The notes below the pieces were generated by a model. The model made no database searches and was not told the origin of the DNA. It saw nothing but the letters and a program-made list of their open reading frames with translations. Made by a program: the position numbers and the translations under genes. Positions 1-64,000 of a stretch of DNA of 64,000 nt are shown here, piece by piece; position 1 is the first letter of the stretch, and every line of letters starts with the position of its first letter. Where the stretch lies: the NCBI RefSeq assembly GCF_010993965.1, contig NZ_WIXM01000011.1, forward strand, positions 1-64,000, given 5' to 3'. The stretch is from Gracilibacillus sp. YIM 98692 (GTDB lineage Bacteria; Bacillota; Bacilli; Bacillales; Amphibacillaceae).

Positions 1-44
1 TGACATGTGGAGCTGACGAATACTAATCGATCGAGGACTTAACT
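1..44 (+). rRNA. rrl: 23S rRNA, 3' end only
   Basis: The first ~44 bases match the conserved 3' end of Bacillus 23S rRNA (the ...ACTAATCGATCGAGGACTT... stretch). The rest of the gene lies before the window. The exact 3' end is not visible. 5S rRNA and two tRNA genes follow on the same strand, so this is the tail of an rRNA operon. Confidence 0.9.
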
Positions 45-184
45 ATAATGATGAACGCTTTAAACCGTTCGTTTTCGATGTCTATTCTTCTTATCTAGTT
101 TTTAGGGTATATCCTAAATAAAAAGGAAGATCTGTTAAGCCCGTTCACGTCCTGTGAACAACACAGATCGACTTACATTTGTAA

Positions 185-301
185 GCCTGGTAACGATAGC
201 GGAGAGGTCACACCTGTTCCCATGCCGAACACAGCAGTTAAGCTCTCCAGCGCCCATGGTAGTTGGGGCTTTGCCCCCGCAAGAGTAGGACGTTGCCAGG
301 C
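185..301 (+). rRNA. rrf: 5S ribosomal RNA
   Basis: The sequence shows the typical 5S elements: closing stem GCCTGG/CCAGGC, the CGATAGCGGAGAGGTCACAC block, CCCATGCCGAACACAG, and the GAGTAGGACG block near the 3' end. Length is about 117 nt, as expected. Ends are placed from the terminal helix and could shift by 1-2 nt. An open reading frame on the opposite strand is a shadow of this RNA. Confidence 0.95.
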
Positions 302-387
302 TTATCAGTATATCTAATATCATTGAGTTAAGGATTTTATACGTAGTGTGAAGCGTGTAACTTATTATAATAATATATTTTTATCGG

Positions 388-464
<77 letters not shown>

Positions 465-535
465 ACATTTTCTCACTACGTCGAATAGACTTCAATGCTA
501 GAAAATAATCGTAGTACTCGAAAGAGTGCAACCAA

Positions 536-612
536 GGTCCGGTAGTTCAGTTGGTTAGAATGCCTGCCTGTCACGCAGGAGGTCGCGGGTTCGAGTCCCG
601 TCCGGACCGCCA
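536..612 (+). tRNA. tRNA-Asp (GTC)
   Basis: A 77-nt cloverleaf with acceptor stem GGTCCGG/CCGGACC, anticodon GTC at 570-572 and encoded GCCA 3' end. It is the last RNA gene of the operon; a terminator follows. Confidence 0.95.
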
Positions 613-631
613 TTTATGACTAACAAATGTT

Positions 632-661
632 AACCTTAAGTAATATTACTTAAGGTTTTTT
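632..661 (+). terminator. Terminator of the rRNA/tRNA operon
   Basis: A perfect 26-bp palindrome (AACCTTAAGTAAT and its complement, 632-657) runs into a T tract. It sits right after tRNA-Asp and before the thiL promoter region. Confidence 0.85.
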
Positions 662-755
662 CTATGTCTAAAAAACGTCACTAATTATTTCTATTTTATA
701 GATGATCTGCTATGATAAATGTACAATAAAGAATCCCATAAAATGAGGTATACAT

Positions 756-1745
756 ATGGATGAATTTGCTTTTATACAATCAATCAAACAAGCTTATTAT
801 AAACAACCTAGTGTAGTAAAAGGCATTGGTGATGATGCTGCTATTATTAGACAACCATATCAGGATATTATTACGACTGTAGATACAATGGTCGAGTCTA
901 TTCATTTTTCCACAGAAACTACAGAACCTTATCATATTGGTTTTCGAGCATTAGCTGCAAATATTAGTGATATTGCGGCAATGGGAGGGATTCCATCTTC
1001 CTACCTAGTATCCATGACTATTCCCAATCATTGGTCTCAAGAATCGTTACAGGCTATTTATGCAGGAATGGATGGCTTAGCGAAACAATATCAAATGGAT
1101 GTCATTGGCGGAGATACTGTATCAGGGGAACAATTAACGGTAACCATTACTGTGATAGGATATGTTCCAAAAGGAAAAGCTCGATACCGTAGTCAAGCAC
1201 GAGAAGGTGATATCGTATTTGTTACGGGTACGTTAGGAGATTCTGCATGTGGTTTACATATGTTATTAAAAGGGGTAAAGGATATATCTCAAGAGGATCA
1301 ATATTTTATAGAACGTCATCGAATGCCTGTGCCACGTGTTTCTTTTGCCAAGGCTTGTCAATCACTTAATCGAATTGTGTTCAATGATGTCAGTGATGGG
1401 ATAGCTAATGAAGCAAATGAAATTGCAGAAGCATCTCAACTTACACTTCAGTTAAACTATAATGATATCCCTGTACATGCTTATTTAAGGCAATTTGAAG
1501 AGAATCAAGTAATGGAATGGGCTCTTTCCGGTGGAGAAGATTTTGAATTGATTGGGACGGTTTCTCCTAATGAGTGGGGACAATTGAAAAAGATAGCCAA
1601 TCAAACTGACACAATGCTTACTGCTATTGGTACAGTACTTAATAAACCAAAGCAAAATGGAATGGTTTTGTTAGAGAAAAAGAGCCGGATAGCAACATTA
1701 GAAAAGTCAGGCTACACGCATCTAAGAGGTGAAAAGAATGAGTGA
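756..1745 (+). CDS. thiL: Thiamine-monophosphate kinase ThiL
   Basis: 329 aa. Phosphorylates thiamine monophosphate to thiamine diphosphate with ATP, the last step of TPP synthesis; cytosolic. The N-terminal AIRS-type motif GIGDDAAII (about residues 24-32), VDTMVESIHF (42-51), DIAAMGGIP and IGGDTVSG are typical of the family, and the C-terminal half carries the ALSGGEDFEL glycine-rich motif. It is the first gene of the ydiA-E-like operon and its 3' end overlaps tsaE by 8 bp. Length matches the family. ATG start at 756 follows a short GAGG. Confidence 0.93.
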   Translation: MDEFAFIQSIKQAYYKQPSVVKGIGDDAAIIRQPYQDIITTVDTMVESIHFSTETTEPYHIGFRALAANISDIAAMGGIPSSYLVSMTIPNHWSQESLQAIYAGMDGLAKQYQMDVIGGDTVSGEQLTVTITVIGYVPKGKARYRSQAREGDIVFVTGTLGDSACGLHMLLKGVKDISQEDQYFIERHRMPVPRVSFAKACQSLNRIVFNDVSDGIANEANEIAEASQLTLQLNYNDIPVHAYLRQFEENQVMEWALSGGEDFELIGTVSPNEWGQLKKIANQTDTMLTAIGTVLNKPKQNGMVLLEKKSRIATLEKSGYTHLRGEKNE

Positions 1746-2193
1746 ATACGTATTTTATACACAAACAGAAGATAAAACCAAAAGGCTTGCTGAGAAGTTA
1801 TCTTTATTATTGCGTCCCGGAGATGTTATCACATTAGAAGGCGATTTAGGTGCGGGTAAAACGACTTTTACAAAAGGCTTAGGTGCGGGGTTAGGTGTAA
1901 CAAGAACTATTAATAGTCCTACATTTACCATTGTTAAAGAATATATGGGAGAAATCCCATTATATCATATGGATGTATACCGTTTAGAAGGAAGTGAGGA
2001 AGATATAGGGTTCGATGAGTACTTTCACGGAGACGGTATCACTGTCATAGAGTGGGCCTCGTTTATTGAAGAATATCTTCCTGGCAAACGCCTCGATATT
2101 GTCATAAAGCGGGAGGGTGAGGCTTCAAGGACCATTTATCTTCATCCAAAAGGGGATTATTTTGAATCTATTTGTAAGGAGCTTTACCGATGA
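1738..2193 (+). CDS. tsaE: tRNA t6A biosynthesis ATPase TsaE
   Basis: About 151 aa P-loop ATPase. With TsaB and TsaD it makes N6-threonylcarbamoyl-adenosine at position 37 of ANN-decoding tRNAs. The Walker A motif GDLGAGKTTF is at about residues 36-45, then NSPTFTIV and HMDVYRL, both family hallmarks. I start it at ATG 1738 (MSEYVFYTQ) because AAGAGGTG lies at the right distance upstream; an in-frame GTG at 1729 would be too close to it. The last 4 bp overlap tsaB, so translation is probably coupled. Confidence 0.93.
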   Translation: MSEYVFYTQTEDKTKRLAEKLSLLLRPGDVITLEGDLGAGKTTFTKGLGAGLGVTRTINSPTFTIVKEYMGEIPLYHMDVYRLEGSEEDIGFDEYFHGDGITVIEWASFIEEYLPGKRLDIVIKREGEASRTIYLHPKGDYFESICKELYR

Positions 2194-2894
2194 ATATTTT
2201 AGCTATTGATACATCTAATCAAGTAATGGGAGTAGCTGTCTGGAAAGATGGGGAATTAAAGGCTGAATACACTGCTAATATGAAGAGAAATCATTCCGTT
2301 GGCCTAATGCCATCTATTGATCATATTATGCGTGAAACGAACATAATGCCAAGTGAATTAGACCGTATTGCAGTTGCCAAAGGACCAGGTTCCTATACAG
2401 GTGTTCGGATTGGTTTAGCTACTGCTAAAACGATGGCGTGGACTTTACAGATCCCTATTGTGTCTGTATCAAGCTTAGAGCTTTTAGCACATAATGTTTC
2501 CCATCAACCACATTTCATATGTCCTTTTTTTGATGCAAGACGTGGATTAGTTTATACAGGGTTGTACCAAGCTAAGGAAGGCCATATTAGCTTAGTAGAA
2601 AAGGAGCAAAATATATTGCTTTCTACTTGGTTAGAACAGGTGAGAGAAAAAGAACAACCTGTAATGTTTTTAAGCCAAGACATGTCTTACCATCGTGATA
2701 CAATTGTTCGTACAATGGGAGATCAAGCTATTTTTCCTAGTCCGGCTTTACATATACCTAGACCAGGCGTACTTGCTTATTTAGCTACCTTTTATGAAAT
2801 AGCAGATACTCACGCCTTAACCCCTAACTATATTCGATTGGTGGAGGCAGAGGCCAATTGGTTAAAGGAGCAGGAAAGAAAGCAAAATGGATAA
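2190..2894 (+). CDS. tsaB: tRNA t6A complex subunit TsaB
   Basis: 234 aa, an ASKHA-fold partner of TsaD that scaffolds the threonylcarbamoyl transfer complex; no catalytic activity of its own is expected. Seen: MNILAIDTSN at the N-terminus and AVAKGPGSYTGVRIGLATAK (about residues 62-81), the signature of the YeaZ/TsaB family. It overlaps tsaE by 4 bp and rimI by 8 bp, as expected in this operon. Confidence 0.93.
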   Translation: MNILAIDTSNQVMGVAVWKDGELKAEYTANMKRNHSVGLMPSIDHIMRETNIMPSELDRIAVAKGPGSYTGVRIGLATAKTMAWTLQIPIVSVSSLELLAHNVSHQPHFICPFFDARRGLVYTGLYQAKEGHISLVEKEQNILLSTWLEQVREKEQPVMFLSQDMSYHRDTIVRTMGDQAIFPSPALHIPRPGVLAYLATFYEIADTHALTPNYIRLVEAEANWLKEQERKQNG

Positions 2895-3333
2895 AATAGT
2901 TTTTCGAAAAATGACAGAAAATGATATTGAGGCTGTGTCTCAAATTGATGAAAAATCTTTTCCGAAACCATGGCCAAAACAAATTTATTATGAAGAAATG
3001 AACTTAAACCAATATGCTAAATACTTTGTTACCACAGTTAATGAAGAAGTAGTAGGGTTTTGTGGTACATGGATGGTGCTAGATGAAGCACAAGTAACCA
3101 ATATTGCCATTCACCCTGCGTATCGGGGGAGAGGTTTAGGAGAAGGACTATTTCAGTATGTCATAAACTATGCTGTTGCACATGATGTGAAGCATTTATC
3201 CTTAGAGGTTAGGATGTCTAATTTGGTCGCTCAGCGTATGTACAAAAAATTTGGCTTACAACCAGGTGGCGTTAGGAAAAATTATTACACAGATAATCAA
3301 GAAGATGCTTTAGTATTGTGGGTGAATTTATGA
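2887..3333 (+). CDS. rimI: Ribosomal protein S18-alanine N-acetyltransferase RimI
   Basis: 148 aa GNAT acetyltransferase. The acetyl-CoA loop [15 protein letters not shown] (about residues 74-88) and the C-terminal EVRMSN...MYKKFGL block are typical of RimI, which acetylates the N-terminal alanine of S18. Its position between tsaB and tsaD is the standard arrangement in Bacillaceae. Substrate is inferred from family and location. Confidence 0.9.
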
Positions 3334-4355
3334 GTGAGTATATATTAGGAATTGAAACAAGCTGTGATGAAACCGCAGCAGCTATAGTAAAAGATGGTAA
3401 AGAAATAGTATCAAATGTTGTTGCCTCTCAAATAGAAAGTCATAAGCGGTTTGGGGGAGTAGTGCCCGAAGTAGCATCAAGGCATCATGTCGAGCATATA
3501 ACTTTAGTATTAGAAGAGACATTTGCCCAAGCTGGTTTGACAATGAAAGAAATGGCAGCTGTTACGGTAACAGAAGGCCCAGGACTTGTTGGTGCATTGT
3601 TAGTCGGCGTTAATACGGCAAAGGCATTGGCTTTTGCACACGGTAAACCATTGATTGGTGTTCACCACATTGCTGGGCATATTTATGCGAATCGTTTAGT
3701 AAAAGAATTTGATTTCCCTGTGCTCGCATTGGTTGTATCTGGAGGCCATACAGAACTTATTTTAATGAAAGAGCATGGAAATTTTGAAATCATTGGCGAG
3801 ACACGTGATGATGCAGCAGGAGAAGCTTATGATAAAATTGCTAGAACATTAAAACTTCCTTATCCAGGAGGTCCAAAAATCGACCAATTATCTGCAGAAG
3901 GGACAGAATCTATAGACTTTCCGAGAGCATGGCTAGAAGAAGGTTCTTTTGATTTTAGTTTTAGTGGGTTGAAATCCTCTGTTATCAACACATTGCATAA
4001 TGCAAAACAACGTGGCGAAAACTTAAAAGAAAAAGATATAGCAGCTAGCTTCCAAGCAAGTGTTGTCGATGTACTAGTGGAGAAAACTTATAGAGCTGCT
4101 AAAAAGTATGGGGTAAAGCAAGTAATTGTAGCAGGAGGTGTGGCTGCCAATCGGGGGCTAAGAGTTGCCATGAATGAAAAATTTGAAGAAGAAGAGTTGG
4201 AATTAATGTTTCCCCCTTTAAAGTTATGTACAGATAATGCAGCAATGGTTGCAGCTGCAGGAAGTGTAGCTTATCATCAAGGACACCGAGCAGACTGGGA
4301 TTTAAATGCCAATCCTAGCTTAAGTTTAGAACGGTATGCAACAAGAGGAAAATAA
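3330..4355 (+). CDS. tsaD: tRNA N6-adenosine threonylcarbamoyltransferase TsaD
   Basis: 341 aa. Transfers the threonylcarbamoyl group to A37 of tRNA. Seen: [15 protein letters not shown] at the N-terminus, metal-binding HHxxGH (HHIAGH, about residue 108-113), VSGGHTEL, and the C-terminal TDNAAMVA. The start at ATG 3330 ([11 protein letters not shown]) overlaps the rimI stop as ATGA; an upstream GTG at 3318 would add four non-conserved residues. It is the last gene of the operon and a terminator follows. Confidence 0.94.
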
Positions 4356-4370
4356 AATTTTATATTTATC

Positions 4371-4403
4371 AAAGGAGCTGACTGACTTTGGGTCAGCTCT
4401 TTA
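4371..4403 (+). terminator. Terminator of the thiL-tsaD operon
   Basis: Stem GAGCTGAC / GTCAGCTC (4375-4382, 4392-4399) followed by TTTATTT, 20 bp after the tsaD stop. Confidence 0.8.
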
Positions 4404-4518
4404 TTTACACTTTAGGAAATGCAGGGAAGTTACTCGATGTAGCAAGAATTATTAAGTACAAAGTATAAGTAAAACTAAGGCTTTCGCCATAAGGACATGC
4501 GAAATGCCAAGTTTTTCT

Positions 4519-4710
4519 TTATCCACTAATGCACAAGTTATCAACATACACACACATAAATTGTGGATATTCATGTTCGGGATTGATGTATCAGTATGTG
4601 TATAAATGACAAAAATGGGGATAACTAATGGTATAATTGTGGATAATGTGTATAAGTTGGGAAAAAACCGATAAAATAGCACGTTTATAAGTGGATAAGT
4701 CTGTGAATAA
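4519..4710. promoter_or_regulatory. DnaA-box cluster between tsaD and the ABC-F gene
   Basis: About nine 9-mers match TTATCCACA or close variants within 192 bp: TTATCCACT 4519, TTATCAACA 4538, and on the minus strand ATATCCACA 4562, TTATACACA 4597, TTATCCCCA 4616, a perfect TTATCCACA 4638, TTATACACA 4647, TTATCCACT 4690 and TTATTCACA 4702 (leftmost coordinates). In B. subtilis the intergenic region beside gcp (tsaD) is, from memory, one of the known chromosomal DnaA-binding clusters that affect initiation timing. The role here is inferred from box density and synteny. This accounts for most of the 410-bp gap after tsaD. Confidence 0.75.
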
Positions 4711-4730
4711 TTCATTTTTATCTAAATATC

Positions 4731-4760
4731 AAAAAAACGCATTATCACAAGATAATGCGT
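4731..4760 (-). terminator. Terminator of the ABC-F gene
   Basis: Stem ACGCATTATC / GATAATGCGT (4737-4746, 4751-4760) with an A run at 4731-4737, which reads as a T tract on the minus strand, 8 bp after the end of the ABC-F gene. Confidence 0.85.
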
Positions 4761-4767
4761 AAATGAT

Positions 4768-6696
4768 CTATGATTCATGCAGTTCTGTCCATTCTTCCAT
4801 AAGTTGTTCAGAACGTTCTTTCAATTCATTATTTTCTGTTGTTAATTCTAATGATTTTTCATGATCTTGGAAAACTTCCGGTTCACATAGCTTTTCTTCA
4901 ATCTCTTCAATGCTAGCTTCTAATTGTTCAATCTCTTCTTCTATTTGTTGAATTCTTCGTTCCTTTTTACGATTCTGTTTTTTTAGTTCTTTTTCCTTCT
5001 CAAAGTCGGTTTTAGTCGAAGTAATTGGCTGTTTCTTCTCTTTTTCTGCTTGTTGGAGCTCCGCTAGCTCACGTTCTTCTTGTTTTTTCTCCAAATAATA
5101 ATCATAGTCTCCCAAGTAAAGGGTCGTATGATTTGGTTGCATCTCTAACACTTGTGTAGCAAGTTTGTTAATAAAATAACGGTCGTGTGATACAAATAGA
5201 ATCGTACCAGGATAATCAATCAGTGCACTTTCCAATACCTCTTTACTATCAAGATCTAAGTGGTTGGTCGGCTCATCTAAAAGCAAGAAGTTTGCTTTTT
5301 CCATCATTAATTTAGCTAAAGCGAGTCTGGCTTTTTCTCCACCACTTAAAGCAGATACAGAGCGAAGTACATCTTCTCCACTAAAAAGGAAATTCCCTAG
5401 GATCGTACGAATATCTTTTTCATTCATAGAAGGGTAGTCATCCCATAATTCATTTAGCACGGTTTTTTTACTATTTAACTGTGCTTGTTCTTGGTCATAG
5501 TATCCTATTTGTACATTTGCGCCTAAGTGAATGGTTCCATCTTCCTGGTCAAGTTGGCCGATGATCGTTTTCAGCAATGTCGACTTTCCAACACCATTTG
5601 GCCCAACCAAAGCAATGCTGTCCCCTCGTTGTACCCATAAATGGACATTTGAAAAAATATGAGGATCTGTCGTTTGATAGCGAAAAGATAAACCGTTTAT
5701 TTTTAACACATCATTACCACTTCGTCGTTCTACTTGAAAAGAAAACTTAGCAGAGCCTTCCTCTCCTACAGGCCTGTCCATTACTTCCATTTTTTCTAGT
5801 TGTTTTCTTCTGCTTTGAGCTCTCTTGGTTGTGGATGCACGGGCAATATTTTTTTGAATAAAATCTTCCATTTGCTTTATTTCAGCCTGTTGTTTTTCAT
5901 AAAGCTTAAGGTCTCGCTCATAGTTCGCGCTTTTTTGCTCTAGATACTTGCTATAGTTACCATGGTATTTCGTTGAGGAATGTCTGGAGATTTCATAAAC
6001 GATATGAACGGTCTTATCTAAGAAATACCTGTCGTGTGAAACGATAACGACTGCGCCTTGATAGTTATTTAGATAATTTTCAAGCCAAGTTAATGTTTGA
6101 ATATCTAAGTGGTTGGTTGGCTCGTCTAGAATTAGGATATCAGGTTTAGTTAATAGAAGTTTCCCTAAAGCTAATCGAGTTTTCTGTCCGCCGCTCAAGT
6201 TTGTAATAGAAGTAGACCATGTATCTTCGGGAAAATCTAACCCCGTTAACACGGCTTTTATATCCGCTTCATATTGATAACCACCCGCTTGTTTAAAAGC
6301 TTCCTGCCTTTGATCATAACTAGATAGAAGTTGTTGATATCGATCATGATTGGCTAACAGGTCGGGATCCCCCATTTGCTCTTCCATTTTCCGAAGCGCT
6401 TGTTCTTCTTTTAGTAAGTCAGTAAAAATATGCTCCATTTCGTCCCAAATCGTTTCATTGGAATCGAGCCCTGTATGTTGTGCTAAATAGCCAAGTGATA
6501 CATCCTTTGGCTTATGGATTTCCCCCTCATCATAACTTAACTGCCCAGAAATAATATTAAGAAGAGTGGATTTACCAGCACCGTTTCGGCCAACTATTGC
6601 GATTCTATCATTTTCTTTTATTTCTAGTTTTATATTAGAAAGTATTAATTCAGCACCAAATCGTTTGGTTAAATCATTTACTTGTAAATAGATCAT
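4768..6696 (-). CDS. ABC-F family ribosome-associated ATPase (YdiF-like)
   Basis: 642 aa with two ABC ATPase domains and no membrane segments, the ABC-F layout. Domain 1: Walker A GRNGAGKST (about residue 37), signature LSGGQ, Walker B LILDEPTNHLD. Domain 2: GPNGVGKST, LSGGEKARLALAK and LLLDEPTNHLDL. The interdomain linker carries the basic RAQSRRKQLEKM segment, and the last ~80 residues form a charged coiled coil. Members bind the ribosomal E site and modulate translation or protect against antibiotics; the exact role cannot be read. In B. subtilis ydiF holds the same place next to the tsaD operon. Confidence 0.88.
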   Translation of the reverse strand: MIYLQVNDLTKRFGAELILSNIKLEIKENDRIAIVGRNGAGKSTLLNIISGQLSYDEGEIHKPKDVSLGYLAQHTGLDSNETIWDEMEHIFTDLLKEEQALRKMEEQMGDPDLLANHDRYQQLLSSYDQRQEAFKQAGGYQYEADIKAVLTGLDFPEDTWSTSITNLSGGQKTRLALGKLLLTKPDILILDEPTNHLDIQTLTWLENYLNNYQGAVVIVSHDRYFLDKTVHIVYEISRHSSTKYHGNYSKYLEQKSANYERDLKLYEKQQAEIKQMEDFIQKNIARASTTKRAQSRRKQLEKMEVMDRPVGEEGSAKFSFQVERRSGNDVLKINGLSFRYQTTDPHIFSNVHLWVQRGDSIALVGPNGVGKSTLLKTIIGQLDQEDGTIHLGANVQIGYYDQEQAQLNSKKTVLNELWDDYPSMNEKDIRTILGNFLFSGEDVLRSVSALSGGEKARLALAKLMMEKANFLLLDEPTNHLDLDSKEVLESALIDYPGTILFVSHDRYFINKLATQVLEMQPNHTTLYLGDYDYYLEKKQEERELAELQQAEKEKKQPITSTKTDFEKEKELKKQNRKKERRIQQIEEEIEQLEASIEEIEEKLCEPEVFQDHEKSLELTTENNELKERSEQLMEEWTELHES

Positions 6697-6770
6697 GTAC
6701 GTTCACCTCAATGATTTAAGTGTATCTTAAATGGGGAACAAACTGCAAGTAGTGTATCACTGTATCGAAT

Positions 6771-6788
6771 TAGTGAATAATTTCACGA
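6771..6788. promoter_or_regulatory. Candidate Rex operator
   Basis: TAGTGA-N6-TCACGA fits the Rex consensus TTGTGA-N6-TCACAA at most positions and keeps the GTGA/TCAC core symmetric. It lies about 80 bp before the rex start in the divergent region, where autoregulation would act. Sequence match only. Confidence 0.5.
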
Positions 6789-6866
6789 CATTTTAGACAA
6801 AGTCTGTTAGAATGTAAAGAAAGGTGCTACATATAGATGATACGATATCAGTAAGGGGAATGAGTA

Positions 6867-7508
6867 ATGGGAAATCAACATAAAATACCTCAAGCAACAG
6901 CTAAGCGGTTACCTCTTTATTATCGTTTTTTAAACAATTTACATATACAAGGGAAAGCACGAGTGTCTTCAAAGCAGCTAAGTGACGCGATGAAGATTGA
7001 TTCTGCAACTATTCGACGTGACTTCTCCTATTTTGGTGCATTAGGGAAAAAGGGTTACGGATATAATGTAGAATATTTGCTCGGTTTTTTTCGAAAAACA
7101 CTGGATCAAGATGAGAATACACCTGTTATCCTTATCGGAGTTGGTAATTTAGGAACCGCTTTTTTAAACTATAATTTTACGAAAAATAATAATACGAAAA
7201 TTGAAATGGCGTTTGATGCGGATCATGCGAAGGTAGGAGAGATTATAGGCAATATTCCAGTGCATCATATAGATGAACTAGAGGAGATGATGGAAAATAT
7301 CTCTGTGGCTATCTTAACGGTACCCGTAACAGAGGCGCAGGGAATAACAGACCGTTTAGTGGAATGCGGCGTAACCGGTATACTAAATTTTACACCTGCA
7401 AGGATTACGGTACCTGAGCATGTAAGAGTGCATCATATAGATTTAGCAGTAGAATTACAATCGCTTGTTTATTTTATGAAGCATTACCCGTTAGATGACG
7501 AAGGATAA
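6867..7508 (+). CDS. rex: Redox-sensing transcriptional repressor Rex
   Basis: 213 aa. Winged-helix DNA-binding domain (about 1-80, with [16 protein letters not shown] and [23 protein letters not shown]) followed by a Rossmann NADH-binding domain ([13 protein letters not shown], about residues 87-99) and the C-terminal swapped helix. Rex represses fermentation and respiration genes until NADH/NAD+ rises. It is divergent from the ABC-F gene and ends at a terminator. Length is normal for the family. Confidence 0.94.
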
Positions 7509-7510
7509 GT

Positions 7511-7543
7511 AAAGTGCTGTTCTGATGACAGCACTTTATTTAT
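7511..7543. terminator. Bidirectional terminator between rex and ydiK
   Basis: Stem AAAGTGCTGT / ACAGCACTTT (7511-7520, 7528-7537) between convergent genes, with T-rich sequence after it; the stop codon of the minus-strand gene lies inside the right arm. Confidence 0.8.
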
Positions 7544-7745
7544 CCTTTTTTCGGTTTGCTTTTTTTATTCGAAAATGTAAGTTAAACAAACGAGTAGCTA
7601 CAACGAAATCTATGGTTGCGAAAAAAGCTAACAACATCGTAATGAAATTAAAGACAGTCTCTTCCGCAGATTGTATGGCAATATACGTAAATAATATGCC
7701 TAATCCGAGGTATAAAAATGCATGACTAAGTGGTGAAATTTTCAT
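7536..7745 (-). CDS. Small DUF4305-type membrane protein (YdiK-like)
   Basis: About 69 aa. Two hydrophobic segments (AFLYLGLGILFTYIAI and FNFITMLLAFFATIDFVV) are separated by a short polar loop, and the C-terminus is basic. It matches YdiK of B. subtilis in size, topology and position beside the CPBP gene. Function unknown. I use ATG 7745, preceded by a GGGGG run; an in-frame TTG at 7763 would overlap the upstream gene. Confidence 0.7.
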   Translation of the reverse strand: MKISPLSHAFLYLGLGILFTYIAIQSAEETVFNFITMLLAFFATIDFVVATRLFNLHFRIKKANRKKDK

Positions 7746-7749
7746 GTTC

Positions 7750-8463
7750 TTAAATGCCCCCAATAATGATTAACTGTAAGTTTTCTAATTGATCTAGCAT
7801 CTTATCAATTTCTTCTGGATCGATAGAAAGCTGCCCAATCACAGCATATGTGTTAATGGCCATGTGTGCGATGATCGGTACAATGATACGTTTCGTTTCT
7901 ACATATAGGAAAGCAAAAACCATTCCTACAACAGTGTAGGTTAATATATGGTTAAAGTCCATATGAATGAGAGCAAACATAACCCCAGAAATAATGGCTG
8001 CAAAAAAGAAATTCATTCTCTTATATAATGTACCGAAAATGGCTTTGCGAAAAACTAGTTCTTCTAAGATGGGACCTAGTACGGAAATAATAATAATAAA
8101 AATTGGGGCTTGTCTTGCTACCTTTGTCAGCATCAATGTGTTTTCTGAACCTGGTGGTATATTAAAAACAAATGTCTCAATAACACTAGATATAATTTGA
8201 CCTATAAACACTAAGATAAATCCGAGAACAGACCATAAAATAATAGATCCAATCTTCTTTTCTCGTAAAGAAAAAAAGCTTTTCCATTCTTCTCGAAGTA
8301 AATAAAGTGAGACTATTAAGGCAACGGCAAAACTAAAAATCGTCCACCCTACAAGTGCTGTTAATTCATTAATTTCTGTAAAATATACAAGGGGTGCCAC
8401 AATGACACCTGATAGCTGCATGAAACAATAGGTGACAATAAGATAAATATATTTTTTCGGCAA
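7750..8463 (-). CDS. CPBP family intramembrane metalloprotease (YdiL-like)
   Basis: 237 aa polytopic membrane protein. The conserved motifs of the CPBP/Abi family are present: EELVFRK (about residues 134-140), the ALIHMDF histidine motif (about 164) and a third-helix HMAIN motif (about 201). Family members cleave CAAX-like or other membrane proteins; the substrate is unknown. Likely TTG start at 8463 with GGGAG upstream. Probably co-transcribed with the downstream ydiK-like gene. Confidence 0.82.
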   Translation of the reverse strand: MPKKYIYLIVTYCFMQLSGVIVAPLVYFTEINELTALVGWTIFSFAVALIVSLYLLREEWKSFFSLREKKIGSIILWSVLGFILVFIGQIISSVIETFVFNIPPGSENTLMLTKVARQAPIFIIIISVLGPILEELVFRKAIFGTLYKRMNFFFAAIISGVMFALIHMDFNHILTYTVVGMVFAFLYVETKRIIVPIIAHMAINTYAVIGQLSIDPEEIDKMLDQLENLQLIIIGGI

Positions 8464-8601
8464 AGTACAACGACTCCCTTAATCTTTTTTCATCATGATA
8501 CGTATTTTAACACAACTTTAGAATAAAATTGAAATAGTTCGTCTATATTATCATGTGTGCTATAGGCAAAAAATTTTTTTGGAAAATCTACTACATATTA
8601 C

Positions 8602-8633
8602 TTGCAAAAAAAATAAGTTTTCATTATTATAAT
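8602..8633 (+). promoter_or_regulatory. Sigma-A promoter of groES-groEL
   Basis: A TTGCAA -35 (8602-8607) and TATTAT (8625-8630, 17-bp spacer) overlapping TATAAT (8628-8633). It sits directly before the CIRCE element, the standard arrangement. Confidence 0.75.
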
Positions 8634-8640
8634 AATTGTG

Positions 8641-8667
8641 TTAGCACTCCTTTCGATTGAGTGCTAA
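8641..8667. promoter_or_regulatory. CIRCE element (HrcA operator)
   Basis: A perfect TTAGCACTC-N9-GAGTGCTAA inverted repeat. HrcA binding here represses groESL until heat or misfolded protein occupies GroEL. Confidence 0.97.
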
Positions 8668-8713
8668 CAAATAGATGAAAAAGATGGATAGATACCAAGG
8701 AGGTTATTAAAAG

Positions 8714-8998
8714 ATGCTAAAACCATTAGGTGACCGTGTCATTATTGAACTTGTTGAGCAAGAAGAAAAAACAGCAAGTGGAATTGTTCTTCCAGATTCT
8801 GCGAAAGAAAAGCCGCAAGAAGGAAAAGTTGTAGCTGTTGGATCAGGTCGTGTAACAGACAATGGTGAGAAAGTAGCACTTGAAGTAAAAGAAGGAAATA
8901 ACATTATTTTCTCTAAATTTGCTGGTACAGAAGTAACTTACGATGGTAAAGAATACTTAATTCTTCGTGAAAATGATATCTTAGCTGTTATTGGCTAA
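8714..8998 (+). CDS. groES: Co-chaperonin GroES
   Basis: 94 aa. Forms the heptameric lid of the GroEL folding chamber. Seen: [13 protein letters not shown] at the N-terminus, the mobile loop [18 protein letters not shown] (about residues 20-37), and the C-terminal [20 protein letters not shown] lies 9 bp before the ATG. It is regulated through CIRCE and paired with groEL 66 bp downstream. Confidence 0.98.
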
Positions 8999-9049
8999 TA
9001 GTCATTCGAAGACACTTTTGGATAAATATCATACGGTAAACAAAAATAG

Positions 9050-10702
<1,653 letters not shown>

Positions 10703-10766
10703 GGAACTGCCCGAAACACTGGTATAACAGGGTTTATGTGATAAAATCACTTGAAATTGAGCGAAA

Positions 10767-10784
10767 ATGTCACATTTATGTCAC
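10767..10784 (+). repeat. Left arm-type integrase sites
   Basis: Two direct copies of ATGTCAC (10767-10773, 10778-10784) spaced 11 bp, about one helical turn, lie between attL and the integrase gene. The same heptamer recurs at the right end. Inferred to bind the N-terminal arm domain of the integrase. Confidence 0.6.
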
Positions 10785-10792
10785 GAAAAATT

Positions 10793-11989
10793 TTAATTTA
10801 AGTCTGAAAGGGCGTTTTCGTAAATGTTTCTTACTTTTGCGGAAGCGTCCTTTTTCATTTTTTCTGTGACGTGTGTATAGATTTTCATTGTTGTTTTTAT
10901 ATCTTCATGGCCAACCCTTTTCATAATGCTTGAAATGTCAATTCCGGCTTCTGTCATCATGCTTATATGCGAATGTCTAAAAATGTGCGGTGTAGCGTTC
11001 TTAGTAATACTGGTGTATTGTAACAGCCTTTCCATTCTTGTATTTAAATTCTTATGAATGAATGGGTAACCATTCGGATGACAAAAGACAAAATTACCAT
11101 CGTGATATTCTTCTATTTCATGTCTGTATTTCATCTTATTTTTCACCTGTTGCTTTTGATGCGCTTTTAACATATCCATAATCTCTTGTTCCATCACAAT
11201 TGTTCTTATGCTACCTTCTGTTTTAGGAGGGGTTAATTCGTATTCGCTCATTTTTCCATTCTCATTGTAAAGAGTTTTGGTGATTCTAATTTCCCTCGTC
11301 TTAAAATTAATATCAGACCACTTCAAAGCAAGTAATTCACCAGATCGCATTCCTGAAAAAGCTAATAAATAGAATCTTTCCTTGTCCAATTTTAAACCAT
11401 GTTCTTTGACCGCATCTAAAAACTGTTCTAATTCTTCACGATCTAGGTATTTCTTTTCAATCTTATCGTTTTCTATTTCTTCAACAGTCTTTCTCCGTTT
11501 CGGTACAACAACATCCATAGTAGGATCTTCTTTGATAACTCTATCTTTTATCGCTTGTTTGAATACCATTCTAGCTGTCGTATTAACACCTTGCACTGTT
11601 GTTCTTGCATAATCCGGAGAAATCTCATTTATAAAGCGTTGATACCTAGAATGTGTTATTTTTCCAATTGGAACTTTAGCCATGTGATTATTTAAAATTC
11701 TCACTTCTTTTTCACGGATTCGAATCGTACTTCTTTTCACTCCTGTTAAGGTGTAAACGTCTAACCAATGTTTTGCTGCCATTTCAAATGTTACTCGATT
11801 GGCTATGCTTTCATCGATCTTATCCTCCGACAATGAACGAATGGCTTGTTCTACTCTTTTTTTAGCTTCTTTTTGTGTTTTACCTCTTCGCTTAATCTGT
11901 TTCCTTCTTCCTGTTACGGGATCAGCAGGGCCTTCTCCTACAGCTTCCCATGCTTTCCCCTTTTTTGTTTCTACTTTTCGAACATACAT
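10793..11989 (-). CDS. int: Phage tyrosine integrase (Tn916/phage type)
   Basis: 398 aa. Layout: basic N-terminal arm-binding region (about 1-60), SAM-like core-binding domain (about 60-165) and catalytic domain. Catalytic residues are visible: R in FSGMRSGELLALKW, H-x-x-R in HIFRHSHISMM, H in RVGHEDIKTT, and the nucleophile Y in MKIYTHV. It should integrate and excise the prophage at the groEL core. It points toward groEL, so host chaperonin read-through would be antisense to it. AGGAGGG precedes the start. Confidence 0.93.
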   Translation of the reverse strand: MYVRKVETKKGKAWEAVGEGPADPVTGRRKQIKRRGKTQKEAKKRVEQAIRSLSEDKIDESIANRVTFEMAAKHWLDVYTLTGVKRSTIRIREKEVRILNNHMAKVPIGKITHSRYQRFINEISPDYARTTVQGVNTTARMVFKQAIKDRVIKEDPTMDVVVPKRRKTVEEIENDKIEKKYLDREELEQFLDAVKEHGLKLDKERFYLLAFSGMRSGELLALKWSDINFKTREIRITKTLYNENGKMSEYELTPPKTEGSIRTIVMEQEIMDMLKAHQKQQVKNKMKYRHEIEEYHDGNFVFCHPNGYPFIHKNLNTRMERLLQYTSITKNATPHIFRHSHISMMTEAGIDISSIMKRVGHEDIKTTMKIYTHVTEKMKKDASAKVRNIYENALSDLN

Positions 11990-12006
11990 TTTTAATCCCT
12001 CCTACT

Positions 12007-12031
12007 AAAAAAGCGCACCACTCTGTGCACT
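12007..12031 (-). terminator. Terminator between the lysogeny genes and int
   Basis: On the minus strand AGTGCAC / GTGCGCT (12025-12031, 12012-12018, one G-U pair) is followed by TTTTTT. It separates the ImmA-like operon from the integrase gene. Confidence 0.7.
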
Positions 12032-12047
12032 TTATTCTTTTTATTAT

Positions 12048-12398
12048 TTAAGATAGGTTGACTCTATCCATATAAAACACCTCTTTTACATCTTCAACTC
12101 TAACAACGAGTTTTGTTATGTCTTCCTGGGAATATCCCTGATTATTGATTCGACTCTCAACGTTTTCTAAATTGATTCCAAAATGATCGTCTAATGTCGA
12201 ATTTAATATTAAATCACTAATGAGCACAGAAACACTAAGTTCATCTCCTTCAAAGTTATCCATATCACCTGTACTGAAATTAGAGGTTATAGGCAAATAT
12301 AATGTGCGACCTTCCCATTCAAAATTCTCAACTACTAACCACATAGGAACTTTCATGTTATCTATGTAGTCATAGTATAAAGTCATATCATTCATCAT
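12048..12398 (-). CDS. Hypothetical acidic protein after the ImmA-like gene
   Basis: 116 aa, acidic, no membrane segment or recognised motif. Predicted to be a mix of beta strands (VPMWLVVENFEWEGRTLYL). It overlaps the ImmA-like gene by 4 bp and is the last gene of the lysogeny operon, so a role with the peptidase or repressor is possible but only inferred from position. Confidence 0.6.
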   Translation of the reverse strand: MMNDMTLYYDYIDNMKVPMWLVVENFEWEGRTLYLPITSNFSTGDMDNFEGDELSVSVLISDLILNSTLDDHFGINLENVESRINNQGYSQEDITKLVVRVEDVKEVFYMDRVNLS

Positions 12399-13000
12399 TG
12401 AGCCCCCTTTAATTGTTTATAGAGTTGATCCATTATTGCTTTTGTTTCATGAGACCAATTGGATGGGTCATAACTTTTTTTATAATTAGAATGTTGCTTT
12501 ATAAATTCATGATCCAAATTTGCCTGTTGTATCCTTCTTTTGATCTGATCTACTCTTTTTTGGGCTAGACGTAATGGTACATGAAAAGTGAATGCTAATA
12601 ATGAACTTAAATGATGTTCGGATTGAGGTAAGTCTAGTTGTTTTATCATGTAAAACGGCATAGCTGCATATAACACAAATTGGTTTGCTTGACGTTCTTG
12701 AAGAGTAATGAAACTATCAACAAATCTTTCTTGATCTCCATGATGTCTTAGAGGATGGCACAGCTCGTGGAAAAAAATTTTTCTCATAGTTTCCGTGGGC
12801 TTATTTGGGTTCAGAAAGATAATAGCATCCTCTTCATCCCATAAAGCGACCTCTCTAGCGCCTTCCATATATGCGATGTTCATATTTAACTTTTTTGCCA
12901 CATTATCGATTGCTAAATCTGATGGAGAAATAATGTCATGTTTTAGGTATAGATTTTCCAACCAAATTTCTAGTTCAGTTTTTTGATACGAATCAAACAT
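12395..13000 (-). CDS. ImmA/IrrE family metallopeptidase
   Basis: 201 aa. The zinc motif is HELCHPLRHH (about residues 75-84), an HExxH with Cys in place of the usual Gly, followed by an acidic residue cluster and the QERQANQFVLYAAMP third-ligand region. ImmA of ICEBs1 cleaves the cognate ImmR repressor to induce the element. It lies 66 bp downstream of the CI-like repressor gene in the same direction, the usual pairing, so it is a candidate for proteolytic induction. Confidence 0.85.
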   Translation of the reverse strand: MFDSYQKTELEIWLENLYLKHDIISPSDLAIDNVAKKLNMNIAYMEGAREVALWDEEDAIIFLNPNKPTETMRKIFFHELCHPLRHHGDQERFVDSFITLQERQANQFVLYAAMPFYMIKQLDLPQSEHHLSSLLAFTFHVPLRLAQKRVDQIKRRIQQANLDHEFIKQHSNYKKSYDPSNWSHETKAIMDQLYKQLKGAQ

Positions 13001-13065
13001 AGAAGACCCCCAATAATCGAATGTATGTTTGTTATATAGTTATAAAAAAGAGCCTTAAAGGCTTC

Positions 13066-13413
13066 TTATTTATCTTTTTTTAGTTTGCGGAATATTCTAA
13101 GTTGTTCTTCTAAGTATTCTTTTTCTTGTTCTGTAATATCTTCGAAGTTGTGAAAAGCTCTGTTAGGATTATCAGATTCTGTTTGAGGATTGGGATCATC
13201 ACTTCTTCCCGTAAGATAATCTGTTGTTACATCAAAAAGATCAGCTAACCTATTAGCAGTTTCCATCGGCGGTGACTTGGTACCTCTTTCATAACCTGTA
13301 TACGTTTCTCTAGCAACGCCAATTTTATTCGCAACATATTTTTGCGTCCATTTCTTATCGACATCTTTCCTGTTTTCCCTAAGGCTTTTCAATCTTTCCG
13401 GAAAGATTTCCAT
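13066..13413 (-). CDS. CI/ImmR-like prophage repressor
   Basis: 115 aa. XRE helix-turn-helix at about residues 20-65 (WTQKYVANKIGVARETYTGYERGTKS split by short turns) and a short charged C-terminal tail, with no self-cleaving LexA-type domain. That fits a repressor removed by a separate ImmA-type protease. ATG 13413 is chosen because GGAGAG lies 8 bp upstream; a GTG at 13422 would abut it. Divergent from the cro-like gene across an operator region. Confidence 0.85.
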   Translation of the reverse strand: MEIFPERLKSLRENRKDVDKKWTQKYVANKIGVARETYTGYERGTKSPPMETANRLADLFDVTTDYLTGRSDDPNPQTESDNPNRAFHNFEDITEQEKEYLEEQLRIFRKLKKDK

Positions 13414-13449
13414 TTCATACACTCTCCTTTTCCCCTTTCCATTATAAAT

Positions 13450-13567
13450 GTTTCTTTAAGTAACGTCAGTAAATGTTCTTAAAAGTACGTTTTTTTTAAA
13501 ATTATATGTTGACATGTTCCTTTAGAGAACATATAATTAAAAACAAGATGAAGTTCCTAAAAGGAAC
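13450..13567. promoter_or_regulatory. CI/Cro operator region with four related sites
   Basis: Four imperfect palindromes share the form GTTC-N7-GAAC: GTTTCTTTAAGTAAC 13450-13464, GTTCTTAAAAGTAC 13475-13488, GTTCCTTTAGAGAAC 13516-13530 and GTTCCTAAAAGGAAC 13553-13567. The third fills the spacer of the early promoter. The minus-strand TATAAT at 13441-13446 is a likely -10 for the repressor gene, next to the first site. Confidence 0.75.
13509..13537 (+). promoter_or_regulatory. Early (PR-like) promoter
   Basis: Consensus TTGACA (13509-13514) and TATAAT (13532-13537) with a 17-bp spacer that contains an operator. It would drive the cro-like gene and the early operon. Confidence 0.85.
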
Positions 13568-13583
13568 AAAAAGGGGGTGCAAC

Positions 13584-13814
13584 ATGAGAAATTGGTTAAA
13601 AGAAATGCGCAACCAAAGAAGGTTGACACATTTTGAGGTAGCTACATTATCCGGTATTTCTAGAAGTCATTACACCCATATAGAAAAAGGAAATAAAACA
13701 CCATCGGTCGAAGTAGCTAAATCTATCGCTAAGACTCTTAAGTTTGACTGGGTGATTTTTTTTGAAAATAAAAGTTCCCAAAAGGAACAAATAGATAAGG
13801 AGTTGATCTCATGA
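13584..13814 (+). CDS. Cro-like XRE regulator
   Basis: 76 aa. Almost entirely a helix-turn-helix (MRNWLKEMRNQRRLTHFEV...LSGISRSHYTHIEKGNKTPS). Start at ATG 13584 after AAAGGGGGTG; the upstream in-frame extension lies in the operator region. First gene of the early operon and the expected antagonist of the repressor. Its 3' end contains a fifth operator-like palindrome. Confidence 0.82.
   Translation: MRNWLKEMRNQRRLTHFEVATLSGISRSHYTHIEKGNKTPSVEVAKSIAKTLKFDWVIFFENKSSQKEQIDKELIS
13774..13788. promoter_or_regulatory. Fifth operator-like palindrome inside the cro 3' end
   Basis: GTTCCCAAAAGGAAC differs by one base from the site at 13553. It lies inside the cro-like gene, just before the antirepressor start. 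Confidence 0.55.
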
Positions 13815-14566
13815 ATCAATTAACAAAAATCTTTAATGGTCATCAATTGCGAATTATTAACAATGGTGATGAAACAGAGTTTGTTGCTAAAGATGTGTGC
13901 GACATTTTGGAAATTAAAAATTCAAGAATGGCATTAAGCCGATTAGATGGTGATGAAAAGGGTGTAAGTTCAATTGACACCCATGGCGGATACCAAAAAA
14001 TTGGAACAGTTAATGAATTCGGTTTATACAACTTAGTTCTTAGTAGCCGTAAACCAGAAGCAAAACAATTTAAACGTTGGGTAACTCATGAAGTAATCCC
14101 TTCTATTAGAAAAAATGGATATTACGAATTAGAAAAGCCATCTTATATGATTGACGATCCGATCAAACGTGCTGAACGTTGGATTATCGAACGAAAAGAA
14201 TATGAACTACTTGAACAACAACGAAAAGAAGAACTACCATACACAAATTTTGGAAAAGCCGTTTCTAATTCCAATGCATCTATAAATATTGGTTCATTCT
14301 CCAAAATGATGTATGACGATCACGGTATCAAATTAGGCCGAAATAAAATGTTCAAGTGGTTACGTGATAATGGATATTTAATTAAAACTGGCCGTGAGAA
14401 AAATCAACCTAAGCAACAGTACATTGAACAAGGTTTATTCACCACTACCGTAACAATGATTTCTCGTACGCATGGTGATGTAGAAAGTGTGACAACTTTA
14501 ATAACTGGTAAAGGTCAAGTGAAACTGTCAGAAAAGTTGATACAAGAGTATGGGGTGACAGTTTAA
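13811..14566 (+). CDS. Phage antirepressor (Bro-N plus C-terminal KilAC-like domain)
   Basis: 251 aa. The N-terminal BRO domain is clear (LRIINNGDETEFVAKDVCDIL, then GTVNEFGLYNLVLSSRKPEAKQFKRWVTHEVIPSIRK, split here by short gaps). The C-terminal part (about 155-251) with MFKWLRDNGYLIKTGREKNQPKQQYIEQGLF is typical of the antirepressor KilAC domain. Such proteins counter the lysogenic repressor. It overlaps the upstream and downstream genes by 1-4 bp. Confidence 0.87.
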   Translation: MNQLTKIFNGHQLRIINNGDETEFVAKDVCDILEIKNSRMALSRLDGDEKGVSSIDTHGGYQKIGTVNEFGLYNLVLSSRKPEAKQFKRWVTHEVIPSIRKNGYYELEKPSYMIDDPIKRAERWIIERKEYELLEQQRKEELPYTNFGKAVSNSNASINIGSFSKMMYDDHGIKLGRNKMFKWLRDNGYLIKTGREKNQPKQQYIEQGLFTTTVTMISRTHGDVESVTTLITGKGQVKLSEKLIQEYGVTV

Positions 14567-14877
14567 TGCCAACCATCCAATTCGAACAAACCGAAATTCA
14601 ATTAATGGTATCTGAACTCAAAAAGCAACTCATTCCAGAAATCCGAAAAGAGTTAGAAATGATAGATAAGCTACCTCCATTGATGACAAGAAAGCAATTC
14701 ATGGAGGTAGCCAACATCAAAGATAAGAAGTGTAATGAATTGTTTAACCGATCTGATTTTCCAGTAACTCGTGAATTAGGGCATCCACGAGTAGTAACGG
14801 CTAAGCTATTCGAATGGTTGGAAAAGGATATCGAGAACCGCAATATGATCGACTTTCCTTATCCATACACTTCTTAA
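14566..14877 (+). CDS. DUF771-type DNA-binding protein
   Basis: 103 aa. The C-terminal half (LPPLMTRKQFMEVANIKDKK...ELGHPRVVTAKLFEWLEK) looks like the DUF771 / excisionase-like winged helix found in early regions of Bacillus and Listeria phages. It could act as an excisionase or an early regulator. Start overlaps the antirepressor stop. Confidence 0.65.
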   Translation: MPTIQFEQTEIQLMVSELKKQLIPEIRKELEMIDKLPPLMTRKQFMEVANIKDKKCNELFNRSDFPVTRELGHPRVVTAKLFEWLEKDIENRNMIDFPYPYTS

Positions 14878-14928
14878 TTAGGGCGCACATTAAGTATAAC
14901 AATCTAAAACATAAATAGATAGATAACT

Positions 14929-14947
14929 TGCACGTATCGCACGTGCA
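14929..14947 (+). promoter_or_regulatory. Hairpin or operator before the XRE gene
   Basis: TGCACGT-ATCGC-ACGTGCA, a perfect 7-bp inverted repeat with a 5-bp centre, 28 bp before the next gene. It has no T tract, so an operator or RNA hairpin is more likely than a terminator. Confidence 0.5.
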
Positions 14948-14974
14948 GATTAGGAACGGGAAGGAGGGTAGGCA

Positions 14975-15250
14975 TTGGAAAACATTGAGGGGAATCTTCT
15001 TAGAAAAATGAGGTTGAAAAGAGGTTTTACGCAAGATCAAATGGCTGAAAGGATGTGTTTGAACCGTTCAACCATATCAAGAATGGAGAATGGAAAGATC
15101 ACCGTCACACTTAGAGATGCGATGATCTGGTCACAGAAAACATCCAATCAAGATTTATTACTTAGCTTTATCGCTAATGCAGATGTAATAGGCGATTCGA
15201 TTACAAGTTTACCAACTGTCGTAAGTCTAGCATTACCATTTATAGCTTAA
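14975..15250 (+). CDS. XRE-family small regulator
   Basis: 91 aa. Helix-turn-helix at about residues 10-45 (MRLKRGFTQDQMAERMCLNR, STISRMENGK) and a hydrophobic tail (SLPTVVSLALPFIA). TTG start preceded by AAGGAGGG. Likely an early-gene regulator; target unknown. Confidence 0.75.
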   Translation: MENIEGNLLRKMRLKRGFTQDQMAERMCLNRSTISRMENGKITVTLRDAMIWSQKTSNQDLLLSFIANADVIGDSITSLPTVVSLALPFIA

Positions 15251-15267
15251 TAGGAGGAAATCAAACA

Positions 15268-15537
15268 ATGTTAGAAGATCATTACCCAAAAGCTTTATTA
15301 ACTAAGGTAGAAGAAGAAGTGTTGTGTATGAATCACTGTTTTGAGGAAGCGAAGAGATTAGCAAGTAAAGGTCAAACGGATAAAGCGGAATGTTACTTGA
15401 ATAACGCATTTCGATCATTAAAACAATTGGGTGCATATTCTCGTTCATTTACTTATACACCACAGCCCAAGTCTTACTATGATGAAATGATTGCAAAAGA
15501 AAGGAAGAGACAAATTGAAACAAGATCGAGCGTTTAA
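15268..15537 (+). CDS. Hypothetical early phage protein
   Basis: 89 aa, helical, with a basic C-terminus (AKERKRQIETRSS). AGGAGG precedes the ATG. No recognised domain. Its end overlaps the following tiny membrane peptide gene. Confidence 0.6.
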   Translation: MLEDHYPKALLTKVEEEVLCMNHCFEEAKRLASKGQTDKAECYLNNAFRSLKQLGAYSRSFTYTPQPKSYYDEMIAKERKRQIETRSSV

Positions 15538-15604
15538 AATATTCATTTCTGTATCAGGCATTTTAACTTACTTATTCTTGCTTATCAGTATTTTTAGCAT
15601 ATAA
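15515..15604 (+). CDS. Tiny membrane peptide, 29 aa
   Basis: A TTG-initiated frame (MKQDRAFKIF then ISVSGILTYLFLLISIFSI) with an AGGAAG site 8 bp upstream. Nearly all of it is one transmembrane helix with a positive N-terminus. It overlaps the previous gene. Unknown role; small one-helix peptides recur nearby. Confidence 0.4.
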   Translation: MKQDRAFKIFISVSGILTYLFLLISIFSI

Positions 15605-15676
15605 AAAGCACCTGTTGCACCAGGCGCTCTTCAGGATAGAGATTGATTGTATTTGACTCTATTATATCACGGATGA

Positions 15677-15785
15677 AGCTAGATTGCTAGCTTTGTCCTA
15701 ATGGTCACAAGCGATTTTAAAAAATTACCAACTCATAATGACTTCCTTCCTTTCTCGTTTGTGGTCATTAGGATGCAGCTGCATC
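15677..15785 (+). promoter_or_regulatory. Structured leader before a small gene
   Basis: Three nested or adjacent inverted repeats in a 200-bp gene-free stretch: AAGCTAG-ATTG-CTAGCTT (15677-15694), CCTAATGGTCACAA pairing with TTGTGGTCATTAGG (15697-15710, 15759-15772; 14 bp including two G-U pairs in RNA), and the palindrome GATGCAGCTGCATC (15772-15785). The pairing works better as RNA than as DNA. Confidence 0.45.
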
Positions 15786-15808
15786 AAAATTACATAAAGG
15801 TGGTGTAT

Positions 15809-15976
15809 ATGATTTATGAAATCGTATTTTTCAAGAAAGTAAAAAACGATTTCCGATGCGTCAAATCATTTCTCGTTACAGCTGATAGCGTCAGTGAATG
15901 CAACGAAATCGCAAAGGAAATCAGTAATCGAATGGAACACAATTTAAGGTTCCACATCTTTGATTTTGTTGTGTGA
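15809..15976 (+). CDS. Hypothetical small early protein
   Basis: 55 aa starting at ATG 15809 (MIYEIVFFKKVKND) after AAAGGTGG. Predicted beta-alpha-beta; no recognised domain. The longer in-frame extension runs through the structured leader and is not favoured. Confidence 0.6.
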   Translation: MIYEIVFFKKVKNDFRCVKSFLVTADSVSECNEIAKEISNRMEHNLRFHIFDFVV

Positions 15977-16015
15977 AGGTATTATATCACAAATTTTAGG
16001 TGGTGAATAATTAAA

Positions 16016-16120
16016 ATGAGTTTTTTGAAAGAATATGGCCACATTTTAGCCCTGATATTATTTATTGCTGCTGTATGTTACGGATTTCCAATGCGATATA
16101 TCCACTACTTTGGAGGTTGA
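16016..16120 (+). CDS. Small membrane protein, 34 aa
   Basis: ATG 16016 after AGGTGGTG. One transmembrane helix (HILALILFIAAVCYGF) with a short charged head. It resembles the next small gene (K-E at the start, a leucine-rich helix, YG, then an aromatic tail), so the two look like a tandem duplication. Confidence 0.55.
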   Translation: MSFLKEYGHILALILFIAAVCYGFPMRYIHYFGG

Positions 16121-16125
16121 TCATA

Positions 16126-16236
16126 TTGAGTAAGTGGAAAGAAAACATCTACATTTTATTACTCACCTTATTCTTAGCAGGGTTAGCCTATGGATGGACA
16201 AGTATTATCTTTCAATTTTTAGGAGTGATGGAATGA
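16126..16236 (+). CDS. Small membrane protein, 36 aa
   Basis: TTG 16126 with GGAGG at the end of the previous gene as its ribosome site. One transmembrane helix (NIYILLLTLFLAGLAYGW). A probable paralogue of the 34-aa protein just upstream. The last 4 bp overlap the next gene. Confidence 0.55.
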   Translation: MSKWKENIYILLLTLFLAGLAYGWTSIIFQFLGVME

Positions 16237-16478
16237 AATTAGATATCCGAGTAACCGAAGAAACGAACCGTATTTACATTGGTTTTACCAATGAAGAAAA
16301 CCCTAACCAAATCAAGAAGGTAGGGGATGTGACAGATGAAGCTGTGGCAGCAGTTTTTCAATACATGATGCAAGAGCATGCAAAACGTAATGAAGATGAT
16401 CAAAAATTAGGGGTGAAAATGCCAGGTCTAGGCGAACTGCATTATTATCCTCCAGACGGTGATGATCTTGATTCGTGA
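16233..16478 (+). CDS. Hypothetical early protein
   Basis: 81 aa from ATG 16233 (MKLDIRVTEETNRIYIG) with AGGAGTG upstream. Predicted alpha-beta fold; acidic C-terminus. No recognised domain. Confidence 0.6.
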   Translation: MKLDIRVTEETNRIYIGFTNEENPNQIKKVGDVTDEAVAAVFQYMMQEHAKRNEDDQKLGVKMPGLGELHYYPPDGDDLDS

Positions 16479-16653
16479 AAGAAAAGAACCGATCCCCTAT
16501 GTCTACCAACACTGGGCAGAGGGGAGTAGGGAACTATTCAAAAGTTACGTGGCAGGCTATATAAGCAATAATTATCGTGGTTATGAGTTAGTGAGGATTG
16601 AAAACAGGCAAGACAGCAATCATCAAGAAGAAAGAATAACGTTTCAGCGCTAA
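16462..16653 (+). CDS. Hypothetical early protein
   Basis: 63 aa from ATG 16462, overlapping the previous gene by 17 bp. Basic N-terminus (MILIRERKEPIPYVYQHW). No recognised domain. Its start is uncertain because the ribosome site is weak. Confidence 0.5.
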   Translation: MILIRERKEPIPYVYQHWAEGSRELFKSYVAGYISNNYRGYELVRIENRQDSNHQEERITFQR

Positions 16654-16667
16654 GGAGGGCGGTGCGA

Positions 16668-17486
16668 ATGAGTAATGTTAAATGGATTAAATTAAGCACT
16701 CAAATGTTTGAAGATGAAAAAATAAGACTTATCGAAAAAATGCCCGAAGCAGATACGATATTAATTATTTGGGTAAAGCTTCTGGCGCAAGCTGGGAAAG
16801 TTAATGCTAGTGGTTACATTTTTCTATCCGAAAATATTCCATATACAGATGAAATGTTGTCCACTTTATTTGATCGGCCGATTGGTACCGTCAGAATGGC
16901 TCTAAAAACTTTTCAACAATTTGGAATGATTGAAATTGATGAAAATCAATTTATTTCTATCACTAATTGGGAAAAACATCAAAATATTGAAGGGTTAGAC
17001 AAGATAAGAGAACAAACCAGAAAACGCGTTGCCAAGCATCGTGAACGAAAGAAAATAGAGCAAAAAAATCATAGTAACGTTACTGAAACGTTAAGTAACG
17101 AAACAGAAGAAGAATTAGAAAGAGAATTAGATAAAGAAAAAGATAATAATAAAGACATTATACGTGATCTGTTCGATCACTATGTTTCTAAAAATATCGT
17201 GAAGCACCGCAAATTAACTTCTCCTATGCGTACAGCAATCAAAAGGAGATTAAAAGATTATAGCTTCAAAGAATTAAAAAAGGCGATAGACAACTATGCT
17301 TATATCTTAAATAGCAATAATCATTGGTTTTCTCACAAGTATCCATTAGCTGATCTAATGAGAGATAAAGATATTCGTAAATTTTTAGATGAGGCTGATC
17401 CACTGAATAATTATTTGAAACGTACATTCGATTCTAGAAATAAATTAAACATTAATCAGTTTGACCCGAAAAAAGATGCTTTTTAG
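16668..17486 (+). CDS. Phage replisome organizer (DnaD-like N-terminal domain)
   Basis: 272 aa from ATG 16668 (MSNVKWIKLSTQMFEDEKIRLIE) with AAGGAGG upstream. The N-terminal winged helix (about 1-115), NWEKHQN and the charged linker with HRERKK are typical of phage replisome organizers that bind the phage origin and recruit the helicase loader. The loader gene follows directly, supporting this role. Residues 115-165 are low complexity; the C-terminal part is helical. Confidence 0.85.
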   Translation: MSNVKWIKLSTQMFEDEKIRLIEKMPEADTILIIWVKLLAQAGKVNASGYIFLSENIPYTDEMLSTLFDRPIGTVRMALKTFQQFGMIEIDENQFISITNWEKHQNIEGLDKIREQTRKRVAKHRERKKIEQKNHSNVTETLSNETEEELERELDKEKDNNKDIIRDLFDHYVSKNIVKHRKLTSPMRTAIKRRLKDYSFKELKKAIDNYAYILNSNNHWFSHKYPLADLMRDKDIRKFLDEADPLNNYLKRTFDSRNKLNINQFDPKKDAF

Positions 17487-17496
17487 GAGGGAAGCT

Positions 17497-18312
17497 ATGC
17501 AGGTAATTAAATCAGTATTAGGCATGTTCGAAGAAGTGGGGAAAGAAGAATGCACGGAATGCGGTCATGTTTACAAATTGTATCAAACCCCAGTAGGCGT
17601 AAAAGGGAGCTGTAAACCTTGCTCTGACAGGCAAGTGTTCAAAGACTTTAATTTACCAACATCAAAAGAGTACAAAGAAGCTAAAGAATTGAATTTTATT
17701 TTAAGTTTTGAACGTGTTACAGACGATTTAAAAAACGTAACCGTTAATGGATATCAACCAAAACATGAATCGCAGTTAAGGGCAAAACAGACAGCTGCAA
17801 AGTACGTAAAAGAATTTGATGGAACAAAAACACTTGCATTTAGTGGAGAACCAGGGCTAGGAAAAAGCCACTTAGCTTATGCAATGGTGAAAGGCGTTCG
17901 GAGCAAACGATATTTTGATAAAAAAACACAAAAGGAAAAGCCGTACAAAGCCATGTTTATTAAAACAACGGACTTATTAATGAAAATCAAAGGAACGTAC
18001 AACTATCAATCAAATTTAACGGAAGAACGTATTATGAAACTTATCGATGAATTAGATTTACTAGCTCTGGATGATTTAGGTTCTGAATACGTAAAACCAA
18101 GCGAAAACGGACAAGAAACTTGGGCATCAGATATTTTATTTCGAGTTATTGATATGCGATTAGGTAAAGGATTAATCACTACGACTAATTACAGTGAATC
18201 CTCTCTAAAAGAGAAGCTAGGGATCAATGGGGATCGAATCGTTGATAGGTTGCTAGATAATGCTCAAGCAATACGCCTAGAAGGAGAAAGTTACCGCAGG
18301 AAAGGTTTTTAG
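17497..18312 (+). CDS. DnaC/DnaI-like helicase loader ATPase
   Basis: 271 aa from ATG 17497 after TAGGAGGG. An N-terminal zinc-binding stretch (CTECGHVY...CKPC, about residues 19-42) precedes an AAA+ domain with Walker A SGEPGLGKSH and Walker B LLALDDLGSEY, plus an arginine-finger region near the end (NGDRIVDRLLDNA). It should load the host replicative helicase on the phage origin together with the replisome organizer. Confidence 0.9.
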   Translation: MQVIKSVLGMFEEVGKEECTECGHVYKLYQTPVGVKGSCKPCSDRQVFKDFNLPTSKEYKEAKELNFILSFERVTDDLKNVTVNGYQPKHESQLRAKQTAAKYVKEFDGTKTLAFSGEPGLGKSHLAYAMVKGVRSKRYFDKKTQKEKPYKAMFIKTTDLLMKIKGTYNYQSNLTEERIMKLIDELDLLALDDLGSEYVKPSENGQETWASDILFRVIDMRLGKGLITTTNYSESSLKEKLGINGDRIVDRLLDNAQAIRLEGESYRRKGF

Positions 18313-18322
18313 GAGGGGTTGG

Positions 18323-18802
18323 ATGGAAACATTAGATTCACCAGTATTCGAAGTTAAACAAGATTCTCAATGGCATAAAGATACAGTTTTCAGAAACCAA
18401 AAACGTAAGGAGTTTTTCAAAGAACTAAGCGAAAAATATTTGACTGACAATGGTTTTGCATTTTATCACGAAGGACATTTCGGTATTTACGGTCATTCAA
18501 AGGATTATGAAACATATAAAGATGAATTGACTAAAAATCCTGATAAGAACGGAATTCATACATTTAAGAAACGTTCGAAATATCACAAGATTTTCAAGGA
18601 AATGCTTGAAGGATTCGAGGATAAGTATTCACCATTCAAAGCACATGATGTATTTGGTACTAACAATATGAAAGCAAGCCAATGGCTAGGAGATAGATGG
18701 TTTTGGAGCGTTAAAGATAAGTCGCAAGTAGTTGGTGATGAAGTAGAGCCGTTAGATTACAAGGATTATTTAAAAGTGGTTATGGAACATGTTGAAGAAT
18801 GA
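18323..18802 (+). CDS. Hypothetical early protein
   Basis: 159 aa, rich in Lys, Phe, Tyr and His. No recognised motif. It follows the helicase loader by 10 bp and has GGAGGGG before its ATG. Confidence 0.6.
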   Translation: METLDSPVFEVKQDSQWHKDTVFRNQKRKEFFKELSEKYLTDNGFAFYHEGHFGIYGHSKDYETYKDELTKNPDKNGIHTFKKRSKYHKIFKEMLEGFEDKYSPFKAHDVFGTNNMKASQWLGDRWFWSVKDKSQVVGDEVEPLDYKDYLKVVMEHVEE

Positions 18803-18819
18803 TTTTAGGAGGTAACGGA

Positions 18820-19161
18820 ATGAACACAATACCAGTAATAGCATTTAAAAATAAAGCAAAGAAAGACAGGTTTTTATCAAATGGACCAGATGCCGGGGAT
18901 TGGTCAGATGATGATTTGGATGTATCAGTTAGCGAAATTGAAAATGCTTTTATGATTTGGAGAGGAGATCTCACGAAACCAACTGACAAAGATGTCGAAG
19001 CACTTAAAGAAGAGTCGAAAGCGCATAAAAATTTTATGTTAGATCAATACGGAACAGATGCGGTGATAAACTTTGATGTTGAACAGTGGCTAGAACAATA
19101 TGAACCAGTAAATTTGGAGATAACAAAAGAACAATGGGAATTGGCCAAGGAGTGGTATTAA
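18820..19161 (+). CDS. Hypothetical acidic early protein
   Basis: 113 aa from ATG 18820 after AGGAGG. Acidic and helical; DAGDWSDDDLDVS segment. No recognised domain. It overlaps the next start by one base. Confidence 0.58.
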   Translation: MNTIPVIAFKNKAKKDRFLSNGPDAGDWSDDDLDVSVSEIENAFMIWRGDLTKPTDKDVEALKEESKAHKNFMLDQYGTDAVINFDVEQWLEQYEPVNLEITKEQWELAKEWY

Positions 19162-19352
19162 TGGACCACAGCGAGATAGAACAGCTTAAATTTGAATCCC
19201 GACCTTCTCCAAACATCATACCGGATTGGTATGAGGAACATAAGCAAGCTAGAAAATTAGGGCAACCAAAAAGAAGCCAAGCAGAAAAAGAAAAGATAGC
19301 TGCTGAATCAGATAGATTGCTAGAAGAATACTTAAAGGAGTACGTAACATGA
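19161..19352 (+). CDS. Hypothetical charged helical protein
   Basis: 63 aa from ATG 19161 with AAGGAGTGG upstream. Lys/Glu-rich helix in the C-terminal half (RSQAEKEKIAAESDRLLEEY). Unknown. Confidence 0.55.
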   Translation: MDHSEIEQLKFESRPSPNIIPDWYEEHKQARKLGQPKRSQAEKEKIAAESDRLLEEYLKEYVT

Positions 19353-19783
19353 GAACAACAGGCCAACCGTTGCATTTGAATCCAAAACATAATTGGGTGT
19401 ATTGCTTGGAAAACTACGAACCAGCATTTGAGGAAGATACATTAAAGCGCATCGTAGAACAGTACAAACAAGGTGCAAGTATGAAGTGGATAGCTAAGCG
19501 AGAAAGAAGAGTATGGCAAGAAATCTTTTTAGCTTTATTTGATCAAGCGTGTAAAGGCAGAGTGTTGCCACCATGTGCTTTTTGGTCAGAAGGACAATTG
19601 GATGAAACAGAAATCTATATTGAAGAGATTCATAGCGAAGAACCATTTGATTGGGGCGAAGAAAAAGAATTTGTGAAAGTTGTTATAACTACTGAATGCC
19701 TAGGAAGTATTAACAAGAAAACGCATATCGTTGAGAAAAAAGATTGGGAACAAACAAAAAAGCGCGGTTATTACATGGGGTGA
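19349..19783 (+). CDS. Hypothetical early protein
   Basis: 144 aa. The central EEDTLKRIVEQYKQGASMKWIAKRERRV resembles a small homeodomain-like HTH; the rest is unrecognised. ATGA overlap with the upstream gene. Confidence 0.55.
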   Translation: MRTTGQPLHLNPKHNWVYCLENYEPAFEEDTLKRIVEQYKQGASMKWIAKRERRVWQEIFLALFDQACKGRVLPPCAFWSEGQLDETEIYIEEIHSEEPFDWGEEKEFVKVVITTECLGSINKKTHIVEKKDWEQTKKRGYYMG

Positions 19784-19787
19784 TGAC

Positions 19788-20498
19788 TTGCATCGAGTTG
19801 AGATCATCCGAAAGATCGATGCGATATTAGACATTTACGATAAAACAGCCAATAAAAAAGAACTAGATACCCAGCTGCAGCAACTAAGAGGTAAACTAAC
19901 CGGAACCAAAGATGATCGTATCAACCGATTATTAGCAAAAGGTGAGGATTTAACTTTTTCTGAAATTCATTGGCTATTAGATCAAGAAATAACTAGGACT
20001 AAAATTGCAAAAGCCATGAGAATGAATCTTACGAACTTTGTGGAGTACTTAGAAAACCACGGGATAGAACGAGTAAGAAAGGAGAGGGAAACTGTGTCAA
20101 AAGCAAAAGGAGATGTCGAGCGAGCAAAAACCTTGTTAAAGGAAAATGATTTAAGTTGCCCAGAGATTGCTAAGCGTACAGGAGTCAATGAATCCACTGT
20201 TTATTACCATGCTAAGAAAATTAGAAGTAGCAACACCATAGATAAATCAGATAAACCGAAAACGAATGTTAAGAAAGAGGTTAGCGAACAATCCGTCATT
20301 CAAAGATTAAAAAAGGAGAAAGAAATAGCTGAAAATCATGCTGATGAACTTCATGCCACAGTACAAGAATTACTTAAAGAACGAAAAGAACTCATGCGTA
20401 AGTTAGAAGAAAAGGAGCAAGAGCAAGTGAATAGCGAGCCATTAGCAAAGGTTCAAAAGAAACATGATCTATTATTAGATTATATTCAGCTGGGGTGA
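19788..20498 (+). CDS. HTH and coiled-coil protein, probable early regulator
   Basis: 236 aa from TTG 19788 with a GGGGTGAT site upstream. Two helix-turn-helix-like segments (EITRTKIAKAMRMNLTNFVEYL and LSCPEIAKRTGVNESTVYYHAKKI, the latter like an AraC/IS630-type HTH) are followed by a long charged coiled coil (about 170-225). Likely DNA-binding and oligomeric; target unknown. Confidence 0.6.
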   Translation: MHRVEIIRKIDAILDIYDKTANKKELDTQLQQLRGKLTGTKDDRINRLLAKGEDLTFSEIHWLLDQEITRTKIAKAMRMNLTNFVEYLENHGIERVRKERETVSKAKGDVERAKTLLKENDLSCPEIAKRTGVNESTVYYHAKKIRSSNTIDKSDKPKTNVKKEVSEQSVIQRLKKEKEIAENHADELHATVQELLKERKELMRKLEEKEQEQVNSEPLAKVQKKHDLLLDYIQLG

Positions 20499-20502
20499 TT
20501 AT

Positions 20503-20619
20503 ATGACAAAGTTATACCTGGTCGAAGAAAAATATAAGAACAGCGATGGTGAGTGCTTAACACGAATAGTGACTTACTACTCAAAGCCAAATAAATACAA
20601 GTGCATTGTGTTTGTGTAG
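20503..20619 (+). CDS. Small hypothetical protein, 38 aa
   Basis: ATG 20503 preceded by GGGGTGAT. Predicted beta hairpin (TKLYLVEEKY ... IVTYYSK). Unrecognised. Fits tightly between its neighbours. Confidence 0.5.
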   Translation: MTKLYLVEEKYKNSDGECLTRIVTYYSKPNKYKCIVFV

Positions 20620-20630
20620 GGGTGGTGTAT

Positions 20631-20975
20631 ATGGATTATGAAAAGTGGAAGGAGATAGCGAGACAGAACGGTATTAAAGATTTCACTTTTCGAGCGAGGA
20701 TAAAAAGAGGTTACACCTTAGAAGAAGCAGCAATGAATCCGAAAAGTAAACACATCAAGAAAAACAAAAACAAAAACAAGAATAAACAAAATGATATTGC
20801 CATGTACATTGGTGATGAATTTTTCATATGGGGGACGCAAGAAGAAGTAGCAGAAAAACTAGGAAAAAGCGTAAAACAAGTGAAATGGCTATGTTATCCA
20901 AGTGTACGAAAAAGATTAGAAGAAAGAGAGAACGCACTTTACGGCATTTTTATAGAGGATGATGACGATACCTAG
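20631..20975 (+). CDS. Hypothetical protein with HTH-like halves
   Basis: 114 aa from ATG 20631 after GGGGTGG. Two short HTH-like segments (ARQNGIKDFTFRARIKRGYTLEEAA and TQEEVAEKLGKSVKQVKWL) are joined by a Lys/Asn repeat linker (KNKNKNKNK). Acidic C-terminus. Possibly DNA-binding. Confidence 0.55.
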   Translation: MDYEKWKEIARQNGIKDFTFRARIKRGYTLEEAAMNPKSKHIKKNKNKNKNKQNDIAMYIGDEFFIWGTQEEVAEKLGKSVKQVKWLCYPSVRKRLEERENALYGIFIEDDDDT

Positions 20976-21276
20976 ACAAAAGTTCCACCAGTATTACTGC
21001 AAAGATTGTGATATAGACTTTCTTGTTCCTTGCAAAATGAAAAGCAAAGCAAACTGTCCTTCATGTGCAGATCATCTATTCACCGAGAAACACCACACCT
21101 TAGAATTACGCACCCATTTATTTTACAAAAGAAGATGGACAGAAGAAGAGGATCAGATTATAGAAGCAGGAAGGCGATTAGGAAAGACATACAAGCAGAT
21201 AGCAAGTGAATTAGAAGGCAGGACAAGCCAAGCAGTGCAAAATCGTCTCCAGCGGAAAAAGGAAGTGATGACATGA
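20959..21276 (+). CDS. Zinc-ribbon plus SANT/Myb-like protein
   Basis: 105 aa. N-terminal CxxC pair (YYCKDCDIDF ... NCPSCADH) and a C-terminal Myb/SANT-like helix bundle (RWTEEEDQIIEAGRRLGKTY, IASELEGRTSQAVQNRL). Likely DNA-binding. Overlaps both neighbours. Confidence 0.65.
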   Translation: MMTIPRQKFHQYYCKDCDIDFLVPCKMKSKANCPSCADHLFTEKHHTLELRTHLFYKRRWTEEEDQIIEAGRRLGKTYKQIASELEGRTSQAVQNRLQRKKEVMT

Positions 21277-21455
21277 TCACGCATTATCAATGTTCTAGCT
21301 GCAGAACGGAAAATGTATTCGAAGAGCAAAAGAAAGCAACTTGCAATTCATGTGGCAAAAGATTATACATCATGATGACCATTGATGATTATTTATCCGA
21401 CAAAGATCGAGCGTTACGTGTTGATATTCAGTGTGCGAGTAACAAGTGGTTTTGA
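21273..21455 (+). CDS. Small zinc-ribbon protein
   Basis: 60 aa. A four-cysteine zinc ribbon (YQCSSCRTEN ... TCNSCGKRL) in the first 30 residues. Overlaps the previous gene by 4 bp. Confidence 0.58.
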   Translation: MITHYQCSSCRTENVFEEQKKATCNSCGKRLYIMMTIDDYLSDKDRALRVDIQCASNKWF

Positions 21456-21495
21456 GGGTTAGACAGAAAATGCTAAGTGAAAGGAGGATTTAAAA

Positions 21496-21768
21496 ATGGA
21501 TATAGGCACAATCAAAGACCAGCTAGAATGGGGAAAAGAAAACTTAGATAACCCATTGGATAATTTAGAACTGGAACAAGTCGAATGGCTTCTAGAGGAA
21601 ATCAAACAATTAAAGATGGTCCAATATGAGTATAAATGTTCTGGTTGTGGTAATTTTGCAAAGTTCCTTCAAAGAACGTGTCCTAACTGCGGAAAACAAA
21701 ATTACTATACAGGATCATTTAAACAAGAAGATTTGGAGAATTGGTTGAAGGAGAAACAAGAAATTTAA
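21496..21768 (+). CDS. Small zinc-ribbon protein
   Basis: 90 aa. N-terminal acidic helix, then a four-cysteine ribbon (YKCSGCGNFA ... TCPNCGKQNYY). AAGGAGG upstream. The third zinc-ribbon gene in a row. Confidence 0.6.
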   Translation: MDIGTIKDQLEWGKENLDNPLDNLELEQVEWLLEEIKQLKMVQYEYKCSGCGNFAKFLQRTCPNCGKQNYYTGSFKQEDLENWLKEKQEI

Positions 21769-21804
21769 TTCACATTCCGAGTAAAAAGCGAAGGAGTGAA
21801 ATGG

Positions 21805-22011
21805 ATGCAATGTAATGTAAAAGAGTGCTATTGGAATATGTGGAGTCCGAATCACGAAATGTTTAACAATGAAAGGTCAATGCAATGCGTTAGTGAAGAT
21901 TTAGAGGATCACTATAACGAAAATAGTGAATTTAAAGTTTTACCAAACGATGAAAACTGCCCTTCTCATTCACCGTATATAAGTTTTTGTGGAAAACATA
22001 AAAGAGACTAA
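21805..22011 (+). CDS. Small cysteine-rich protein
   Basis: 68 aa from ATG 21805 after AAGGAGTG. Cysteines in MQCNVKECYW, CVSED, ENCPSH and SFCGKH could bind metal. No family recognised. Confidence 0.52.
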   Translation: MQCNVKECYWNMWSPNHEMFNNERSMQCVSEDLEDHYNENSEFKVLPNDENCPSHSPYISFCGKHKRD

Positions 22012-22050
22012 TTAGTTTTTATTTCGAGTAAAAACAAAGGAGTGACCAAC

Positions 22051-22179
22051 ATGGACACACTTTACTTAATCAAAGTACAAAACGAATATATTAACGCATC
22101 TCCCAAGCCGATATATGTACCTGATTTGAAGATGATTGAAACCATGCTGTTGAGCGCTGAAAGAGTGAAGGAGGGGTGA
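22051..22179 (+). CDS. Small hypothetical protein, 42 aa
   Basis: ATG 22051 preceded by AAAGGAGTG. Short beta strand followed by a helix (MIETMLLSAERVKEG). Unrecognised. Confidence 0.45.
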   Translation: MDTLYLIKVQNEYINASPKPIYVPDLKMIETMLLSAERVKEG

Positions 22180-22183
22180 TTGT

Positions 22184-22546
22184 ATGAGTAAAATCATAAA
22201 ACGCAAATATCGCAAAATTAGAAGTGATTTTAAAAAGGAATTATATGAATCTATGAAAGAAAACCATGCTTTAGCAATGCTTGTCATCGAAACGTATACA
22301 GCATGGAAACACAGAAACCATATTTTGAAGATATGGGGAATGTTTAGAAATCCGGATTACAAAGCATTTCAAAAGGATTATTCAAAAAACTTAATGGGAC
22401 AGCATCTAACAGGAAGTATTGATATTTGGAGATCATTTCATTTTGCTAAATATGAAAATCTAACGGATTACAAATATAAAATACCAGAGAAATACGCAAT
22501 GGGTGACGCTTTAGGGATGGCTTATAAGGTGTTGAAAGGGAATTAA
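22184..22546 (+). CDS. Hypothetical early protein
   Basis: 120 aa, basic and aromatic-rich, mostly helical. GGAGGGGTG upstream. No recognised domain. Confidence 0.58.
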   Translation: MSKIIKRKYRKIRSDFKKELYESMKENHALAMLVIETYTAWKHRNHILKIWGMFRNPDYKAFQKDYSKNLMGQHLTGSIDIWRSFHFAKYENLTDYKYKIPEKYAMGDALGMAYKVLKGN

Positions 22547-22563
22547 GGGAAAGGAGTGATCGA

Positions 22564-22893
22564 GTGAGTAGGTTGGAAGAGTACGAACATACCACTCCAA
22601 AAGGTAGACATTATGTAGGTTTTAAGAGTAAAGAAGATTATGAACGATTAATCCAACAAGCAGAGCGTGTGGAGGAATTGGAACAATCAAGAAAACAACT
22701 TAAAAGAAGATTAGAAAAACGTTATGAGAAAGTCAGAAATTTAAAAGTTGAAAAATCTTTTTTAGAACAACAAAACAATCGATATCAAAATGCCTTAATC
22801 AAGATATCTGGAGAAAGTTGTGACGATGTAATGTGCGATGCTAAGTATATTGCAAAACACGCATTAACTAAAGAATTGGAGGAATCGGAATAA
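22564..22893 (+). CDS. Hypothetical coiled-coil protein
   Basis: 109 aa with a GTG start after AAAGGAGTG. Residues 25-75 form a strong coiled coil (QQAERVEELEQSRKQLKRRL). Ends one base into the MazG-like gene. Confidence 0.58.
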   Translation: MSRLEEYEHTTPKGRHYVGFKSKEDYERLIQQAERVEELEQSRKQLKRRLEKRYEKVRNLKVEKSFLEQQNNRYQNALIKISGESCDDVMCDAKYIAKHALTKELEESE

Positions 22894-23192
22894 TGGAAAA
22901 ATCTATTAATCAATTATGCAATGAAGCTTATCAAATAGCAAAATCAAAAGGATGGCATGATAAGCCAAGGGAAACAGGTACGATTTTAGCTTTAATTCAT
23001 AGTGAAGTTTCAGAAGCTTTAGAAGCAGATAGAAAGAAAGATCAAGAGAATTTTGAGGAAGAATTAGCAGACATACTTATTAGAATCTTTGATTTATGTG
23101 GGTCCAGGAACATTGATTTAGAGGATGCTGTATTAACGAAAATGGAACGCAATAAAGGAAGATCATACAGACACGGTAATAAAGCGTACTAG
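22893..23192 (+). CDS. MazG-like nucleotide pyrophosphohydrolase
   Basis: 99 aa, all-alpha NTP-PPase fold. Metal-binding motif: ALIHSEVSEALEADR (about residues 30-44) with the second acidic pair in FEEELADILIRIFDL. Such enzymes hydrolyse (d)NTPs to monophosphates and may clean the nucleotide pool during replication; phage MazG proteins have also been linked to ppGpp metabolism. The exact substrate is unknown. Confidence 0.82.
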   Translation: MEKSINQLCNEAYQIAKSKGWHDKPRETGTILALIHSEVSEALEADRKKDQENFEEELADILIRIFDLCGSRNIDLEDAVLTKMERNKGRSYRHGNKAY

Positions 23193-23202
23193 GAGGTTAA
23201 TC

Positions 23203-23379
23203 ATGGCAGATAAGAACATACAGATACCAGTTACCGATTTAAAGGATAAAGTAGTCATTATCAAGCAAGGTAGACCGATTGTATTAGACAAGCCTGCTAG
23301 TGGTTATGGAGAGCACACGATTACATGGGTAGATGGAAAGATTACGGCTGATCGGGTTAGTTATACGAATAAACGATAA
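23203..23379 (+). CDS. DUF3954-like small phage protein
   Basis: 58 aa. VVIIKQGRPIVLDKPASGYG and HTITWVDGKI match the pattern of the DUF3954 family common in Bacillus prophages. Function unknown. AGGAGG before the ATG. Confidence 0.6.
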   Translation: MADKNIQIPVTDLKDKVVIIKQGRPIVLDKPASGYGEHTITWVDGKITADRVSYTNKR

Positions 23380-23392
23380 AGGAGGAGAATGA

Positions 23393-23602
23393 GTGATAGG
23401 ATTTTTAGAATTATTAACAATTGTATTTGTTGTATTGAAGGCTTTCGGAATGATTGATTGGAGTTGGTGGATAGTATTCCTACCTGCAGTGATCGCTGTT
23501 TCAATTTATGCGATATGGTTCGGATTCTTCGGATTAATCTTCAAAAAAACATCTAAACAAATTAACAAAAGTTTTAATGATGATATCTTTAAGAAATTCT
23601 AA
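23393..23602 (+). CDS. Small two-helix membrane protein
   Basis: 69 aa with a GTG start after AAAGGAGGAG. Two hydrophobic helices (LELLTIVFVVLKAFGM; WWIVFLPAVIAVSIYAIWFG) and a basic tail. Unknown; last gene before a terminator. Confidence 0.58.
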   Translation: MIGFLELLTIVFVVLKAFGMIDWSWWIVFLPAVIAVSIYAIWFGFFGLIFKKTSKQINKSFNDDIFKKF

Positions 23603-23631
23603 TTTAATACCTAGTCTGACCGAGAAACGGA

Positions 23632-23678
23632 GGACATTAACAAGAGCATTAGGGCGCTTCTTGTTAGTGTCCTTTTTT
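23632..23678 (+). terminator. Terminator at the end of the early operon
   Basis: Long stem GGACATTAACAAGA... / ...TCTTGTTAGTGTCC (one G-U pair) followed by TTTTTT. It separates the early operon from the late-regulator genes. Confidence 0.82.
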
Positions 23679-23697
23679 ATTTATAGGAGGTTGAAGC

Positions 23698-23835
23698 GTG
23701 AAAAAAAGCAAACAACCGAAACAAAAGAGGAATAAGAAGCAGGAAAAATTATCTCAATCAGAATTAAAAGAATTGATGGGCGTAAATAGACCAACTTATA
23801 AACGAGCTAAAGGCGGAGCAATTAGACAAAAGTAA
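23698..23835 (+). CDS. Small basic protein, 45 aa
   Basis: GTG 23698 after AGGAGG. Strongly basic (MKKSKQPKQKRNKKQEK), ending KGGAIRQK. Probably nucleic-acid binding by charge; unrecognised. Confidence 0.5.
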   Translation: MKKSKQPKQKRNKKQEKLSQSELKELMGVNRPTYKRAKGGAIRQK

Positions 23836-23859
23836 TGAATAAAAAAAGGAGTTGTTCTT

Positions 23860-24309
23860 ATGCAAACTACTTTCAAATTACCAGAGATTGATCGATACTC
23901 CACAAAACATAAAGTAGAATCACTACTTGATCAATATAAATTGTATTTATTAATGGAACCTATAGATTTGCAACCGAACATCACTAGTTCCTTTTCGATT
24001 GTTCCACCCACCTTCAACAACCAGAATAACTCTCAGACAGAAGATATAGCAGTTAAAAGGATAGATCAAGAGAATGAAAGACATAAGTTTTTAAAATGGG
24101 TGCAACGTTGCGTGAACCGTTTATCAGAGCAAGAACGAGCTGTAATCATCAAACGTTATTTAAGTGATGATGATATTTATGATTATGAGATATATAAGGA
24201 ATTGGGATACAGCGAAAGAAAGTATTATCGAATAAAATCTAGAGCGTTCTATAAACTCGCTTTTATTATGAGAGTAGAAGTTTATAAGAGCGAGGTGAGA
24301 CCATCATGA
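23860..24309 (+). CDS. ArpU-family late gene regulator
   Basis: 149 aa. The C-terminal half (RLSEQERAVIIKRYLSDDDI, YKELGYSERKYYRIKSRAFYKLA) is the sigma-like HTH of the ArpU family, which acts as the late transcription switch in Gram-positive phages. It precedes the packaging genes, as expected. Confidence 0.82.
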   Translation: MQTTFKLPEIDRYSTKHKVESLLDQYKLYLLMEPIDLQPNITSSFSIVPPTFNNQNNSQTEDIAVKRIDQENERHKFLKWVQRCVNRLSEQERAVIIKRYLSDDDIYDYEIYKELGYSERKYYRIKSRAFYKLAFIMRVEVYKSEVRPS

Positions 24310-24848
24310 ATTTTGTGCAACCAATCAGGGATCCAGAAGTAATAAGAGCTATTAAACATTATTTAAAAGGGAAAAATGAACGAAACTATATATTGTTTCT
24401 GGTAGGTATTAATAGCGGGTTACGGATATCAGATATTTTGCCTTTAAGAGTCGCAGATGCAAAAAAGCCTTATTTTAGCATTAGAGAAACCAAAACTAAG
24501 AAACAAAAAAGAATTAATATAACTCCTTCTCTACGAAGGGAGTTAAAAGGATATATCCAAGGAAAAGAAGATTATGAATATTTATTTAAAAGCAGAGAAG
24601 GAGTTAATAAGCCTATCGGCAGGAGCATGGCTTACAAAATATTAAGAGAGGCTGCAGATTATGTAAGTTTGGATGAAATAGGTACACATACATTAAGAAA
24701 AACATTTGGTTATCATTTTTATAAACAAACAAAAGACATCGCCATGCTGCAAGAAATATTTAATCATTCTAGCCAAAACATCACAAAGAAGTATATTGGT
24801 ATTAATCAAGATGGAATGGACAATGCAATGAAAGGCTTTAAGATTTAA
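24306..24848 (+). CDS. Small tyrosine recombinase (catalytic domain only)
   Basis: 180 aa. The catalytic set is complete: R in INSGLRISDI, K in ETKTKKQKR, H-x-x-R in HTLRKTF, H in NHSS and Y in KKYIGI. There is no N-terminal core-binding domain. It overlaps the ArpU-like gene by 4 bp. Short recombinases occupy this place before the terminase in many Bacillus phages; a role in replication or packaging rather than integration is inferred. Confidence 0.85.
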   Translation: MNFVQPIRDPEVIRAIKHYLKGKNERNYILFLVGINSGLRISDILPLRVADAKKPYFSIRETKTKKQKRINITPSLRRELKGYIQGKEDYEYLFKSREGVNKPIGRSMAYKILREAADYVSLDEIGTHTLRKTFGYHFYKQTKDIAMLQEIFNHSSQNITKKYIGINQDGMDNAMKGFKI

Positions 24849-24880
24849 GCTTATCCGATATATCAGGATAGGCTTTTTTT
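24847..24880 (+). terminator. Terminator after the small recombinase
   Basis: Stem AAGCTTATCC / GGATAGGCTT (24847-24856, 24866-24875; one G-U) followed by a T tract. Confidence 0.8.
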
Positions 24881-24896
24881 ATTACATATACTTATC

Positions 24897-24994
24897 AATT
24901 CAACACAATAAGATAGTGTGTAACTCATTTAAAGTATTTGAATTAAGAGCAGTAATATCAAGGCTTTCAGCCTTTAAATGAATTCAACACAATA
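24897..24994 (+). repeat. Paired direct repeat before the packaging genes
   Basis: AATTCAACACAATA occurs at 24897-24910 and 24981-24994, 84 bp apart, each followed by an AGATA-containing stretch. Between them CATTTAAAG and CTTTAAATG form an inverted pair. The region is non-coding and could bind a terminase or regulator; not assigned. Confidence 0.5.
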
Positions 24995-25107
24995 TAAGAT
25001 AAGGTGAATTAGTAAAAATGGCAGACAAAAGGCAGAATTACGGCAAAGCATAGGGAATTTAATGTGTTATTATGGTAATAAGGAAAAATAAATAATCCCC
25101 CTTAGTT

Positions 25108-25148
25108 AAGAGCGCAACACTCATTTTTATGGGTATTGCGCTCTTTTT
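25108..25148 (+). terminator. Terminator before the terminase genes
   Basis: Stem AAGAGCGCAA / TTGCGCTCTT (25108-25117, 25136-25145) with TTTTT after it. Confidence 0.8.
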
Positions 25149-25160
25149 GCATAATATAAC

Positions 25161-25201
25161 AAACGTCACACCCCTTGAGCCACAAGGGATTTGACGTTTT
25201 T
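25161..25201 (+). terminator. Second hairpin or terminator before the terminase genes
   Basis: Two-part stem AAACGTCA / TGACGTTT enclosing CCCTTG / CAAGGG, followed by TTTTT. Confidence 0.68.
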
Positions 25202-25210
25202 AAAAATAAA

Positions 25211-25265
25211 TGGGTCCTTCTGAGAATATAAAATTCTTACGGGTGCTTGCGAGCCCGAAAAAGCT
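25211..25265 (+). other. Candidate cos (packaging) site
   Basis: A G/C-rich island (TGGGTCCTTCT ... ACGGGTGCTTGCGAGCCCG) in otherwise AT-rich DNA, about 90 bp before the small terminase gene. A cos site is expected here because the large terminase is of the GpA (lambda) type, and similar GGGTGCTTGCGAGCCCG-like blocks occur before GpA-type terminases as far as I recall. Cleavage positions cannot be told. Confidence 0.4.
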
Positions 25266-25345
25266 CCAGTTTTTTGCCGAAAAAGTTCATTTCCGTTTCA
25301 GCTTTCAAATTCTTGGGAAATAATTTTGAAAGGTGGTGAAACCCT

Positions 25346-25942
25346 TTGAGTAGCAAGGAATCTAGCAAAAATATAAAAATTGTAACAACAAAAGAAATTT
25401 CGGAAATCCTTAATTTAGGCGACCGTAGAATTCGGCAATTAGCTAATGAAAATGCATTGGTTCGTATAGGTCATGGAAAATATGATCTTCCAGCTTCGAT
25501 TAATTCATATATCGAATATGTAGTTGATCGTGAAAAGCCGGAAGGTGATTTAGATAAAACAGAAGAGGAAGCGCTTTGGACCAGGGCAAGAAGAAAGAAA
25601 ACGGAATTAGAACTACAAATAATGCGTGGCGAATTGCATCGTTCTGAAGATGTAAAACTCGTTATGAATGATATGCTAGGTGCATTTCGTGCTAGGCTAT
25701 TAGGGTTGCCATCTAAAACAGCTCCTCAGATACTAGGGAAAAGTGAAATTCCAGCAATAAAAAATGTTTTAAAAGATGCAGTGTTTGAAGCATTAGAAGA
25801 ATTATCTGATTACGATCCACACGTGTTTTACGAAAAAAGTAAAGATAAGATGTATTTGGATGAGGGTGAGGAAGAACTGTTAGAGATGGAGAAGATCAAG
25901 GAAGAGGAGATCAATAATAATGGCAGCAAAAAGAAAAAGTGA
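25346..25942 (+). CDS. Terminase small subunit (Nu1-like)
   Basis: 198 aa with a TTG start after AAAGGTGGTG. The N-terminal winged helix (TTKEISEILNLGDRRIRQLANENAL) resembles Nu1 of lambda. The middle ARRKKTELELQIMRGELHRSEDVK segment is typical of phage DNA-packaging small subunits, which recognise the cos region and recruit the large subunit. It overlaps the large subunit gene by 23 bp. Confidence 0.83.
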   Translation: MSSKESSKNIKIVTTKEISEILNLGDRRIRQLANENALVRIGHGKYDLPASINSYIEYVVDREKPEGDLDKTEEEALWTRARRKKTELELQIMRGELHRSEDVKLVMNDMLGAFRARLLGLPSKTAPQILGKSEIPAIKNVLKDAVFEALEELSDYDPHVFYEKSKDKMYLDEGEEELLEMEKIKEEEINNNGSKKKK

Positions 25943-27734
25943 TACACTTTCACTTTTTCAAAATCTTACAAAAGATATACTCGCACCTCCTCCTGATCTA
26001 ACAGTATCAGAATGGGCTGATGCCTATCGAAAATTATCAAGTGAATCATCAGCAGAACCAGGACAATGGCGTACGGATCGCGCACCATATCAACGTGATA
26101 TCTTAGATGCGGTTCTGGAACCTGAGTCTGAAAAAATAGTAGTTATGGCCAGTGCCCAGGTAGGAAAAACAGAATTAATTTTAAATACTGTTGGTTATCA
26201 TATCGATTTTGACCCAGCACCAATTTTATTGATGCAACCAACTGAAGCATTAGCAAAAAGTTTTTCAAAAGAACGATTAGCGCCAATGATTAGAGATACT
26301 CCTGTTTTAAGGAAAAAAGTTTCTGATGAAAAAACACGTGATGGAGGTAACACCACATTGCAAAAAACATTTGCCGGTGGTTATATTGCGTTAGTTGGTG
26401 CAAATGCCCCTTCTGGTTTAGCATCAAGACCAATTCGAATACTATTAGCAGATGAAGTGGATCGCTTTCCGGTTAGCGCTGGAACAGAAGGTGATCCACT
26501 TTCTCTTGCAGAAAAACGTACTAATAATTTCTATAATCGCAAAAAGATAATGGTTTCCACTCCAACAATTAAAGGTGCGAGCCGAATCGAATCAGAATAT
26601 GATTCAAGCACAAAAGAACAGTGGAATCTACCATGTCCATCCTGTAATGAATATCAACCTTTAAAATGGGCTCAAATTGTATTTAACAAAGATAATTTAG
26701 ATGACGTAACCCATGCTTGTATTCATTGTGGTGCAATGCACAACGAGTATGAATGGAAAGGCAAAAAAGGAAAGTGGATAGCAACTAACGACAAAGGGTT
26801 ATATAGAGGATTTCATTTGAGTGAGTTTGTTAGTCCTTGGCGCAAATGGAAAGAAATTGTGAGTGACTTTTTAGAATCTAAGAAAAAAGGAAAAGAAGCT
26901 TTGAAAGTTTGGACAAACACTTCTTTAGGTGAAACATGGGAAGAAGATGGAGACCAAATTGAAAGTGATGCTCTGCATGAACGATTAGAAAAATATAATG
27001 CGGATGTACCGAATGGTGTAAAAATATTAACAGCTGCAGTTGACACACAAGATGATCGGTTTGAAATTGAAGTAGTAGGTTGGGGAGAAGGTAAAGAATC
27101 TTGGGGGATTGATTATCATGTAATTTACGGCAATTTAAACCAACCTAAGATATGGAATGAACTAGATGAATATTTAAGTAGAACATGGACCAAAGAAGAT
27201 GGTTCGCATTATGGAATCGCTTGTGCTTGTGTTGACTCAGGTGGACACTATACTCAAGAAGTTTACCATTTTACTAAACCAAGAGAAGTGCGAAGAATTT
27301 ATGCCATTAAAGGTAAAGGTGAAAACAATGGTGAATATGTACCATTAATCAGTGGATATTCAAGAGTAAAGCCAAGCAAAGCATTATTAATTACTGTCGG
27401 AGTTTCGGATGGTAAAGCTAAAGTGATGTCCAATTTGCAAGTGGAAGAACCCGGGCCAAACTTTTGCCATTTCCCTAGGGATAGAGGGTACAACCAACAA
27501 TATTTTGATGGATTAACCGCAGAAAAATTGGAAACAAGATATCGACAAGGTGTTGCTTATAGAGTTTGGAAGAAAACTAGAGAAAGAAATGAGCCATTAG
27601 ATTTACGAGTATATAATACTGCAGCATTAGAAATATTAAATCCAAATTTAGAAAAAGATTATACAATCGAAAAAACGAAAGCACCAGCTAGAAAAAGAAG
27701 GCGGAAACGTGTCTTGTCTAAAGGTGTGAAATAG
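25920..27734 (+). CDS. Terminase large subunit, GpA family
   Basis: 604 aa. N-terminal packaging ATPase with Walker A-like MASAQVGKTE (about residues 77-86) and Walker B ILLADEVDRFP; zinc-binding CPSC ... CIHCG (about 239-279); C-terminal nuclease domain with an AAVDTQDDRFEIEVVGW acidic motif. It cuts concatemers at cos and pumps DNA into the procapsid. Length matches lambda gpA (~640). Confidence 0.93.
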   Translation: MAAKRKSDTLSLFQNLTKDILAPPPDLTVSEWADAYRKLSSESSAEPGQWRTDRAPYQRDILDAVLEPESEKIVVMASAQVGKTELILNTVGYHIDFDPAPILLMQPTEALAKSFSKERLAPMIRDTPVLRKKVSDEKTRDGGNTTLQKTFAGGYIALVGANAPSGLASRPIRILLADEVDRFPVSAGTEGDPLSLAEKRTNNFYNRKKIMVSTPTIKGASRIESEYDSSTKEQWNLPCPSCNEYQPLKWAQIVFNKDNLDDVTHACIHCGAMHNEYEWKGKKGKWIATNDKGLYRGFHLSEFVSPWRKWKEIVSDFLESKKKGKEALKVWTNTSLGETWEEDGDQIESDALHERLEKYNADVPNGVKILTAAVDTQDDRFEIEVVGWGEGKESWGIDYHVIYGNLNQPKIWNELDEYLSRTWTKEDGSHYGIACACVDSGGHYTQEVYHFTKPREVRRIYAIKGKGENNGEYVPLISGYSRVKPSKALLITVGVSDGKAKVMSNLQVEEPGPNFCHFPRDRGYNQQYFDGLTAEKLETRYRQGVAYRVWKKTRERNEPLDLRVYNTAALEILNPNLEKDYTIEKTKAPARKRRRKRVLSKGVK

Positions 27735-27778
27735 ACATCCATTATAAAAGTGGATGTTTTTTAATGAGGTGATTTTGA

Positions 27779-27997
27779 ATGGTGACATTAGAAAGAGCTC
27801 AAAAACATTTGGAAGCTTGGTTAGATGCAGAATTAGCGGTATCAACTGGTCAATCATATCGAATTGGAACAAGACAATTGACTAGAGCAAATTTAAGCGA
27901 AATTCGAAAACAAATAAGTTACTGGAAAAGTGAAGTTTCAAGGTTAAAAGGTAAAGGGGCGCGCAAAGTACGACGAGCTATACCAAGAGACTGGTAA
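27779..27997 (+). CDS. gpW-like head-tail joining protein (DUF6148 type)
   Basis: 72 aa. TLERAQKHLEAWLDAELAVS and a basic C-terminus (KGARKVRRAIPRDW) match the small gpW/DUF6148 proteins found between terminase and portal in lambda-like head modules. Confidence 0.75.
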   Translation: MVTLERAQKHLEAWLDAELAVSTGQSYRIGTRQLTRANLSEIRKQISYWKSEVSRLKGKGARKVRRAIPRDW

Positions 27998-28011
27998 GGG
28001 GGTGGTAAGAT

Positions 28012-29601
28012 TTGAACTGGGTAGATCGGGCGATTGCATGGGTATCACCAGAACGTGGGTTAAAACGAATGCACGCAAAACAAAAAATGAATTTAATTGG
28101 TCATGGCGCTGGATATGGAAGTCACGGAGCTAGCACCCAGAAAAAAAGCATGATGGGATGGCTCACTAGACAGGGATCCGTGATTGAAGATGTGGAGTAC
28201 AACATACCTAAACTTCGTGAGCGTTCACGTGATTTATACATGGGAGCCCCACTTGCAACTGGTGCATTAAAAACTATAAGAACCAATGTGATTGGTAGTG
28301 GTTTGAAACTAAATTCACAAATCGACTATGAATATCTAGGAATGACATTAGAAGAAGCAGACGATTGGGAAACGAAGGTGGAGCGTGAATTTAACCTTTG
28401 GGCAGAATCATTACATTGTGACGCGCAACGAATGAATAACTTTTATGAATTGCAACAATTGGCCTTTTTGTCTTGGCTCATGTCTGGTGATTCTTTTGCG
28501 TTACTCCCTTACTTTGAACGACCTAATATGCCATATGATTTACGCGTGCAAATAATTGAATCTGATCGTGTTTGCAATCCAAGTAAGGTTCCAACTTTAG
28601 ATAAAGACAATAAAATCGTAAACGGTGTAGAGATTAACAAGCGCGGTGAAGTAGTTGCTTATCACATTGCGCAACATCATCCTAACAGCATTTCCTATTC
28701 GACTAATGAATGGAAGAGAGTAAGGAAATTTGGTGCTCAAACTGGAAGACAAAATGTTATTCATTTAATGGAATCGGAGAGACCAGAACAAAGACGAGGT
28801 GTACCAATCCTTGCACCAGTTATTGAATCATTAAAACAATTGAGTAGATACTCAGAAGCTGAATTAATGGCTGCTGTTGTAAGTGGGATGTACACGGTCT
28901 TTATCAAAACAGACGATAAAAGCGAAGATCAATTTGGTGAAATGTATGCGGATGATGAGCAAGTGGATTCATATGACGAAACCTCCTACGAACTTGGAAA
29001 TGGAGCCATGGTCCAATTAGGAGAGGGGGAAGATGTTAAAGAGGCGAATCCAGGACGGCCAAATCAAGCATTTGATGGATTTGTTACATCAGTATGTCGT
29101 CAAATCGGTTCTGCTATCGAAGTACCGTACGAATTGTTATTAAAGCATTTCACATCATCTTATTCAGCAAGCCGAGCTGCGTTATTAGAAGCATGGAAAA
29201 TGTTTAAGATGCGCAGAACATGGATGTCAAATGACTTTTGTCAGCCTATATATGAGGAATGGTTATCCGAAGCTGTTGCAAAAGGTCGCATAGAAGCGCC
29301 GGGTTTCTTTAATGATCCATTAATCAAAAAAGCTTATACAAGGGCTGAATGGAATGGTCCTTCACAAGGTCAATTGGATCCACTCAAAGAAGTAAATGCT
29401 GCGGCAAAACGTGTAGAAGAAGGATTTAGTACAAGAACACGAGAAACCACGGAAATGGGTAATGGGGATTACTTTAGAAACCATAGTCTTCGTGTGGTAG
29501 AAGAAAGAATGCGTAGAAGAGACGGACTTGCATCCAATGAAATAGGGGATGTTCCAGATAATCCAGATCAAGAAGACGATGAAGAACAAAGAAGAAATTA
29601 A
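28012..29601 (+). CDS. Portal protein (lambda gpB family)
   Basis: 529 aa. Forms the dodecameric DNA entry channel. MGAPLATGALKTIRTNVIGSG, the IIESDRVCNP segment and the TSSYSASRAALLEAWKMFKMRR helix are typical of lambda-type portals. TTG start with AAGGGGGTGG upstream. Confidence 0.92.
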   Translation: MNWVDRAIAWVSPERGLKRMHAKQKMNLIGHGAGYGSHGASTQKKSMMGWLTRQGSVIEDVEYNIPKLRERSRDLYMGAPLATGALKTIRTNVIGSGLKLNSQIDYEYLGMTLEEADDWETKVEREFNLWAESLHCDAQRMNNFYELQQLAFLSWLMSGDSFALLPYFERPNMPYDLRVQIIESDRVCNPSKVPTLDKDNKIVNGVEINKRGEVVAYHIAQHHPNSISYSTNEWKRVRKFGAQTGRQNVIHLMESERPEQRRGVPILAPVIESLKQLSRYSEAELMAAVVSGMYTVFIKTDDKSEDQFGEMYADDEQVDSYDETSYELGNGAMVQLGEGEDVKEANPGRPNQAFDGFVTSVCRQIGSAIEVPYELLLKHFTSSYSASRAALLEAWKMFKMRRTWMSNDFCQPIYEEWLSEAVAKGRIEAPGFFNDPLIKKAYTRAEWNGPSQGQLDPLKEVNAAAKRVEEGFSTRTRETTEMGNGDYFRNHSLRVVEERMRRRDGLASNEIGDVPDNPDQEDDEEQRRN

Positions 29602-29620
29602 TTGAAAGGGGGTGGGAGAA

Positions 29621-30658
29621 TTGAAAAAAATCAGTATTCGAGGTCCTATCATCTCGAGTAACCAACAATGGATTTATGATTGGCTAGACATGGAAGCTAC
29701 TAGCCCCAAGAAAGTTAATCAAGAACTAGAGCAAGCCACTAACAACGAAGAGATTGAGGTGGAAATTAATAGTGGTGGCGGTTATGTGTTTGAAGGGTCT
29801 GAAATTTATACTGCATTAAAATCTTATCAAGGTAACGTAAAGATTAAAGTTTTAGGAATTGCAGCAAGTGCAGCATCTGTTATAGCTATGGCTGGTAATA
29901 AAGTAGCAATGGCACCAACAGCGCAGATGATGATTCATAACGCATCTTCCATTGCGATGGGCGACTATAGAGATATGGATCATGAATCAAAAGTTTTAAA
30001 GAATGTGAATCAAACCATCTCTAGCGCATATCGCATCAAAACTGGTATGGAAGAAAAAGAATTATTAGAGATGATGGATGAAGAAACTTGGCTCACACCA
30101 CAACAAGCAAAAGAACAAGGCTTCATTGATGAAATTATGTTTGATAACGAGATGAAGTTTGTAGCAAGCGAAGACACTAATCAAATGCTTCCACAAGCGG
30201 TGATTGACAAACTGCGCAATGAATTTTTAGATCATAAAAAATTCACAAATTATGCAAATGAGGAGGAATCAGCACCGATGGATTTAGAAAAATTAAAAAA
30301 CGATTATCCAGATCTTTACGAGCAAGTAAAGAACGAAGGCTATCAAAATGGAACGAAGGATGAAAATAATCGAATTAAAGCCATTGAAGATTTAGATATT
30401 CCAGGTAGCGAAGAGCTAATTAACAAAGCTAAGTTTGAAACGAATGCTACTGCTGAAAAAGTGGCCATGGATATTATAAAAGCGCAAAAAACACAAGGAC
30501 AAAATATTTTTAATCAAACCAAACAAGAAGCAAAAGAGTTGGATGATATTCAGGGATCAGAAGCACCCGAAAATAAAAAGCCAGAGGAACAAGAAATAGA
30601 AGAAAAAGCGAGTTCCATCGCAAACTTTATCAATAAAAAACGAGGAGGTAATAAGTAA
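29621..30658 (+). CDS. ClpP-like prohead maturation protease
   Basis: About 345 aa. The ClpP-type domain shows NSGGG, the nucleophile Ser in GIAASAASVIAMAG, His in AQMMIHN, and an acidic residue near EEKELLEMMDEETW. The C-terminal 130 residues are charged and helical, possibly the scaffold. I prefer TTG 29621 (MKKISIRGPI), which lies 6-8 bp after a GGGGGTGG site, over the GTG at 29612. Confidence 0.9.
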   Translation: MKKISIRGPIISSNQQWIYDWLDMEATSPKKVNQELEQATNNEEIEVEINSGGGYVFEGSEIYTALKSYQGNVKIKVLGIAASAASVIAMAGNKVAMAPTAQMMIHNASSIAMGDYRDMDHESKVLKNVNQTISSAYRIKTGMEEKELLEMMDEETWLTPQQAKEQGFIDEIMFDNEMKFVASEDTNQMLPQAVIDKLRNEFLDHKKFTNYANEEESAPMDLEKLKNDYPDLYEQVKNEGYQNGTKDENNRIKAIEDLDIPGSEELINKAKFETNATAEKVAMDIIKAQKTQGQNIFNQTKQEAKELDDIQGSEAPENKKPEEQEIEEKASSIANFINKKRGGNK

Positions 30659-31020
30659 TGCCAACATTAGATACTTTTGATCGTGATAATCTCTTTGCCG
30701 GTGGTGTGCAACCTGTAGTGACAGATTCAGTAACTGTAGCATCCGGGGAAAATTTAACACGTGGAACTGTATTAGGGATTGTATCTGCAAGTGGTGAGGC
30801 GGTTGCTGTTGATTCTGCACAAACAGATGGATCAGAAAAACCCTTTGCTATTCTTTCTGAAGATGTAGATGCGACCGATGCCGCAACACCTGGAGCTATA
30901 TATCTGACAGGGGAATTCAATGAAGATGCATTAACTTTTGGTGGTTCCGATACTGCTGATGATCACAAAACAGCATTACGTGAAATAGGTATTTTCTTAA
31001 AAACTAATCAAGAAGCTTAA
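30658..31020 (+). CDS. Head decoration protein (lambda gpD-like)
   Basis: 120 aa. GENLTRGTVLGIVSASGEAV and KPFAILSEDVDATDA with the GAIYLTGEFNEDAL strand match the gpD/decoration family, which stabilises the capsid. Position between protease and capsid genes agrees. Confidence 0.87.
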   Translation: MPTLDTFDRDNLFAGGVQPVVTDSVTVASGENLTRGTVLGIVSASGEAVAVDSAQTDGSEKPFAILSEDVDATDAATPGAIYLTGEFNEDALTFGGSDTADDHKTALREIGIFLKTNQEA

Positions 31021-31033
31021 GGAGGAATAATTG

Positions 31034-32068
31034 ATGGCTATTAACACTTATGATACTCGAATTATGTTACCTGCTATCGAATCGATGATGCCGGTTCGTA
31101 CATTTCTAAAGGATACTTTTTTCTCAAATGTCAATACATTCACAAGCGAACATGTGGACATTGATTACTATAAAGGCCGTCGTAAAATGGCGCCATTTGT
31201 TTCACCGCGTATTGAAGGAAAAGTAATGGATCGTCAAGGATTTACTACGAAAACATTTAAACCTGCGTCCGTAAAGCCGCAAAGAATCATCACTGGTGAT
31301 GATATTAATAAACGTTCTATCGGTGAACACATTTACTCTCCAAAAAGCCCAGACGAGAGAGCTGCAGAAATGCTTGCAAAAGATTTATCAGAACTTGATG
31401 AGTCCATTACACGTCGAGAAGAGTGGATGGCAGCACAAATCCTATTTACAGGGAAAGTCGATATGGTTGGTGAAGGTGTAAATGCCACGTTAGATTTCGA
31501 CTTTACGAACAGTGAAACATTGAGTGGCACGGACTTGTGGAGTGATCCTGATAGTGACCCATATAAGAATTTAAAAAATTGGAGGCTATCAGTCATTCAA
31601 AAGTCTGGTCTAACTCCAGATACAGTGATTATGGCATCTGATGTTGTCGATGAGTTTGTGAACAACACGGCTATGCAAAATCTATTAGATAACCGTCGTA
31701 TTCAGATGGGGCAAATTGACCCTCGTACCTTACCAAACGGGGTTACATTCATCGGAACCCTTACTGCTTTAGGGTTGGATATTTATAGTTATGATGAGTG
31801 GTATTATGATGAAGAGGAAGATACGGAAAAATCAATGGTTCCATCTGGTAATGTGTTTGTCGGCTCATCTCGTGCCCGTTCTTCTATGTTGTACGGGGCT
31901 GTTACTTTGACAAATAGCAGGACGAATAACTTTACAACGTATGAGGGAAGTCGTATTCCTGATTCTTGGATTCAAAAAGATCCAGCGGCCCGTTTCTTAC
32001 AGGTTCATAGCCGTCCACTGCCTGTCCCTCATGAAGTCGATAGCTGGTATGTAGCCAAAGTACTATAA
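31034..32068 (+). CDS. Major capsid protein (lambda gpE-like)
   Basis: 344 aa from ATG 31034 (MAINTYDTRIMLPAIE) after GGAGG. HVDIDYYKGRRKMAPFVSPR near the N-terminus and the PAARFLQVHSRPLPVP C-terminus are typical of gpE-type HK97-fold capsids. Confidence 0.93.
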   Translation: MAINTYDTRIMLPAIESMMPVRTFLKDTFFSNVNTFTSEHVDIDYYKGRRKMAPFVSPRIEGKVMDRQGFTTKTFKPASVKPQRIITGDDINKRSIGEHIYSPKSPDERAAEMLAKDLSELDESITRREEWMAAQILFTGKVDMVGEGVNATLDFDFTNSETLSGTDLWSDPDSDPYKNLKNWRLSVIQKSGLTPDTVIMASDVVDEFVNNTAMQNLLDNRRIQMGQIDPRTLPNGVTFIGTLTALGLDIYSYDEWYYDEEEDTEKSMVPSGNVFVGSSRARSSMLYGAVTLTNSRTNNFTTYEGSRIPDSWIQKDPAARFLQVHSRPLPVPHEVDSWYVAKVL

Positions 32069-32085
32069 GGGGAGATGGATAGAAT

Positions 32086-32439
32086 ATGAGCTTACAAACT
32101 AAAGAACGGGTAAGGCATAATGGAATAGTCTTTGAACCTGGAAAAACAATTGAAGAAATTTCCGAGAAGGATGCCAAACGTCTCATTGATTTAGGAGTCG
32201 CTTTTTTTGTGTCTGAAAAAGAAGAGATTACCGAGAACCAAGAGGAAAACTTAGGGGAAGAATATTCAGTAAACGCAGAAGAAGAATTACATCTTATTGA
32301 GTACGTCGATTTAAAAACAGTGGCAAAAGAAGTGGGACTTGATTTTGCTGGTAACATTTCCAAAAAGAATTTAATCGATCTGATCATCGAAGAAGAAAAG
32401 GTCAAAGAGATTCTTGATCTTACTGAGGATGAAGAATAA
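32086..32439 (+). CDS. Hypothetical head protein with YqbF-like N-terminus
   Basis: 117 aa, very acidic. The N-terminal RVRHNGIVFEPGKTIEEISEKDAKRLIDLGVA looks like the YqbF-type beta domain found after capsid genes in Bacillus phages. The C-terminus may be a small SAP/HeH-like motif (DLKTVAKEVGLDFAGNISKK). Role unknown. Confidence 0.62.
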   Translation: MSLQTKERVRHNGIVFEPGKTIEEISEKDAKRLIDLGVAFFVSEKEEITENQEENLGEEYSVNAEEELHLIEYVDLKTVAKEVGLDFAGNISKKNLIDLIIEEEKVKEILDLTEDEE

Positions 32440-32756
32440 TGGCGAAGTTACGTGATTTCCTGGAATCCGATTTTCAAACATTTGTTAATACAGATGAATT
32501 TGCTGAAGAAGTGGATATAGAAGGTAATAAAATCGAAGTAGTCATGGATAGTGATACTTTAGAAAAGAAAAAGTTATCTAATGATGCAGAGGGGCTTGCT
32601 AATAGCGAGCTCCTTTTTCATGTAGAGAAAAACAAACTAGCATTTACTCCATTCCCTAGACAGAACCTAGTTTTTAATAATGAACTCTATTATGTAACAA
32701 ATGTCCAAGAGGATGAAGGACTTTATACGATCACATTAGGAGTGCATCGTTCATGA
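32439..32756 (+). CDS. Putative head-tail connector protein
   Basis: 105 aa beta-rich protein (ELLFHVEKNKLAFTPFPRQNL, ELYYVTNVQEDEGLYTITLG). Size, content and position match gpFII-like head-tail joining proteins. Overlaps its neighbours by 1-4 bp. Confidence 0.65.
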   Translation: MAKLRDFLESDFQTFVNTDEFAEEVDIEGNKIEVVMDSDTLEKKKLSNDAEGLANSELLFHVEKNKLAFTPFPRQNLVFNNELYYVTNVQEDEGLYTITLGVHRS

Positions 32757-33322
32757 ATAACGTGAGCGTTGATATCGATAGAAAATTAGTTGCCGATGTT
32801 CAAAAACGTTTAGGCGAGTTTCACAAGAAGGCTCCAAATGCTATAGCAAAAGCACTAAATCGTGCTATGACCAACGTTAATTCAAATATAAAAAAAGAAA
32901 TCAGAAAAGAATATCACATCAAATCGAGAGATATTGCTTCTACTTTAAGCAAACCAGCAAGAGCAACAAAAAATAATTTATATGCAGAAGTTAATTCCAA
33001 AGGTAGACCTATTGGAATTGATAAATTTAAAGTGTCTCCTAAAACAGTAAATCCGAATCGTAAAAGCCCCATTAAAATTGCTGTTAAAAAAGATGGAGTA
33101 AAAAAAGCAATGGGTGCATTCATTGCCGACATTAACGGAATAAAAGCCTTTAAAAGAACATCAGGTTCAAGACTTCCTATCCAACGTTTATTCGGACCCT
33201 CTGTACCACAAATGTTAGAAGATGAGGGAATCCAAGAGGAAGTCAATCAATTAGGTCAAGAAACGTTTGATAAACGATTAGACCATGAGATAGAACGAAT
33301 TTTAGAAAAAGGGAGGGCATAG
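32753..33322 (+). CDS. Minor tail protein Z-like
   Basis: 189 aa, basic. The KAPNAIAKALNRAMTNVNSN helix and RLPIQRLFGPSVPQMLEDEG motif are typical of phage tail protein Z (tail completion) family members. Confidence 0.78.
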   Translation: MNNVSVDIDRKLVADVQKRLGEFHKKAPNAIAKALNRAMTNVNSNIKKEIRKEYHIKSRDIASTLSKPARATKNNLYAEVNSKGRPIGIDKFKVSPKTVNPNRKSPIKIAVKKDGVKKAMGAFIADINGIKAFKRTSGSRLPIQRLFGPSVPQMLEDEGIQEEVNQLGQETFDKRLDHEIERILEKGRA

Positions 33323-33325
33323 TAT

Positions 33326-33805
33326 ATGATTCCTCTCGAGTTACAAGATGCGCTGCGACAAAAACTCGAAAAATTATTTGACGGAATGCGATTTAAAAAT
33401 ATGAAAAATGAACGTGTTCCTGTAAATGTGTTCGAGCAACATTTACCTAATAAAAATCCGAATTTGAATCCTGGAAACGATGATCCTTACCCATGTATTA
33501 TTATTCGTTTGTCTAATGGTGAAAACCCTAACGAAGACGAAGGGCAAAGAACTACTGTACAGTTTATTGCAGGCGTTATCGATCGAGATAATAACAATCA
33601 AGGTTATCATGATGTATTAAATATTATTAATCGCATCATAGAGGATTTAAGAAGAAATCCTATTATTAACGAAAAATTTGAGGTCGACTCTTCCATGACT
33701 TGGAGTTATCACGATGAAGATGTTGAACCTTATTTTTTCGCAGGTTTGGAGACATATTGGACAAATCCACAAAACTTAAGAGAGGATGTGGAACGCTTTA
33801 TATGA
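33326..33805 (+). CDS. Putative tail terminator / completion protein
   Basis: 159 aa. PYPCIIIRLSNGE and AGVIDRDNNNQGYHDVLNIINRI look like the alpha-beta fold of tail terminators (gpU of lambda type). Placed between Z-like and sheath genes. Assignment mainly by position. Confidence 0.6.
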   Translation: MIPLELQDALRQKLEKLFDGMRFKNMKNERVPVNVFEQHLPNKNPNLNPGNDDPYPCIIIRLSNGENPNEDEGQRTTVQFIAGVIDRDNNNQGYHDVLNIINRIIEDLRRNPIINEKFEVDSSMTWSYHDEDVEPYFFAGLETYWTNPQNLREDVERFI

Positions 33806-34053
33806 CAAGAAAAAAGAAAAAAAGCACTACAGTAATTTATGCAGGTCCAAGTTTAAAAGATTTAAAACAGTATTCAGTCTTCACTGGAGAACTACCTACT
33901 TATATCAAAAACTATCAAGAAAATAACATTTTAAAAGCCTTATTTATTCCAGTATCTAATTTTTCGAAATTTAGACGACAAGTAAAGGTTGAAGGATCCA
34001 AAGAGAATCAAATTTACAAAAAAGCGATTGAAATTACGAAGGGAGGCAATTGA
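33802..34053 (+). CDS. Hypothetical protein before the tail sheath
   Basis: 83 aa from ATG 33802 (MTRKKKKSTTVIYAGPSLKDL), overlapping the previous stop. Basic. Small proteins of this kind stand before the sheath gene in related prophages; function unknown. Confidence 0.6.
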   Translation: MTRKKKKSTTVIYAGPSLKDLKQYSVFTGELPTYIKNYQENNILKALFIPVSNFSKFRRQVKVEGSKENQIYKKAIEITKGGN

Positions 34054-34056
34054 TAA

Positions 34057-35511
34057 ATGCCATACAAACATGGAATTTATGTGACGGAAAACCCAACCAC
34101 TTTTGAACAACCTATAAAGTCATTGGCTTCTCAGCAAGTGGTATTTGGCACAGCTCCTATTAATCTTGCAGAAGATATAGATGCAGCAGTAAACGAACCA
34201 GTTTTAGCAAGAAACTTTGAAGAAGCAAAAGCTAAATTAGGTTACAGTGAAAATTGGAGTGATTATACACTTTGCGAAGTGATGGATGCATCGTTTAAGC
34301 AAATTAAAGTTGGTCCTGTTGTATTCGTTAATGTATTAGACCCAAGCACCCATATACAAAATATAACAGCAGAAGAAGTACAGGTTAACAATCAAGAAGC
34401 AAAAGTTGAAAAAGAAGGAATATTATTAAATTCTCTTGTTGTAAAAAGTTCTGATGGGGCAACAACATATGAGGAAGATTTAGATTATCTAGCAGGTTTT
34501 GATAATGACGGTTATGTGGTCATCTCAATTTTAGACGATGGTTCAATTGGATCCAGTGTATCCAGTTTGCAAGTAGATTATGATCAACTTGACCCATCTC
34601 AGGTAACAAATGAAGATGTCATTGGAGGTTATGATGAATCCACCAATACGTATAAAGGAATAGAAATAGTAATCACTATTTTCCCTAAATTGGATGTAGT
34701 TCCTACCATCTTATTTGCTCCTGGATTTTCGCAGTATTCAGATGTAGGTTCAGTACTTGTTGCTAAATCTGAATCTATTAACGGAAGTTTTAAAACAGAA
34801 AATGTGTTGGACTTGGAAGGGTCCACGATTGATGATGCGATAGCTGATAAAAGTACAAAACAATATGATGACAAATCTTCTATTCTATGTTGGCCAAAAG
34901 CTAAAATTAACGGAAAAACATATCACTATAGTTCTGTAGTGGCTGCTGTCCTTTCACGAACAGATGCAGAAAATGAAAATGTACCTTATCAATCACCATC
35001 CAACAAACGCATACCTGTTGAAGCTATGGTTAATGACAATGACCAAGAAATCTTTTTAGATCAAGTACAAGGGAATCGTTTGAACGGAAAAGGTATTGTC
35101 ACAGCTGTCAGCATGAGAGGTTGGAGAGTATGGGGAAATAATACGGCCATGTATGATGATGAAATGGATTCTATTCCGGATCCAAAAGATCGCTTCATTG
35201 CTATTCGTCGTATGTTTAATTGGTGGGGTAACAGTTTCATCTTAAACTATTTTGATCGTGTGGATGATCCTACAAGCTATCGATTAATTGAAAGTGTCGT
35301 TGATTCCGAGAATATCCGTGCAAATGGATTTCAAGCTAGAGGGCAAATTGCTGGTGCTCATATTGAATTTAGAGAGCAAGACAATCCTACAAGTCAAATC
35401 ATGGATGGGAAAATACAATTTATTCAAAAAATAGGATTTTTAACACCAGCGAAGGAAATTGAAAATGTATTAGAATTTGACCCTACCATTTCATTTGGAG
35501 GTGATGAATAA
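34057..35511 (+). CDS. Contractile tail sheath protein
   Basis: 484 aa. The N-terminal MPYKHGIYVTENPT and the C-terminal block (MRGWRVWGNNTAMYDDEMD, RRMFNWWGNSFI, SVVDSENIRANGFQARGQI) are typical of Mu/P2-type sheath proteins. Shows that the phage is a myovirus. Confidence 0.92.
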   Translation: MPYKHGIYVTENPTTFEQPIKSLASQQVVFGTAPINLAEDIDAAVNEPVLARNFEEAKAKLGYSENWSDYTLCEVMDASFKQIKVGPVVFVNVLDPSTHIQNITAEEVQVNNQEAKVEKEGILLNSLVVKSSDGATTYEEDLDYLAGFDNDGYVVISILDDGSIGSSVSSLQVDYDQLDPSQVTNEDVIGGYDESTNTYKGIEIVITIFPKLDVVPTILFAPGFSQYSDVGSVLVAKSESINGSFKTENVLDLEGSTIDDAIADKSTKQYDDKSSILCWPKAKINGKTYHYSSVVAAVLSRTDAENENVPYQSPSNKRIPVEAMVNDNDQEIFLDQVQGNRLNGKGIVTAVSMRGWRVWGNNTAMYDDEMDSIPDPKDRFIAIRRMFNWWGNSFILNYFDRVDDPTSYRLIESVVDSENIRANGFQARGQIAGAHIEFREQDNPTSQIMDGKIQFIQKIGFLTPAKEIENVLEFDPTISFGGDE

Positions 35512-36029
35512 TGACCAACCCTATTCCTGAAAAAGTAATTAATTATAATGTCTATGACGATACAGATAAATTAGTAGGTATTACTTCAGAGGTCACTTTA
35601 CCAAACTTTGAGGCTATGACGGAAACGATGAGTGGCGCTGGCATTGCTGGAGAATACGAATCAGCAACACCAGGTCATTTTGCATCACAAACAATAGAAA
35701 TACCCTTTAAAACAATAACGGATCAGTCATTTTCCTTGTTAAAAAATAGAGGAAGATCATTAGTATTAAGAGCAGCGCAACAAAGTTATGATATGTCCGA
35801 AGGTCGCACTCAATCAAGGCCGTTAAAAATTACACTGAGAGGACAACCAAAAGGAGTAAACCTTGGAACCATGTCGGTAGGTGGTATGACAGAAACCACT
35901 AATTCTTTGGAGATATTGTATGTGAAAATCGAATTAGATGGTCGTACGTTACTAGAATATGACAAGTTAAATTTTGTTTACATTATAGATGGAGAAGATA
36001 TTTTAGGAAATATCCGAAACATGATATAA
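35511..36029 (+). CDS. Tail tube protein
   Basis: 172 aa, P2 FII-like: VTLPNFEAMTETMSGAGIAGE near the N-terminus and GMTETTNSLEILYVKIELDG near the end. Directly follows the sheath gene, overlapping by one base. Confidence 0.9.
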   Translation: MTNPIPEKVINYNVYDDTDKLVGITSEVTLPNFEAMTETMSGAGIAGEYESATPGHFASQTIEIPFKTITDQSFSLLKNRGRSLVLRAAQQSYDMSEGRTQSRPLKITLRGQPKGVNLGTMSVGGMTETTNSLEILYVKIELDGRTLLEYDKLNFVYIIDGEDILGNIRNMI

Positions 36030-36045
36030 GAAGGGAGAAAAATAC

Positions 36046-36333
36046 ATGAGTGATTTAATCATTACTTTCAAAAAGCCTTACAAATTTGAAGGGGAAGAAT
36101 ATAAGAAGGTGGATTTATCAGGAATAGAAAACTTATCAACTCGTGATTTAGTCGAAGCGGATAAGCAATTTAACACTTCTGGACAAATGGCTATTATGAA
36201 TGAAATGACTACTGGTTATTCATTAATCATTGCTTCCAAGGCATCTGGACATCCTGTTGAATTTTTCGAACAATTACCTGCAGGTGAAGGATTAAAAGTC
36301 AAAAATCGTGTGATGGGTTTTTTAAACGCATAG
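36046..36333 (+). CDS. Tail assembly chaperone, short form (gpG/P2 gpE-like)
   Basis: 95 aa in the zero frame: LIITFKKPYKFEGEEYKKVDLSGIENL, then DLVEADKQF. This matches the P2 gpE / Mu-type tail assembly family. Near its end a slippery T-TTT-TTA (36318-36324) lets part of the ribosomes continue in the -1 frame; the zero-frame product stops nine bases after it. Confidence 0.85.
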   Translation: MSDLIITFKKPYKFEGEEYKKVDLSGIENLSTRDLVEADKQFNTSGQMAIMNEMTTGYSLIIASKASGHPVEFFEQLPAGEGLKVKNRVMGFLNA

Positions 36334-36527
36334 GTTTAATTCGATATGAAGGCAATATAATACGAAAAGAATTAGGCGGACGCATGTTACGAAAATCATG
36401 CGTTCGTCTTTCTTTATCCACTTATACTAGCATAGATCACTTTTTAGAATTAGACCTGTTTGAATTAGGAGAAGTTGCTGAGGAAGTGAAAGGGGCGATG
36501 AGCAAAAATGGCCAAAAAAAGCTTTGA
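36046..36527 (+). CDS. Tail assembly chaperone, -1 frameshift product (gpG-T type)
   Basis: Slipping at 36318-36324 joins 93 residues of the short form to a 67-residue extension encoded in the -1 frame (36324-36527), with no stop in between: RIGLIRYEGNII, GGRMLRKSCVRLS, SIDHFLELDLFELGEVAEEVK. The extension overlaps the tape-measure start by 20 bp. This is the arrangement seen in P2 (E/E') and in lambda (G/GT). Not annotated by simple ORF calling because it lacks its own start. Confidence 0.82.
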
Positions 36528-38394
36528 AATCGCCTTTCAACTTGGAGCTGAAATGGATCCATCTGTAAAAAAAGCATTTGGAAATGCACAAAAACAGATG
36601 GGTAAAATGCGTAAAAGCGTAACGAACACAATTAAAACAGGTGCTAAATTAGCAGCAGGATTTACCGCAGCAGGAGCTGTTGTTGGTGGAGCAGCTGTAG
36701 CAATGGCAAATAAATTTGCTGACACCGCAGACAGAATTGATAAAACGTCGATGAAACTAGGTGTTACCACTGATGCTTTTCAAGAATTAGAATATGCAAT
36801 GGGGCAAGTTGGAGTTAGGCAAGAAACGTTAGAAAAAGGTTTAGGAAGGTTGAACCAACGTTTAGGAGATACCGAAAAGAATGAAAAATATCGTGCTGCT
36901 ATCGAGAATTTAGGTATCGCTACTGAAGATACTAGCGGTAAAACACGTGATGCAGATGAAGTGTTTATGGAAACCGTACAGGCATTACATGAAATGGATG
37001 ATGCAACACAACAAGCAGCAAAAGCAGAAGAAATTTTCGGTACTAGAACTGCACGAGAATTAATGCCTGCTATTAAAGCCGGTGGCGATGCAATTGGTGA
37101 TTTACGGGATGAAGCCCATGAATTAGGACATGTAATAGGAAAAGATAGTGTTGATGCTGGTGTATTATGGGCTGACACAATGGACAAAGCTCAAAAGATG
37201 ATGGGTGGTCTGTTTAATTCAGTAGCATCTAAGGCCCTGCCAATTCTGCAAAAGTTCTTAGATTATGGGATAGATAACATGCCTGTTTTACAAGAAAAAA
37301 TATCAGGAGCAGTATCAAAGGCGGGGGACATCCTTAGTTGGATTGGTAACACAGGAACAGATGTTTTTCAAAACATAAAAGATGCAATAGACGACAACCA
37401 ACCAACAATAGAGCGATTCCAAACATTAGCATCTAATGGCGGTAATATGCTTCAGACTGCTTTCGATAATGCAAAGCCTTATATTAATTGGGTGAAAGAT
37501 GTAGGGATTCCATTAGCAGTGGATGCTATTGCTAATATTATTGAAAAGGGAATGGATTTTTATAATTTAATCAAAAATAACTGGTCTACCATCAAACCAC
37601 TTCTATTAGGTATTGTTATTGTATTAGGTAGCTTAAAAGTTGCGATGATAGCTATGTCAGTGGTACAAACTGTCACAGGATTTATGAAGGCATTTCGAGT
37701 AGCTACAGCAGCAGCGCGATTATCTATGTTAGGTTTAAATGGAGCCATGTTAGCAAATCCAATCACTTGGATTGTTGCACTGATTGTCGGTTTAATCGCT
37801 ACAGGTGTTTTGCTTTATAAAAACTGGGATACCGTAAAAGAAAAGGCAGGCGATTTATGGTCAAGTATCAAAAGTGTGTTTGGTCAAATAGGGTCATTTA
37901 TCGGTGGTATATGGGATGGCGTTCAATCCAAAACAAAAGGGGTCATAAACTCCATTATTATGGCTGTAAATGCCATGATCCGAGGAGTGAACAGCTTTCA
38001 AATAGATGTACCTGATTGGGTTTCCAAGATACCAGGTGTTCCAAACGGGATAACTTCTATTGGCTATAACATTCCAACTATACCAATGCTAGCAGAAGGT
38101 GGTATTACTACTGGATCAACCTTAGCAATGATTGGTGAGGGAGCAGAACAAGAAGCAATCTTACCACTGTCTAAATTACAAGGATTGTTAGACGATCCAG
38201 ATTACGGAGACAGTACAACAAATCACACCAATTATGATGATCAAGATATGACGATTCATTATAATCCTACCGTTATTATAGAAGGCAATGCAGATAAAAA
38301 AACCATTGATAGGGCATTACGAAATGACAGAAAAGAAATTGAAAGAATAATAAAACAATATATCGGGAAAAGAAAAAGACTTTCTTTGAGTTAG
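36508..38394 (+). CDS. Tail tape-measure protein
   Basis: 628 aa. Starts MAKKSFEIAFQLGAEMDPSV; early hydrophobic segment (AGFTAAGAVVGGAAVAMA), helical middle, and membrane-like helices at about 375-430 (LLLGIVIVLGSLKVAMIAM; ANPITWIVALIVGLIATGVL). C-terminal LAEGGITTGSTLAMIGEGAEQEAILPL is typical. The length suggests a tail of roughly 90 nm by the usual scaling. No lytic domain seen. Confidence 0.92.
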   Translation: MAKKSFEIAFQLGAEMDPSVKKAFGNAQKQMGKMRKSVTNTIKTGAKLAAGFTAAGAVVGGAAVAMANKFADTADRIDKTSMKLGVTTDAFQELEYAMGQVGVRQETLEKGLGRLNQRLGDTEKNEKYRAAIENLGIATEDTSGKTRDADEVFMETVQALHEMDDATQQAAKAEEIFGTRTARELMPAIKAGGDAIGDLRDEAHELGHVIGKDSVDAGVLWADTMDKAQKMMGGLFNSVASKALPILQKFLDYGIDNMPVLQEKISGAVSKAGDILSWIGNTGTDVFQNIKDAIDDNQPTIERFQTLASNGGNMLQTAFDNAKPYINWVKDVGIPLAVDAIANIIEKGMDFYNLIKNNWSTIKPLLLGIVIVLGSLKVAMIAMSVVQTVTGFMKAFRVATAAARLSMLGLNGAMLANPITWIVALIVGLIATGVLLYKNWDTVKEKAGDLWSSIKSVFGQIGSFIGGIWDGVQSKTKGVINSIIMAVNAMIRGVNSFQIDVPDWVSKIPGVPNGITSIGYNIPTIPMLAEGGITTGSTLAMIGEGAEQEAILPLSKLQGLLDDPDYGDSTTNHTNYDDQDMTIHYNPTVIIEGNADKKTIDRALRNDRKEIERIIKQYIGKRKRLSLS

Positions 38395-38410
38395 GGGAGG
38401 TGGTAGATAT

Positions 38411-38608
38411 ATGACGTACAGAACGGTTTTAGGTGATACATTTGATTCCATCGCATACGATCACTTTAATGATGAAAAATTAGCCATGGAAATTATAGAA
38501 GCGAACATAGAATACGCAGATGTTTTAGTGTTTGATGCAGGAATTGAATTAACCATTCCTGAAATTGATACAACACCAATCGCCAATCTACCACCTTGGA
38601 AGCGGTGA
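38411..38608 (+). CDS. Tail protein X (LysM-like)
   Basis: 65 aa. VLGDTFDSIAYDHFNDEKLAMEIIEANIEYADV and the final TIPE...PPWKR match the gpX family of P2-like phages. Confidence 0.88.
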   Translation: MTYRTVLGDTFDSIAYDHFNDEKLAMEIIEANIEYADVLVFDAGIELTIPEIDTTPIANLPPWKR

Positions 38609-38613
38609 TTTAA

Positions 38614-39624
38614 TTGCAATCTAGAAAATCTTTTGTAGAAGTAGAGTATCAGGGTGTAGATATAACAGATGATGTACAAAAAGATCTATTGGACTTTGAG
38701 TATACAGATAATGCAAGTGGTGATAGTGACAGCGTTCGATTATCTATGAAAGATGAAAAAAAGATATGGTTAAAACATTGGTTCCCTGAAAAAGGCGATG
38801 TAGTTTTACCAATGATAAAAACAAGAAACTGGCGGAGAAATGACGATCAACAACATTTAAATTGTGGTCGTTTTTTTGTTGATGAACCTTCCTATGACGG
38901 TAGACCAGGATCATTTACACTCGATGCTATATCGTCTCCGTTGAATAGCAATTTTTCTGATGTCGGCAGAAGTAAAATGTGGGAGAACATAACTTTACAG
39001 CAGATTGCTAGCGACATTGCTAATAAAGCTGACCTTCAATTGCAATTTTTAAGTGAATCAAACCCTTTATATGATAAAAAAGAACAATCAGAGACAGATG
39101 ACTCTTCTTTCTTATCGGAATTGTGTAATGAAGAAGGTCTAGCGATGAAAGTAACAGATAAAAAAATAGTTATTTTCGATGAGAAAGATTTTGAAGAGCG
39201 TGAATCTATTGCTACTTATCATGAGTGGGGAGATGTAGTCCGTTCTTATTCTTTCAAGACTTCTTTGACAAACACTAGCTATGATGGGGTGGAAGTTAAA
39301 TATTATGACCCTGAAAAAGGAAAAGTGATCGAGTTTCTTCACAGTATCAGTGATGGAGATAAGATTTATAAAGTGAATAAGCGTGTTAAAACTGGCCAAG
39401 AAGCTAGAAGGTTAGCACAAAAAACACTTAGACGTTTAAACAGGAAAGAAACAACGGGTGAACTTACTGTAATCGGCAATATCGAATTATTAGGAGCCAC
39501 TTGCATTAATTTAGAAGGATTTGGCGCATTTGACGGTAAGTATTTTGTAGAAAAAGCAACACATTCAATTGGCAATGGTTACACTACAGATATTGAAATA
39601 CGAAAAGTATTGGAGGGGTATTAA
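38614..39624 (+). CDS. Late control D / baseplate hub protein
   Basis: 336 aa, P2 gpD-like hub: QSRKSFVEVEYQGVDITDDV at the N-terminus, ITLQQIASDIANKADLQL and SFLSELCNEEGLAMKVTDKK in the middle, and the C-terminal beta domain ending GNGYTTDIEIRKVLEGY. TTG start. Confidence 0.88.
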   Translation: MQSRKSFVEVEYQGVDITDDVQKDLLDFEYTDNASGDSDSVRLSMKDEKKIWLKHWFPEKGDVVLPMIKTRNWRRNDDQQHLNCGRFFVDEPSYDGRPGSFTLDAISSPLNSNFSDVGRSKMWENITLQQIASDIANKADLQLQFLSESNPLYDKKEQSETDDSSFLSELCNEEGLAMKVTDKKIVIFDEKDFEERESIATYHEWGDVVRSYSFKTSLTNTSYDGVEVKYYDPEKGKVIEFLHSISDGDKIYKVNKRVKTGQEARRLAQKTLRRLNRKETTGELTVIGNIELLGATCINLEGFGAFDGKYFVEKATHSIGNGYTTDIEIRKVLEGY

Positions 39625-40175
39625 TGAATTTAGCTAAAAATATGATCCGTGTCGGACAAGTTAACAATGTATATCCTAGCGATGGAAAAATTGATGTTTT
39701 GTTCGCAGATAAAGATGAGGTAGCAACCAAAATACCCCTTTTAAATCACGAATACCATATGCCAAACGTTGAAGAACCAGTACTGTGTTTGTTTTTAGGT
39801 AATGGCATGGAACAAGGTTTTTGTTTAGGTAGCTTTTATTCAGAAGTAACACCTACACCAGTAAATGACAAAAACATCTATCGAAAACAACTAGATGACG
39901 ATACCTATTTAGAATATAACAAGCAACAAAAGGTATTAAAAGTAAATGTGGAACAAGTAGACATACAAGTACGGAATGGGAGAGTAACCATTAATGCGGA
40001 TGAAGTTTTATTAGGTACAAATGCAAGTGAAGGTGTACCTTTAGGTAATCAATTAAAGCAATGGTTGGATAATCACACGCATGATTATAGTTGGACCGAT
40101 GCTGCAGGTAATGATCAAACCTCTAAACCTAACTCTCCTAGTCCATCAGTAAGCGAGAAGGTGAAGGTGGAATGA
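39624..40175 (+). CDS. Baseplate spike protein (gpV-like)
   Basis: 183 aa. IRVGQVNNVYPSDGKIDVLF begins the OB fold, and the C-terminal part (HTHDYSWTDAAGNDQTSKPN) has the metal-binding His pair found at the tip of phage spikes. It pierces the cell envelope. Confidence 0.85.
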   Translation: MNLAKNMIRVGQVNNVYPSDGKIDVLFADKDEVATKIPLLNHEYHMPNVEEPVLCLFLGNGMEQGFCLGSFYSEVTPTPVNDKNIYRKQLDDDTYLEYNKQQKVLKVNVEQVDIQVRNGRVTINADEVLLGTNASEGVPLGNQLKQWLDNHTHDYSWTDAAGNDQTSKPNSPSPSVSEKVKVE

Positions 40176-40576
40176 TAGGCTTTTTTGGAGATATTATTTT
40201 TGAAACCAGCGATGAGCGTATTAGAACGTTTTCTGATTTTGAAAGGAATTCCTCTTCTCGTTGGTCATCGCACGATGTGATTGGCAGAAAGCCTGCATCT
40301 GAATTTATCGGTCCAGGATTAGACACTATATCGTTCACTGTTCATTTAAACGGGCAACACGGGGTGAGGCCAAGAGAAGAAATGAATAGGTGGTTACGAA
40401 AAGAACGTTCTGGAGAAGTTGAAACGTTAGTGATCGGTAATGCAGCACTAGGAATAGATAAATGGCGCATTAGTTCTGTTTCTCAAATGTGGAATGTAGT
40501 CATGAACAAAGGTGAGGTACTGAGCGGAAGCGTAGATATCGAATTAGAAGAATATGTAGAGGTGTTGCGCTCATGA
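40172..40576 (+). CDS. Tail protein gpU-like
   Basis: 134 aa. DVIGRKPASEFIGPGLDTISFTVHL and PREEMNRWLRKERSGEVETLVIG are characteristic of the P2 gpU family. Confidence 0.85.
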   Translation: MIGFFGDIIFETSDERIRTFSDFERNSSSRWSSHDVIGRKPASEFIGPGLDTISFTVHLNGQHGVRPREEMNRWLRKERSGEVETLVIGNAALGIDKWRISSVSQMWNVVMNKGEVLSGSVDIELEEYVEVLRS

Positions 40577-40884
40577 TTGATTATCAAGAGGTAACGATTC
40601 AAAACATCAATTTTAGCGCTATAGGAGCTCAAGAAATCTATGAAAATTTAAGAATATTATATACAACACCAGAAGGCTCTATACCATTTGATAGAGAATT
40701 TGGAATTAATATGGCATTCTTGGACCAGCCAACGCAGATAGCGCAAGGTCGATTAATCGTTGAATACACAGAGAAAACAAAAAGATTTGAACCTCGCGCT
40801 GTGGTACAAGAGGTCTTATTTGATCAAGATGAACAAACAGGTCATTTACAACCAAAGGTGGTGATTGCGATTGACCTTGAATGA
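40573..40884 (+). CDS. Baseplate protein W (gp25-like)
   Basis: 103 aa, gpW/gp25 fold: EIYENLRILYTTPEGSIPFDREFGIN and EPRAVVQEVLF are conserved. Part of the inner baseplate. Confidence 0.88.
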   Translation: MIDYQEVTIQNINFSAIGAQEIYENLRILYTTPEGSIPFDREFGINMAFLDQPTQIAQGRLIVEYTEKTKRFEPRAVVQEVLFDQDEQTGHLQPKVVIAIDLE

Positions 40885-42007
40885 TTTACCTGATGTTACT
40901 TTTATAGAAGCCAATGCTGAAAACATACTAAACAATATGATACGGGATTATGAAAATGCTTATTTTGAATCTACAGGTGAGCGTAAGAAACTGTACCCTG
41001 GTGATCCGATTCGTATTTTTCTATATACACAAGCTCTTAGAGAATTCCAGTTACGAGTTTTGATGAATGATGCTGCTAAACAAAACTTATTAAAATATGC
41101 TAGAAATGAACATTTAGATAATTTAGGTGCTTTTAGCAAAACGAAAAGGTTCCAAGCAACAAAAGCAAAAGCGAAAGTTAAATTCTTTCTAAGTGATGCG
41201 AAGTCAACAGATGAAACTATTCCATCAGGAACAAGAGTTAGTCCTGGTAACGATCTTTATTTTGTTGTAATAGAAGATACTGTAATACAGGCCGGTGAAA
41301 TGGAAGCAGAAGTTAATACGGAATGTTCTACAGAAGGTGTGATTGGTAATGGCTTCACTCCTGGTCAAATTAATATTCTTGTTGACCCATTACCTTGGAT
41401 TGATAGTGTTGAAAATACAAATACGAGTAGTGGCGGGGCAGATAAAGAAGATGATGACAGTCTCAGAGAACGTATACACCTTGCACCGGAAGGTCTATCA
41501 GTAGCAGGTCCGTCAGGTGCTTATGAACATTTTACACGGGAGTATAGCACTCAAGTGGAAGACGTGAAAATATCTTCTCCATCAGCAGGTGTGGTGGACA
41601 TTAGAGTTTTGTTAACAGACGGAGAACTACCAGATCAAACGTTTTTAGACGGATTGAAAGATCATCTTAATGATAAAGAAAAACGTCCTTTGACCGATGA
41701 TGTACAAGTAACTGCACCAACCACAATTACTTACGATCTTGATGTCACTTACTATATTCGCTCAGACAATTCTGATAAAGAGAGCGAATTAAAAACTGAA
41801 ATCGAAGCAGCCATTGATGAATATATAATTTGGCAACGCAACAAGATCGGTCGAGATGTGAACCCTTCAGAGATATATTCTCGAGCGATTCAAGCCGGAG
41901 CTAAACGTATAGAAGTTACACTTCCATCCTTCACTACAGTTGGAGAAAATGATGTGGCCATAGTGGATACGAAGACAGTCACGTACGGAGGCTTAGAAGA
42001 TGAGTAA
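40865..42007 (+). CDS. Baseplate protein J
   Basis: 380 aa. AAKQNLLKYARNEHLDNLGAF, IPSGTRVSPGNDLYF and the GGADKEDDDSLRERIHLAPEG stretch are gpJ hallmarks. TTG start at 40865, or possibly 40871; overlaps the W gene by 20 bp. Confidence 0.9.
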   Translation: MRLTLNDLPDVTFIEANAENILNNMIRDYENAYFESTGERKKLYPGDPIRIFLYTQALREFQLRVLMNDAAKQNLLKYARNEHLDNLGAFSKTKRFQATKAKAKVKFFLSDAKSTDETIPSGTRVSPGNDLYFVVIEDTVIQAGEMEAEVNTECSTEGVIGNGFTPGQINILVDPLPWIDSVENTNTSSGGADKEDDDSLRERIHLAPEGLSVAGPSGAYEHFTREYSTQVEDVKISSPSAGVVDIRVLLTDGELPDQTFLDGLKDHLNDKEKRPLTDDVQVTAPTTITYDLDVTYYIRSDNSDKESELKTEIEAAIDEYIIWQRNKIGRDVNPSEIYSRAIQAGAKRIEVTLPSFTTVGENDVAIVDTKTVTYGGLEDE

Positions 42008-42716
42008 TCGAACTATACAAGAAGTGAAACTTTTAGATTTACTTCCTGAGAATTTACGACATAGTTCTGATATTATAGCTGCTGCCGAATCGATTGACGT
42101 GGGTTTCTTGGCACTCGTTGATGAAGTTGAAAACATTGAAATCCTACCGAGAGTGAATGAACTTGATGAAGATGTATTGGATCACCTGGCCTACTTTTTG
42201 CATGTCGATTTTTATGAGTCTGACTTACCCCTTCAAGAAAAAAGAAACTTGGTTAATCAGTCAGTTATGTGGCATATGCGTAAGGGAACAAAGTGGGCTG
42301 TGGAGGATATTGTTTCTGTCATTTTTGATAACGCGACAGTTACGGAGTGGTTTGAATATGGAGGAAATCCATATTATTTCAAAGTGCAAACTGAGGAAAC
42401 TTTCACAACGGATACGGACCTTAATCGATTAGTGAGACTGATTAATACAACGAAAAATGAACGTTCTTGGCTTGAAGAAGTCATGATCAAGCGTGATCTT
42501 GATGGAAAAATATATTACGGTGGTTTTTATAACCAATATAAAAGAATAAACATCAAGCCTTTAATAATCGTGTACTGGGACGAAACCACATCACAAGACG
42601 AACTGTATGAATTAGATGATACGACATCCTGGGAGGATTATTCACGGGCTGATGTTTTAATTAATTATCTTTTCGATACAACCTCAACAGAGGGTTATTA
42701 CGATTTGGAGGTGTAG
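42000..42716 (+). CDS. Tail protein I
   Basis: 238 aa, P2 gpI-like: LLPENLRHSSDIIAAAESID, RVNELDEDVLDHLAYFLHVDF and MWHMRKGTKWAVEDIVSVIF. Wedge protein of the baseplate. Overlaps J by 8 bp. Confidence 0.88.
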   Translation: MSNRTIQEVKLLDLLPENLRHSSDIIAAAESIDVGFLALVDEVENIEILPRVNELDEDVLDHLAYFLHVDFYESDLPLQEKRNLVNQSVMWHMRKGTKWAVEDIVSVIFDNATVTEWFEYGGNPYYFKVQTEETFTTDTDLNRLVRLINTTKNERSWLEEVMIKRDLDGKIYYGGFYNQYKRINIKPLIIVYWDETTSQDELYELDDTTSWEDYSRADVLINYLFDTTSTEGYYDLEV

Positions 42717-42719
42717 AAA

Positions 42720-43130
42720 ATGGCGAATATTTCACTTAAAAATTTCTTCGATGCCATACGAGGAAGATATAATGATGAGGCAAACAAAGTTGAAGTAACG
42801 GGGAGTAAAGTTGAGATAGTGAATGATGGCAATACTGCTGTCTCTATTCCTGCAGGGAGCTATACTTCGGTAAGTATCGAACCTGCGTATGATTATAGAC
42901 AAGTTGAGATTGGATTTAGAGAAGAAAATAACGAATCATTTCCTTTGAGGGTTAGAGTTGAACCTAGAACCAGCGCTGGTTCTAAAATGGATGACATATC
43001 ACTTATGAATGAAACGAATTTTAGAGGCTCGTTCAGAAATGACGCTATTGGCGAAAGAGTACTAGTTATTTTTAATAATGATGATACTGTATCAAGAAGT
43101 ATTGTTAAATATGTTGCGGGGGTTAGATAA
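42720..43130 (+). CDS. Hypothetical tail-associated protein
   Basis: 136 aa, beta-rich (GSKVEIVNDGNTAVSIPAGS). Unrecognised. Lies directly after gpI and ends one base into the next gene; a virion role is inferred from position. Confidence 0.6.
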   Translation: MANISLKNFFDAIRGRYNDEANKVEVTGSKVEIVNDGNTAVSIPAGSYTSVSIEPAYDYRQVEIGFREENNESFPLRVRVEPRTSAGSKMDDISLMNETNFRGSFRNDAIGERVLVIFNNDDTVSRSIVKYVAGVR

Positions 43131-43333
43131 TGACAAGTCGTGAATGGATAGAAACTAATTTAGTAGTTAATAATGAAGATGCCATTGATTGGGGAAATGG
43201 AATTTTTACTCCGGTAGACAATTTTGTTGATTTTTTTGATGTTGATATTCAAAATGCTTTAGATAATAATGATGATGTAATTCAAGCAATTAAAAATAAT
43301 GATGACGGAAAAGGATTTTATGATTTAATTTAA
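43130..43333 (+). CDS. Small acidic hypothetical protein
   Basis: 67 aa, rich in Asn and Asp (NNDDVIQAIKNNDDGKGFYDL). Last gene before the accessory island. Unrecognised. Confidence 0.55.
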   Translation: MTSREWIETNLVVNNEDAIDWGNGIFTPVDNFVDFFDVDIQNALDNNDDVIQAIKNNDDGKGFYDLI

Positions 43334-43429
43334 AGCTAACGGATGTCTACAGTAAGTATTTATGTATATAAATGTGTATTGATATTTACAAGTAAATAGC
43401 CGACAATAATTACCAAAGGAGTGATGTTG

Positions 43430-43600
43430 TTGGCAACAAAAAGAGTAAATATTACGGTAGAAGAACAGGTTATGGATGAATTCTTTAAATTCGCAAACAA
43501 AAAAGGAATTAAGTTCTCAACATGGGTAAATGTCAAAATGAAAGAGTTCATTGAAGAAGAAAAAATGATTGAAGAATTTAGAAAGAAGCGCTCTGAATAA
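43430..43600 (+). CDS. Ribbon-helix-helix protein
   Basis: 56 aa from TTG 43430 (preceded by AAAGGAG); in-frame ATG at 43424 is possible. KRVNITVEEQVMDEFFKFAN and GIKFSTWVNVKMKEFIEEE form a classical Arc/CopG-type beta-helix-helix. Likely a repressor of the island; first island gene. Confidence 0.65.
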   Translation: MATKRVNITVEEQVMDEFFKFANKKGIKFSTWVNVKMKEFIEEEKMIEEFRKKRSE

Positions 43601-43630
43601 GGGTGCTTTTTTAATTGGAGGAATAAAACA

Positions 43631-44014
43631 ATGAAGAAATTAGAGCATGATTTATTAACAGATAAATATACCGAGGTATGGCATGGAAAAGATTTTAAAT
43701 TTAATGCACCACATACTTTTTCAGTATTAACTAAAGAAACATTCCCTGATGAAGATGGTGTGGGCGAGCATGTAGAATTATTGCAAAAGGTGCATTTCCA
43801 AGAAGGTCCAATCAAAGAATATGGCGTTAATGGTGTAGCAAATGAAGATTTAATTGCAATGGTTATTTCAAGATTAGAACATTTTAATCAATCAGAGTTT
43901 CGTTGTAGAGAGAATTCAATGGCTATTACCAAGTTAGAAGAGGCTTTATTATGGCTACGCAAACGTACAATGGGTAGAGAGAAACGTGGTGTAGAAGGAA
44001 CTCATACAAAGTAA
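43631..44014 (+). CDS. Acb2/Tad1-like anti-defence protein
   Basis: 127 aa. The C-terminal half carries the Acb2/Tad1 hairpin pattern: NEDLIAMVISRLEHF, then CRENSMAITKLEEALLWLRK, ending RGVEGTH. Family members (Acb2 against CBASS, Tad1 against Thoeris) bind and hide the signal nucleotides made by host defence systems. The N-terminal HTFSVLTKE and HVELLQKVHFQEGPIKEYGVNG strands fit the longer Tad1-like subtype. GGAGG precedes the ATG. Ligand unknown. Confidence 0.72.
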   Translation: MKKLEHDLLTDKYTEVWHGKDFKFNAPHTFSVLTKETFPDEDGVGEHVELLQKVHFQEGPIKEYGVNGVANEDLIAMVISRLEHFNQSEFRCRENSMAITKLEEALLWLRKRTMGREKRGVEGTHTK

Positions 44015-44159
44015 GTATAAACCCTTATATATCAACATTTATAGGGATTAGTGACCACGGGAAATAACGGAGGTCTACACCGAAAAATTTTAACAGAATA
44101 TATTGAGAGTTAAATCAAACTAGATTATACTTATTGTAAATATAGGGAGGAATCAGGGA

Positions 44160-44843
44160 ATGTTTTTAAGTGATAGGGATATCAGAAAATTGATGGACAA
44201 AAATGAAATTGTAGATCCGTTTGTACCTGAAAATTGCGAAGGGGCAACAATTGATTTAACTCTCGATGTTCAAATCAAAAAGTTTAAAGAAGAAGGCCAC
44301 TATCGAATGGGTGAAAAATACTCTCAAGACAATTTAGAAAAGGTTGATATTAGCAAAGAGGCATTTTATTTACAGCCGAATGAGTCAGTACTAGTACAAT
44401 CATATGAGTATTTAAAAATCCCGAACAATTTTGCGGGTATTGTTTTTGAGAGGTACAGTATAAAATTACTAGGTCTAGTTGTAAGCCCTAGTAGTTATAT
44501 GAATCCTGGGTATGAAGGCAGATTAACATTTTTAATGACAAATCAATCCAAGACACCAATTCAATTAGTATCTGGGTTAAAGTTTTGCCAACTATCATTA
44601 AGTGAGTTAACTAGTGAGGCTAACTATCCGTATGAAAAACAAGATGCTAAATACATGGGTAGTGTAGAAGTACAAACATCAAAAATACATCTGGATAAAG
44701 AGATACAAACTTATCTTCAAGAAAATGGCCATAAGGATTCATCGATCAAACATGCTAGAGAACTTAGTGAATTCTTAATGGAAAGAATGGATGAAAAAGC
44801 AGACGAGTACGTTAACCAAATCAAAGAAAAAATGGAGTTATAA
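44160..44843 (+). CDS. dCTP deaminase / dUTPase-fold protein
   Basis: 227 aa. MFLSDRDIRKLM at the start, the FERYSIKLLGL helix and MNPGYEGRLTFLMTN with the catalytic Glu position follow the Dcd fold. The usual R-S-S-x-A-R motif is altered (R-Y-S-I-K-L), so activity is uncertain. A C-terminal helical extension (about 180-227) is absent from housekeeping Dcd. Dcd homologues are also known as nucleotide-depleting antiphage proteins. It has its own promoter-like AT-rich leader and is followed closely by a membrane protein gene. Confidence 0.78.
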   Translation: MFLSDRDIRKLMDKNEIVDPFVPENCEGATIDLTLDVQIKKFKEEGHYRMGEKYSQDNLEKVDISKEAFYLQPNESVLVQSYEYLKIPNNFAGIVFERYSIKLLGLVVSPSSYMNPGYEGRLTFLMTNQSKTPIQLVSGLKFCQLSLSELTSEANYPYEKQDAKYMGSVEVQTSKIHLDKEIQTYLQENGHKDSSIKHARELSEFLMERMDEKADEYVNQIKEKMEL

Positions 44844-44848
44844 TATGT

Positions 44849-45202
44849 ATGACTCAATTAAAAGAGGTTCTAATAAAAGTACAAAAGGATAAAATTTTAT
44901 TAAAAGCGCTTGGAGATAGGTATCATACTGCAACTGAGGAAGAAAAAGAACAACTTTTAGACGTTGTACGAGATCAAATAGATCATGACGTTGAAAAATT
45001 GTTAAATGACCATATTAATCATCATAATAAAACGAAGCCAGCCAGAAAAAAGTATATAGGGGCCAAAATCGTTTCAGCTTCATTAAATATTATATCGACT
45101 ATAGGAATCGGTTATTCTGTGAATCAGGAATTATGGGTTCCAGTGATAATTTGTGGTGCTGTACTTTTAGTTAGCCAAGTTATATTGTTTATATTTGAAT
45201 AA
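44849..45202 (+). CDS. Membrane protein with helical cytosolic head
   Basis: 117 aa. A charged helical N-terminal part (about 1-70; TATEEEKEQLLDVVRDQID) and two transmembrane helices (IVSASLNIISTIGIGYSV; VPVIICGAVLLVSQVILFIF). Starts 5 bp after the Dcd-like gene, so the two are likely co-translated. Function unknown. Confidence 0.62.
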   Translation: MTQLKEVLIKVQKDKILLKALGDRYHTATEEEKEQLLDVVRDQIDHDVEKLLNDHINHHNKTKPARKKYIGAKIVSASLNIISTIGIGYSVNQELWVPVIICGAVLLVSQVILFIFE

Positions 45203-45210
45203 AGAGTTGA

Positions 45211-45245
45211 AGAGCAAACAGGTATTAATCTGCTTGCTCTTTTTC
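45211..45245 (+). terminator. Terminator after the Dcd-like operon
   Basis: Stem AGAGCAAACAG / CTGCTTGCTCT (small bulge) followed by TTTTC. Confidence 0.75.
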
Positions 45246-45336
45246 ATGTTTAAGTAAATCACCTGGCGTGATCTCAAGGTAATTACAAAGTTTATTAATG
45301 AGTTCTACTCCTGTATGTTTTATGTCGTTAATAATT
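45225..45336 (-). pseudogene. C-terminal remnant of an XRE repressor
   Basis: On the minus strand the frame reads INDIKHTGVELINKLCNYL then EITPGDLLKHEKEQAD-stop, which is the end of a small Cro/CI-type regulator (the conserved ...L-itpGDLL...). The N-terminal two thirds are missing: upstream lies the leader of the next plus-strand gene. It resembles the intact XRE gene at 45911-46135 in type. Confidence 0.6.
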
Positions 45337-45354
45337 AAAAAGGGCGGTAATATA

Positions 45355-45558
45355 ATGAACCAACAAATTGAAAACAACTTTAAGTATCATGCTCCAAGTG
45401 AAGAGAAAGTCAAAGTTTATAATGGTTTAAGGGAGCACTTTAAGCATATGGCGCAAATAATAGACAGACGTTGCCCTGATAGTAGAGAAAAATCACTAGC
45501 TTTAACAAAGTTAGAAGAATCCATGATGTGGGCAAATGCTTCTATCGCAAGGAACTAA
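45355..45558 (+). CDS. Acb2-like cyclic-nucleotide sponge
   Basis: 67 aa from ATG 45355. Ends with SREKSLALTKLEESMMWAN, then ASIARN, the signature of short Acb2 proteins; EEKVKVYNGLREHFKHMAQII forms the first helix of the hairpin. Acb2 binds cyclic di- and trinucleotides and blocks CBASS. Related to the 127-aa protein at 43631 only in the hairpin. The specific ligand is unknown. Confidence 0.78.
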   Translation: MNQQIENNFKYHAPSEEKVKVYNGLREHFKHMAQIIDRRCPDSREKSLALTKLEESMMWANASIARN

Positions 45559-45643
45559 ATAGAAGATGTCCCTAGTTGCAAAAATATCTCTAATCCTGCA
45601 AAATATTAATCTAATAGAAATTCAAGGATCGGAGAGTGACATT

Positions 45644-45865
45644 ATGACATATTTAGACCTACAAGTACTTGGTCTTATATTAGATATAGTTGGGGTGGTT
45701 ATCTTATCTGCTACTTATCTTGATGTAAGCAAAAAACGTTTGGAGCAGGAATGGGATGAGGTTAATGGTTATCCAGAATTGAGAAAAAAAGAACGAAAAA
45801 TAACTATAACTGGTCTTGTTATAATAATAACAGGATTTGTTTTTCAGATTATTGCTGCGATATAA
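45644..45865 (+). CDS. Small two-helix membrane protein
   Basis: 73 aa from ATG 45644 after GGAGAG. Helices LQVLGLILDIVGVVILSAT and ITITGLVIIITGFVFQII flank a charged loop (KKRLEQEWDEVNGYPELRKK). Unknown; in the same island after the Acb2-like gene. Confidence 0.6.
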   Translation: MTYLDLQVLGLILDIVGVVILSATYLDVSKKRLEQEWDEVNGYPELRKKERKITITGLVIIITGFVFQIIAAI

Positions 45866-45890
45866 TCATTATTTACCCACAGATCACACA

Positions 45891-45932
45891 AAAAAAGACC
45901 CAATCTGATTTTATTCAGAAGGGTCTTTTTCT
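45891..45932. terminator. Bidirectional terminator
   Basis: AAAAAGACCC ... GGGTCTTTTT stem between convergent genes of the island. Confidence 0.85.
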
Positions 45933-46135
45933 AATTGAAGAACATCTGTAATATCACACTCCAGCACTTCACAAATCTTAGCGAGATTATCTAAAGGTAA
46001 TCTTTTTGTTTCATTGTTGCACATCTCACTTATTGATGGATGTCTGACACCTGTCATGCGAGCAAATTCACGATGTGAAATGTTTTTTTCGGAAAGTAAT
46101 TTGTTTAACTTAATTGAAACTTTAATAGTGATCAT
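45911..46135 (-). CDS. XRE-family repressor of the island
   Basis: 74 aa. VSIKLNKLLSEKNISHREFARM, TGVRHPSISEMCNNETKRLP and LAKICEVLECDITDVLQL form a compact HTH of the Cro/CI (HTH_26) type. It is divergent from the recombinase gene with a repeat-rich region between, so it likely controls both. Ends inside the bidirectional terminator. Confidence 0.82.
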   Translation of the reverse strand: MITIKVSIKLNKLLSEKNISHREFARMTGVRHPSISEMCNNETKRLPLDNLAKICEVLECDITDVLQLEKDPSE

Positions 46136-46160
46136 CTCCTTTTTGTTTTACTATAACATA

Positions 46161-46211
46161 TTGACACGATAAACGTAACATGATAAATTTAATGTAACGT
46201 TAAACGTAACG
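46161..46211 (+). promoter_or_regulatory. Promoter and operator repeats of the recombinase gene
   Basis: TTGACA (46161-46166) and TAAATT (46184-46189), spacer 17. The repeat AAACGTAAC occurs at 46171-46179 and 46202-46210, and GTAACGTTAAAC overlaps the second. Probably bound by the XRE repressor encoded alongside. Confidence 0.6.
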
Positions 46212-46235
46212 AAATAATATTAGGGGATGATCAAT

Positions 46236-47093
46236 ATGTTACTATCCGAGGTTTGGTCACTGTTTCAAGAAGAAAAGAAATTGGAATTTTCGCCGTATAC
46301 TATGAAATCGTACAAGCTACAAATGAATTTGTTGATTAGAGACTTAGGAGATAGGCATATTCAAGAAATCTATTACATTCATTTGAAGCAGTACATTAAC
46401 AGACATGCCGAAAGACTTAAAAAGTCAACGTTAGGCTGTAGAGTAAGGTTTATACGATCCGTTTTCAAATGGGCACATGATGAAGGTATTACAAAAACAA
46501 ATGAATCTGCCAAATTAAAAGAACCAAAGCAGGGAATGAGAGTACCTAAATTCATCAAGGATGAAGACATCGAGAGATTAAGAGAATCAGCAAAAGGTGC
46601 TAAAGAAAAGCTGCTAATCAATTTACTTTATTCCAGTGGTTGTCGTATCGGTGAGATACAGGGAATGAATATTAAGGATATCAACTTTGAACAGCGATAT
46701 ATAACAGTGATTGGAAAAGGGAATAAAGAAAGGGAAGCCCCTTTTGATAATAAAACTTATATTTGGTTAAAAGAATATTTAGGTCAGCGTAATGATGATC
46801 TGGAATGCTTATTCCCAACTGATCACACTTTTAAAGAAAACGACGGTAAACCTCGTCGTTTATCTAAAGCGCAACTAAGATATATTGTAAAAAGAATCGC
46901 AAAACGAGCAAACATTGATGTTAGCATTTATCCGCATCGATTTAGACATTCGTTCTGTACTCACTTGATGGATCGTGGAGCTCCAATGGAAGTCATAAGT
47001 TCATTGGCAGGCCATCAAAAAATTGAAACCACACGCATATATGCTGCATTAAGCGGTGAAAGAAGAAGAGAATTATATAAAAAGTATTTTTAG
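46236..47093 (+). CDS. XerC-like tyrosine recombinase in the tail region
   Basis: 285 aa from ATG 46236. N-terminal SAM-like core-binding domain (about 1-85) and catalytic domain: R in YSSGCRIGEIQG, K in VIGKGNKERE, H-x-x-R in HRFRHSFCTHL, H in LAGHQKIETT, Y in RIYAAL. Separate from the prophage integrase and from the small recombinase at 24.3 kb. It closes the accessory island just before the tail fibre gene. A role in mobilising the island or in rearranging nearby DNA is inferred. Confidence 0.87.
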   Translation: MLLSEVWSLFQEEKKLEFSPYTMKSYKLQMNLLIRDLGDRHIQEIYYIHLKQYINRHAERLKKSTLGCRVRFIRSVFKWAHDEGITKTNESAKLKEPKQGMRVPKFIKDEDIERLRESAKGAKEKLLINLLYSSGCRIGEIQGMNIKDINFEQRYITVIGKGNKEREAPFDNKTYIWLKEYLGQRNDDLECLFPTDHTFKENDGKPRRLSKAQLRYIVKRIAKRANIDVSIYPHRFRHSFCTHLMDRGAPMEVISSLAGHQKIETTRIYAALSGERRRELYKKYF

Positions 47094-47116
47094 CACTCTA
47101 TTGAGTGCTATTTTTT
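47091..47116 (+). terminator. Terminator after the recombinase
   Basis: Perfect stem TAGCACTC-TATT-GAGTGCTA followed by TTTTTT. Its arms resemble a CIRCE half by chance, but the spacing (4 bp) is wrong for HrcA. Confidence 0.85.
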
Positions 47117-47137
47117 ATAGAAAGAAGGTGAATCATT

Positions 47138-47752
47138 TTGGCTGATTATACTGGAATGAAATTAACGGACAATGGTCGGGGTCTACAAGCTAAAGCCGAA
47201 GCTGGTGAAACTCTTACCTTTAATAAAGTGAAAATTGGGGATGGAGAATTAGTGGATGGAGATAGCTATGAAACTCGAAACGATCTCGTTAACCCTTTAC
47301 TAGATTTAAACATTTCTGTTGTCCAAGCTGAAGAGGATGGTACGTGTCTGATTCGTTCCAACATGACCAATGAGGGTGTAAATGAAGGATTCTATGTAAA
47401 GGAAGTGGGTATCTTTGCTCAAGATCCTGATATTGGTGAAATTCTTTACGCCTTTTCTACAGCCGTCGTAACGGACTATTTACCACCAGAGGGTGGAGCG
47501 ACAGTTGTAAACAATCAGTTTGATACGATGGTTGTCATAGGAAATGCCGATAGCATCACAGCAGATATCTCTAACACTGGTTTTGTCACACAGGATGATT
47601 TTGATGATCACAAAAATGAATTTGATGCACATAAGTCCGATGATACGAACCCACATAACGTGACCGCATCGCAAGCAGGAGCGTACACCAAAAGTGAAGT
47701 GGACAGTATAACTACGGACTTAGAGATATTTTCAATGTGGGGAGGGTTATAA
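47138..47752 (+). CDS. Tail fibre / tail-collar fibre protein
   Basis: 204 aa. MADYTGMKLTDNGRGLQAKA, FNKVKIGDGEL and EGFYVKEVGIFAQDPD are typical of the N-terminal domain of P2/Mu-type tail fibres that joins fibre to baseplate. SDDTNPHNVTASQAGAYTKSEVD is a common phage fibre repeat. It is short, so the receptor tip may be in the next proteins. Confidence 0.82.
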   Translation: MADYTGMKLTDNGRGLQAKAEAGETLTFNKVKIGDGELVDGDSYETRNDLVNPLLDLNISVVQAEEDGTCLIRSNMTNEGVNEGFYVKEVGIFAQDPDIGEILYAFSTAVVTDYLPPEGGATVVNNQFDTMVVIGNADSITADISNTGFVTQDDFDDHKNEFDAHKSDDTNPHNVTASQAGAYTKSEVDSITTDLEIFSMWGGL

Positions 47753-47755
47753 CAC

Positions 47756-48088
47756 ATGGCTACTAATGAACGGTTATATCAAGGTCAACCCGGAACAACA
47801 GAAGAAACGTTGTATACCGTCGGAACAAATAACACTCATTCAAAGGTTCATAAGTTTCAAGTGACGGTAGCAAATGTAACCAATACGGATGCAACCTTCG
47901 ATTTATCTATTGTGCCTAACGGAGGTTCAGCAGGAGATACAAACCGAATTGCGAAGGGTGTTGAAGTAGCTGGAAACAGTGTTGCGAATTTAACATTTAA
48001 TCAAGTATTAGAAGCTAGCGATTTCCTCAGCGGTTTACAAGGAACAAGTGGAGCACTGACGGTAACTATAAGCGGGGTGATTGAATAA
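47756..48088 (+). CDS. Beta-rich virion protein
   Basis: 110 aa. HKFQVTVANVTNTDATFDLSI and SGALTVTISGVIE suggest a beta sandwich. Likely part of the adsorption apparatus by position. Confidence 0.6.
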   Translation: MATNERLYQGQPGTTEETLYTVGTNNTHSKVHKFQVTVANVTNTDATFDLSIVPNGGSAGDTNRIAKGVEVAGNSVANLTFNQVLEASDFLSGLQGTSGALTVTISGVIE

Positions 48089-48594
48089 TGAGTTTTGACG
48101 TTTTTCCGAAAAGTGGTGGTACGGGTTGGAGAAAATACGAGACGCTTGTACATGAAGATACTTATGAGGTAAACGACACCCTAACCTATGAAAATGTGTT
48201 CGAGGTAAATGGGGAGGGTTATATCACTACTATTTCGCTATGGAATGATACAAGCGATAACGAAAACTTGGCACGAATAACCATAGATGGTGAGGTTGTT
48301 TATGAAACATCTCTTTCCAATATTAACTATACTTTTGGGTTGATAAATCAAAATGAAATACATGGAGGGGACAGCAACAGTTATAGCTATGTTAGGCAAC
48401 CTACTAATAGAACTATACACTCAATAAGAGCCAATGAATATAGTTATCCTTTTATCGAAACAGACCCATCCAATTCGAGTGCGGTTGTATTACCGAGAGA
48501 AATATTTTTTAAATCTTCTATAAAACTCGAAGTACAAACTGATTCTACAACTAGCAGGAGGTTCTACTATCGAATAGCAGGGGGGATTGTTTAA
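48088..48594 (+). CDS. Probable receptor-binding or fibre-tip protein
   Basis: 168 aa. Beta-rich, with YEVNDTLTYENVFEVNGEGYITTI and ARITIDGEVVYETSL. No family recognised; placed between fibre and lysis genes, where host-specificity proteins usually lie. Confidence 0.55.
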   Translation: MSFDVFPKSGGTGWRKYETLVHEDTYEVNDTLTYENVFEVNGEGYITTISLWNDTSDNENLARITIDGEVVYETSLSNINYTFGLINQNEIHGGDSNSYSYVRQPTNRTIHSIRANEYSYPFIETDPSNSSAVVLPREIFFKSSIKLEVQTDSTTSRRFYYRIAGGIV

Positions 48595-48953
48595 TGTTTG
48601 AATATCAAAAAGAAAACGGAATACTTTACAAAATCCGCATAACCAAAAACGGCACAGTTGTTAAAGCGGCGACACCCGAATACTACACAAAAGTCTCAAC
48701 CAATCAAACATCTATTCCAGCCGACGGGCAAACCGAAGCAACAATAACGGCAGAGATTTACAATTACCTAGATGAACCGCAAACGGAATGGGAAGGCGAT
48801 ATTATATTCGAAGTAGAAGGTCAAGAACAAACCGTCTCCACAACGAACGGTCAAGCGGAGATCACCTTTTCTAGTGAAGAGCCAGGAGATTTTACAATTA
48901 AGACAAATGTACCTCAAATGTGTAACGGGGAGGTTGTGATCCATGCCACGTAA
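48594..48953 (+). CDS. Ig-like (Big-1 type) virion protein
   Basis: 119 aa. TSIPADGQTEATITAEIYNYL and TTNGQAEITFSSEEPGDFTI are typical of bacterial Ig-like domain 1. Such domains decorate virions and may bind cell-surface sugars. Confidence 0.65.
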   Translation: MFEYQKENGILYKIRITKNGTVVKAATPEYYTKVSTNQTSIPADGQTEATITAEIYNYLDEPQTEWEGDIIFEVEGQEQTVSTTNGQAEITFSSEEPGDFTIKTNVPQMCNGEVVIHAT

Positions 48954-49119
48954 AGAAAGGCCAATCGTAAACAGACTGAATAACGGTAATAAAAAAGGAT
49001 TTAAAGTGGAGAAGTCGGAAAGGAAGAAGAGGCTAGAAGCGGTTAAAGGCAAGGACAATCCAACCAATCGAGATATTGCAGATTTATTAGAAGAAGTATT
49101 GGAGCGCTTAGACACCTAA
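48943..49119 (+). CDS. Small basic phage protein, 58 aa
   Basis: ATG 48943 after GGGGAGG, overlapping the previous gene. Basic N-terminus (MPRKERPIVNRLNNGNKKG), acidic helix at the end (DIADLLEEVLERLD). Resembles small XkdX-region or pre-holin proteins; function unknown. Confidence 0.58.
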   Translation: MPRKERPIVNRLNNGNKKGFKVEKSERKKRLEAVKGKDNPTNRDIADLLEEVLERLDT

Positions 49120-49161
49120 CCAGGTGTTATTTTTTATGCTAAAAATTAAGGAGGCTAATGC

Positions 49162-49608
49162 ATGGAGATGGTTATTAACCAAGCGAAGGCAGCTACAGCA
49201 GTAGTTGCTTTTATTTTTTCTTATTTGTTCGGGGGTTGGTCACAATTGCTGATAGCGTTGCTTATCTTTATTACATTTGACTATATAACAGGGTTGGTTG
49301 CAGCCGGACGTGAGGGAAAAGTTAAAAGTAAAGTTGGGCTGTACGGAATTACAAAAAAAGTCTTAATCTTTGGTATTGTGGCTATTGCTGGAATGCTGGA
49401 TAAAGTTTATCTTGAACAATTTGGCGAGTCATTGGTTATTGGAGAATGGGAGCTAAGCGTAATGAGCGCAACCATTCTTTATTATTTAGTCAATGAATTT
49501 ATTAGCATTAGCGAGAATCTAGGAAGAATAGGCATGCCAATTCCAACTCCATTGAAACGTGCGATTGAAATTTTCAAAGATGAATCTTATGAAAAGGGTG
49601 GTAAATGA
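49162..49608 (+). CDS. Holin (phage holin family 4 type)
   Basis: 148 aa with three to four membrane helices. FGGWSQLLIALLIFITFDYITGLVAA and KVGLYGITKKVLIFGIVAIAGMLD are typical of Cph1/TcdE-like holins. It overlaps the amidase gene by one base. Confidence 0.88.
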   Translation: MEMVINQAKAATAVVAFIFSYLFGGWSQLLIALLIFITFDYITGLVAAGREGKVKSKVGLYGITKKVLIFGIVAIAGMLDKVYLEQFGESLVIGEWELSVMSATILYYLVNEFISISENLGRIGMPIPTPLKRAIEIFKDESYEKGGK

Positions 49609-50612
49609 TGAGTATAGAAGAAATCATTTGCATTGACCCTGGACATGGCGGAAAAGATCATGGCGGTGGCTCCAACGATCAATTTAAAGAAAAAGAGATG
49701 GTACTTCAAATATCCAAAGAGCAAAAGAAGCATTTTGAGAGAAATGGTATCACTGTGGTGTTAACACGTAGTAATGATGAGTATTTAGATTCTTATGAAC
49801 GTACTTTACGTGTAAAAAGAAGCCAAGCAAATTATTGCATATCAAACCACATTAACGCTTTTAATGGTAAAGCAAATGGTGCTGAAACTATCCACTCAAT
49901 TGCTACAAACGGTAAGCTCGCAGAAGGAATCTTAAAAACGTTAGTAAATGAGGGTGCATCATACAGAAGGTTCTTTTCTAAAAGTGGAAAGAGCGGAAAA
50001 GACTATTACTTCATGCACCGAATGACAGGCCATGTTAAAACAATCATTGTGGAATACGGTTTTGCTGATAACAAAGAAGACACCGATAAAATCATCAATG
50101 ATTGGAAAAAGTATGCGGAAGCTGTAGCTAGATACTATATCGAGAATGTATTTGATAAGACGTACATTCCTGAAAAAGAAATAGCTTCACACAACGTAAA
50201 AAACTTACCAAAAGTAAGATCATTCTCTAAGTATCCACGTTTAGTGAAGATTACAGAAGATGTGAATGCTTATGAACACCCCAACCTCTCCAAATACAGC
50301 AAAATGTTAAGAGAAGGAACCAAATTAAAAGTATACGGAGAAGGAGAAAATGGAGTATGGGCTGCAGGTGGCGGTCTCTTCTTCTCTAAAAAATATGCGG
50401 TAGAAATACCACAAACGATACGCACAGGCGGTTTAACTTCATCTAACGTGGATGAAATGGAAAACTATTTTAGAAAAAATAACTTAGAAGCAAGTGTACA
50501 ATTTGTAGGAGAAGGGAAGAACCCTCATGTACTCGCTAAGATTAAAGGAGGTGATTACGAGAAGTTTTGCAAATGGTTAGACGAAAACAATTGGTGGTAT
50601 AAAGTTATGTGA
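49608..50612 (+). CDS. N-acetylmuramoyl-L-alanine amidase (endolysin)
   Basis: 334 aa. Amidase_3 domain with zinc ligands: H in IDPGHGGKDHGG, E in FKEKEMVLQI, H in ISNHINAF and the catalytic E in IIVEYGFADN. After a linker (about 190-250) the C-terminal part (GLTSSNVDEMENYFRKNN; GGDYEKFCKWLDEN) looks like a SPOR-type wall-binding domain. Cuts host peptidoglycan at lysis. ATG 49605 is also possible. Confidence 0.92.
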   Translation: MSIEEIICIDPGHGGKDHGGGSNDQFKEKEMVLQISKEQKKHFERNGITVVLTRSNDEYLDSYERTLRVKRSQANYCISNHINAFNGKANGAETIHSIATNGKLAEGILKTLVNEGASYRRFFSKSGKSGKDYYFMHRMTGHVKTIIVEYGFADNKEDTDKIINDWKKYAEAVARYYIENVFDKTYIPEKEIASHNVKNLPKVRSFSKYPRLVKITEDVNAYEHPNLSKYSKMLREGTKLKVYGEGENGVWAAGGGLFFSKKYAVEIPQTIRTGGLTSSNVDEMENYFRKNNLEASVQFVGEGKNPHVLAKIKGGDYEKFCKWLDENNWWYKVM

Positions 50613-50661
50613 AATTTCAGTGAATGCAAACGATCGATTTATCTATAAGCGACAAAGGTTC

Positions 50662-50695
50662 GGGCCATGGTGTGGAAAGCCATGGCTCTTTTTTT
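50662..50695 (+). terminator. Late operon terminator
   Basis: Stem GGGCCATGG / CCATGGCTC (50662-50670, 50680-50688; one G-U) followed by seven Ts. Confidence 0.85.
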
Positions 50696-50823
50696 GTTTG
50701 AATAAGTTTAGTTTTATTTGATTATAATGTTAAGGATTAGTTGACAAAGGATGAAAAATTATGGTAAAAGTTATTAAAGAACTATTATCTGATACTTTGA
50801 GAATAGGTAGGGAGGCTTATTCT

Positions 50824-51051
50824 ATGAAAACAGCAGAAATTAATGCCGTATATAGTGAAGAGTTAGAAGAATTCCTGGATTCTTTAGGCGTACTCGAAGA
50901 AATCAAAAATGGTGAAAAGAAATGTTATTTTTGTAATAGTATTGTGGATGTTAGTGATATCCAAACGGTATTTCCTATGGATGATGATGTTCAAATCTGT
51001 TGCAATAAATCAAAGTGTAATGATGCCTTTAATAGAAAGGTAGAAAAGTAA
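50824..51051 (+). CDS. Small zinc-ribbon-like protein, first gene of a moron unit
   Basis: 75 aa from ATG 50824, which has an AGGGAGG site 8 bp upstream; an ATG at 50761 in frame would add 21 residues. CYFCNSIVD and QICCNKSKC supply four or more cysteines for metal binding. It is followed 1 bp later by a membrane protein gene. Not recognised. Confidence 0.6.
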   Translation: MKTAEINAVYSEELEEFLDSLGVLEEIKNGEKKCYFCNSIVDVSDIQTVFPMDDDVQICCNKSKCNDAFNRKVEK

Positions 51052-51052
51052 A

Positions 51053-52120
51053 ATGCAGGAGTTGATTAATCTCTTAAATTTCTTAGAAGACAAGGGAGTA
51101 TTCTATATAATTCTCTGTGCTATTGTAGTGTTATTCATTATAAAACCCGACTGGGGAAAAAGAATAAGTTTAGTATTTGTTGCTTTATTTACTTTTTATA
51201 AATGGGCTCGAAAAGCAAATGTCTCAAGATCATTTGAATTTAAAATTTCTAATGTTACAACTGAATTAAACAAAGAAATTGGGGAAGAAATTTTGCCAAC
51301 AAATCCAAAAATCAAATGGGTAAAAAATACAACTAGAGAAGCATTTGTGAATGAGGGAAAAGTGGTGGTTAAATTAGACTATCATGATGATAGAAATAGA
51401 ACATTTGCTTTAGCTACATCAAGCTATGTCAATAAAAGTTTGTTACCGGTTGCTAGAAGATATATTCCTGAAGAAATAATGGAGAGTTGTAGCCTTTTGG
51501 TAACTAGAAGAATTATTACTGATAAAAATGAAGATTCATTAGAATTTTTTGTCACTGACATACTAAAAGAAGTATTCAAAGATAAACCAGAGATTGAAGA
51601 ATTATATAATGAACTAACCGATCTGGATAATAACGCTATGTTTTTACAGATTTTAATTCCAGAATTATGGAAAATGGGAAAAAGAATTTATCCAAACAAT
51701 ATAAAAAAGGCAATAGTTGAAGATGAAATTGAAAAGCTTATTAAATTTTTACATGCAATTGCGACTAAAAAATATGATCAGATTGCTAAATTGAACTTAG
51801 ATTCAAACCTTTTTAAGTTGAGAGTCATATTAGTTGGAAAAATGGAAACTCTTCATGGCAAAGGTATTGATCCATACATATTTAGAATTAATGAAGGTAT
51901 CAACAATGGTTATAAAAGTATTTATTTGTTAGGTTATGAGAGAAAAACTGGATTTCTAAAAGAGATAAAAAAACGCTTTGAAGATCATGAGAAGATTCAA
52001 CATATTAAAATTAGAGAAGGTAATGTAATAAACTCTAACTTTGATAATATGAAATGTATTTGTATTGGTTTGACAATCAAAGAACATTTTGAGGTTGAGG
52101 AAAAAACTGAGGCATCATAG
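51053..52120 (+). CDS. Membrane-anchored protein of unknown function
   Basis: 355 aa. Two N-terminal helices (GVFYIILCAIVVLFII; ISLVFVALFTFYKWA) and a 300-residue cytosolic part with NRTFALATSSYVNKSLLPVARR and a C-terminal segment that looks alpha-beta (YKSIYLLGYERKTGFLKEI; MKCICIGLTIKE). I do not recognise the family. It and the small zinc gene form a unit with its own promoter and terminator, after the lysis genes, a typical place for defence or superinfection-exclusion cargo. That role is inference. Confidence 0.6.
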   Translation: MQELINLLNFLEDKGVFYIILCAIVVLFIIKPDWGKRISLVFVALFTFYKWARKANVSRSFEFKISNVTTELNKEIGEEILPTNPKIKWVKNTTREAFVNEGKVVVKLDYHDDRNRTFALATSSYVNKSLLPVARRYIPEEIMESCSLLVTRRIITDKNEDSLEFFVTDILKEVFKDKPEIEELYNELTDLDNNAMFLQILIPELWKMGKRIYPNNIKKAIVEDEIEKLIKFLHAIATKKYDQIAKLNLDSNLFKLRVILVGKMETLHGKGIDPYIFRINEGINNGYKSIYLLGYERKTGFLKEIKKRFEDHEKIQHIKIREGNVINSNFDNMKCICIGLTIKEHFEVEEKTEAS

Positions 52121-52138
52121 TACGTTGTAATATTTTTA

Positions 52139-52173
52139 GGAAAAACCCATCACTAATTAGTGGTGGGTTTTCC
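52139..52173 (+). terminator. Terminator of the two-gene unit
   Basis: GGAAAAACCCATCACTAA and its near-complement form a 12-bp stem with a tail of TTTTCC. Confidence 0.78.
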
Positions 52174-52202
52174 ATTAAATAACAAATGTGCTATAATATT
52201 TT

Positions 52203-52276
52203 GAAAGGGAGTGCCCCTCCCTGATATTTCCTTACCAACACTACATATTGGAGACCCTGCAAAGTGTTGGTAAGGA
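52203..52276 (+). ncRNA. Candidate structured small RNA
   Basis: A TATAAT at 52192-52197 (weak TTCCAT -35, 16-bp spacer) is followed by two hairpins: AGGGAG/CTCCCT (52206-52211, 52217-52222) and a perfect 13-bp stem CCTTACCAACACT / AGTGTTGGTAAGG (52230-52242, 52263-52275) closing a 20-nt loop. No T tract follows, so it is not an ordinary terminator, and no ORF covers it. It lies between convergent genes. Function unknown; an operator or protein-binding RNA is possible. Confidence 0.35.
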
Positions 52277-52618
52277 TTATTGTATAGATATATCTACAAC
52301 ATTTTTAATCTTAATAAAGTCAATCCCATCTGACGCATCCACTTCTATTCGACCTTCTACAGCTTTCAAAATAAAGCCTTCCACAGTATGCATTCTTTTG
52401 TTGTGATGAAAAACAACATCTACTTTCTTATCAAACTCCATAGCTTCTTGCATCGTTCGTTCCATTTCTTCTAGCTGATCCTCAGACAGTATAGGTTTCT
52501 TTACATCCTTTTTCGCTTCCAAATGTTGATTAATAACTTCCTTATGCTCAGGTAACATCATCCGACTCGATTCCCACAACAAATTAGATCCATGTGTAAG
52601 TTTGTTAGCTTTCATCAT
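52277..52618 (-). CDS. YolD-like protein
   Basis: 113 aa from ATG 52618 after AGGAGG. Family features: KLTHGSNLLWESSRMMLPEH at the N-terminus, and the beta-rich C-terminus (VVFHHNKRMHTVEGFILKAV, IDFIKIKNVVDISIQ). YolD proteins usually accompany a Y-family DNA polymerase (UvrX); none is adjacent here. A LexA box lies over its promoter, which links it to the SOS response. Confidence 0.82.
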   Translation of the reverse strand: MMKANKLTHGSNLLWESSRMMLPEHKEVINQHLEAKKDVKKPILSEDQLEEMERTMQEAMEFDKKVDVVFHHNKRMHTVEGFILKAVEGRIEVDASDGIDFIKIKNVVDISIQ

Positions 52619-52634
52619 TTTTAACCTCCTGTAC

Positions 52635-52648
52635 AGAACGTTTGTTCT
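52635..52648. promoter_or_regulatory. LexA (DinR) box of yolD
   Basis: AGAAC-GTTT-GTTCT, fitting the GAAC-N4-GTTC core of Bacillus SOS boxes. On the minus strand it lies just downstream of a TTGTTA / TATAAT promoter with a 17-bp spacer. Confidence 0.75.
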
Positions 52649-52764
52649 TATTATATGCAAATGAGGATAAAATAACAACCGCAAGTACGTAAAGAAATCT
52701 TAACAAGGAAATAATTAGTAAATGTCGAATAAAATTATCGAAGTCAAAAAGAGGGAGGTGTATG

Positions 52765-53010
52765 ATGAGAAATCGAGAGTTTGATAAACGATTTAGTCTA
52801 GTATCAATGAAAGATAAGGAGTCAAGAAGAATTGTAGTGAAAGTATACGATCATTTACATGGCCGTTCGTTTGTTTATTACGAAAATGAGATCAAGAACA
52901 TACCTGAAAAAATGTCAGATTTAAAACACTACATAGAATCTCACTGGGAGGATATTAAAAAAGGGATCCATGAAGTAGATCATTTTAATCAATTTGGAGC
53001 GATTGATTAG
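52765..53010 (+). CDS. Hypothetical protein
   Basis: 81 aa from ATG 52765 (ATG 52762 also possible) after GGAGGTG. KDKESRRIVVKVYDHLHGRSFVYYENEIK suggests a beta hairpin; the rest is helical. Unrecognised. It ends before a strong terminator. Confidence 0.58.
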   Translation: MRNREFDKRFSLVSMKDKESRRIVVKVYDHLHGRSFVYYENEIKNIPEKMSDLKHYIESHWEDIKKGIHEVDHFNQFGAID

Positions 53011-53036
53011 GTGTGTATTTTTGAAAGGTGTGATTA

Positions 53037-53067
53037 GAGCAAAGTCTAAAACCTTTGCTCTTTTTTT
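53037..53067 (+). terminator. Terminator
   Basis: GAGCAAAG-TCTAAAAC-CTTTGCTC followed by TTTTTTT. Confidence 0.85.
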
Positions 53068-53278
53068 ATTTCTCTTCATTTTCTCCTCTTTCATAAAGAT
53101 CATCTACTTTGCACTCCAAAACTTCAGCTAAATCAAACAAATAATTAGCCTTTGGGTATGCTTCTCCCCTTTCCCAAGCGCTAAGTGATTGAGTAGATAC
53201 ATGAATTTTATTTGCTATGTAATTTTGCCTCTGTCCTTTCTCTCTTCTTATATCCCCTATTCTCGGATTCCAATTCAC
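53066..53278 (-). CDS. XRE-family regulator
   Basis: 70 aa, a plain HTH (DIRREKGQRQNYIANKIHVSTQ, SLSAWERGEAYPK, LFDLAEVLECKVDDLYERG). Divergent from the FtsK/replication-relaxation block; likely represses that block from the repeat-containing region between them. Confidence 0.82.
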   Translation of the reverse strand: MNWNPRIGDIRREKGQRQNYIANKIHVSTQSLSAWERGEAYPKANYLFDLAEVLECKVDDLYERGENEEK

Positions 53279-53534
53279 TACATAAACTCCTTTTCAAAAT
53301 AACTTATTATTAATATTCAATTTCATTCTTTAAAATTCCTCTTTTTTAAAAAATAAATCATTTATGTATTTTTATTAAAGTTTTCTTTAATAGACAGGCA
53401 TCATTTATGTTATTCGCCCATACAATTTAGTAAATTCAATCACTTCATTTGCTATCGTATTTTTGTTCTTTCATATGCACAAGAAATTACAGCTTGTTTA
53501 TTACTTATTAAATACTGATATAACAACATCGGAA

Positions 53535-53596
53535 TATTCGTTTTGTGATTCGTATCTAGAATATTCGTGTGTATATTCGTTTGTATATGCGAAACG
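53535..53596 (+). repeat. Iteron-like TATTCG array
   Basis: TATTCG or a one-base variant begins at 53535, about 53547, 53562, 53574 and 53586, mostly at a 12-bp period (units TATTCGTTTTGT, TATTCGTGTGTA, TATTCGTTTGTA, TATGCGAAACGA). It lies in the 330-bp gene-free stretch between the XRE gene and the FtsK block and runs up to the ribosome site of the next gene. Could be operators for the XRE protein or a replication origin. The rest of the gap is AT-rich with nothing else I recognise. Confidence 0.6.
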
Positions 53597-53611
53597 AAAG
53601 GAGGGCCGGGA

Positions 53612-53869
53612 ATGAGGTTTCTGGAATCCGTTTTTAGTGGAATTAACAATGCGAAGCGCGAGCAGCGAGAGGATTCTCAATACGAAAGATTAGAAGATAC
53701 ACCGTTTTTATATTCATCTGAAGAATTGAGAGAATTATCAAAAAGTGCTAATAAAGATCAGAAAGCTAGTATTTACCGCCATATGGTTGATTTTGATGTT
53801 CACGATGATGAAGAGTTAACTGGTTATTACGATTTATCCAGAGATCTGTGGGATGATTTTTCTAAATAG
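53612..53869 (+). CDS. Hypothetical acidic protein
   Basis: 85 aa from ATG 53612 after AAAGGAGGG. Acidic and helical (LSKSANKDQKASIYRHMVDF). First gene after the iteron-like array. Unrecognised. Confidence 0.6.
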   Translation: MRFLESVFSGINNAKREQREDSQYERLEDTPFLYSSEELRELSKSANKDQKASIYRHMVDFDVHDDEELTGYYDLSRDLWDDFSK

Positions 53870-53880
53870 GCGGGGTGTTG

Positions 53881-54114
53881 ATGAGATATAAAATGAGTGA
53901 TTTACCAAAGTGTGTAAAATGCGGAGATCCTTTTGATCCTGATTTTGAAATTGTTTGTAGCAATTGTGGTTCACATATGATGAATGTTAATTTTAACGAC
54001 CCCGAAAGTGTTGAAGAATTCGCTGAAATGAATTTATTTAATGAAACGGTCGATTGTAGTGATTGTGGGACGACATTTAGATTTGGAATCCATGAATGGG
54101 ATGATGAAGAATGA
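53881..54114 (+). CDS. Small double zinc-ribbon protein
   Basis: 77 aa. Three CxxC motifs (CVKCGDPF, CSNCGSHM, CSDCGTTF) in an acidic protein. ATG 53881. Unknown. Confidence 0.58.
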   Translation: MRYKMSDLPKCVKCGDPFDPDFEIVCSNCGSHMMNVNFNDPESVEEFAEMNLFNETVDCSDCGTTFRFGIHEWDDEE

Positions 54115-54140
54115 AATTTGAGGAAGGAGAGTGAAATTCC

Positions 54141-54338
54141 ATGAATATTAGAAAGGCTTTAGATAATGCAGGATACTTTGATGCAGAAGCGACAGAAGAA
54201 AACATGATTGATTGTTTCTTGGATTATGTAGATTGTGATGCTTTCCGTGGTTTATCGTATGAAGAAACAAAGGATGATATAGAAGAAGGGTGGATCACTG
54301 TAGATGATATCGTGTACAACATGAGGAGGTTAAGATAA
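54141..54338 (+). CDS. Hypothetical acidic protein
   Basis: 65 aa, acidic (FDAEATEENMIDCFLDYVD). AGGAGAG upstream. Unrecognised. Confidence 0.55.
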   Translation: MNIRKALDNAGYFDAEATEENMIDCFLDYVDCDAFRGLSYEETKDDIEEGWITVDDIVYNMRRLR

Positions 54339-54502
54339 TGATAACTATTTACGGTGCGGTCTGCATGGTTTTTGGATTTATCGCAATGGACTTTTACCAT
54401 GATCGTATTAAACCACAACAACAGGAAGAGGAAAAAGAAGAAGTGGTAGAGGTTACAACGAATACAGACAATGTTGTTCCATTTAGGAGGAATTTAAAAT
54501 GA
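54338..54502 (+). CDS. Small membrane-anchored protein, 54 aa
   Basis: ATG 54338 after AGGAGG. One N-terminal transmembrane helix (ITIYGAVCMVFGFIAMDF) and a Glu-rich cytosolic tail. Overlaps both neighbours. Similar small membrane proteins stand before FtsK-like genes in Bacillus phages; role unknown. Confidence 0.55.
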   Translation: MITIYGAVCMVFGFIAMDFYHDRIKPQQQEEEKEEVVEVTTNTDNVVPFRRNLK

Positions 54503-54672
54503 GATTTGATGAAATGAATAGAAGAATGTTGGATAGGATTAAAGAAGAATTAAAAGAAAAGAAAATTGTTTATGAATATGATTTTCAAAATATAGCTTTC
54601 ATTATCAACGGTAATATGTTTGAAGAAAAAGAATATTTGGACAGTTACCTTGCGGAACAGGAGGTTATATAG
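54499..54672 (+). CDS. Small hypothetical protein, 57 aa
   Basis: ATG 54499, ATGA overlap with the upstream gene; AGGAGG inside that gene. Basic helix then IVYEYDFQNIAFIINGN. Directly followed by the FtsK-like gene. Confidence 0.5.
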   Translation: MRFDEMNRRMLDRIKEELKEKKIVYEYDFQNIAFIINGNMFEEKEYLDSYLAEQEVI

Positions 54673-55812
54673 ATGTTGCTCGAATTAGGTGTTTGGTCTG
54701 GAATCTCTTATTTACTGCACCGTTCTTTATTTGGTCCAGTTTCTGATAAAAAGAAAATTGAAAAAACATTTGAGAATACTGGATTCAGAGTAAAAGATAA
54801 ATTACCCATGCATTGCTATACCCATAAAAAAAAGGGTTACACTGTATATGCATATAACTTACCGTATGGATTAACTGATAACCCAAAGCTAGAATTCATA
54901 TTAGAAAAAACATTAAATAAACCTGTTGTTTTTAAAATGGATACTAAGTTAAAAATTAAAGTTTATAAAGAGCCATTAAGAAAAAAGTATGACTATTCTT
55001 TTGTTGAATTACCGAAATGGAATGTTCCTATAGGTTACGGATTAGACGGATTGATTACTCATGATTTTTCTTCAGTACCGCACATGACTATTGCTGGTGC
55101 AACCACATGGGGGAAAACGGTTTTTATGAAAATGTTAATGACGCATCTAATTGAAAATAATCCTGATGGTGTAGAGTTTTACATTCTTGATTTAAAAGGT
55201 GGTTTAGCTTTTCACCGATACAGAAATTTAAAACAAGTAAATATAGTAGCTGGTGATCTTAGTGATTCCAAAAATGCTTTAAGCATGGTTAAAGCAGATA
55301 TCAAAAGAGACTTAAATTATTTTAAAGAAATAAATGCAGAAAATGCAAAAGAGGCAGGTGCAAAAACACGTAAATTCATCATTATTGACGAAGCTGGAGA
55401 ATTAGTACCGCATAAAAGCATGAGTGATAAGGATAAAGAACATGCAAAAAAATGCCAAGAAATTTTGAGTTATATAGCAAGAGTTGCTGGTCAGCTTGGG
55501 TATTCTTTATTATTTTCAACACAATACCCAACATCCGATATTTTAGATCGTCAAATAAAAGCTAATTCATTAGCTAAAGTATCTTTTCGATTAAGCACTA
55601 TAAAACAATCGGAAGTGGCGTTGGATCAAATAGGTGCAGAAAGCCTAGAATATCCTGGTCGTGCGATTTATAAAACAGCAGAAGAACAGATTGTTCAAAC
55701 TCCTTTTATAAACAATAAAGAAATGTGGGAACGCTTAAGGAGGTTTGAGGAAAGTGATCCAACAAGAGAAAAGGATCAAGAGAGAAGAAAAGATACTGTT
55801 ACGTTTGAATGA
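54673..55812 (+). CDS. FtsK/SpoIIIE-type DNA translocase
   Basis: 379 aa. Walker A-like AGATTWGKTVFMKML (about residues 139-153) and Walker B KFIIIDEAGELVPH; ARVAGQLGYSLLFSTQYPTSD is the sensor region. Compared with FtsK, the membrane domain is absent apart from a short N-terminal hydrophobic stretch. Such proteins occur in plasmid-like and Gamma/Wbeta-type Bacillus phages and in conjugative elements. It overlaps the replication-relaxation gene. Confidence 0.85.
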   Translation: MLLELGVWSGISYLLHRSLFGPVSDKKKIEKTFENTGFRVKDKLPMHCYTHKKKGYTVYAYNLPYGLTDNPKLEFILEKTLNKPVVFKMDTKLKIKVYKEPLRKKYDYSFVELPKWNVPIGYGLDGLITHDFSSVPHMTIAGATTWGKTVFMKMLMTHLIENNPDGVEFYILDLKGGLAFHRYRNLKQVNIVAGDLSDSKNALSMVKADIKRDLNYFKEINAENAKEAGAKTRKFIIIDEAGELVPHKSMSDKDKEHAKKCQEILSYIARVAGQLGYSLLFSTQYPTSDILDRQIKANSLAKVSFRLSTIKQSEVALDQIGAESLEYPGRAIYKTAEEQIVQTPFINNKEMWERLRRFEESDPTREKDQERRKDTVTFE

Positions 55813-56341
55813 ATTAAATTTTGCTACAAGAGAGCAGCTGCAAATTATTGAAAAGCTAGGCGGTGATCGGAATGCACAGCGAATCTTGCATCGAATGGAA
55901 AAAGATAAACTCATATCTACAGTGAGATATGAAAAGAAAATTTATTATTTGAGCAATCGAGGTAAAGAGCGTGTGGGATCCAATCAAAGCAAATTAAAAC
56001 GTGATAAGATCAAACACACTCTAATGCGCAATGATTTGTATATAAAACTTGGTATGCCTAAAGATTGGGAAAAAGAAAGACCAATCAACTTTAATGATGA
56101 TACGTTAATATCTGATGCTAGGTTTAAAAGAGCAGGACGATATTATTTTGTGGAGATTGATAATGTTCAAACAATGAAAACTAATTATGAAAAGATCAAA
56201 AAATATAAAGAGTTATCCCGAATCATAAAAAAGGAATATCACTATACTCCCACATTGATTTGGTACTCATTATCTGAAACAAGAAAGAAAAAGCTTCATG
56301 ATGCTTGTGTGAAGCATGGGCTTAAATTTCAAATATATTAA
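55754..56341 (+). CDS. Replication-relaxation family protein
   Basis: 195 aa from GTG 55754 (AGGAGG 10 bp upstream). Winged helix (RLNELNFATREQLQIIEKLG, ILHRMEKDKLIS) and a C-terminal part (KRAGRYYFVEIDNVQTMKTN, KKYKELSRIIKKEY) typical of the family that couples relaxation and replication of mobile elements. Overlaps the FtsK-like gene by 59 bp. Confidence 0.82.
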   Translation: MIQQEKRIKREEKILLRLNELNFATREQLQIIEKLGGDRNAQRILHRMEKDKLISTVRYEKKIYYLSNRGKERVGSNQSKLKRDKIKHTLMRNDLYIKLGMPKDWEKERPINFNDDTLISDARFKRAGRYYFVEIDNVQTMKTNYEKIKKYKELSRIIKKEYHYTPTLIWYSLSETRKKKLHDACVKHGLKFQIY

Positions 56342-56353
56342 GGAGGAAATTAT

Positions 56354-56479
56354 GTGGAAGTTAATGAAAAAGATTTGATTAAATATATTAAACAAAAAAC
56401 AAATGTATCTGTTAATGTAATTCAAATTGTGTTAGATGCAGAGATTGACTATCTAAAGGAAAAAGGAATAGCCGATTAA
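56354..56479 (+). CDS. Small helical protein, 41 aa
   Basis: GTG 56354 after AGGAGG; an out-of-frame ATG at 56352 is a decoy. VNEKDLIKYIKQKTNVSVNV resembles a DUF2197-like or HTH stub; unassigned. Confidence 0.48.
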   Translation: MEVNEKDLIKYIKQKTNVSVNVIQIVLDAEIDYLKEKGIAD

Positions 56480-56505
56480 TAAACTGAAAAGGGGAGTGAA
56501 TTATT

Positions 56506-56712
56506 ATGTTCAAAAACGCAGAGAAAATAAGTAAGTGTATGGATCAGTTAATTAAAGTGACAGATGATTTAGATAACCAGGAGAGAAAGGATGAATTAGC
56601 AAGTGTGATCCATGAATTATCGATTGTGCATCAGCATGTACTCGGTGATGTAGTTAAAAAAGATCAACCGCAGGGGAAGGTCGCTAATTTTAGTGGGGCA
56701 AAAGAAGGTTAA
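56506..56712 (+). CDS. Hypothetical helical protein
   Basis: 68 aa helical protein (ISKCMDQLIKVTDDLDNQER). GGGGAG upstream. Unrecognised. Confidence 0.55.
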   Translation: MFKNAEKISKCMDQLIKVTDDLDNQERKDELASVIHELSIVHQHVLGDVVKKDQPQGKVANFSGAKEG

Positions 56713-56780
56713 GTGTTTGTAACAAACGGTGTAATCTGGTAAATTGTTACCATACGATTTTAAAGTAGGGGGTAAATTAG

Positions 56781-57569
56781 ATGGAGGAAAAGAAAAAGTT
56801 TTATCAAAGCGCATGGTTTGCATGGGTAACATTAATTTTATTGGCTCCAGTAGGTATATTTTTAATGTGGAAGTATAAACATCATGGGGTTGTATTACGT
56901 TCGATAGCTAGTGTAGTTGCCGGTATTATATTTCTTATAGCAGTTTTTAGTGAAGAGGATACAACAGATGAAGAACTTGCTGGTGATAACGATCAAGAGC
57001 CATTAACCGAAGAAGTAGAAGAGGAAGAACAAGAAAAGCCAAAAGAAGAGGAACAACCACAAGAAGATGAGCAACCAAAAGAAGAGGAAGAAGAAACAAA
57101 TACTGAAGACGATGTTCCTACTGAGTACACATCTGCGTTAAATTCAGCAGAAAACTATTCCGATACGATGCATATGTCAAAAGCAGGGATTTTTGACCAG
57201 TTGACTTCCGAATATGGTGATCAATTTCCTGAAGACGCGGCTCAGTATGCAATTGATAATATGGAGGCTGATTGGAACGAAAATGCATTGAAATCAGCAG
57301 AAAATTACAGTGAGACTATGCATATGTCTAAAGCAAGTATATACGATCAATTAACTTCGGAACAAGGAGAACAATTCACAGATGAAGAGGCGCAATACGC
57401 TATAGATAATATAGAAGCAGATTGGAATGAGAACGCCTTAAAATCAGCAAGGAATTACCAAGAAACTATGGATATGTCGCTTGAAGCAATTAGAGATCAA
57501 TTATCTTCAGACTATGGAGATCAATTCACACAAGAACAAGCAGATTATGCAGTTGAAAATTTAGATTAA
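56781..57569 (+). CDS. Ltp-like three-repeat membrane protein, candidate superinfection exclusion
   Basis: 262 aa. Two N-terminal helices (AWFAWVTLILLAPVGIFLM; VLRSIASVVAGIIFLIAVF), a Glu/Gln/Pro linker (about 65-115) and three ~48-residue repeats: ALNSAENYSDTMHMSKAGIF, ALKSAENYSETMHMSKASIY and ALKSARNYQETMDMSLEAIR, each ending QYAIDN-like. This is the Ltp repeat. Ltp of S. thermophilus phage TP-J34 is a lipoprotein that blocks DNA injection by other phages. Here a membrane anchor replaces the lipobox. Last gene of the prophage. Confidence 0.82.
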   Translation: MEEKKKFYQSAWFAWVTLILLAPVGIFLMWKYKHHGVVLRSIASVVAGIIFLIAVFSEEDTTDEELAGDNDQEPLTEEVEEEEQEKPKEEEQPQEDEQPKEEEEETNTEDDVPTEYTSALNSAENYSDTMHMSKAGIFDQLTSEYGDQFPEDAAQYAIDNMEADWNENALKSAENYSETMHMSKASIYDQLTSEQGEQFTDEEAQYAIDNIEADWNENALKSARNYQETMDMSLEAIRDQLSSDYGDQFTQEQADYAVENLD

Positions 57570-57576
57570 ATACGTA

Positions 57577-57606
57577 AGCACCTACTAAATTGTAGGTGCT
57601 TTTTTA
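57577..57606 (+). terminator. Terminator of the last prophage operon
   Basis: AGCACCTAC-TAAATT-GTAGGTGCT followed by TTTTTT. Confidence 0.88.
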
Positions 57607-57955
57607 TGTAATCATAACGGGCAGTCTGAGTTACGCTACACTACAGCTTATGCGTATTCCATAATTATGACTATTTCTTGAAAAAAATGTGTGAAAAAGT
57701 GATTTATTTATTAGTAAATGTAGCTAGTCTAACTGGTTTGTTCATTGGGCACAAATTGCATGGTTTTGTAAAAAAGTAAATGATGGTATTTCATTCCGTT
57801 TATTCGGATACACTGAAGAAATAAGCAGGAAGATTTCTAAGAAAAACGAGCAAAAGACCATCCCTATCAAACAAAAGAAATCTCCTGCTAAAAATCCAAA
57901 ATGTAATGTTTGACGACCACAACCATTTTTACTTAATTGTAAATCATTAATCCAT

Positions 57956-57987
57956 GTGACATTTTGAATTGTCACAAGAAATGTCAC
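57956..57987. repeat. Right arm-type integrase sites
   Basis: One inverted (57956-57962, GTGACAT) and two direct copies (57969-57975 TTGTCAC, 57981-57987 ATGTCAC) of the same heptamer seen at the left end, about 120-150 bp inside attR. The 500-bp stretch from 57607 to 58102 has no convincing gene: a 91-codon minus-strand frame there runs across these sites and has no good ribosome site. Confidence 0.6.
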
Positions 57988-58102
57988 GGAAAGAGAAAAT
58001 AAAAAACAAAATAGCACCTTTTGAATGATATTTACTTCATGATATTTTGTTGATTTTGCAGAAAAAGAAAAGTTGAGAAAACACCGAAAAACCTAAAAAA
58101 AG

Positions 58103-58120
58103 ATGGGCGGCATGATGTAA
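58103..58120 (+). repeat. attR core
   Basis: ATGGGCGGCATGATGTAA, identical to the end of groEL at 10685-10702. It marks the right boundary of the prophage. DNA after it is host. Confidence 0.93.
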
Positions 58121-58162
58121 TAGCCCCCGAACCCCTTGATATATAAGGATATTTGGGAATTT

Positions 58163-58181
58163 TGCTAACAAAATGCTAACA
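58163..58181 (+). repeat. Second type of arm-like repeat, host side
   Basis: TGCTAACA occurs twice with 11-bp spacing just outside attR. The form (two short direct repeats one turn apart) matches integrase arm sites, but the sequence differs from that of the resident prophage. It may be left from another element at the same groEL site. Confidence 0.45.
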
Positions 58182-58199
58182 TAGTGTAGAATATTTATA

Positions 58200-58242
58200 G
58201 GCTTCTCATTAGTTGATTAAAACTTTTGGGAAGTCTTTTTTT
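58200..58242 (+). terminator. Probable original groEL terminator
   Basis: Imperfect stem GGCTTCTCA / TGGGAAGTC (58200-58208, 58227-58235) followed by seven Ts. Without the prophage it would lie about 80 bp after the groEL stop. Confidence 0.6.
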
Positions 58243-58358
58243 CTCATCTTCATGGTTACATGGATGTATATTTCAATACTTTTAGCTGTGAATTCTTAGT
58301 AAGAGTCTGCCTTCGATAATATCTTCTAATAATCCTACATAAACTCCTGCGAGTAAAA

Positions 58359-58616
58359 ATGTACCTGGCTACTTGTAGTTCACACTTATTGATCTTCGCT
58401 TCTTTCTCTTCAGTAGAAGCTGGGCTAGGTATCAGCGTTTTGCCCAAACTAACGATAAAAAACGAATTAAAATATAGCTTATTAAGGGAAGTGAAAATTA
58501 AGGACTTTTACCTTACAAGGGACTTATATTTGGTAAAGAAAAAGACACGCTTTACTAAAGTTGGTTTGAATCATTTTGTTGATTTTATAAAGAAGAGCCC
58601 GGTTATTCTCAAATAA
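58359..58616 (+). pseudogene. LysR-type regulator remnant
   Basis: The 85-codon frame ends with VEAGLGISVLPKLTIKNELK and FYLTRDLYLVKKKTRFTKVG, the C-terminal substrate-binding end of a LysR family regulator. The HTH and most of the effector domain are missing, and no start or promoter suits the fragment. Confidence 0.6.
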
Positions 58617-58834
58617 TAAGGCGAATTATAAACTTGACTTTGACGTTTCTATTTGTCCGTAATTCAAAACAAGCAAAATAGAAGATTTATTTTTTATTTT
58701 TCGCTAACCATCAGTGGATATGAAGAACCCCCAACTGATGGAAGCTTCACTTTATTAAAATATTTGGGTAACGTATTTTTTATAGAAATTAAAGCAAACT
58801 AATAAAAAATGTGACAAATGGAGATGTGTTAATA

Positions 58835-59839
58835 ATGGATACGGATATATCAAGCTTAACATCAGCAGAAATGGGAAAGCTTTGGGTTACATATAATGGG
58901 AATACCATGGCAAAATGTGTGTTAAGTTATTATTTGAGACATGTAGAAGATGCGGATATACAAGAAGTTTTAGAGTATGCATTAGGATTGAGTAAAACTT
59001 ATATAGATGAGATAACAGAGATTTTTAATCAAGCAAACTTTCCTATACCAATAGGATTAACAAATGAAGATGTAAATTTAGACGCACCAAGACTATTCAA
59101 GGATGAATTTTACCTTTATTATTTACAATACGTAGGGAAAGCAGGAATGAGCATTTATAGTGCTGCCATTCCGCTAGTAACTAGAAAAGATATAAGGGAT
59201 TTTTATGTGAAAGCTCTTAGTGAAACTGTTAAATTGATAACCTATACCAATGACATTTTAAAATCAAAGGGAATGTTAACGAATGCACCAGCAATTCCAA
59301 ATCCAAAGCAAGTTGATTTTGTTAACAAACAAAGCTTCTTGAATGGTTATTTAGGCGATGTCAGATCACTTCACGGATTAGAGATTGCACATTTATTCGG
59401 TAACATTAACAACGACATCACAAGCAAAGCACTCATTATTGGATTTAGTCAAGTAGCACAACATAAAAAAGTAAGGAATTTCTTAGAACGGGGTAAAAAA
59501 ATCAATAAAAAGCATATAGAAATGTTTTCGAGAAAACTAAATGAGGAGCATTTACCGTCTCCATCACTTGTAGATCATTTAGTTACTTCATCTATTATTC
59601 CACCATTCTCTGATAAACTGATGATTCTTCATAAGTTGGACATGTTCTCCATGAAAATAAGGGAATATGCAAATGGATCATCTCTTAATGGCAGAAAGGA
59701 TATTGGGGCATTATATGGAAGATGTCTAATGGATGTTTCTCTATATGTAGAAGACGGTGCTAATATCATGATTGAACATGGGTGGATGGAACAACCGCCA
59801 ACAGCGGTTGACCGAGATAAACTTTCTTCAAAAGAATAA
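58835..59839 (+). CDS. DUF3231 family protein
   Basis: 334 aa from ATG 58835 (GGAGATG upstream). Two similar ferritin-like helical halves: LTSAEMGKLWVTYNGNTMAKC in the first, LHGLEIAHLFGNINNDITSK in the second; L-T-x-A-E and FG/YL-type motifs are typical. Family members are common in Bacillaceae, often spore-related; function unproven. Confidence 0.85.
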   Translation: MDTDISSLTSAEMGKLWVTYNGNTMAKCVLSYYLRHVEDADIQEVLEYALGLSKTYIDEITEIFNQANFPIPIGLTNEDVNLDAPRLFKDEFYLYYLQYVGKAGMSIYSAAIPLVTRKDIRDFYVKALSETVKLITYTNDILKSKGMLTNAPAIPNPKQVDFVNKQSFLNGYLGDVRSLHGLEIAHLFGNINNDITSKALIIGFSQVAQHKKVRNFLERGKKINKKHIEMFSRKLNEEHLPSPSLVDHLVTSSIIPPFSDKLMILHKLDMFSMKIREYANGSSLNGRKDIGALYGRCLMDVSLYVEDGANIMIEHGWMEQPPTAVDRDKLSSKE

Positions 59840-59915
59840 TAAATTTCTATTTTCCGATATTATCCTTTCTGGTAAAGAACTTTATAGAGAAGTGGATAGG
59901 AAGGGATTTAAAGTA

Positions 59916-59966
59916 GTAAAGGACAGACCCATTAAGCAGCGTGAGTCTGCTCCTTTACCTTTTTTC
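59916..59966. terminator. Bidirectional terminator between DUF3231 and tatC genes
   Basis: GTAAAGGACAGAC / GTCTGCTCCTTTAC stem (one bulge) then TTTTTTC. The last codons and stop of tatC lie in its loop and right arm. Confidence 0.72.
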
Positions 59967-60657
59967 TATATATCACTTTGCTCAACAAGATGCTCATTTC
60001 ATATAAAACGAATAATGGAATGATTACAAGAATATCTGAGATGAAATCGGGTGGTGTGATCAGGACAGAAATGACTACCAGGACAAAATAGGAATATTTT
60101 CGAAACTTTATCAATTTAAGTGGGTTGATCAATCCTAATCTAGTTAAATACATCACAACAGCTGGCATTTCAAACAAGAAACCAAAAGGTAAACTGATAT
60201 TTATCATAAATTGAAAATATTTATTCACCGTATAGAAAGTTTCGAACTGCGTGCCAGAGAGAGAATGCACAAAAGAAAGAACCATGGGAAATAAAATATA
60301 ATAACCAAAAGCTATTCCTGCAATGAATAGTAAAAATAAACCAGGGATAAAGGCTAAGGTAACTTTTTGTTCTTCTTTTGTGAGAGCTGGTTGGACAAAC
60401 TTCCACAATTGATAAGCGGCTATAGGAATCGTAGTGGCAAGAGCAACAATTCCAGCCATCATCATGTAAACCCATAGGATATCACTTGGTCCTAGTAATG
60501 CTAATCTATCGTTTAAGTCTTTCGTTAAATATTGATAGACTTTATCTATAAAAAGGAAAGAAAGGAAAAAAGATAGGATGAAACCAATTAGGATCAAAAT
60601 AATTCGTTTACGTAATTCTTCTAAATGTTCTAACACATGCATTTCTTTATAATCCAT
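59932..60657 (-). CDS. tatC: Sec-independent translocase subunit TatC
   Basis: 241 aa, six membrane helices. EHLEELRKRIILILIGF at the N-terminus is the signature; the first periplasmic loop and LPFGFLFEMPAVVMYL segment follow. TatC binds the twin-arginine signal of substrates such as the PhoX-like protein encoded in the same direction upstream. Confidence 0.93.
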   Translation of the reverse strand: MDYKEMHVLEHLEELRKRIILILIGFILSFFLSFLFIDKVYQYLTKDLNDRLALLGPSDILWVYMMMAGIVALATTIPIAAYQLWKFVQPALTKEEQKVTLAFIPGLFLLFIAGIAFGYYILFPMVLSFVHSLSGTQFETFYTVNKYFQFMINISLPFGFLFEMPAVVMYLTRLGLINPLKLIKFRKYSYFVLVVISVLITPPDFISDILVIIPLFVLYEMSILLSKVIYRKKVKEQTHAA

Positions 60658-60682
60658 GAAAAGTACTCCTTTTTGAAATGAA

Positions 60683-60717
60683 AGGTGTAAGCTGTTGAAG
60701 AGTAGTAGCTTACACCT
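60683..60717 (-). promoter_or_regulatory. Hairpin between tatA and tatC
   Basis: Perfect 11-bp stem AGGTGTAAGCT / AGCTTACACCT with a 13-nt loop, followed on the minus strand by the tatC ribosome site, without a T tract. May stabilise the upstream mRNA or modulate tatC translation. The 200-bp gap has no gene that I can support. Confidence 0.5.
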
Positions 60718-60854
60718 AGATTTGCCGTATCCGTATTAGCATTTATACCTGTTAGAGATGAAGTAAATTCAACGTAGCCACCATGATGAGGAAGATAGAT
60801 AAGAGCAATTACGCCTCTAACTTCGCTAAGGGCTCGTTAATCGATGAGTTTTCT

Positions 60855-61079
60855 TTAACTTCCTGTCTTGTTTTGTTTCTTTTCTAGTGAAGGAATGTTA
60901 TATGATTCATGGTTTTGGTTATCTTCATCACTAGACATTAGGTCATTGGTTGATTTTTTGAATTCTTTTAACGTATTACCAAACGCACGGCCAATCTCAG
61001 GCAGTTTAGAAGGACCAAAGATGACCAATGCAATTACAAGAACAAGAATCAGGCCCGGTATTCCGATATTTTGCAACAA
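60855..61079 (-). CDS. tatA: Sec-independent translocase subunit TatA
   Basis: 74 aa. One N-terminal membrane helix ([17 protein letters not shown]), the [14 protein letters not shown] hinge and an amphipathic helix ([11 protein letters not shown]), then a charged tail. Forms the Tat pore with TatC. Encoded 39 bp downstream of the PhoX-like gene. Confidence 0.92.
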
Positions 61080-61118
61080 GTTTTTTCACCCCCCTTGTTA
61101 ACAGAAATTAAAATTGAT

Positions 61119-62576
61119 TTATAAAATCGGCATACCGTGACGATGTAAGGCAGCTGCTTCAAGCTGGGAAATTCCTTCACGTTCGGCAAATGCCATCAGT
61201 TTATCAGAAACTTGAGGAGCAAGCTGTTGCGGAGGACTCGCATGTGCCATATGGCGTTGGCGACCTGAATTTCGGCGTGCAAATGGTCCCCAAATGGCAA
61301 ATGTCATACCAGGACTCTGGACATTAACGAAAAATGTGTTGCCATCAGCAGAAAAACATGGTCCAGCAAGCTCAGACGAGTTAAATACATTTTCTCCGAA
61401 CACATAAACTTCACCATCAGGTGTAATACCAACAATTCGGTCATGTCCACTTCCATCTTCCACAAACCAAAGATCGCCCCATGGAGTGATACAGATATTA
61501 TCTGGACTTTGCATTTTAGAAGCGCTTCTACCTTCATAAAATAACTCCAACGTATTGGTTGCTGGAATATAACGGTAAATTTGCCCAAGACCTTTTTCAC
61601 CAGCTCCAGTATCACTGAACCAAAATGCGCCACCTTTAAAGTAGGATCCTTCTAGTCGGAAAAATTTAAGGCATCCCTTAGCATCAGCGTCTAAATTAGC
61701 CTTTTCAGGATCCACATCCTTCCATACAAGACCAAAGGTTTGTCCGGGATTAAATCCATCTATATCTGCATGGGGTTTTTCTTCGATGGCTGCGGCTTGC
61801 AGTTTACCCCCTTTTTGTAATGCACCTGGTTTAGGTTGAGGATCATTTGGAATATAACGATAAAAGAAACTTTGCCCCCACTGGTCTTCTGTCAAATAGA
61901 CAATCCCTGTAGATGGATCCACATCACATGCTTCGTGAGAAAAAGCTCCCATTTCTTTTATGGGTGTTTTCGAAAGCTTATTTTCTGGATTATGTGGATC
62001 AACCTCAAATACATAACCATGGCCGACTTCAAGGGTTTCTTCACAAGTTAACCAAGTTCCCCATGGAGTTCCACCTCCTGCACAATTTCGAATCGTACCT
62101 GAAGAAGTAACATACTCATCCAATACTTCGTTATTGGCACCGACTACGAGTGCTGTTGTACCCCCGCATACATCTTTTCGGTATGGATTTTTCCCTTCTA
62201 CTGGATGAACGGAATTTGCTCCTAACTCATGGTTTCGTACGAGAATGGTAGAATGATGTTTCCCAGAAAATGAGGCCATTCCATCAAAATTGGCAGGTAT
62301 ACTTCCACCACTCGAAAGCTTGTCCCCCTCATTTGAAATAATTCGATACTGAAACCCTTTTGGAAGATCCATTATCCCGTTTGGATCTTTGACTAACGGT
62401 CCATAGCCATTAAACATTGCCTTTGAATTCCCACCGTTTCCTGACTTAGCTAATACTTGTTGAGCAGAACCAACCGAAAGAAGTCCTGTTGCCCCCAATG
62501 TAATTGCCGCTGTGCTCATCCCACCTACTTTTAGAAAATCTCGACGATTGAAATTCTTCTTATTTTGTGAATTCAT
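61119..62576 (-). CDS. PhoX-family alkaline phosphatase with Tat signal (DUF839)
   Basis: 485 aa from ATG 62576 after GGAGG. Tat signal: NRRDFLKVGG followed by a hydrophobic stretch (AAITLGATGLLSVG). Seen: ILVRNHELGA, NCAGGGTPWGTWLTCEET, GAFSHEACDVDP, DGLWFVEDGSG-like Glu/Asp motifs, typical of Ca/Fe-dependent PhoX proteins that release phosphate from esters outside the cell. Its tatA-tatC partners follow, as phoD-tatAd-tatCd do in B. subtilis. Confidence 0.87.
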   Translation of the reverse strand: MNSQNKKNFNRRDFLKVGGMSTAAITLGATGLLSVGSAQQVLAKSGNGGNSKAMFNGYGPLVKDPNGIMDLPKGFQYRIISNEGDKLSSGGSIPANFDGMASFSGKHHSTILVRNHELGANSVHPVEGKNPYRKDVCGGTTALVVGANNEVLDEYVTSSGTIRNCAGGGTPWGTWLTCEETLEVGHGYVFEVDPHNPENKLSKTPIKEMGAFSHEACDVDPSTGIVYLTEDQWGQSFFYRYIPNDPQPKPGALQKGGKLQAAAIEEKPHADIDGFNPGQTFGLVWKDVDPEKANLDADAKGCLKFFRLEGSYFKGGAFWFSDTGAGEKGLGQIYRYIPATNTLELFYEGRSASKMQSPDNICITPWGDLWFVEDGSGHDRIVGITPDGEVYVFGENVFNSSELAGPCFSADGNTFFVNVQSPGMTFAIWGPFARRNSGRQRHMAHASPPQQLAPQVSDKLMAFAEREGISQLEAAALHRHGMPIL

Positions 62577-62732
62577 CAAATGGTACCTCCTTAAATAGAT
62601 TTGATAGAATATCTTCGATGTTTTCTAGCTTCAAACTAACAACTTATTATTAAATTAATATTAATTAATGGTAAAGAATGTATTAATATAGAAAAATAAA
62701 CCAAATGTAATAGTTCATCTGTCATACCATGT

Positions 62733-62749
62733 TGTTATTTATATGTTAA
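62733..62749 (-). promoter_or_regulatory. Candidate PhoP half-sites upstream of phoX
   Basis: On the minus strand TTAACA and ATAACA lie 5 bp apart (62744-62749 and 62733-62738), like the TT(A/T)ACA repeats of Pho boxes. Only two of the expected four repeats are clear. The surrounding 410-bp gap also holds the sugar kinase control region. Confidence 0.35.
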
Positions 62750-62808
62750 GTGAAGGGTATATTAACTATATTCGATGTACAATCCTTTTAATTTTTATAA
62801 AATACATC

Positions 62809-62866
62809 ATTTGTACGTTACTGTTAACTGGTAGAACCAAATAAAATAAAGGTTGTACGTACATTT
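62809..62866. promoter_or_regulatory. Paired AraR-like operators
   Basis: ATTTGTACGTTACTGT (62809-62824) and GGTTGTACGTACATTT (62851-62866) match the AraR consensus ATTTGTACGTACAAAT in 10 and 11 central positions. Their centres are 42 bp apart, four helical turns, which is the spacing that lets AraR form a loop on ara promoters in B. subtilis. Confidence 0.65.
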
Positions 62867-62870
62867 TTTA

Positions 62871-62899
62871 TTGTAATCCTTTTATATATCTTTTATAAT
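62871..62899 (+). promoter_or_regulatory. Promoter of the sugar kinase gene
   Basis: TTGTAA (62871-62876) and TATAAT (62894-62899), spacer 17 bp, right after the second AraR-like site. Confidence 0.75.
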
Positions 62900-62989
62900 A
62901 GGATTAACTTATATAAAGAGCCCATTTACTTTATTTATTTTCATATAAAATAGTTTAAAATTATTATCTTAATATTGGAGGCAAATAAC

Positions 62990-64000
62990 ATGAGTCTTGA
63001 TGTGAAAAATGCCATTAAGAATGGTAATACAGTTCTTGGTATTGAACTTGGATCAACTAGAATTAAAGCTGTTCTTATCGGTGAAAATAATGAACCGATA
63101 GCATCTGGCAGTCATGATTGGGAAAATAGTTATGTGAACAATATTTGGACTTATAGTGTTGAAGAAATTTGGAAGGGGATACAAGACAGCTATCAAAAGA
63201 TGGCTGGTGATGTGAAACAACAATATGGAGTGACTTTACAATCGATAGGAGCAATCGGTTTTAGTGCTATGATGCACGGCTATATGGCTTTTGGCAAAGA
63301 TGAAGAGCTTCTTGTTCCTTTCCGTACGTGGCGAAACAATATTACAGAACAAGCTTCTACAGAATTGACAGAACTATTTCATTATAATATTCCTCAGAGA
63401 TGGAGCATTGCTCACTTGTATCAAGCAATTTTGAATCAGGAAGAGCACATTGCCGATATTAACTTTCAGACAACGTTAGCTGGATATGTTCATTGGAAAC
63501 TGACAGGGCAAAAGGTCCTCGGGGTTGGTGAGGCATCTGGGGTATTTCCGATAGACTTGAATACGAAGAAGTATAATCAAAAAATGATCGATAAGTTTAA
63601 TGAATTAATTGGGTCTAAAAATTTACCATGGAAACTGGAAGATATCTTGCCTGAAGTATTAGTTGCTGGTGAAAATGCTGGTACGCTGACAGAAGAAGGG
63701 GCAAAGCTTCTGGACGTTAGTGGTGAATTGAGTGCAGGTATTCCACTTTGTCCGCCAGAAGGTGATGCAGGAACAGGTATGGTCGCAACCAACAGTGTAG
63801 CAAAACGTACAGGTAACGTTTCTGCAGGTACTTCTGCATTTGCCATGGTTGTTCTGGAAAAAGATTTATCCAAGGTATACCCTGAAATAGACCTTGTAAC
63901 CACACCTACAGGTAATTTGGTAGCGATGGCTCACTCTAACAACTGTTCTTCAGACTTGAATGCATGGGTAGGGTTATTTGAAGAATTTTCAAAAGCCCTT
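62990..64000 (+). CDS. FGGY-family pentulose kinase, 5' part (probable L-ribulokinase-like)
   Basis: The first 337 codons are in the window; the gene continues beyond it. ATG 62990 after [20 protein letters not shown] is the N-terminal phosphate loop, [14 protein letters not shown] and VPFRTWRNN the sugar region, and [25 protein letters not shown] the start of the second FGGY domain. AraR-like operators upstream suggest L-ribulose as substrate, although xylulose is possible for the family. Confidence 0.85.

Follow-up and report, generated by a model that had tools for sequence, protein, structure and literature searches.

Does one small island of a Gracilibacillus prophage encode two different sponges for nucleotide alarm signals and, if so, why would a single phage carry both? 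The question is raised by positions 43631-45558 of the stretch of DNA analysed here (the window, 64,000 nucleotides of Gracilibacillus sp. YIM 98692), in which a sequence-only reading had noticed two distinct proteins with a hairpin signature. Both motifs were indeed found in open frames of the plus strand, the longer protein being a predicted Tad1 and the shorter one a predicted Acb2.

A prophage island with two predicted sponges

The island lies in a prophage recorded in IMG/VR. Its features and those of its surroundings are as follows.

10793-11989, minus strand: integrase (PHROGs), outside the IMG/VR prophage boundary
12395-56479, no strand: prophage IMG/VR UViG_2891298299_000001, 44085 bp, IMG/VR limits projected by a constant offset
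13066-13422, minus strand: repressor-like gene (PHROGs)
42720-47093, no strand: cargo block of 4.4 kb, from tail gene 42000-42716 to tail-fibre gene 47138-47752
43421-43600, plus strand: small protein of 59 aa, possibly ribbon-helix-helix (weak matches: RHH_5, E=0.076; phrog_38719, unknown function, E=0.0012; phrog_582, Arc-like, E=0.018)
43631-44014, plus strand: predicted Tad1, first sponge, 127 aa (PDB 8kbb, phrog_2428, eight relatives)
44160-44843, plus strand: dCTP-deaminase-fold protein, 227 aa, with a C-terminal helical extension and without the catalytic Glu (Pfam, NCBIfam, alignment, model)
44849-45202, plus strand: protein of 117 aa; its N-terminal part is hydrophilic, its C-terminal part hydrophobic and marked by an invariant N (..GYSVN..)
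45225-45377, minus strand: remnant of an HTH_26 regulator, reduced to the C-terminal end (PF13443, E=3.7e-5, matched over profile positions 41-63 of 63)
45355-45558, plus strand: predicted Acb2-type hairpin protein, second sponge, 67 aa (PF24729, phrog_1454, 9ptq, AlphaFold2 model)
45566-45865, plus strand: protein of 99 aa, whose hydropathy peaks (at 34 and 81) mark two hydrophobic segments
45911-46135, minus strand: intact Cro/C1-type regulator, 74 aa (HTH_26, E=3.4e-18)
46227-47093, plus strand: tyrosine recombinase, 288 aa, the second in the prophage (Phage_integrase PF00589, E=3.3e-39; phrog_1, 8.2e-52)

The projected limits depend on an offset (contig 31237 = window 43631, L004) that was fixed at this locus, the remaining IMG/VR record being unaligned. 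PHROGs matches identified terminase, portal, major head protein, tail sheath, tape measure and baseplate wedge genes in the prophage. The segment 43631-45558 opens with the start of Tad1, closes with the stop of Acb2 and encloses the dCTP-deaminase-like gene, the membrane-protein gene and the minus-strand HTH remnant. In a sibling prophage without the cargo block (L142), the genes homologous to the two that flank it here (48% and 34.5% identity) are separated by 10 bp. A second sibling (L143) carries different genes at this position, and nothing homologous to the 47138 gene was found in it at E<=1e-3. The block's first two genes (42720-43333) may be tail genes and not cargo. A search of 43000-47300 for the ends of a mobile cassette did not reveal any convincing long repeats around the block, and neither promoters (22, against 21.0 in shuffles) nor terminators (2, against 1.8) were in excess in the island. 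The 99-aa protein gave no Pfam match over cut-off, no PHROG at E<=1 and no PADLOC match at E<=0.1. Five island proteins compared with PADLOC, which is a library of defence and not of counter-defence, gave no match at E<=0.1.

The first motif, CRENSMAITKLEEALLWL, lies in the plus-strand open frame 43631-44014 (127 aa). This protein matched the solved Tad1 8kbb over residues 4-124 of 127 (E=8.1e-37; E=1.7e-43 by profile) and phrog_2428 over residues 1-127 (E=4.5e-47), and was 50-77% identical to eight relatives over the whole length. It also resembles the solved Tad1 7uav (6.7e-13, residues 47-127) and, like 8kbb and 7uav, carries a C-terminal hairpin segment with REN..A(I/L)T. The stretch ahead of HVELLQ is, unlike that of the relatives, 2-10 residues longer than in the eight aligned. 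By these similarities the frame encodes a full-length Tad1. The PF24729 profile search proposed in the sequence-only reading had a divided outcome: the shorter protein scored 81.6 bits against a curated cut-off of 27, whereas Tad1 reached 23.8 bits and stayed below it. Two further Tad1 relatives (L118, L090) were likewise not reported by Pfam for PF24729 at E<=0.01, and PF24729 is therefore a weak model for Tad1.

The second motif, SREKSLALTKLEESMMWA, lies in a plus-strand frame listed as 45298-45558 (86 aa). The start at 45298 was dropped in favour of the ATG at 45355 (67 aa), as homologues align from MNQQIENN onward when the window sequence is compared with L118 and 40 of 76 viral loci (42 sequences in all); ATG 45355 is the most likely start by this alignment. 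The resulting protein (45355-45558) matched PF24729 over profile positions 1-58 of 58 (E=4.6e-23) and phrog_1454 (5.2e-28). A profile of its family matched the PDB entry 'Acb2 homolog 43' (9ptq) with E=1.2e-10, the single sequence with E=0.01 only. The AlphaFold2 model (pLDDT 92.6) bore out the expected helical hairpin, with one short helix (H3-8) followed by two long ones (H16-39, H44-66), as in the Acb2 structures 7uq2 (T4 Vs.4), 8h2x and 9ptq and in the description available in excerpts of PMC12043709. At 67 aa it is shorter than the 9ptq (76 aa) and 7uq2 (89 aa) chains. Foldseek ranked T4 Vs.4 first (prob 0.99, E 0.085), and the first two VIA-align rows were T4 Vs.4 (Z 7.3, rmsd 2.6) and Acb2 8h2x (Z 6.6, rmsd 2.7), with 61 residues aligned; rows 3-6 stood at Z 6.5. 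Because these Z values are not clearly above those of unrelated helical hairpins, it is on its sequence that the short frame is assigned to the Acb2-type hairpin proteins.

Origin and rarity of the pairing

We considered whether one sponge could be a recent duplicate of the other. A 37-nt stretch is 81% identical between the two genes, yet each protein is far nearer to its own family elsewhere: the local alignment score of Tad1 with Acb2 was 67, against 136-240 with other Acb2s and 247-491 with other Tad1s aligned. The duplication was therefore rejected, and as judged by these alignments the two proteins are separate branches and not duplicates.

A comparable arrangement was found in unrelated phages: in Lactococcus phages 1706 and P1046, an Acb2-like frame directly precedes a Tad1-like frame. 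The Acb2-like frame of 1706 scored 54.1 bits with PF24729, that of P1046 was recognised by our in-house profile only, and these pairs rest on two of the five Lactococcus records counted. The same two families are thus adjacent in these phages; unlike in the window, their order is reversed, they are 1 nt apart, and no dCTP-deaminase-like cassette was found in the stretches scanned (L090, L091, L108). On a contig of Pullulanibacillus pueri, an Acb2 (PF24729, 87.3 bits) lies 1.2 kb ahead of a Tad1, surrounded by frames that look, by eye, like phage tail genes. The Acb2 profile used for these loci had absorbed Tad1 hairpins, and the Acb2 assignment was borne out by Pfam for L090 and L118 alone. 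T4, too, has more than one protein directed against signals, in the anti-CBASS pair Acb1 and Acb2 described in excerpts of PMC11722364; it combines a nuclease with a sponge, whereas the window prophage has two sponges that share a hairpin motif.

Acb2 was found beside Tad1 in one of 20 genome-contig loci and in one of 11 viral loci, within the stretches scanned, the viral case being this prophage's own record; several Tad1 loci (L115, L121, L127) are short, so that this count could miss neighbours. PF24729 matched 1 of 17 genomes of the genus, 8 of 159 of the family and 9 of 397 of the order, this genome included in each, and these counts under-count Tad1, which scores beneath the cut-off. Two Acb2-type matches were found in one genome of the family (G040), each on its own contig. 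With the Tad1 profile, this genome was the only positive among 156 of the family. In the open-licence literature searched (titles and abstract openings), nothing on point was found for a phage that carries both Tad1 and Acb2. Both proteins are of known kinds, and their pairing is uncommon.

Host alarm systems and the likely role of the sponges

The host genome carries, outside the island, candidate targets for both proteins. A CBASS-like operon (L137) contains a SMODS gene (E=7.3e-44, 2427-3305) and a SLATT_6 gene (E=4.1e-48, 3269-3922), whose frames overlap as listed; PADLOC reported a Cyclase (1.6e-120) and a 2TM Effector (4.3e-48). A predicted CD-NTase gene thus adjoins an effector gene, as in CBASS. 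A Thoeris operon (L136) contains ThsB_TIR (E=3.3e-23, 8210-8782) and ThsA_Macro (E=4.8e-57, 8772-9662), again overlapping as listed, with PADLOC matches to ThsB (1.8e-74) and ThsA (1.6e-103). The ThsB TIR gene accompanied by a ThsA macro gene corresponds to TM-macro Thoeris, the membrane part having been recognised by eye. Both kinds of system are uncommon in the family: SMODS was found in 7 of 156 genomes and ThsB_TIR in 11 of 156, with three genomes in both lists (this host, G000, together with G022 and G024). Panoptes, which would react to sponges, was searched for by its mCpol domain (PF18182), and no match was obtained at E<=0.001 in the host genome (98.77% complete). The presence of target systems and sponges in one lysogen is an association seen in a single genome.

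According to excerpts of a review (PMC12043709), both Tad1 and Acb2 bind cyclic di- and trinucleotides, and Tad1 binds gcADPR in addition. Since these ranges overlap, a scheme with a separate sponge for each signal is too simple. Characterised Tad1 sequesters gcADPR in the form of 2'cADPR and 3'cADPR and blocks Thoeris; characterised Acb2 is a hexamer. Excerpts of two other papers indicate that the macro-type Thoeris effector binds neither 2'cADPR nor 3'cADPR (PMC11204291) and that macro-type Thoeris answers His-ADPR (PMC12847820); the host Thoeris being of this type, a classical Tad1 need not block it. The earlier proposal of counter-defence against two kinds of signal is therefore borne out in so far as the host encodes both CBASS-like and Thoeris operons, but not as a clean division of labour, nor as a necessary block of the host's own Thoeris. 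Its further suggestion of nucleotides not yet known was speculation, in favour of which nothing was found in the analysis.

On these grounds the locus is probably a prophage island for counter-defence in which the ranges of the two sponges overlap but also complement each other. Upon induction of the prophage or infection by the phage, the sponges would act before new virions are made. Tad1 would bind signals of the cyclic ADP-ribose type together with cyclic di- and trinucleotides, Acb2 would supply extra capacity for the latter, and the effectors of Thoeris- and CBASS-type systems would stay off. Two sponges with separate pockets would cover a wider range of ligands and bind more of them in total, an advantage because sponging is stoichiometric. 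Counting against a double-sponge island are the 1.3 kb and the antisense HTH remnant that separate the two genes, promoter and terminator counts no higher than in shuffles, the rarity of the pairing, the score of Tad1 under the PF24729 cut-off and the macro type of the host Thoeris.

The two proteins might instead be redundant, both serving against CBASS-type cyclic oligonucleotides only, with the cADPR pocket of Tad1 irrelevant in this host and the pair a back-up in dosage or affinity, for example one sponge for trinucleotides and the other for dinucleotides. The overlap of ligand ranges in the excerpts of PMC12043709 and a host Thoeris that does not answer 2'cADPR or 3'cADPR would both fit. 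However, Tad1 retains its identity to eight relatives over the whole length and its full-length similarity to a solved Tad1, and phages may encounter further hosts in which Thoeris is of a different type, so that we regard redundancy as rather unlikely.

The genes between the sponges and the remaining alternatives

The 227-aa protein encoded between the sponges matched DCD PF22769 (E=9.5e-28) and the NCBIfam equivalog for dCTP deaminase TIGR02274 (121.8 bits, over the cut-off of 92.8), so that automatic annotation would name 44160-44843 a dCTP deaminase. The catalytic Glu of this enzyme is E138 in E. coli and E129 in M. tuberculosis, in line with the E138A/E138D structure entries. Aligned to 2qxx, the 227-aa protein has Leu at E129. 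The position is hydrophobic in this protein and in all nine cassette relatives, and Glu is kept in all eight ordinary Dcds read (eight of nine short Dcd matches fitted the motif pattern; the ninth, L161, was left out). The structure model had a middling pLDDT of 73.8, from a 7-sequence alignment; its nearest structures were the E. coli and M. tuberculosis dCTP deaminases (Z 20.6/20.4, rmsd 2.2/2.1, 153/152 residues aligned). In the phages collection the protein matched 103 records, all below 60% identity, of which the 25 listed are deaminase/dUTPase-like.

The 117-aa gene lies directly 3' of the dCTP-deaminase-like gene in ten of ten loci (the window and all nine others), and homologues of the two are fused in L154. 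The link among the 117-aa proteins rests on an iterated in-house profile and on gene position. From the alignment, by eye, the protein is a putative two-segment membrane hairpin; a hydropathy scan gave one peak over threshold. It had no Pfam match over cut-off, YtxC matching below it, and a SLATT assignment was rejected with only E=0.065 to SLATT_1. A direct search retrieved this prophage's own record only from the viral contigs and nothing from plasmids. Around the cassette loci, DUF1653 was tested against Pfam in L101 alone and recognised by eye elsewhere, as were the transposase genes of L104. The open-licence literature searched (titles and abstract openings) held nothing on point for a dCTP-deaminase-like/transmembrane antiphage pair. 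We tentatively propose, as a possibility short of probable, that the pair is an undescribed nucleotide-gated membrane effector for defence or superinfection exclusion, with the catalysis-lost dCTP-deaminase fold as sensor and the 117-aa protein as effector; the island would then silence alarms through its sponges and also contain one itself.

The sponges could also titrate a nucleotide read by this pair, as the antidote of a sensor-effector module rather than (only) for counter-defence. The position of the pair between the sponges, with the 117-aa gene followed by Acb2, and its constant neighbourhood and fusion would suit such self-regulation. It is nevertheless very unlikely, as no sponge was found in the stretches scanned around eight of the nine other cassette loci (L101-L106, L169, L153 within 3.7 kb), the annotation of the ninth (L172) names none, and the cassette is absent from most Tad1 and Acb2 loci. 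A role of the Tad1-like protein in the virion or its morphogenesis, with the hairpin as a mere structural motif, is highly improbable: homologues are labelled 'structural protein' (Lactococcus phage 1706) or 'putative structural protein' (Bacillus phages P59, CM1) and the island lies among tail genes, but the protein is similar to a solved Tad1 over its full length, the SPG24 and SBSphiJ7 homologues are annotated Tad1, the P59 gene adjoins a recombinase and is close to a DNA polymerase, and a sponge packaged in the virion could still sponge.

As a probable counter-defence island with two sponges, the locus poses the question of why two proteins with overlapping published ranges are kept in a genome that has both a CBASS-like operon and a macro-type Thoeris. 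If the window Tad1 binds the macro-type (His-ADPR) signal, or if Acb2 binds the product of the CD-NTase/SLATT operon, this specificity would be informative. The dCTP-deaminase-like/membrane pair, of which a fused form exists elsewhere, is in its own right a candidate for a new effector gated by a nucleotide, and is possibly more novel than the sponges themselves.

Two sponge-family proteins in a prophage

Within the window lies a contractile-tailed prophage, in which PHROGs named a terminase, a portal, a major head protein, a tail sheath, a tape measure and a baseplate wedge. Its IMG/VR record, a 44,085-bp virus, projects to about 12395-56479.

10793-11989: main integrase (PHROGs)
43631-44014: Tad1, 127 aa
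45225-45377, minus strand: HTH_26 regulator, truncated
45355-45558: Acb2-type protein, 67 aa
45911-46135, minus strand: HTH_26 regulator, intact
46227-47093: second tyrosine recombinase, between tail genes and away from the main integrase

The two different proteins whose motifs had been quoted in the sequence-only reading were indeed present, one motif lying in the long protein and the other in the short one, and the membership of the Acb2/Tad1 family claimed for them was borne out. The long protein matched the solved Tad1 8kbb (E=8.1e-37, residues 4-124) and 7uav (E=6.7e-13, residues 47-127), and phrog_2428 matched it along its entire length (E=4.5e-47). The short protein was matched by phrog_1454 (5.2e-28) and by the PDB entry 'Acb2 homolog 43' (E=1.2e-10 by profile, E=0.01 with the single sequence). 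PF24729, the Pfam model shared by Acb2 and Tad1 and proposed earlier as a check, recovered the short protein (81.6 bits) but not the long one (23.8 bits, below the cut-off of 27). On this sequence evidence the long protein is confirmed as Tad1 and the short one as Acb2-type; both are additional members of already known families. A duplication origin of the pair was rejected, the two proteins belonging to separate lineages.

The hairpin fold expected of the short protein was consistent with its structural model. Foldseek ranked T4 Vs.4 first with a probability of 0.99 but an E of 0.085, and the Z of 7.3 given by VIA-align for the same pair (rmsd 2.6, 61 aligned) was not clearly above the 6.5 reached by unrelated hairpins, so that the claim is carried by the sequence.

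PF24729 reported no match at E<=0.01 to the Tad1 relatives of Pullulanibacillus pueri (L118 10001-10354) and Lactococcus phage 1706 (L090 5980-6333), and Tad1 numbers from Pfam-based surveys may therefore be under-counted. The 1706 homologue is labelled 'structural protein' and that of phage P59 (L174 2989-3351) 'putative structural protein'. Should the 1706 label derive from virion proteins, packaging of the sponge would be conceivable.

The cargo block and the rarity of the pairing

Homologues of the flanks of the block 42720-47093 lie 10 bp apart in the sibling prophage L142; this one sibling provides the empty-site evidence, a second (L143) carrying other genes at that place. The block opens with two small genes of unknown nature and a possible RHH protein, followed by Tad1, a dCTP-deaminase-like protein, a 117-aa membrane protein, the HTH_26 remnant, Acb2, a 99-aa membrane protein, the intact HTH_26 regulator and the second tyrosine recombinase. 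No repeats bracketing the block were found, and no promoters in its region rose above chance level. Acb2 and the 99-aa gene have the truncated regulator on one side and the intact one on the other, a hint of earlier rearrangement of the cargo.

The Tad1/Acb2 pairing is recurrent but rare, being found in three settings and two gene orders. Among the stretches examined, an Acb2 gene was located 1.2 kb upstream of Tad1 in one of 20 genome_contigs Tad1 loci (P. pueri, L118), and Acb2 accompanied one of 11 viral Tad1 loci, namely the window prophage's own record. In the two Lactococcus phage records examined, 1706 and P1046, an Acb2-like ORF (PF24729 54.1 bits in 1706) is directly followed by a Tad1-like ORF. 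Phage records matching numbered 123 for Tad1 and 331 for Acb2, with Lactococcus counted five times in each. PF24729 was detected in 1/17 genomes of the genus, 8/159 of the family and 9/397 of the order, each count including the window's genome, and a Tad1 profile match in 1/156 family genomes. By eye, the L118 pair sits among ORFs reading as phage tail genes.

Signals and host alarm systems

Tad1 is reported to bind gcADPR and cyclic di- and trinucleotides, and Acb2 to have separate pockets for cyclic dinucleotides and cyclic trinucleotides, sponge action being described as stoichiometric signal binding without degradation (PMC12043709). Signal binding by both window proteins would follow from their family membership, and a counter-defence role is likely. 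Because the reported ligands overlap (PMC12043709), Tad1 and Acb2 together would offer a wider ligand range and more capacity rather than a clean division of labour; the earlier proposals of one sponge per kind of signal and of sponging of yet-unknown nucleotides were not established.

Two pairs of overlapping genes were found in the host assembly. One encodes a CD-NTase (SMODS, E=7.3e-44) with a SLATT_6 effector (E=4.1e-48); the other encodes a ThsB TIR protein (E=3.3e-23) with a ThsA macro protein (E=4.8e-57).

Host stretch L137, 2427-3922 (G000:C56): CD-NTase and SLATT_6 2TM effector, overlapping
Host stretch L136, 8210-9662 (G000:C34): Thoeris operon, macro-ThsA type

These operons agree with counter-defence against both classes, as an association in a single genome. 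Among family genomes, SMODS occurred in 7/156 and ThsB_TIR in 11/156, the host and two others (G022, G024) being common to both lists. Judged by eye, an ORF 434 bp from the Thoeris operon resembles a tyrosine recombinase. The host's own Thoeris might be untouched by classical Tad1, since macro-type ThsA is reported to bind ADPR and imidazole adenine dinucleotide, not 2'cADPR or 3'cADPR (PMC11204291), and the type II Thoeris signal is given as His-ADPR (PMC12847820). Sponges are reported to set off the Panoptes reaction (PMC12657218, PMC12657230); Panoptes was not found in the host genome.

A deaminase-like and membrane-protein cassette

The pair at 44160-45202 is a conserved two-gene cassette: the 117-aa-type gene comes next after the deaminase-like gene in 10/10 loci, window included, and in genome G051 (L154) a single 212-codon frame joins a deaminase-like domain (PF22769, E=7.5e-13) to a region matching the hydrophobic part of the 117-aa family (E=1.9e-8). 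In L104 the 117-aa-type gene is disrupted by what, judged by eye, are transposase genes. A DUF1653 gene then follows in several cassette loci (identified by Pfam in L101 and by eye in the others). Used as a query by itself, the 117-aa protein directly retrieved no relatives besides the window prophage's own record.

The 227-aa deaminase-like protein passed the NCBIfam dCTP deaminase model (121.8 against a cut-off of 92.8 bits), and its model (pLDDT 73.8) adopted the dCTP deaminase fold (Z 20.6, rmsd 2.2, 153 aligned). The catalytic glutamate is kept in 8/8 ordinary deaminases read, whereas the 227-aa protein and 9/9 relatives with the same C-terminal extension (L101-L106, L153, L169, L172) have a hydrophobic residue in its place. 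Plasmid pBpOF4-01 of Alkalihalophilus pseudofirmus carries one copy, which its annotation calls an ordinary dCTP deaminase. The family is rare: full-length matches occurred in the host and G089 among 156 family genomes, plus the G051 fusion, and in 1/397 genomes of the order at E<=1e-29. The most novel element of the block is this cassette, which resembles a nucleotide sensor paired with an effector in the membrane and is a candidate nucleotide-gated membrane effector.
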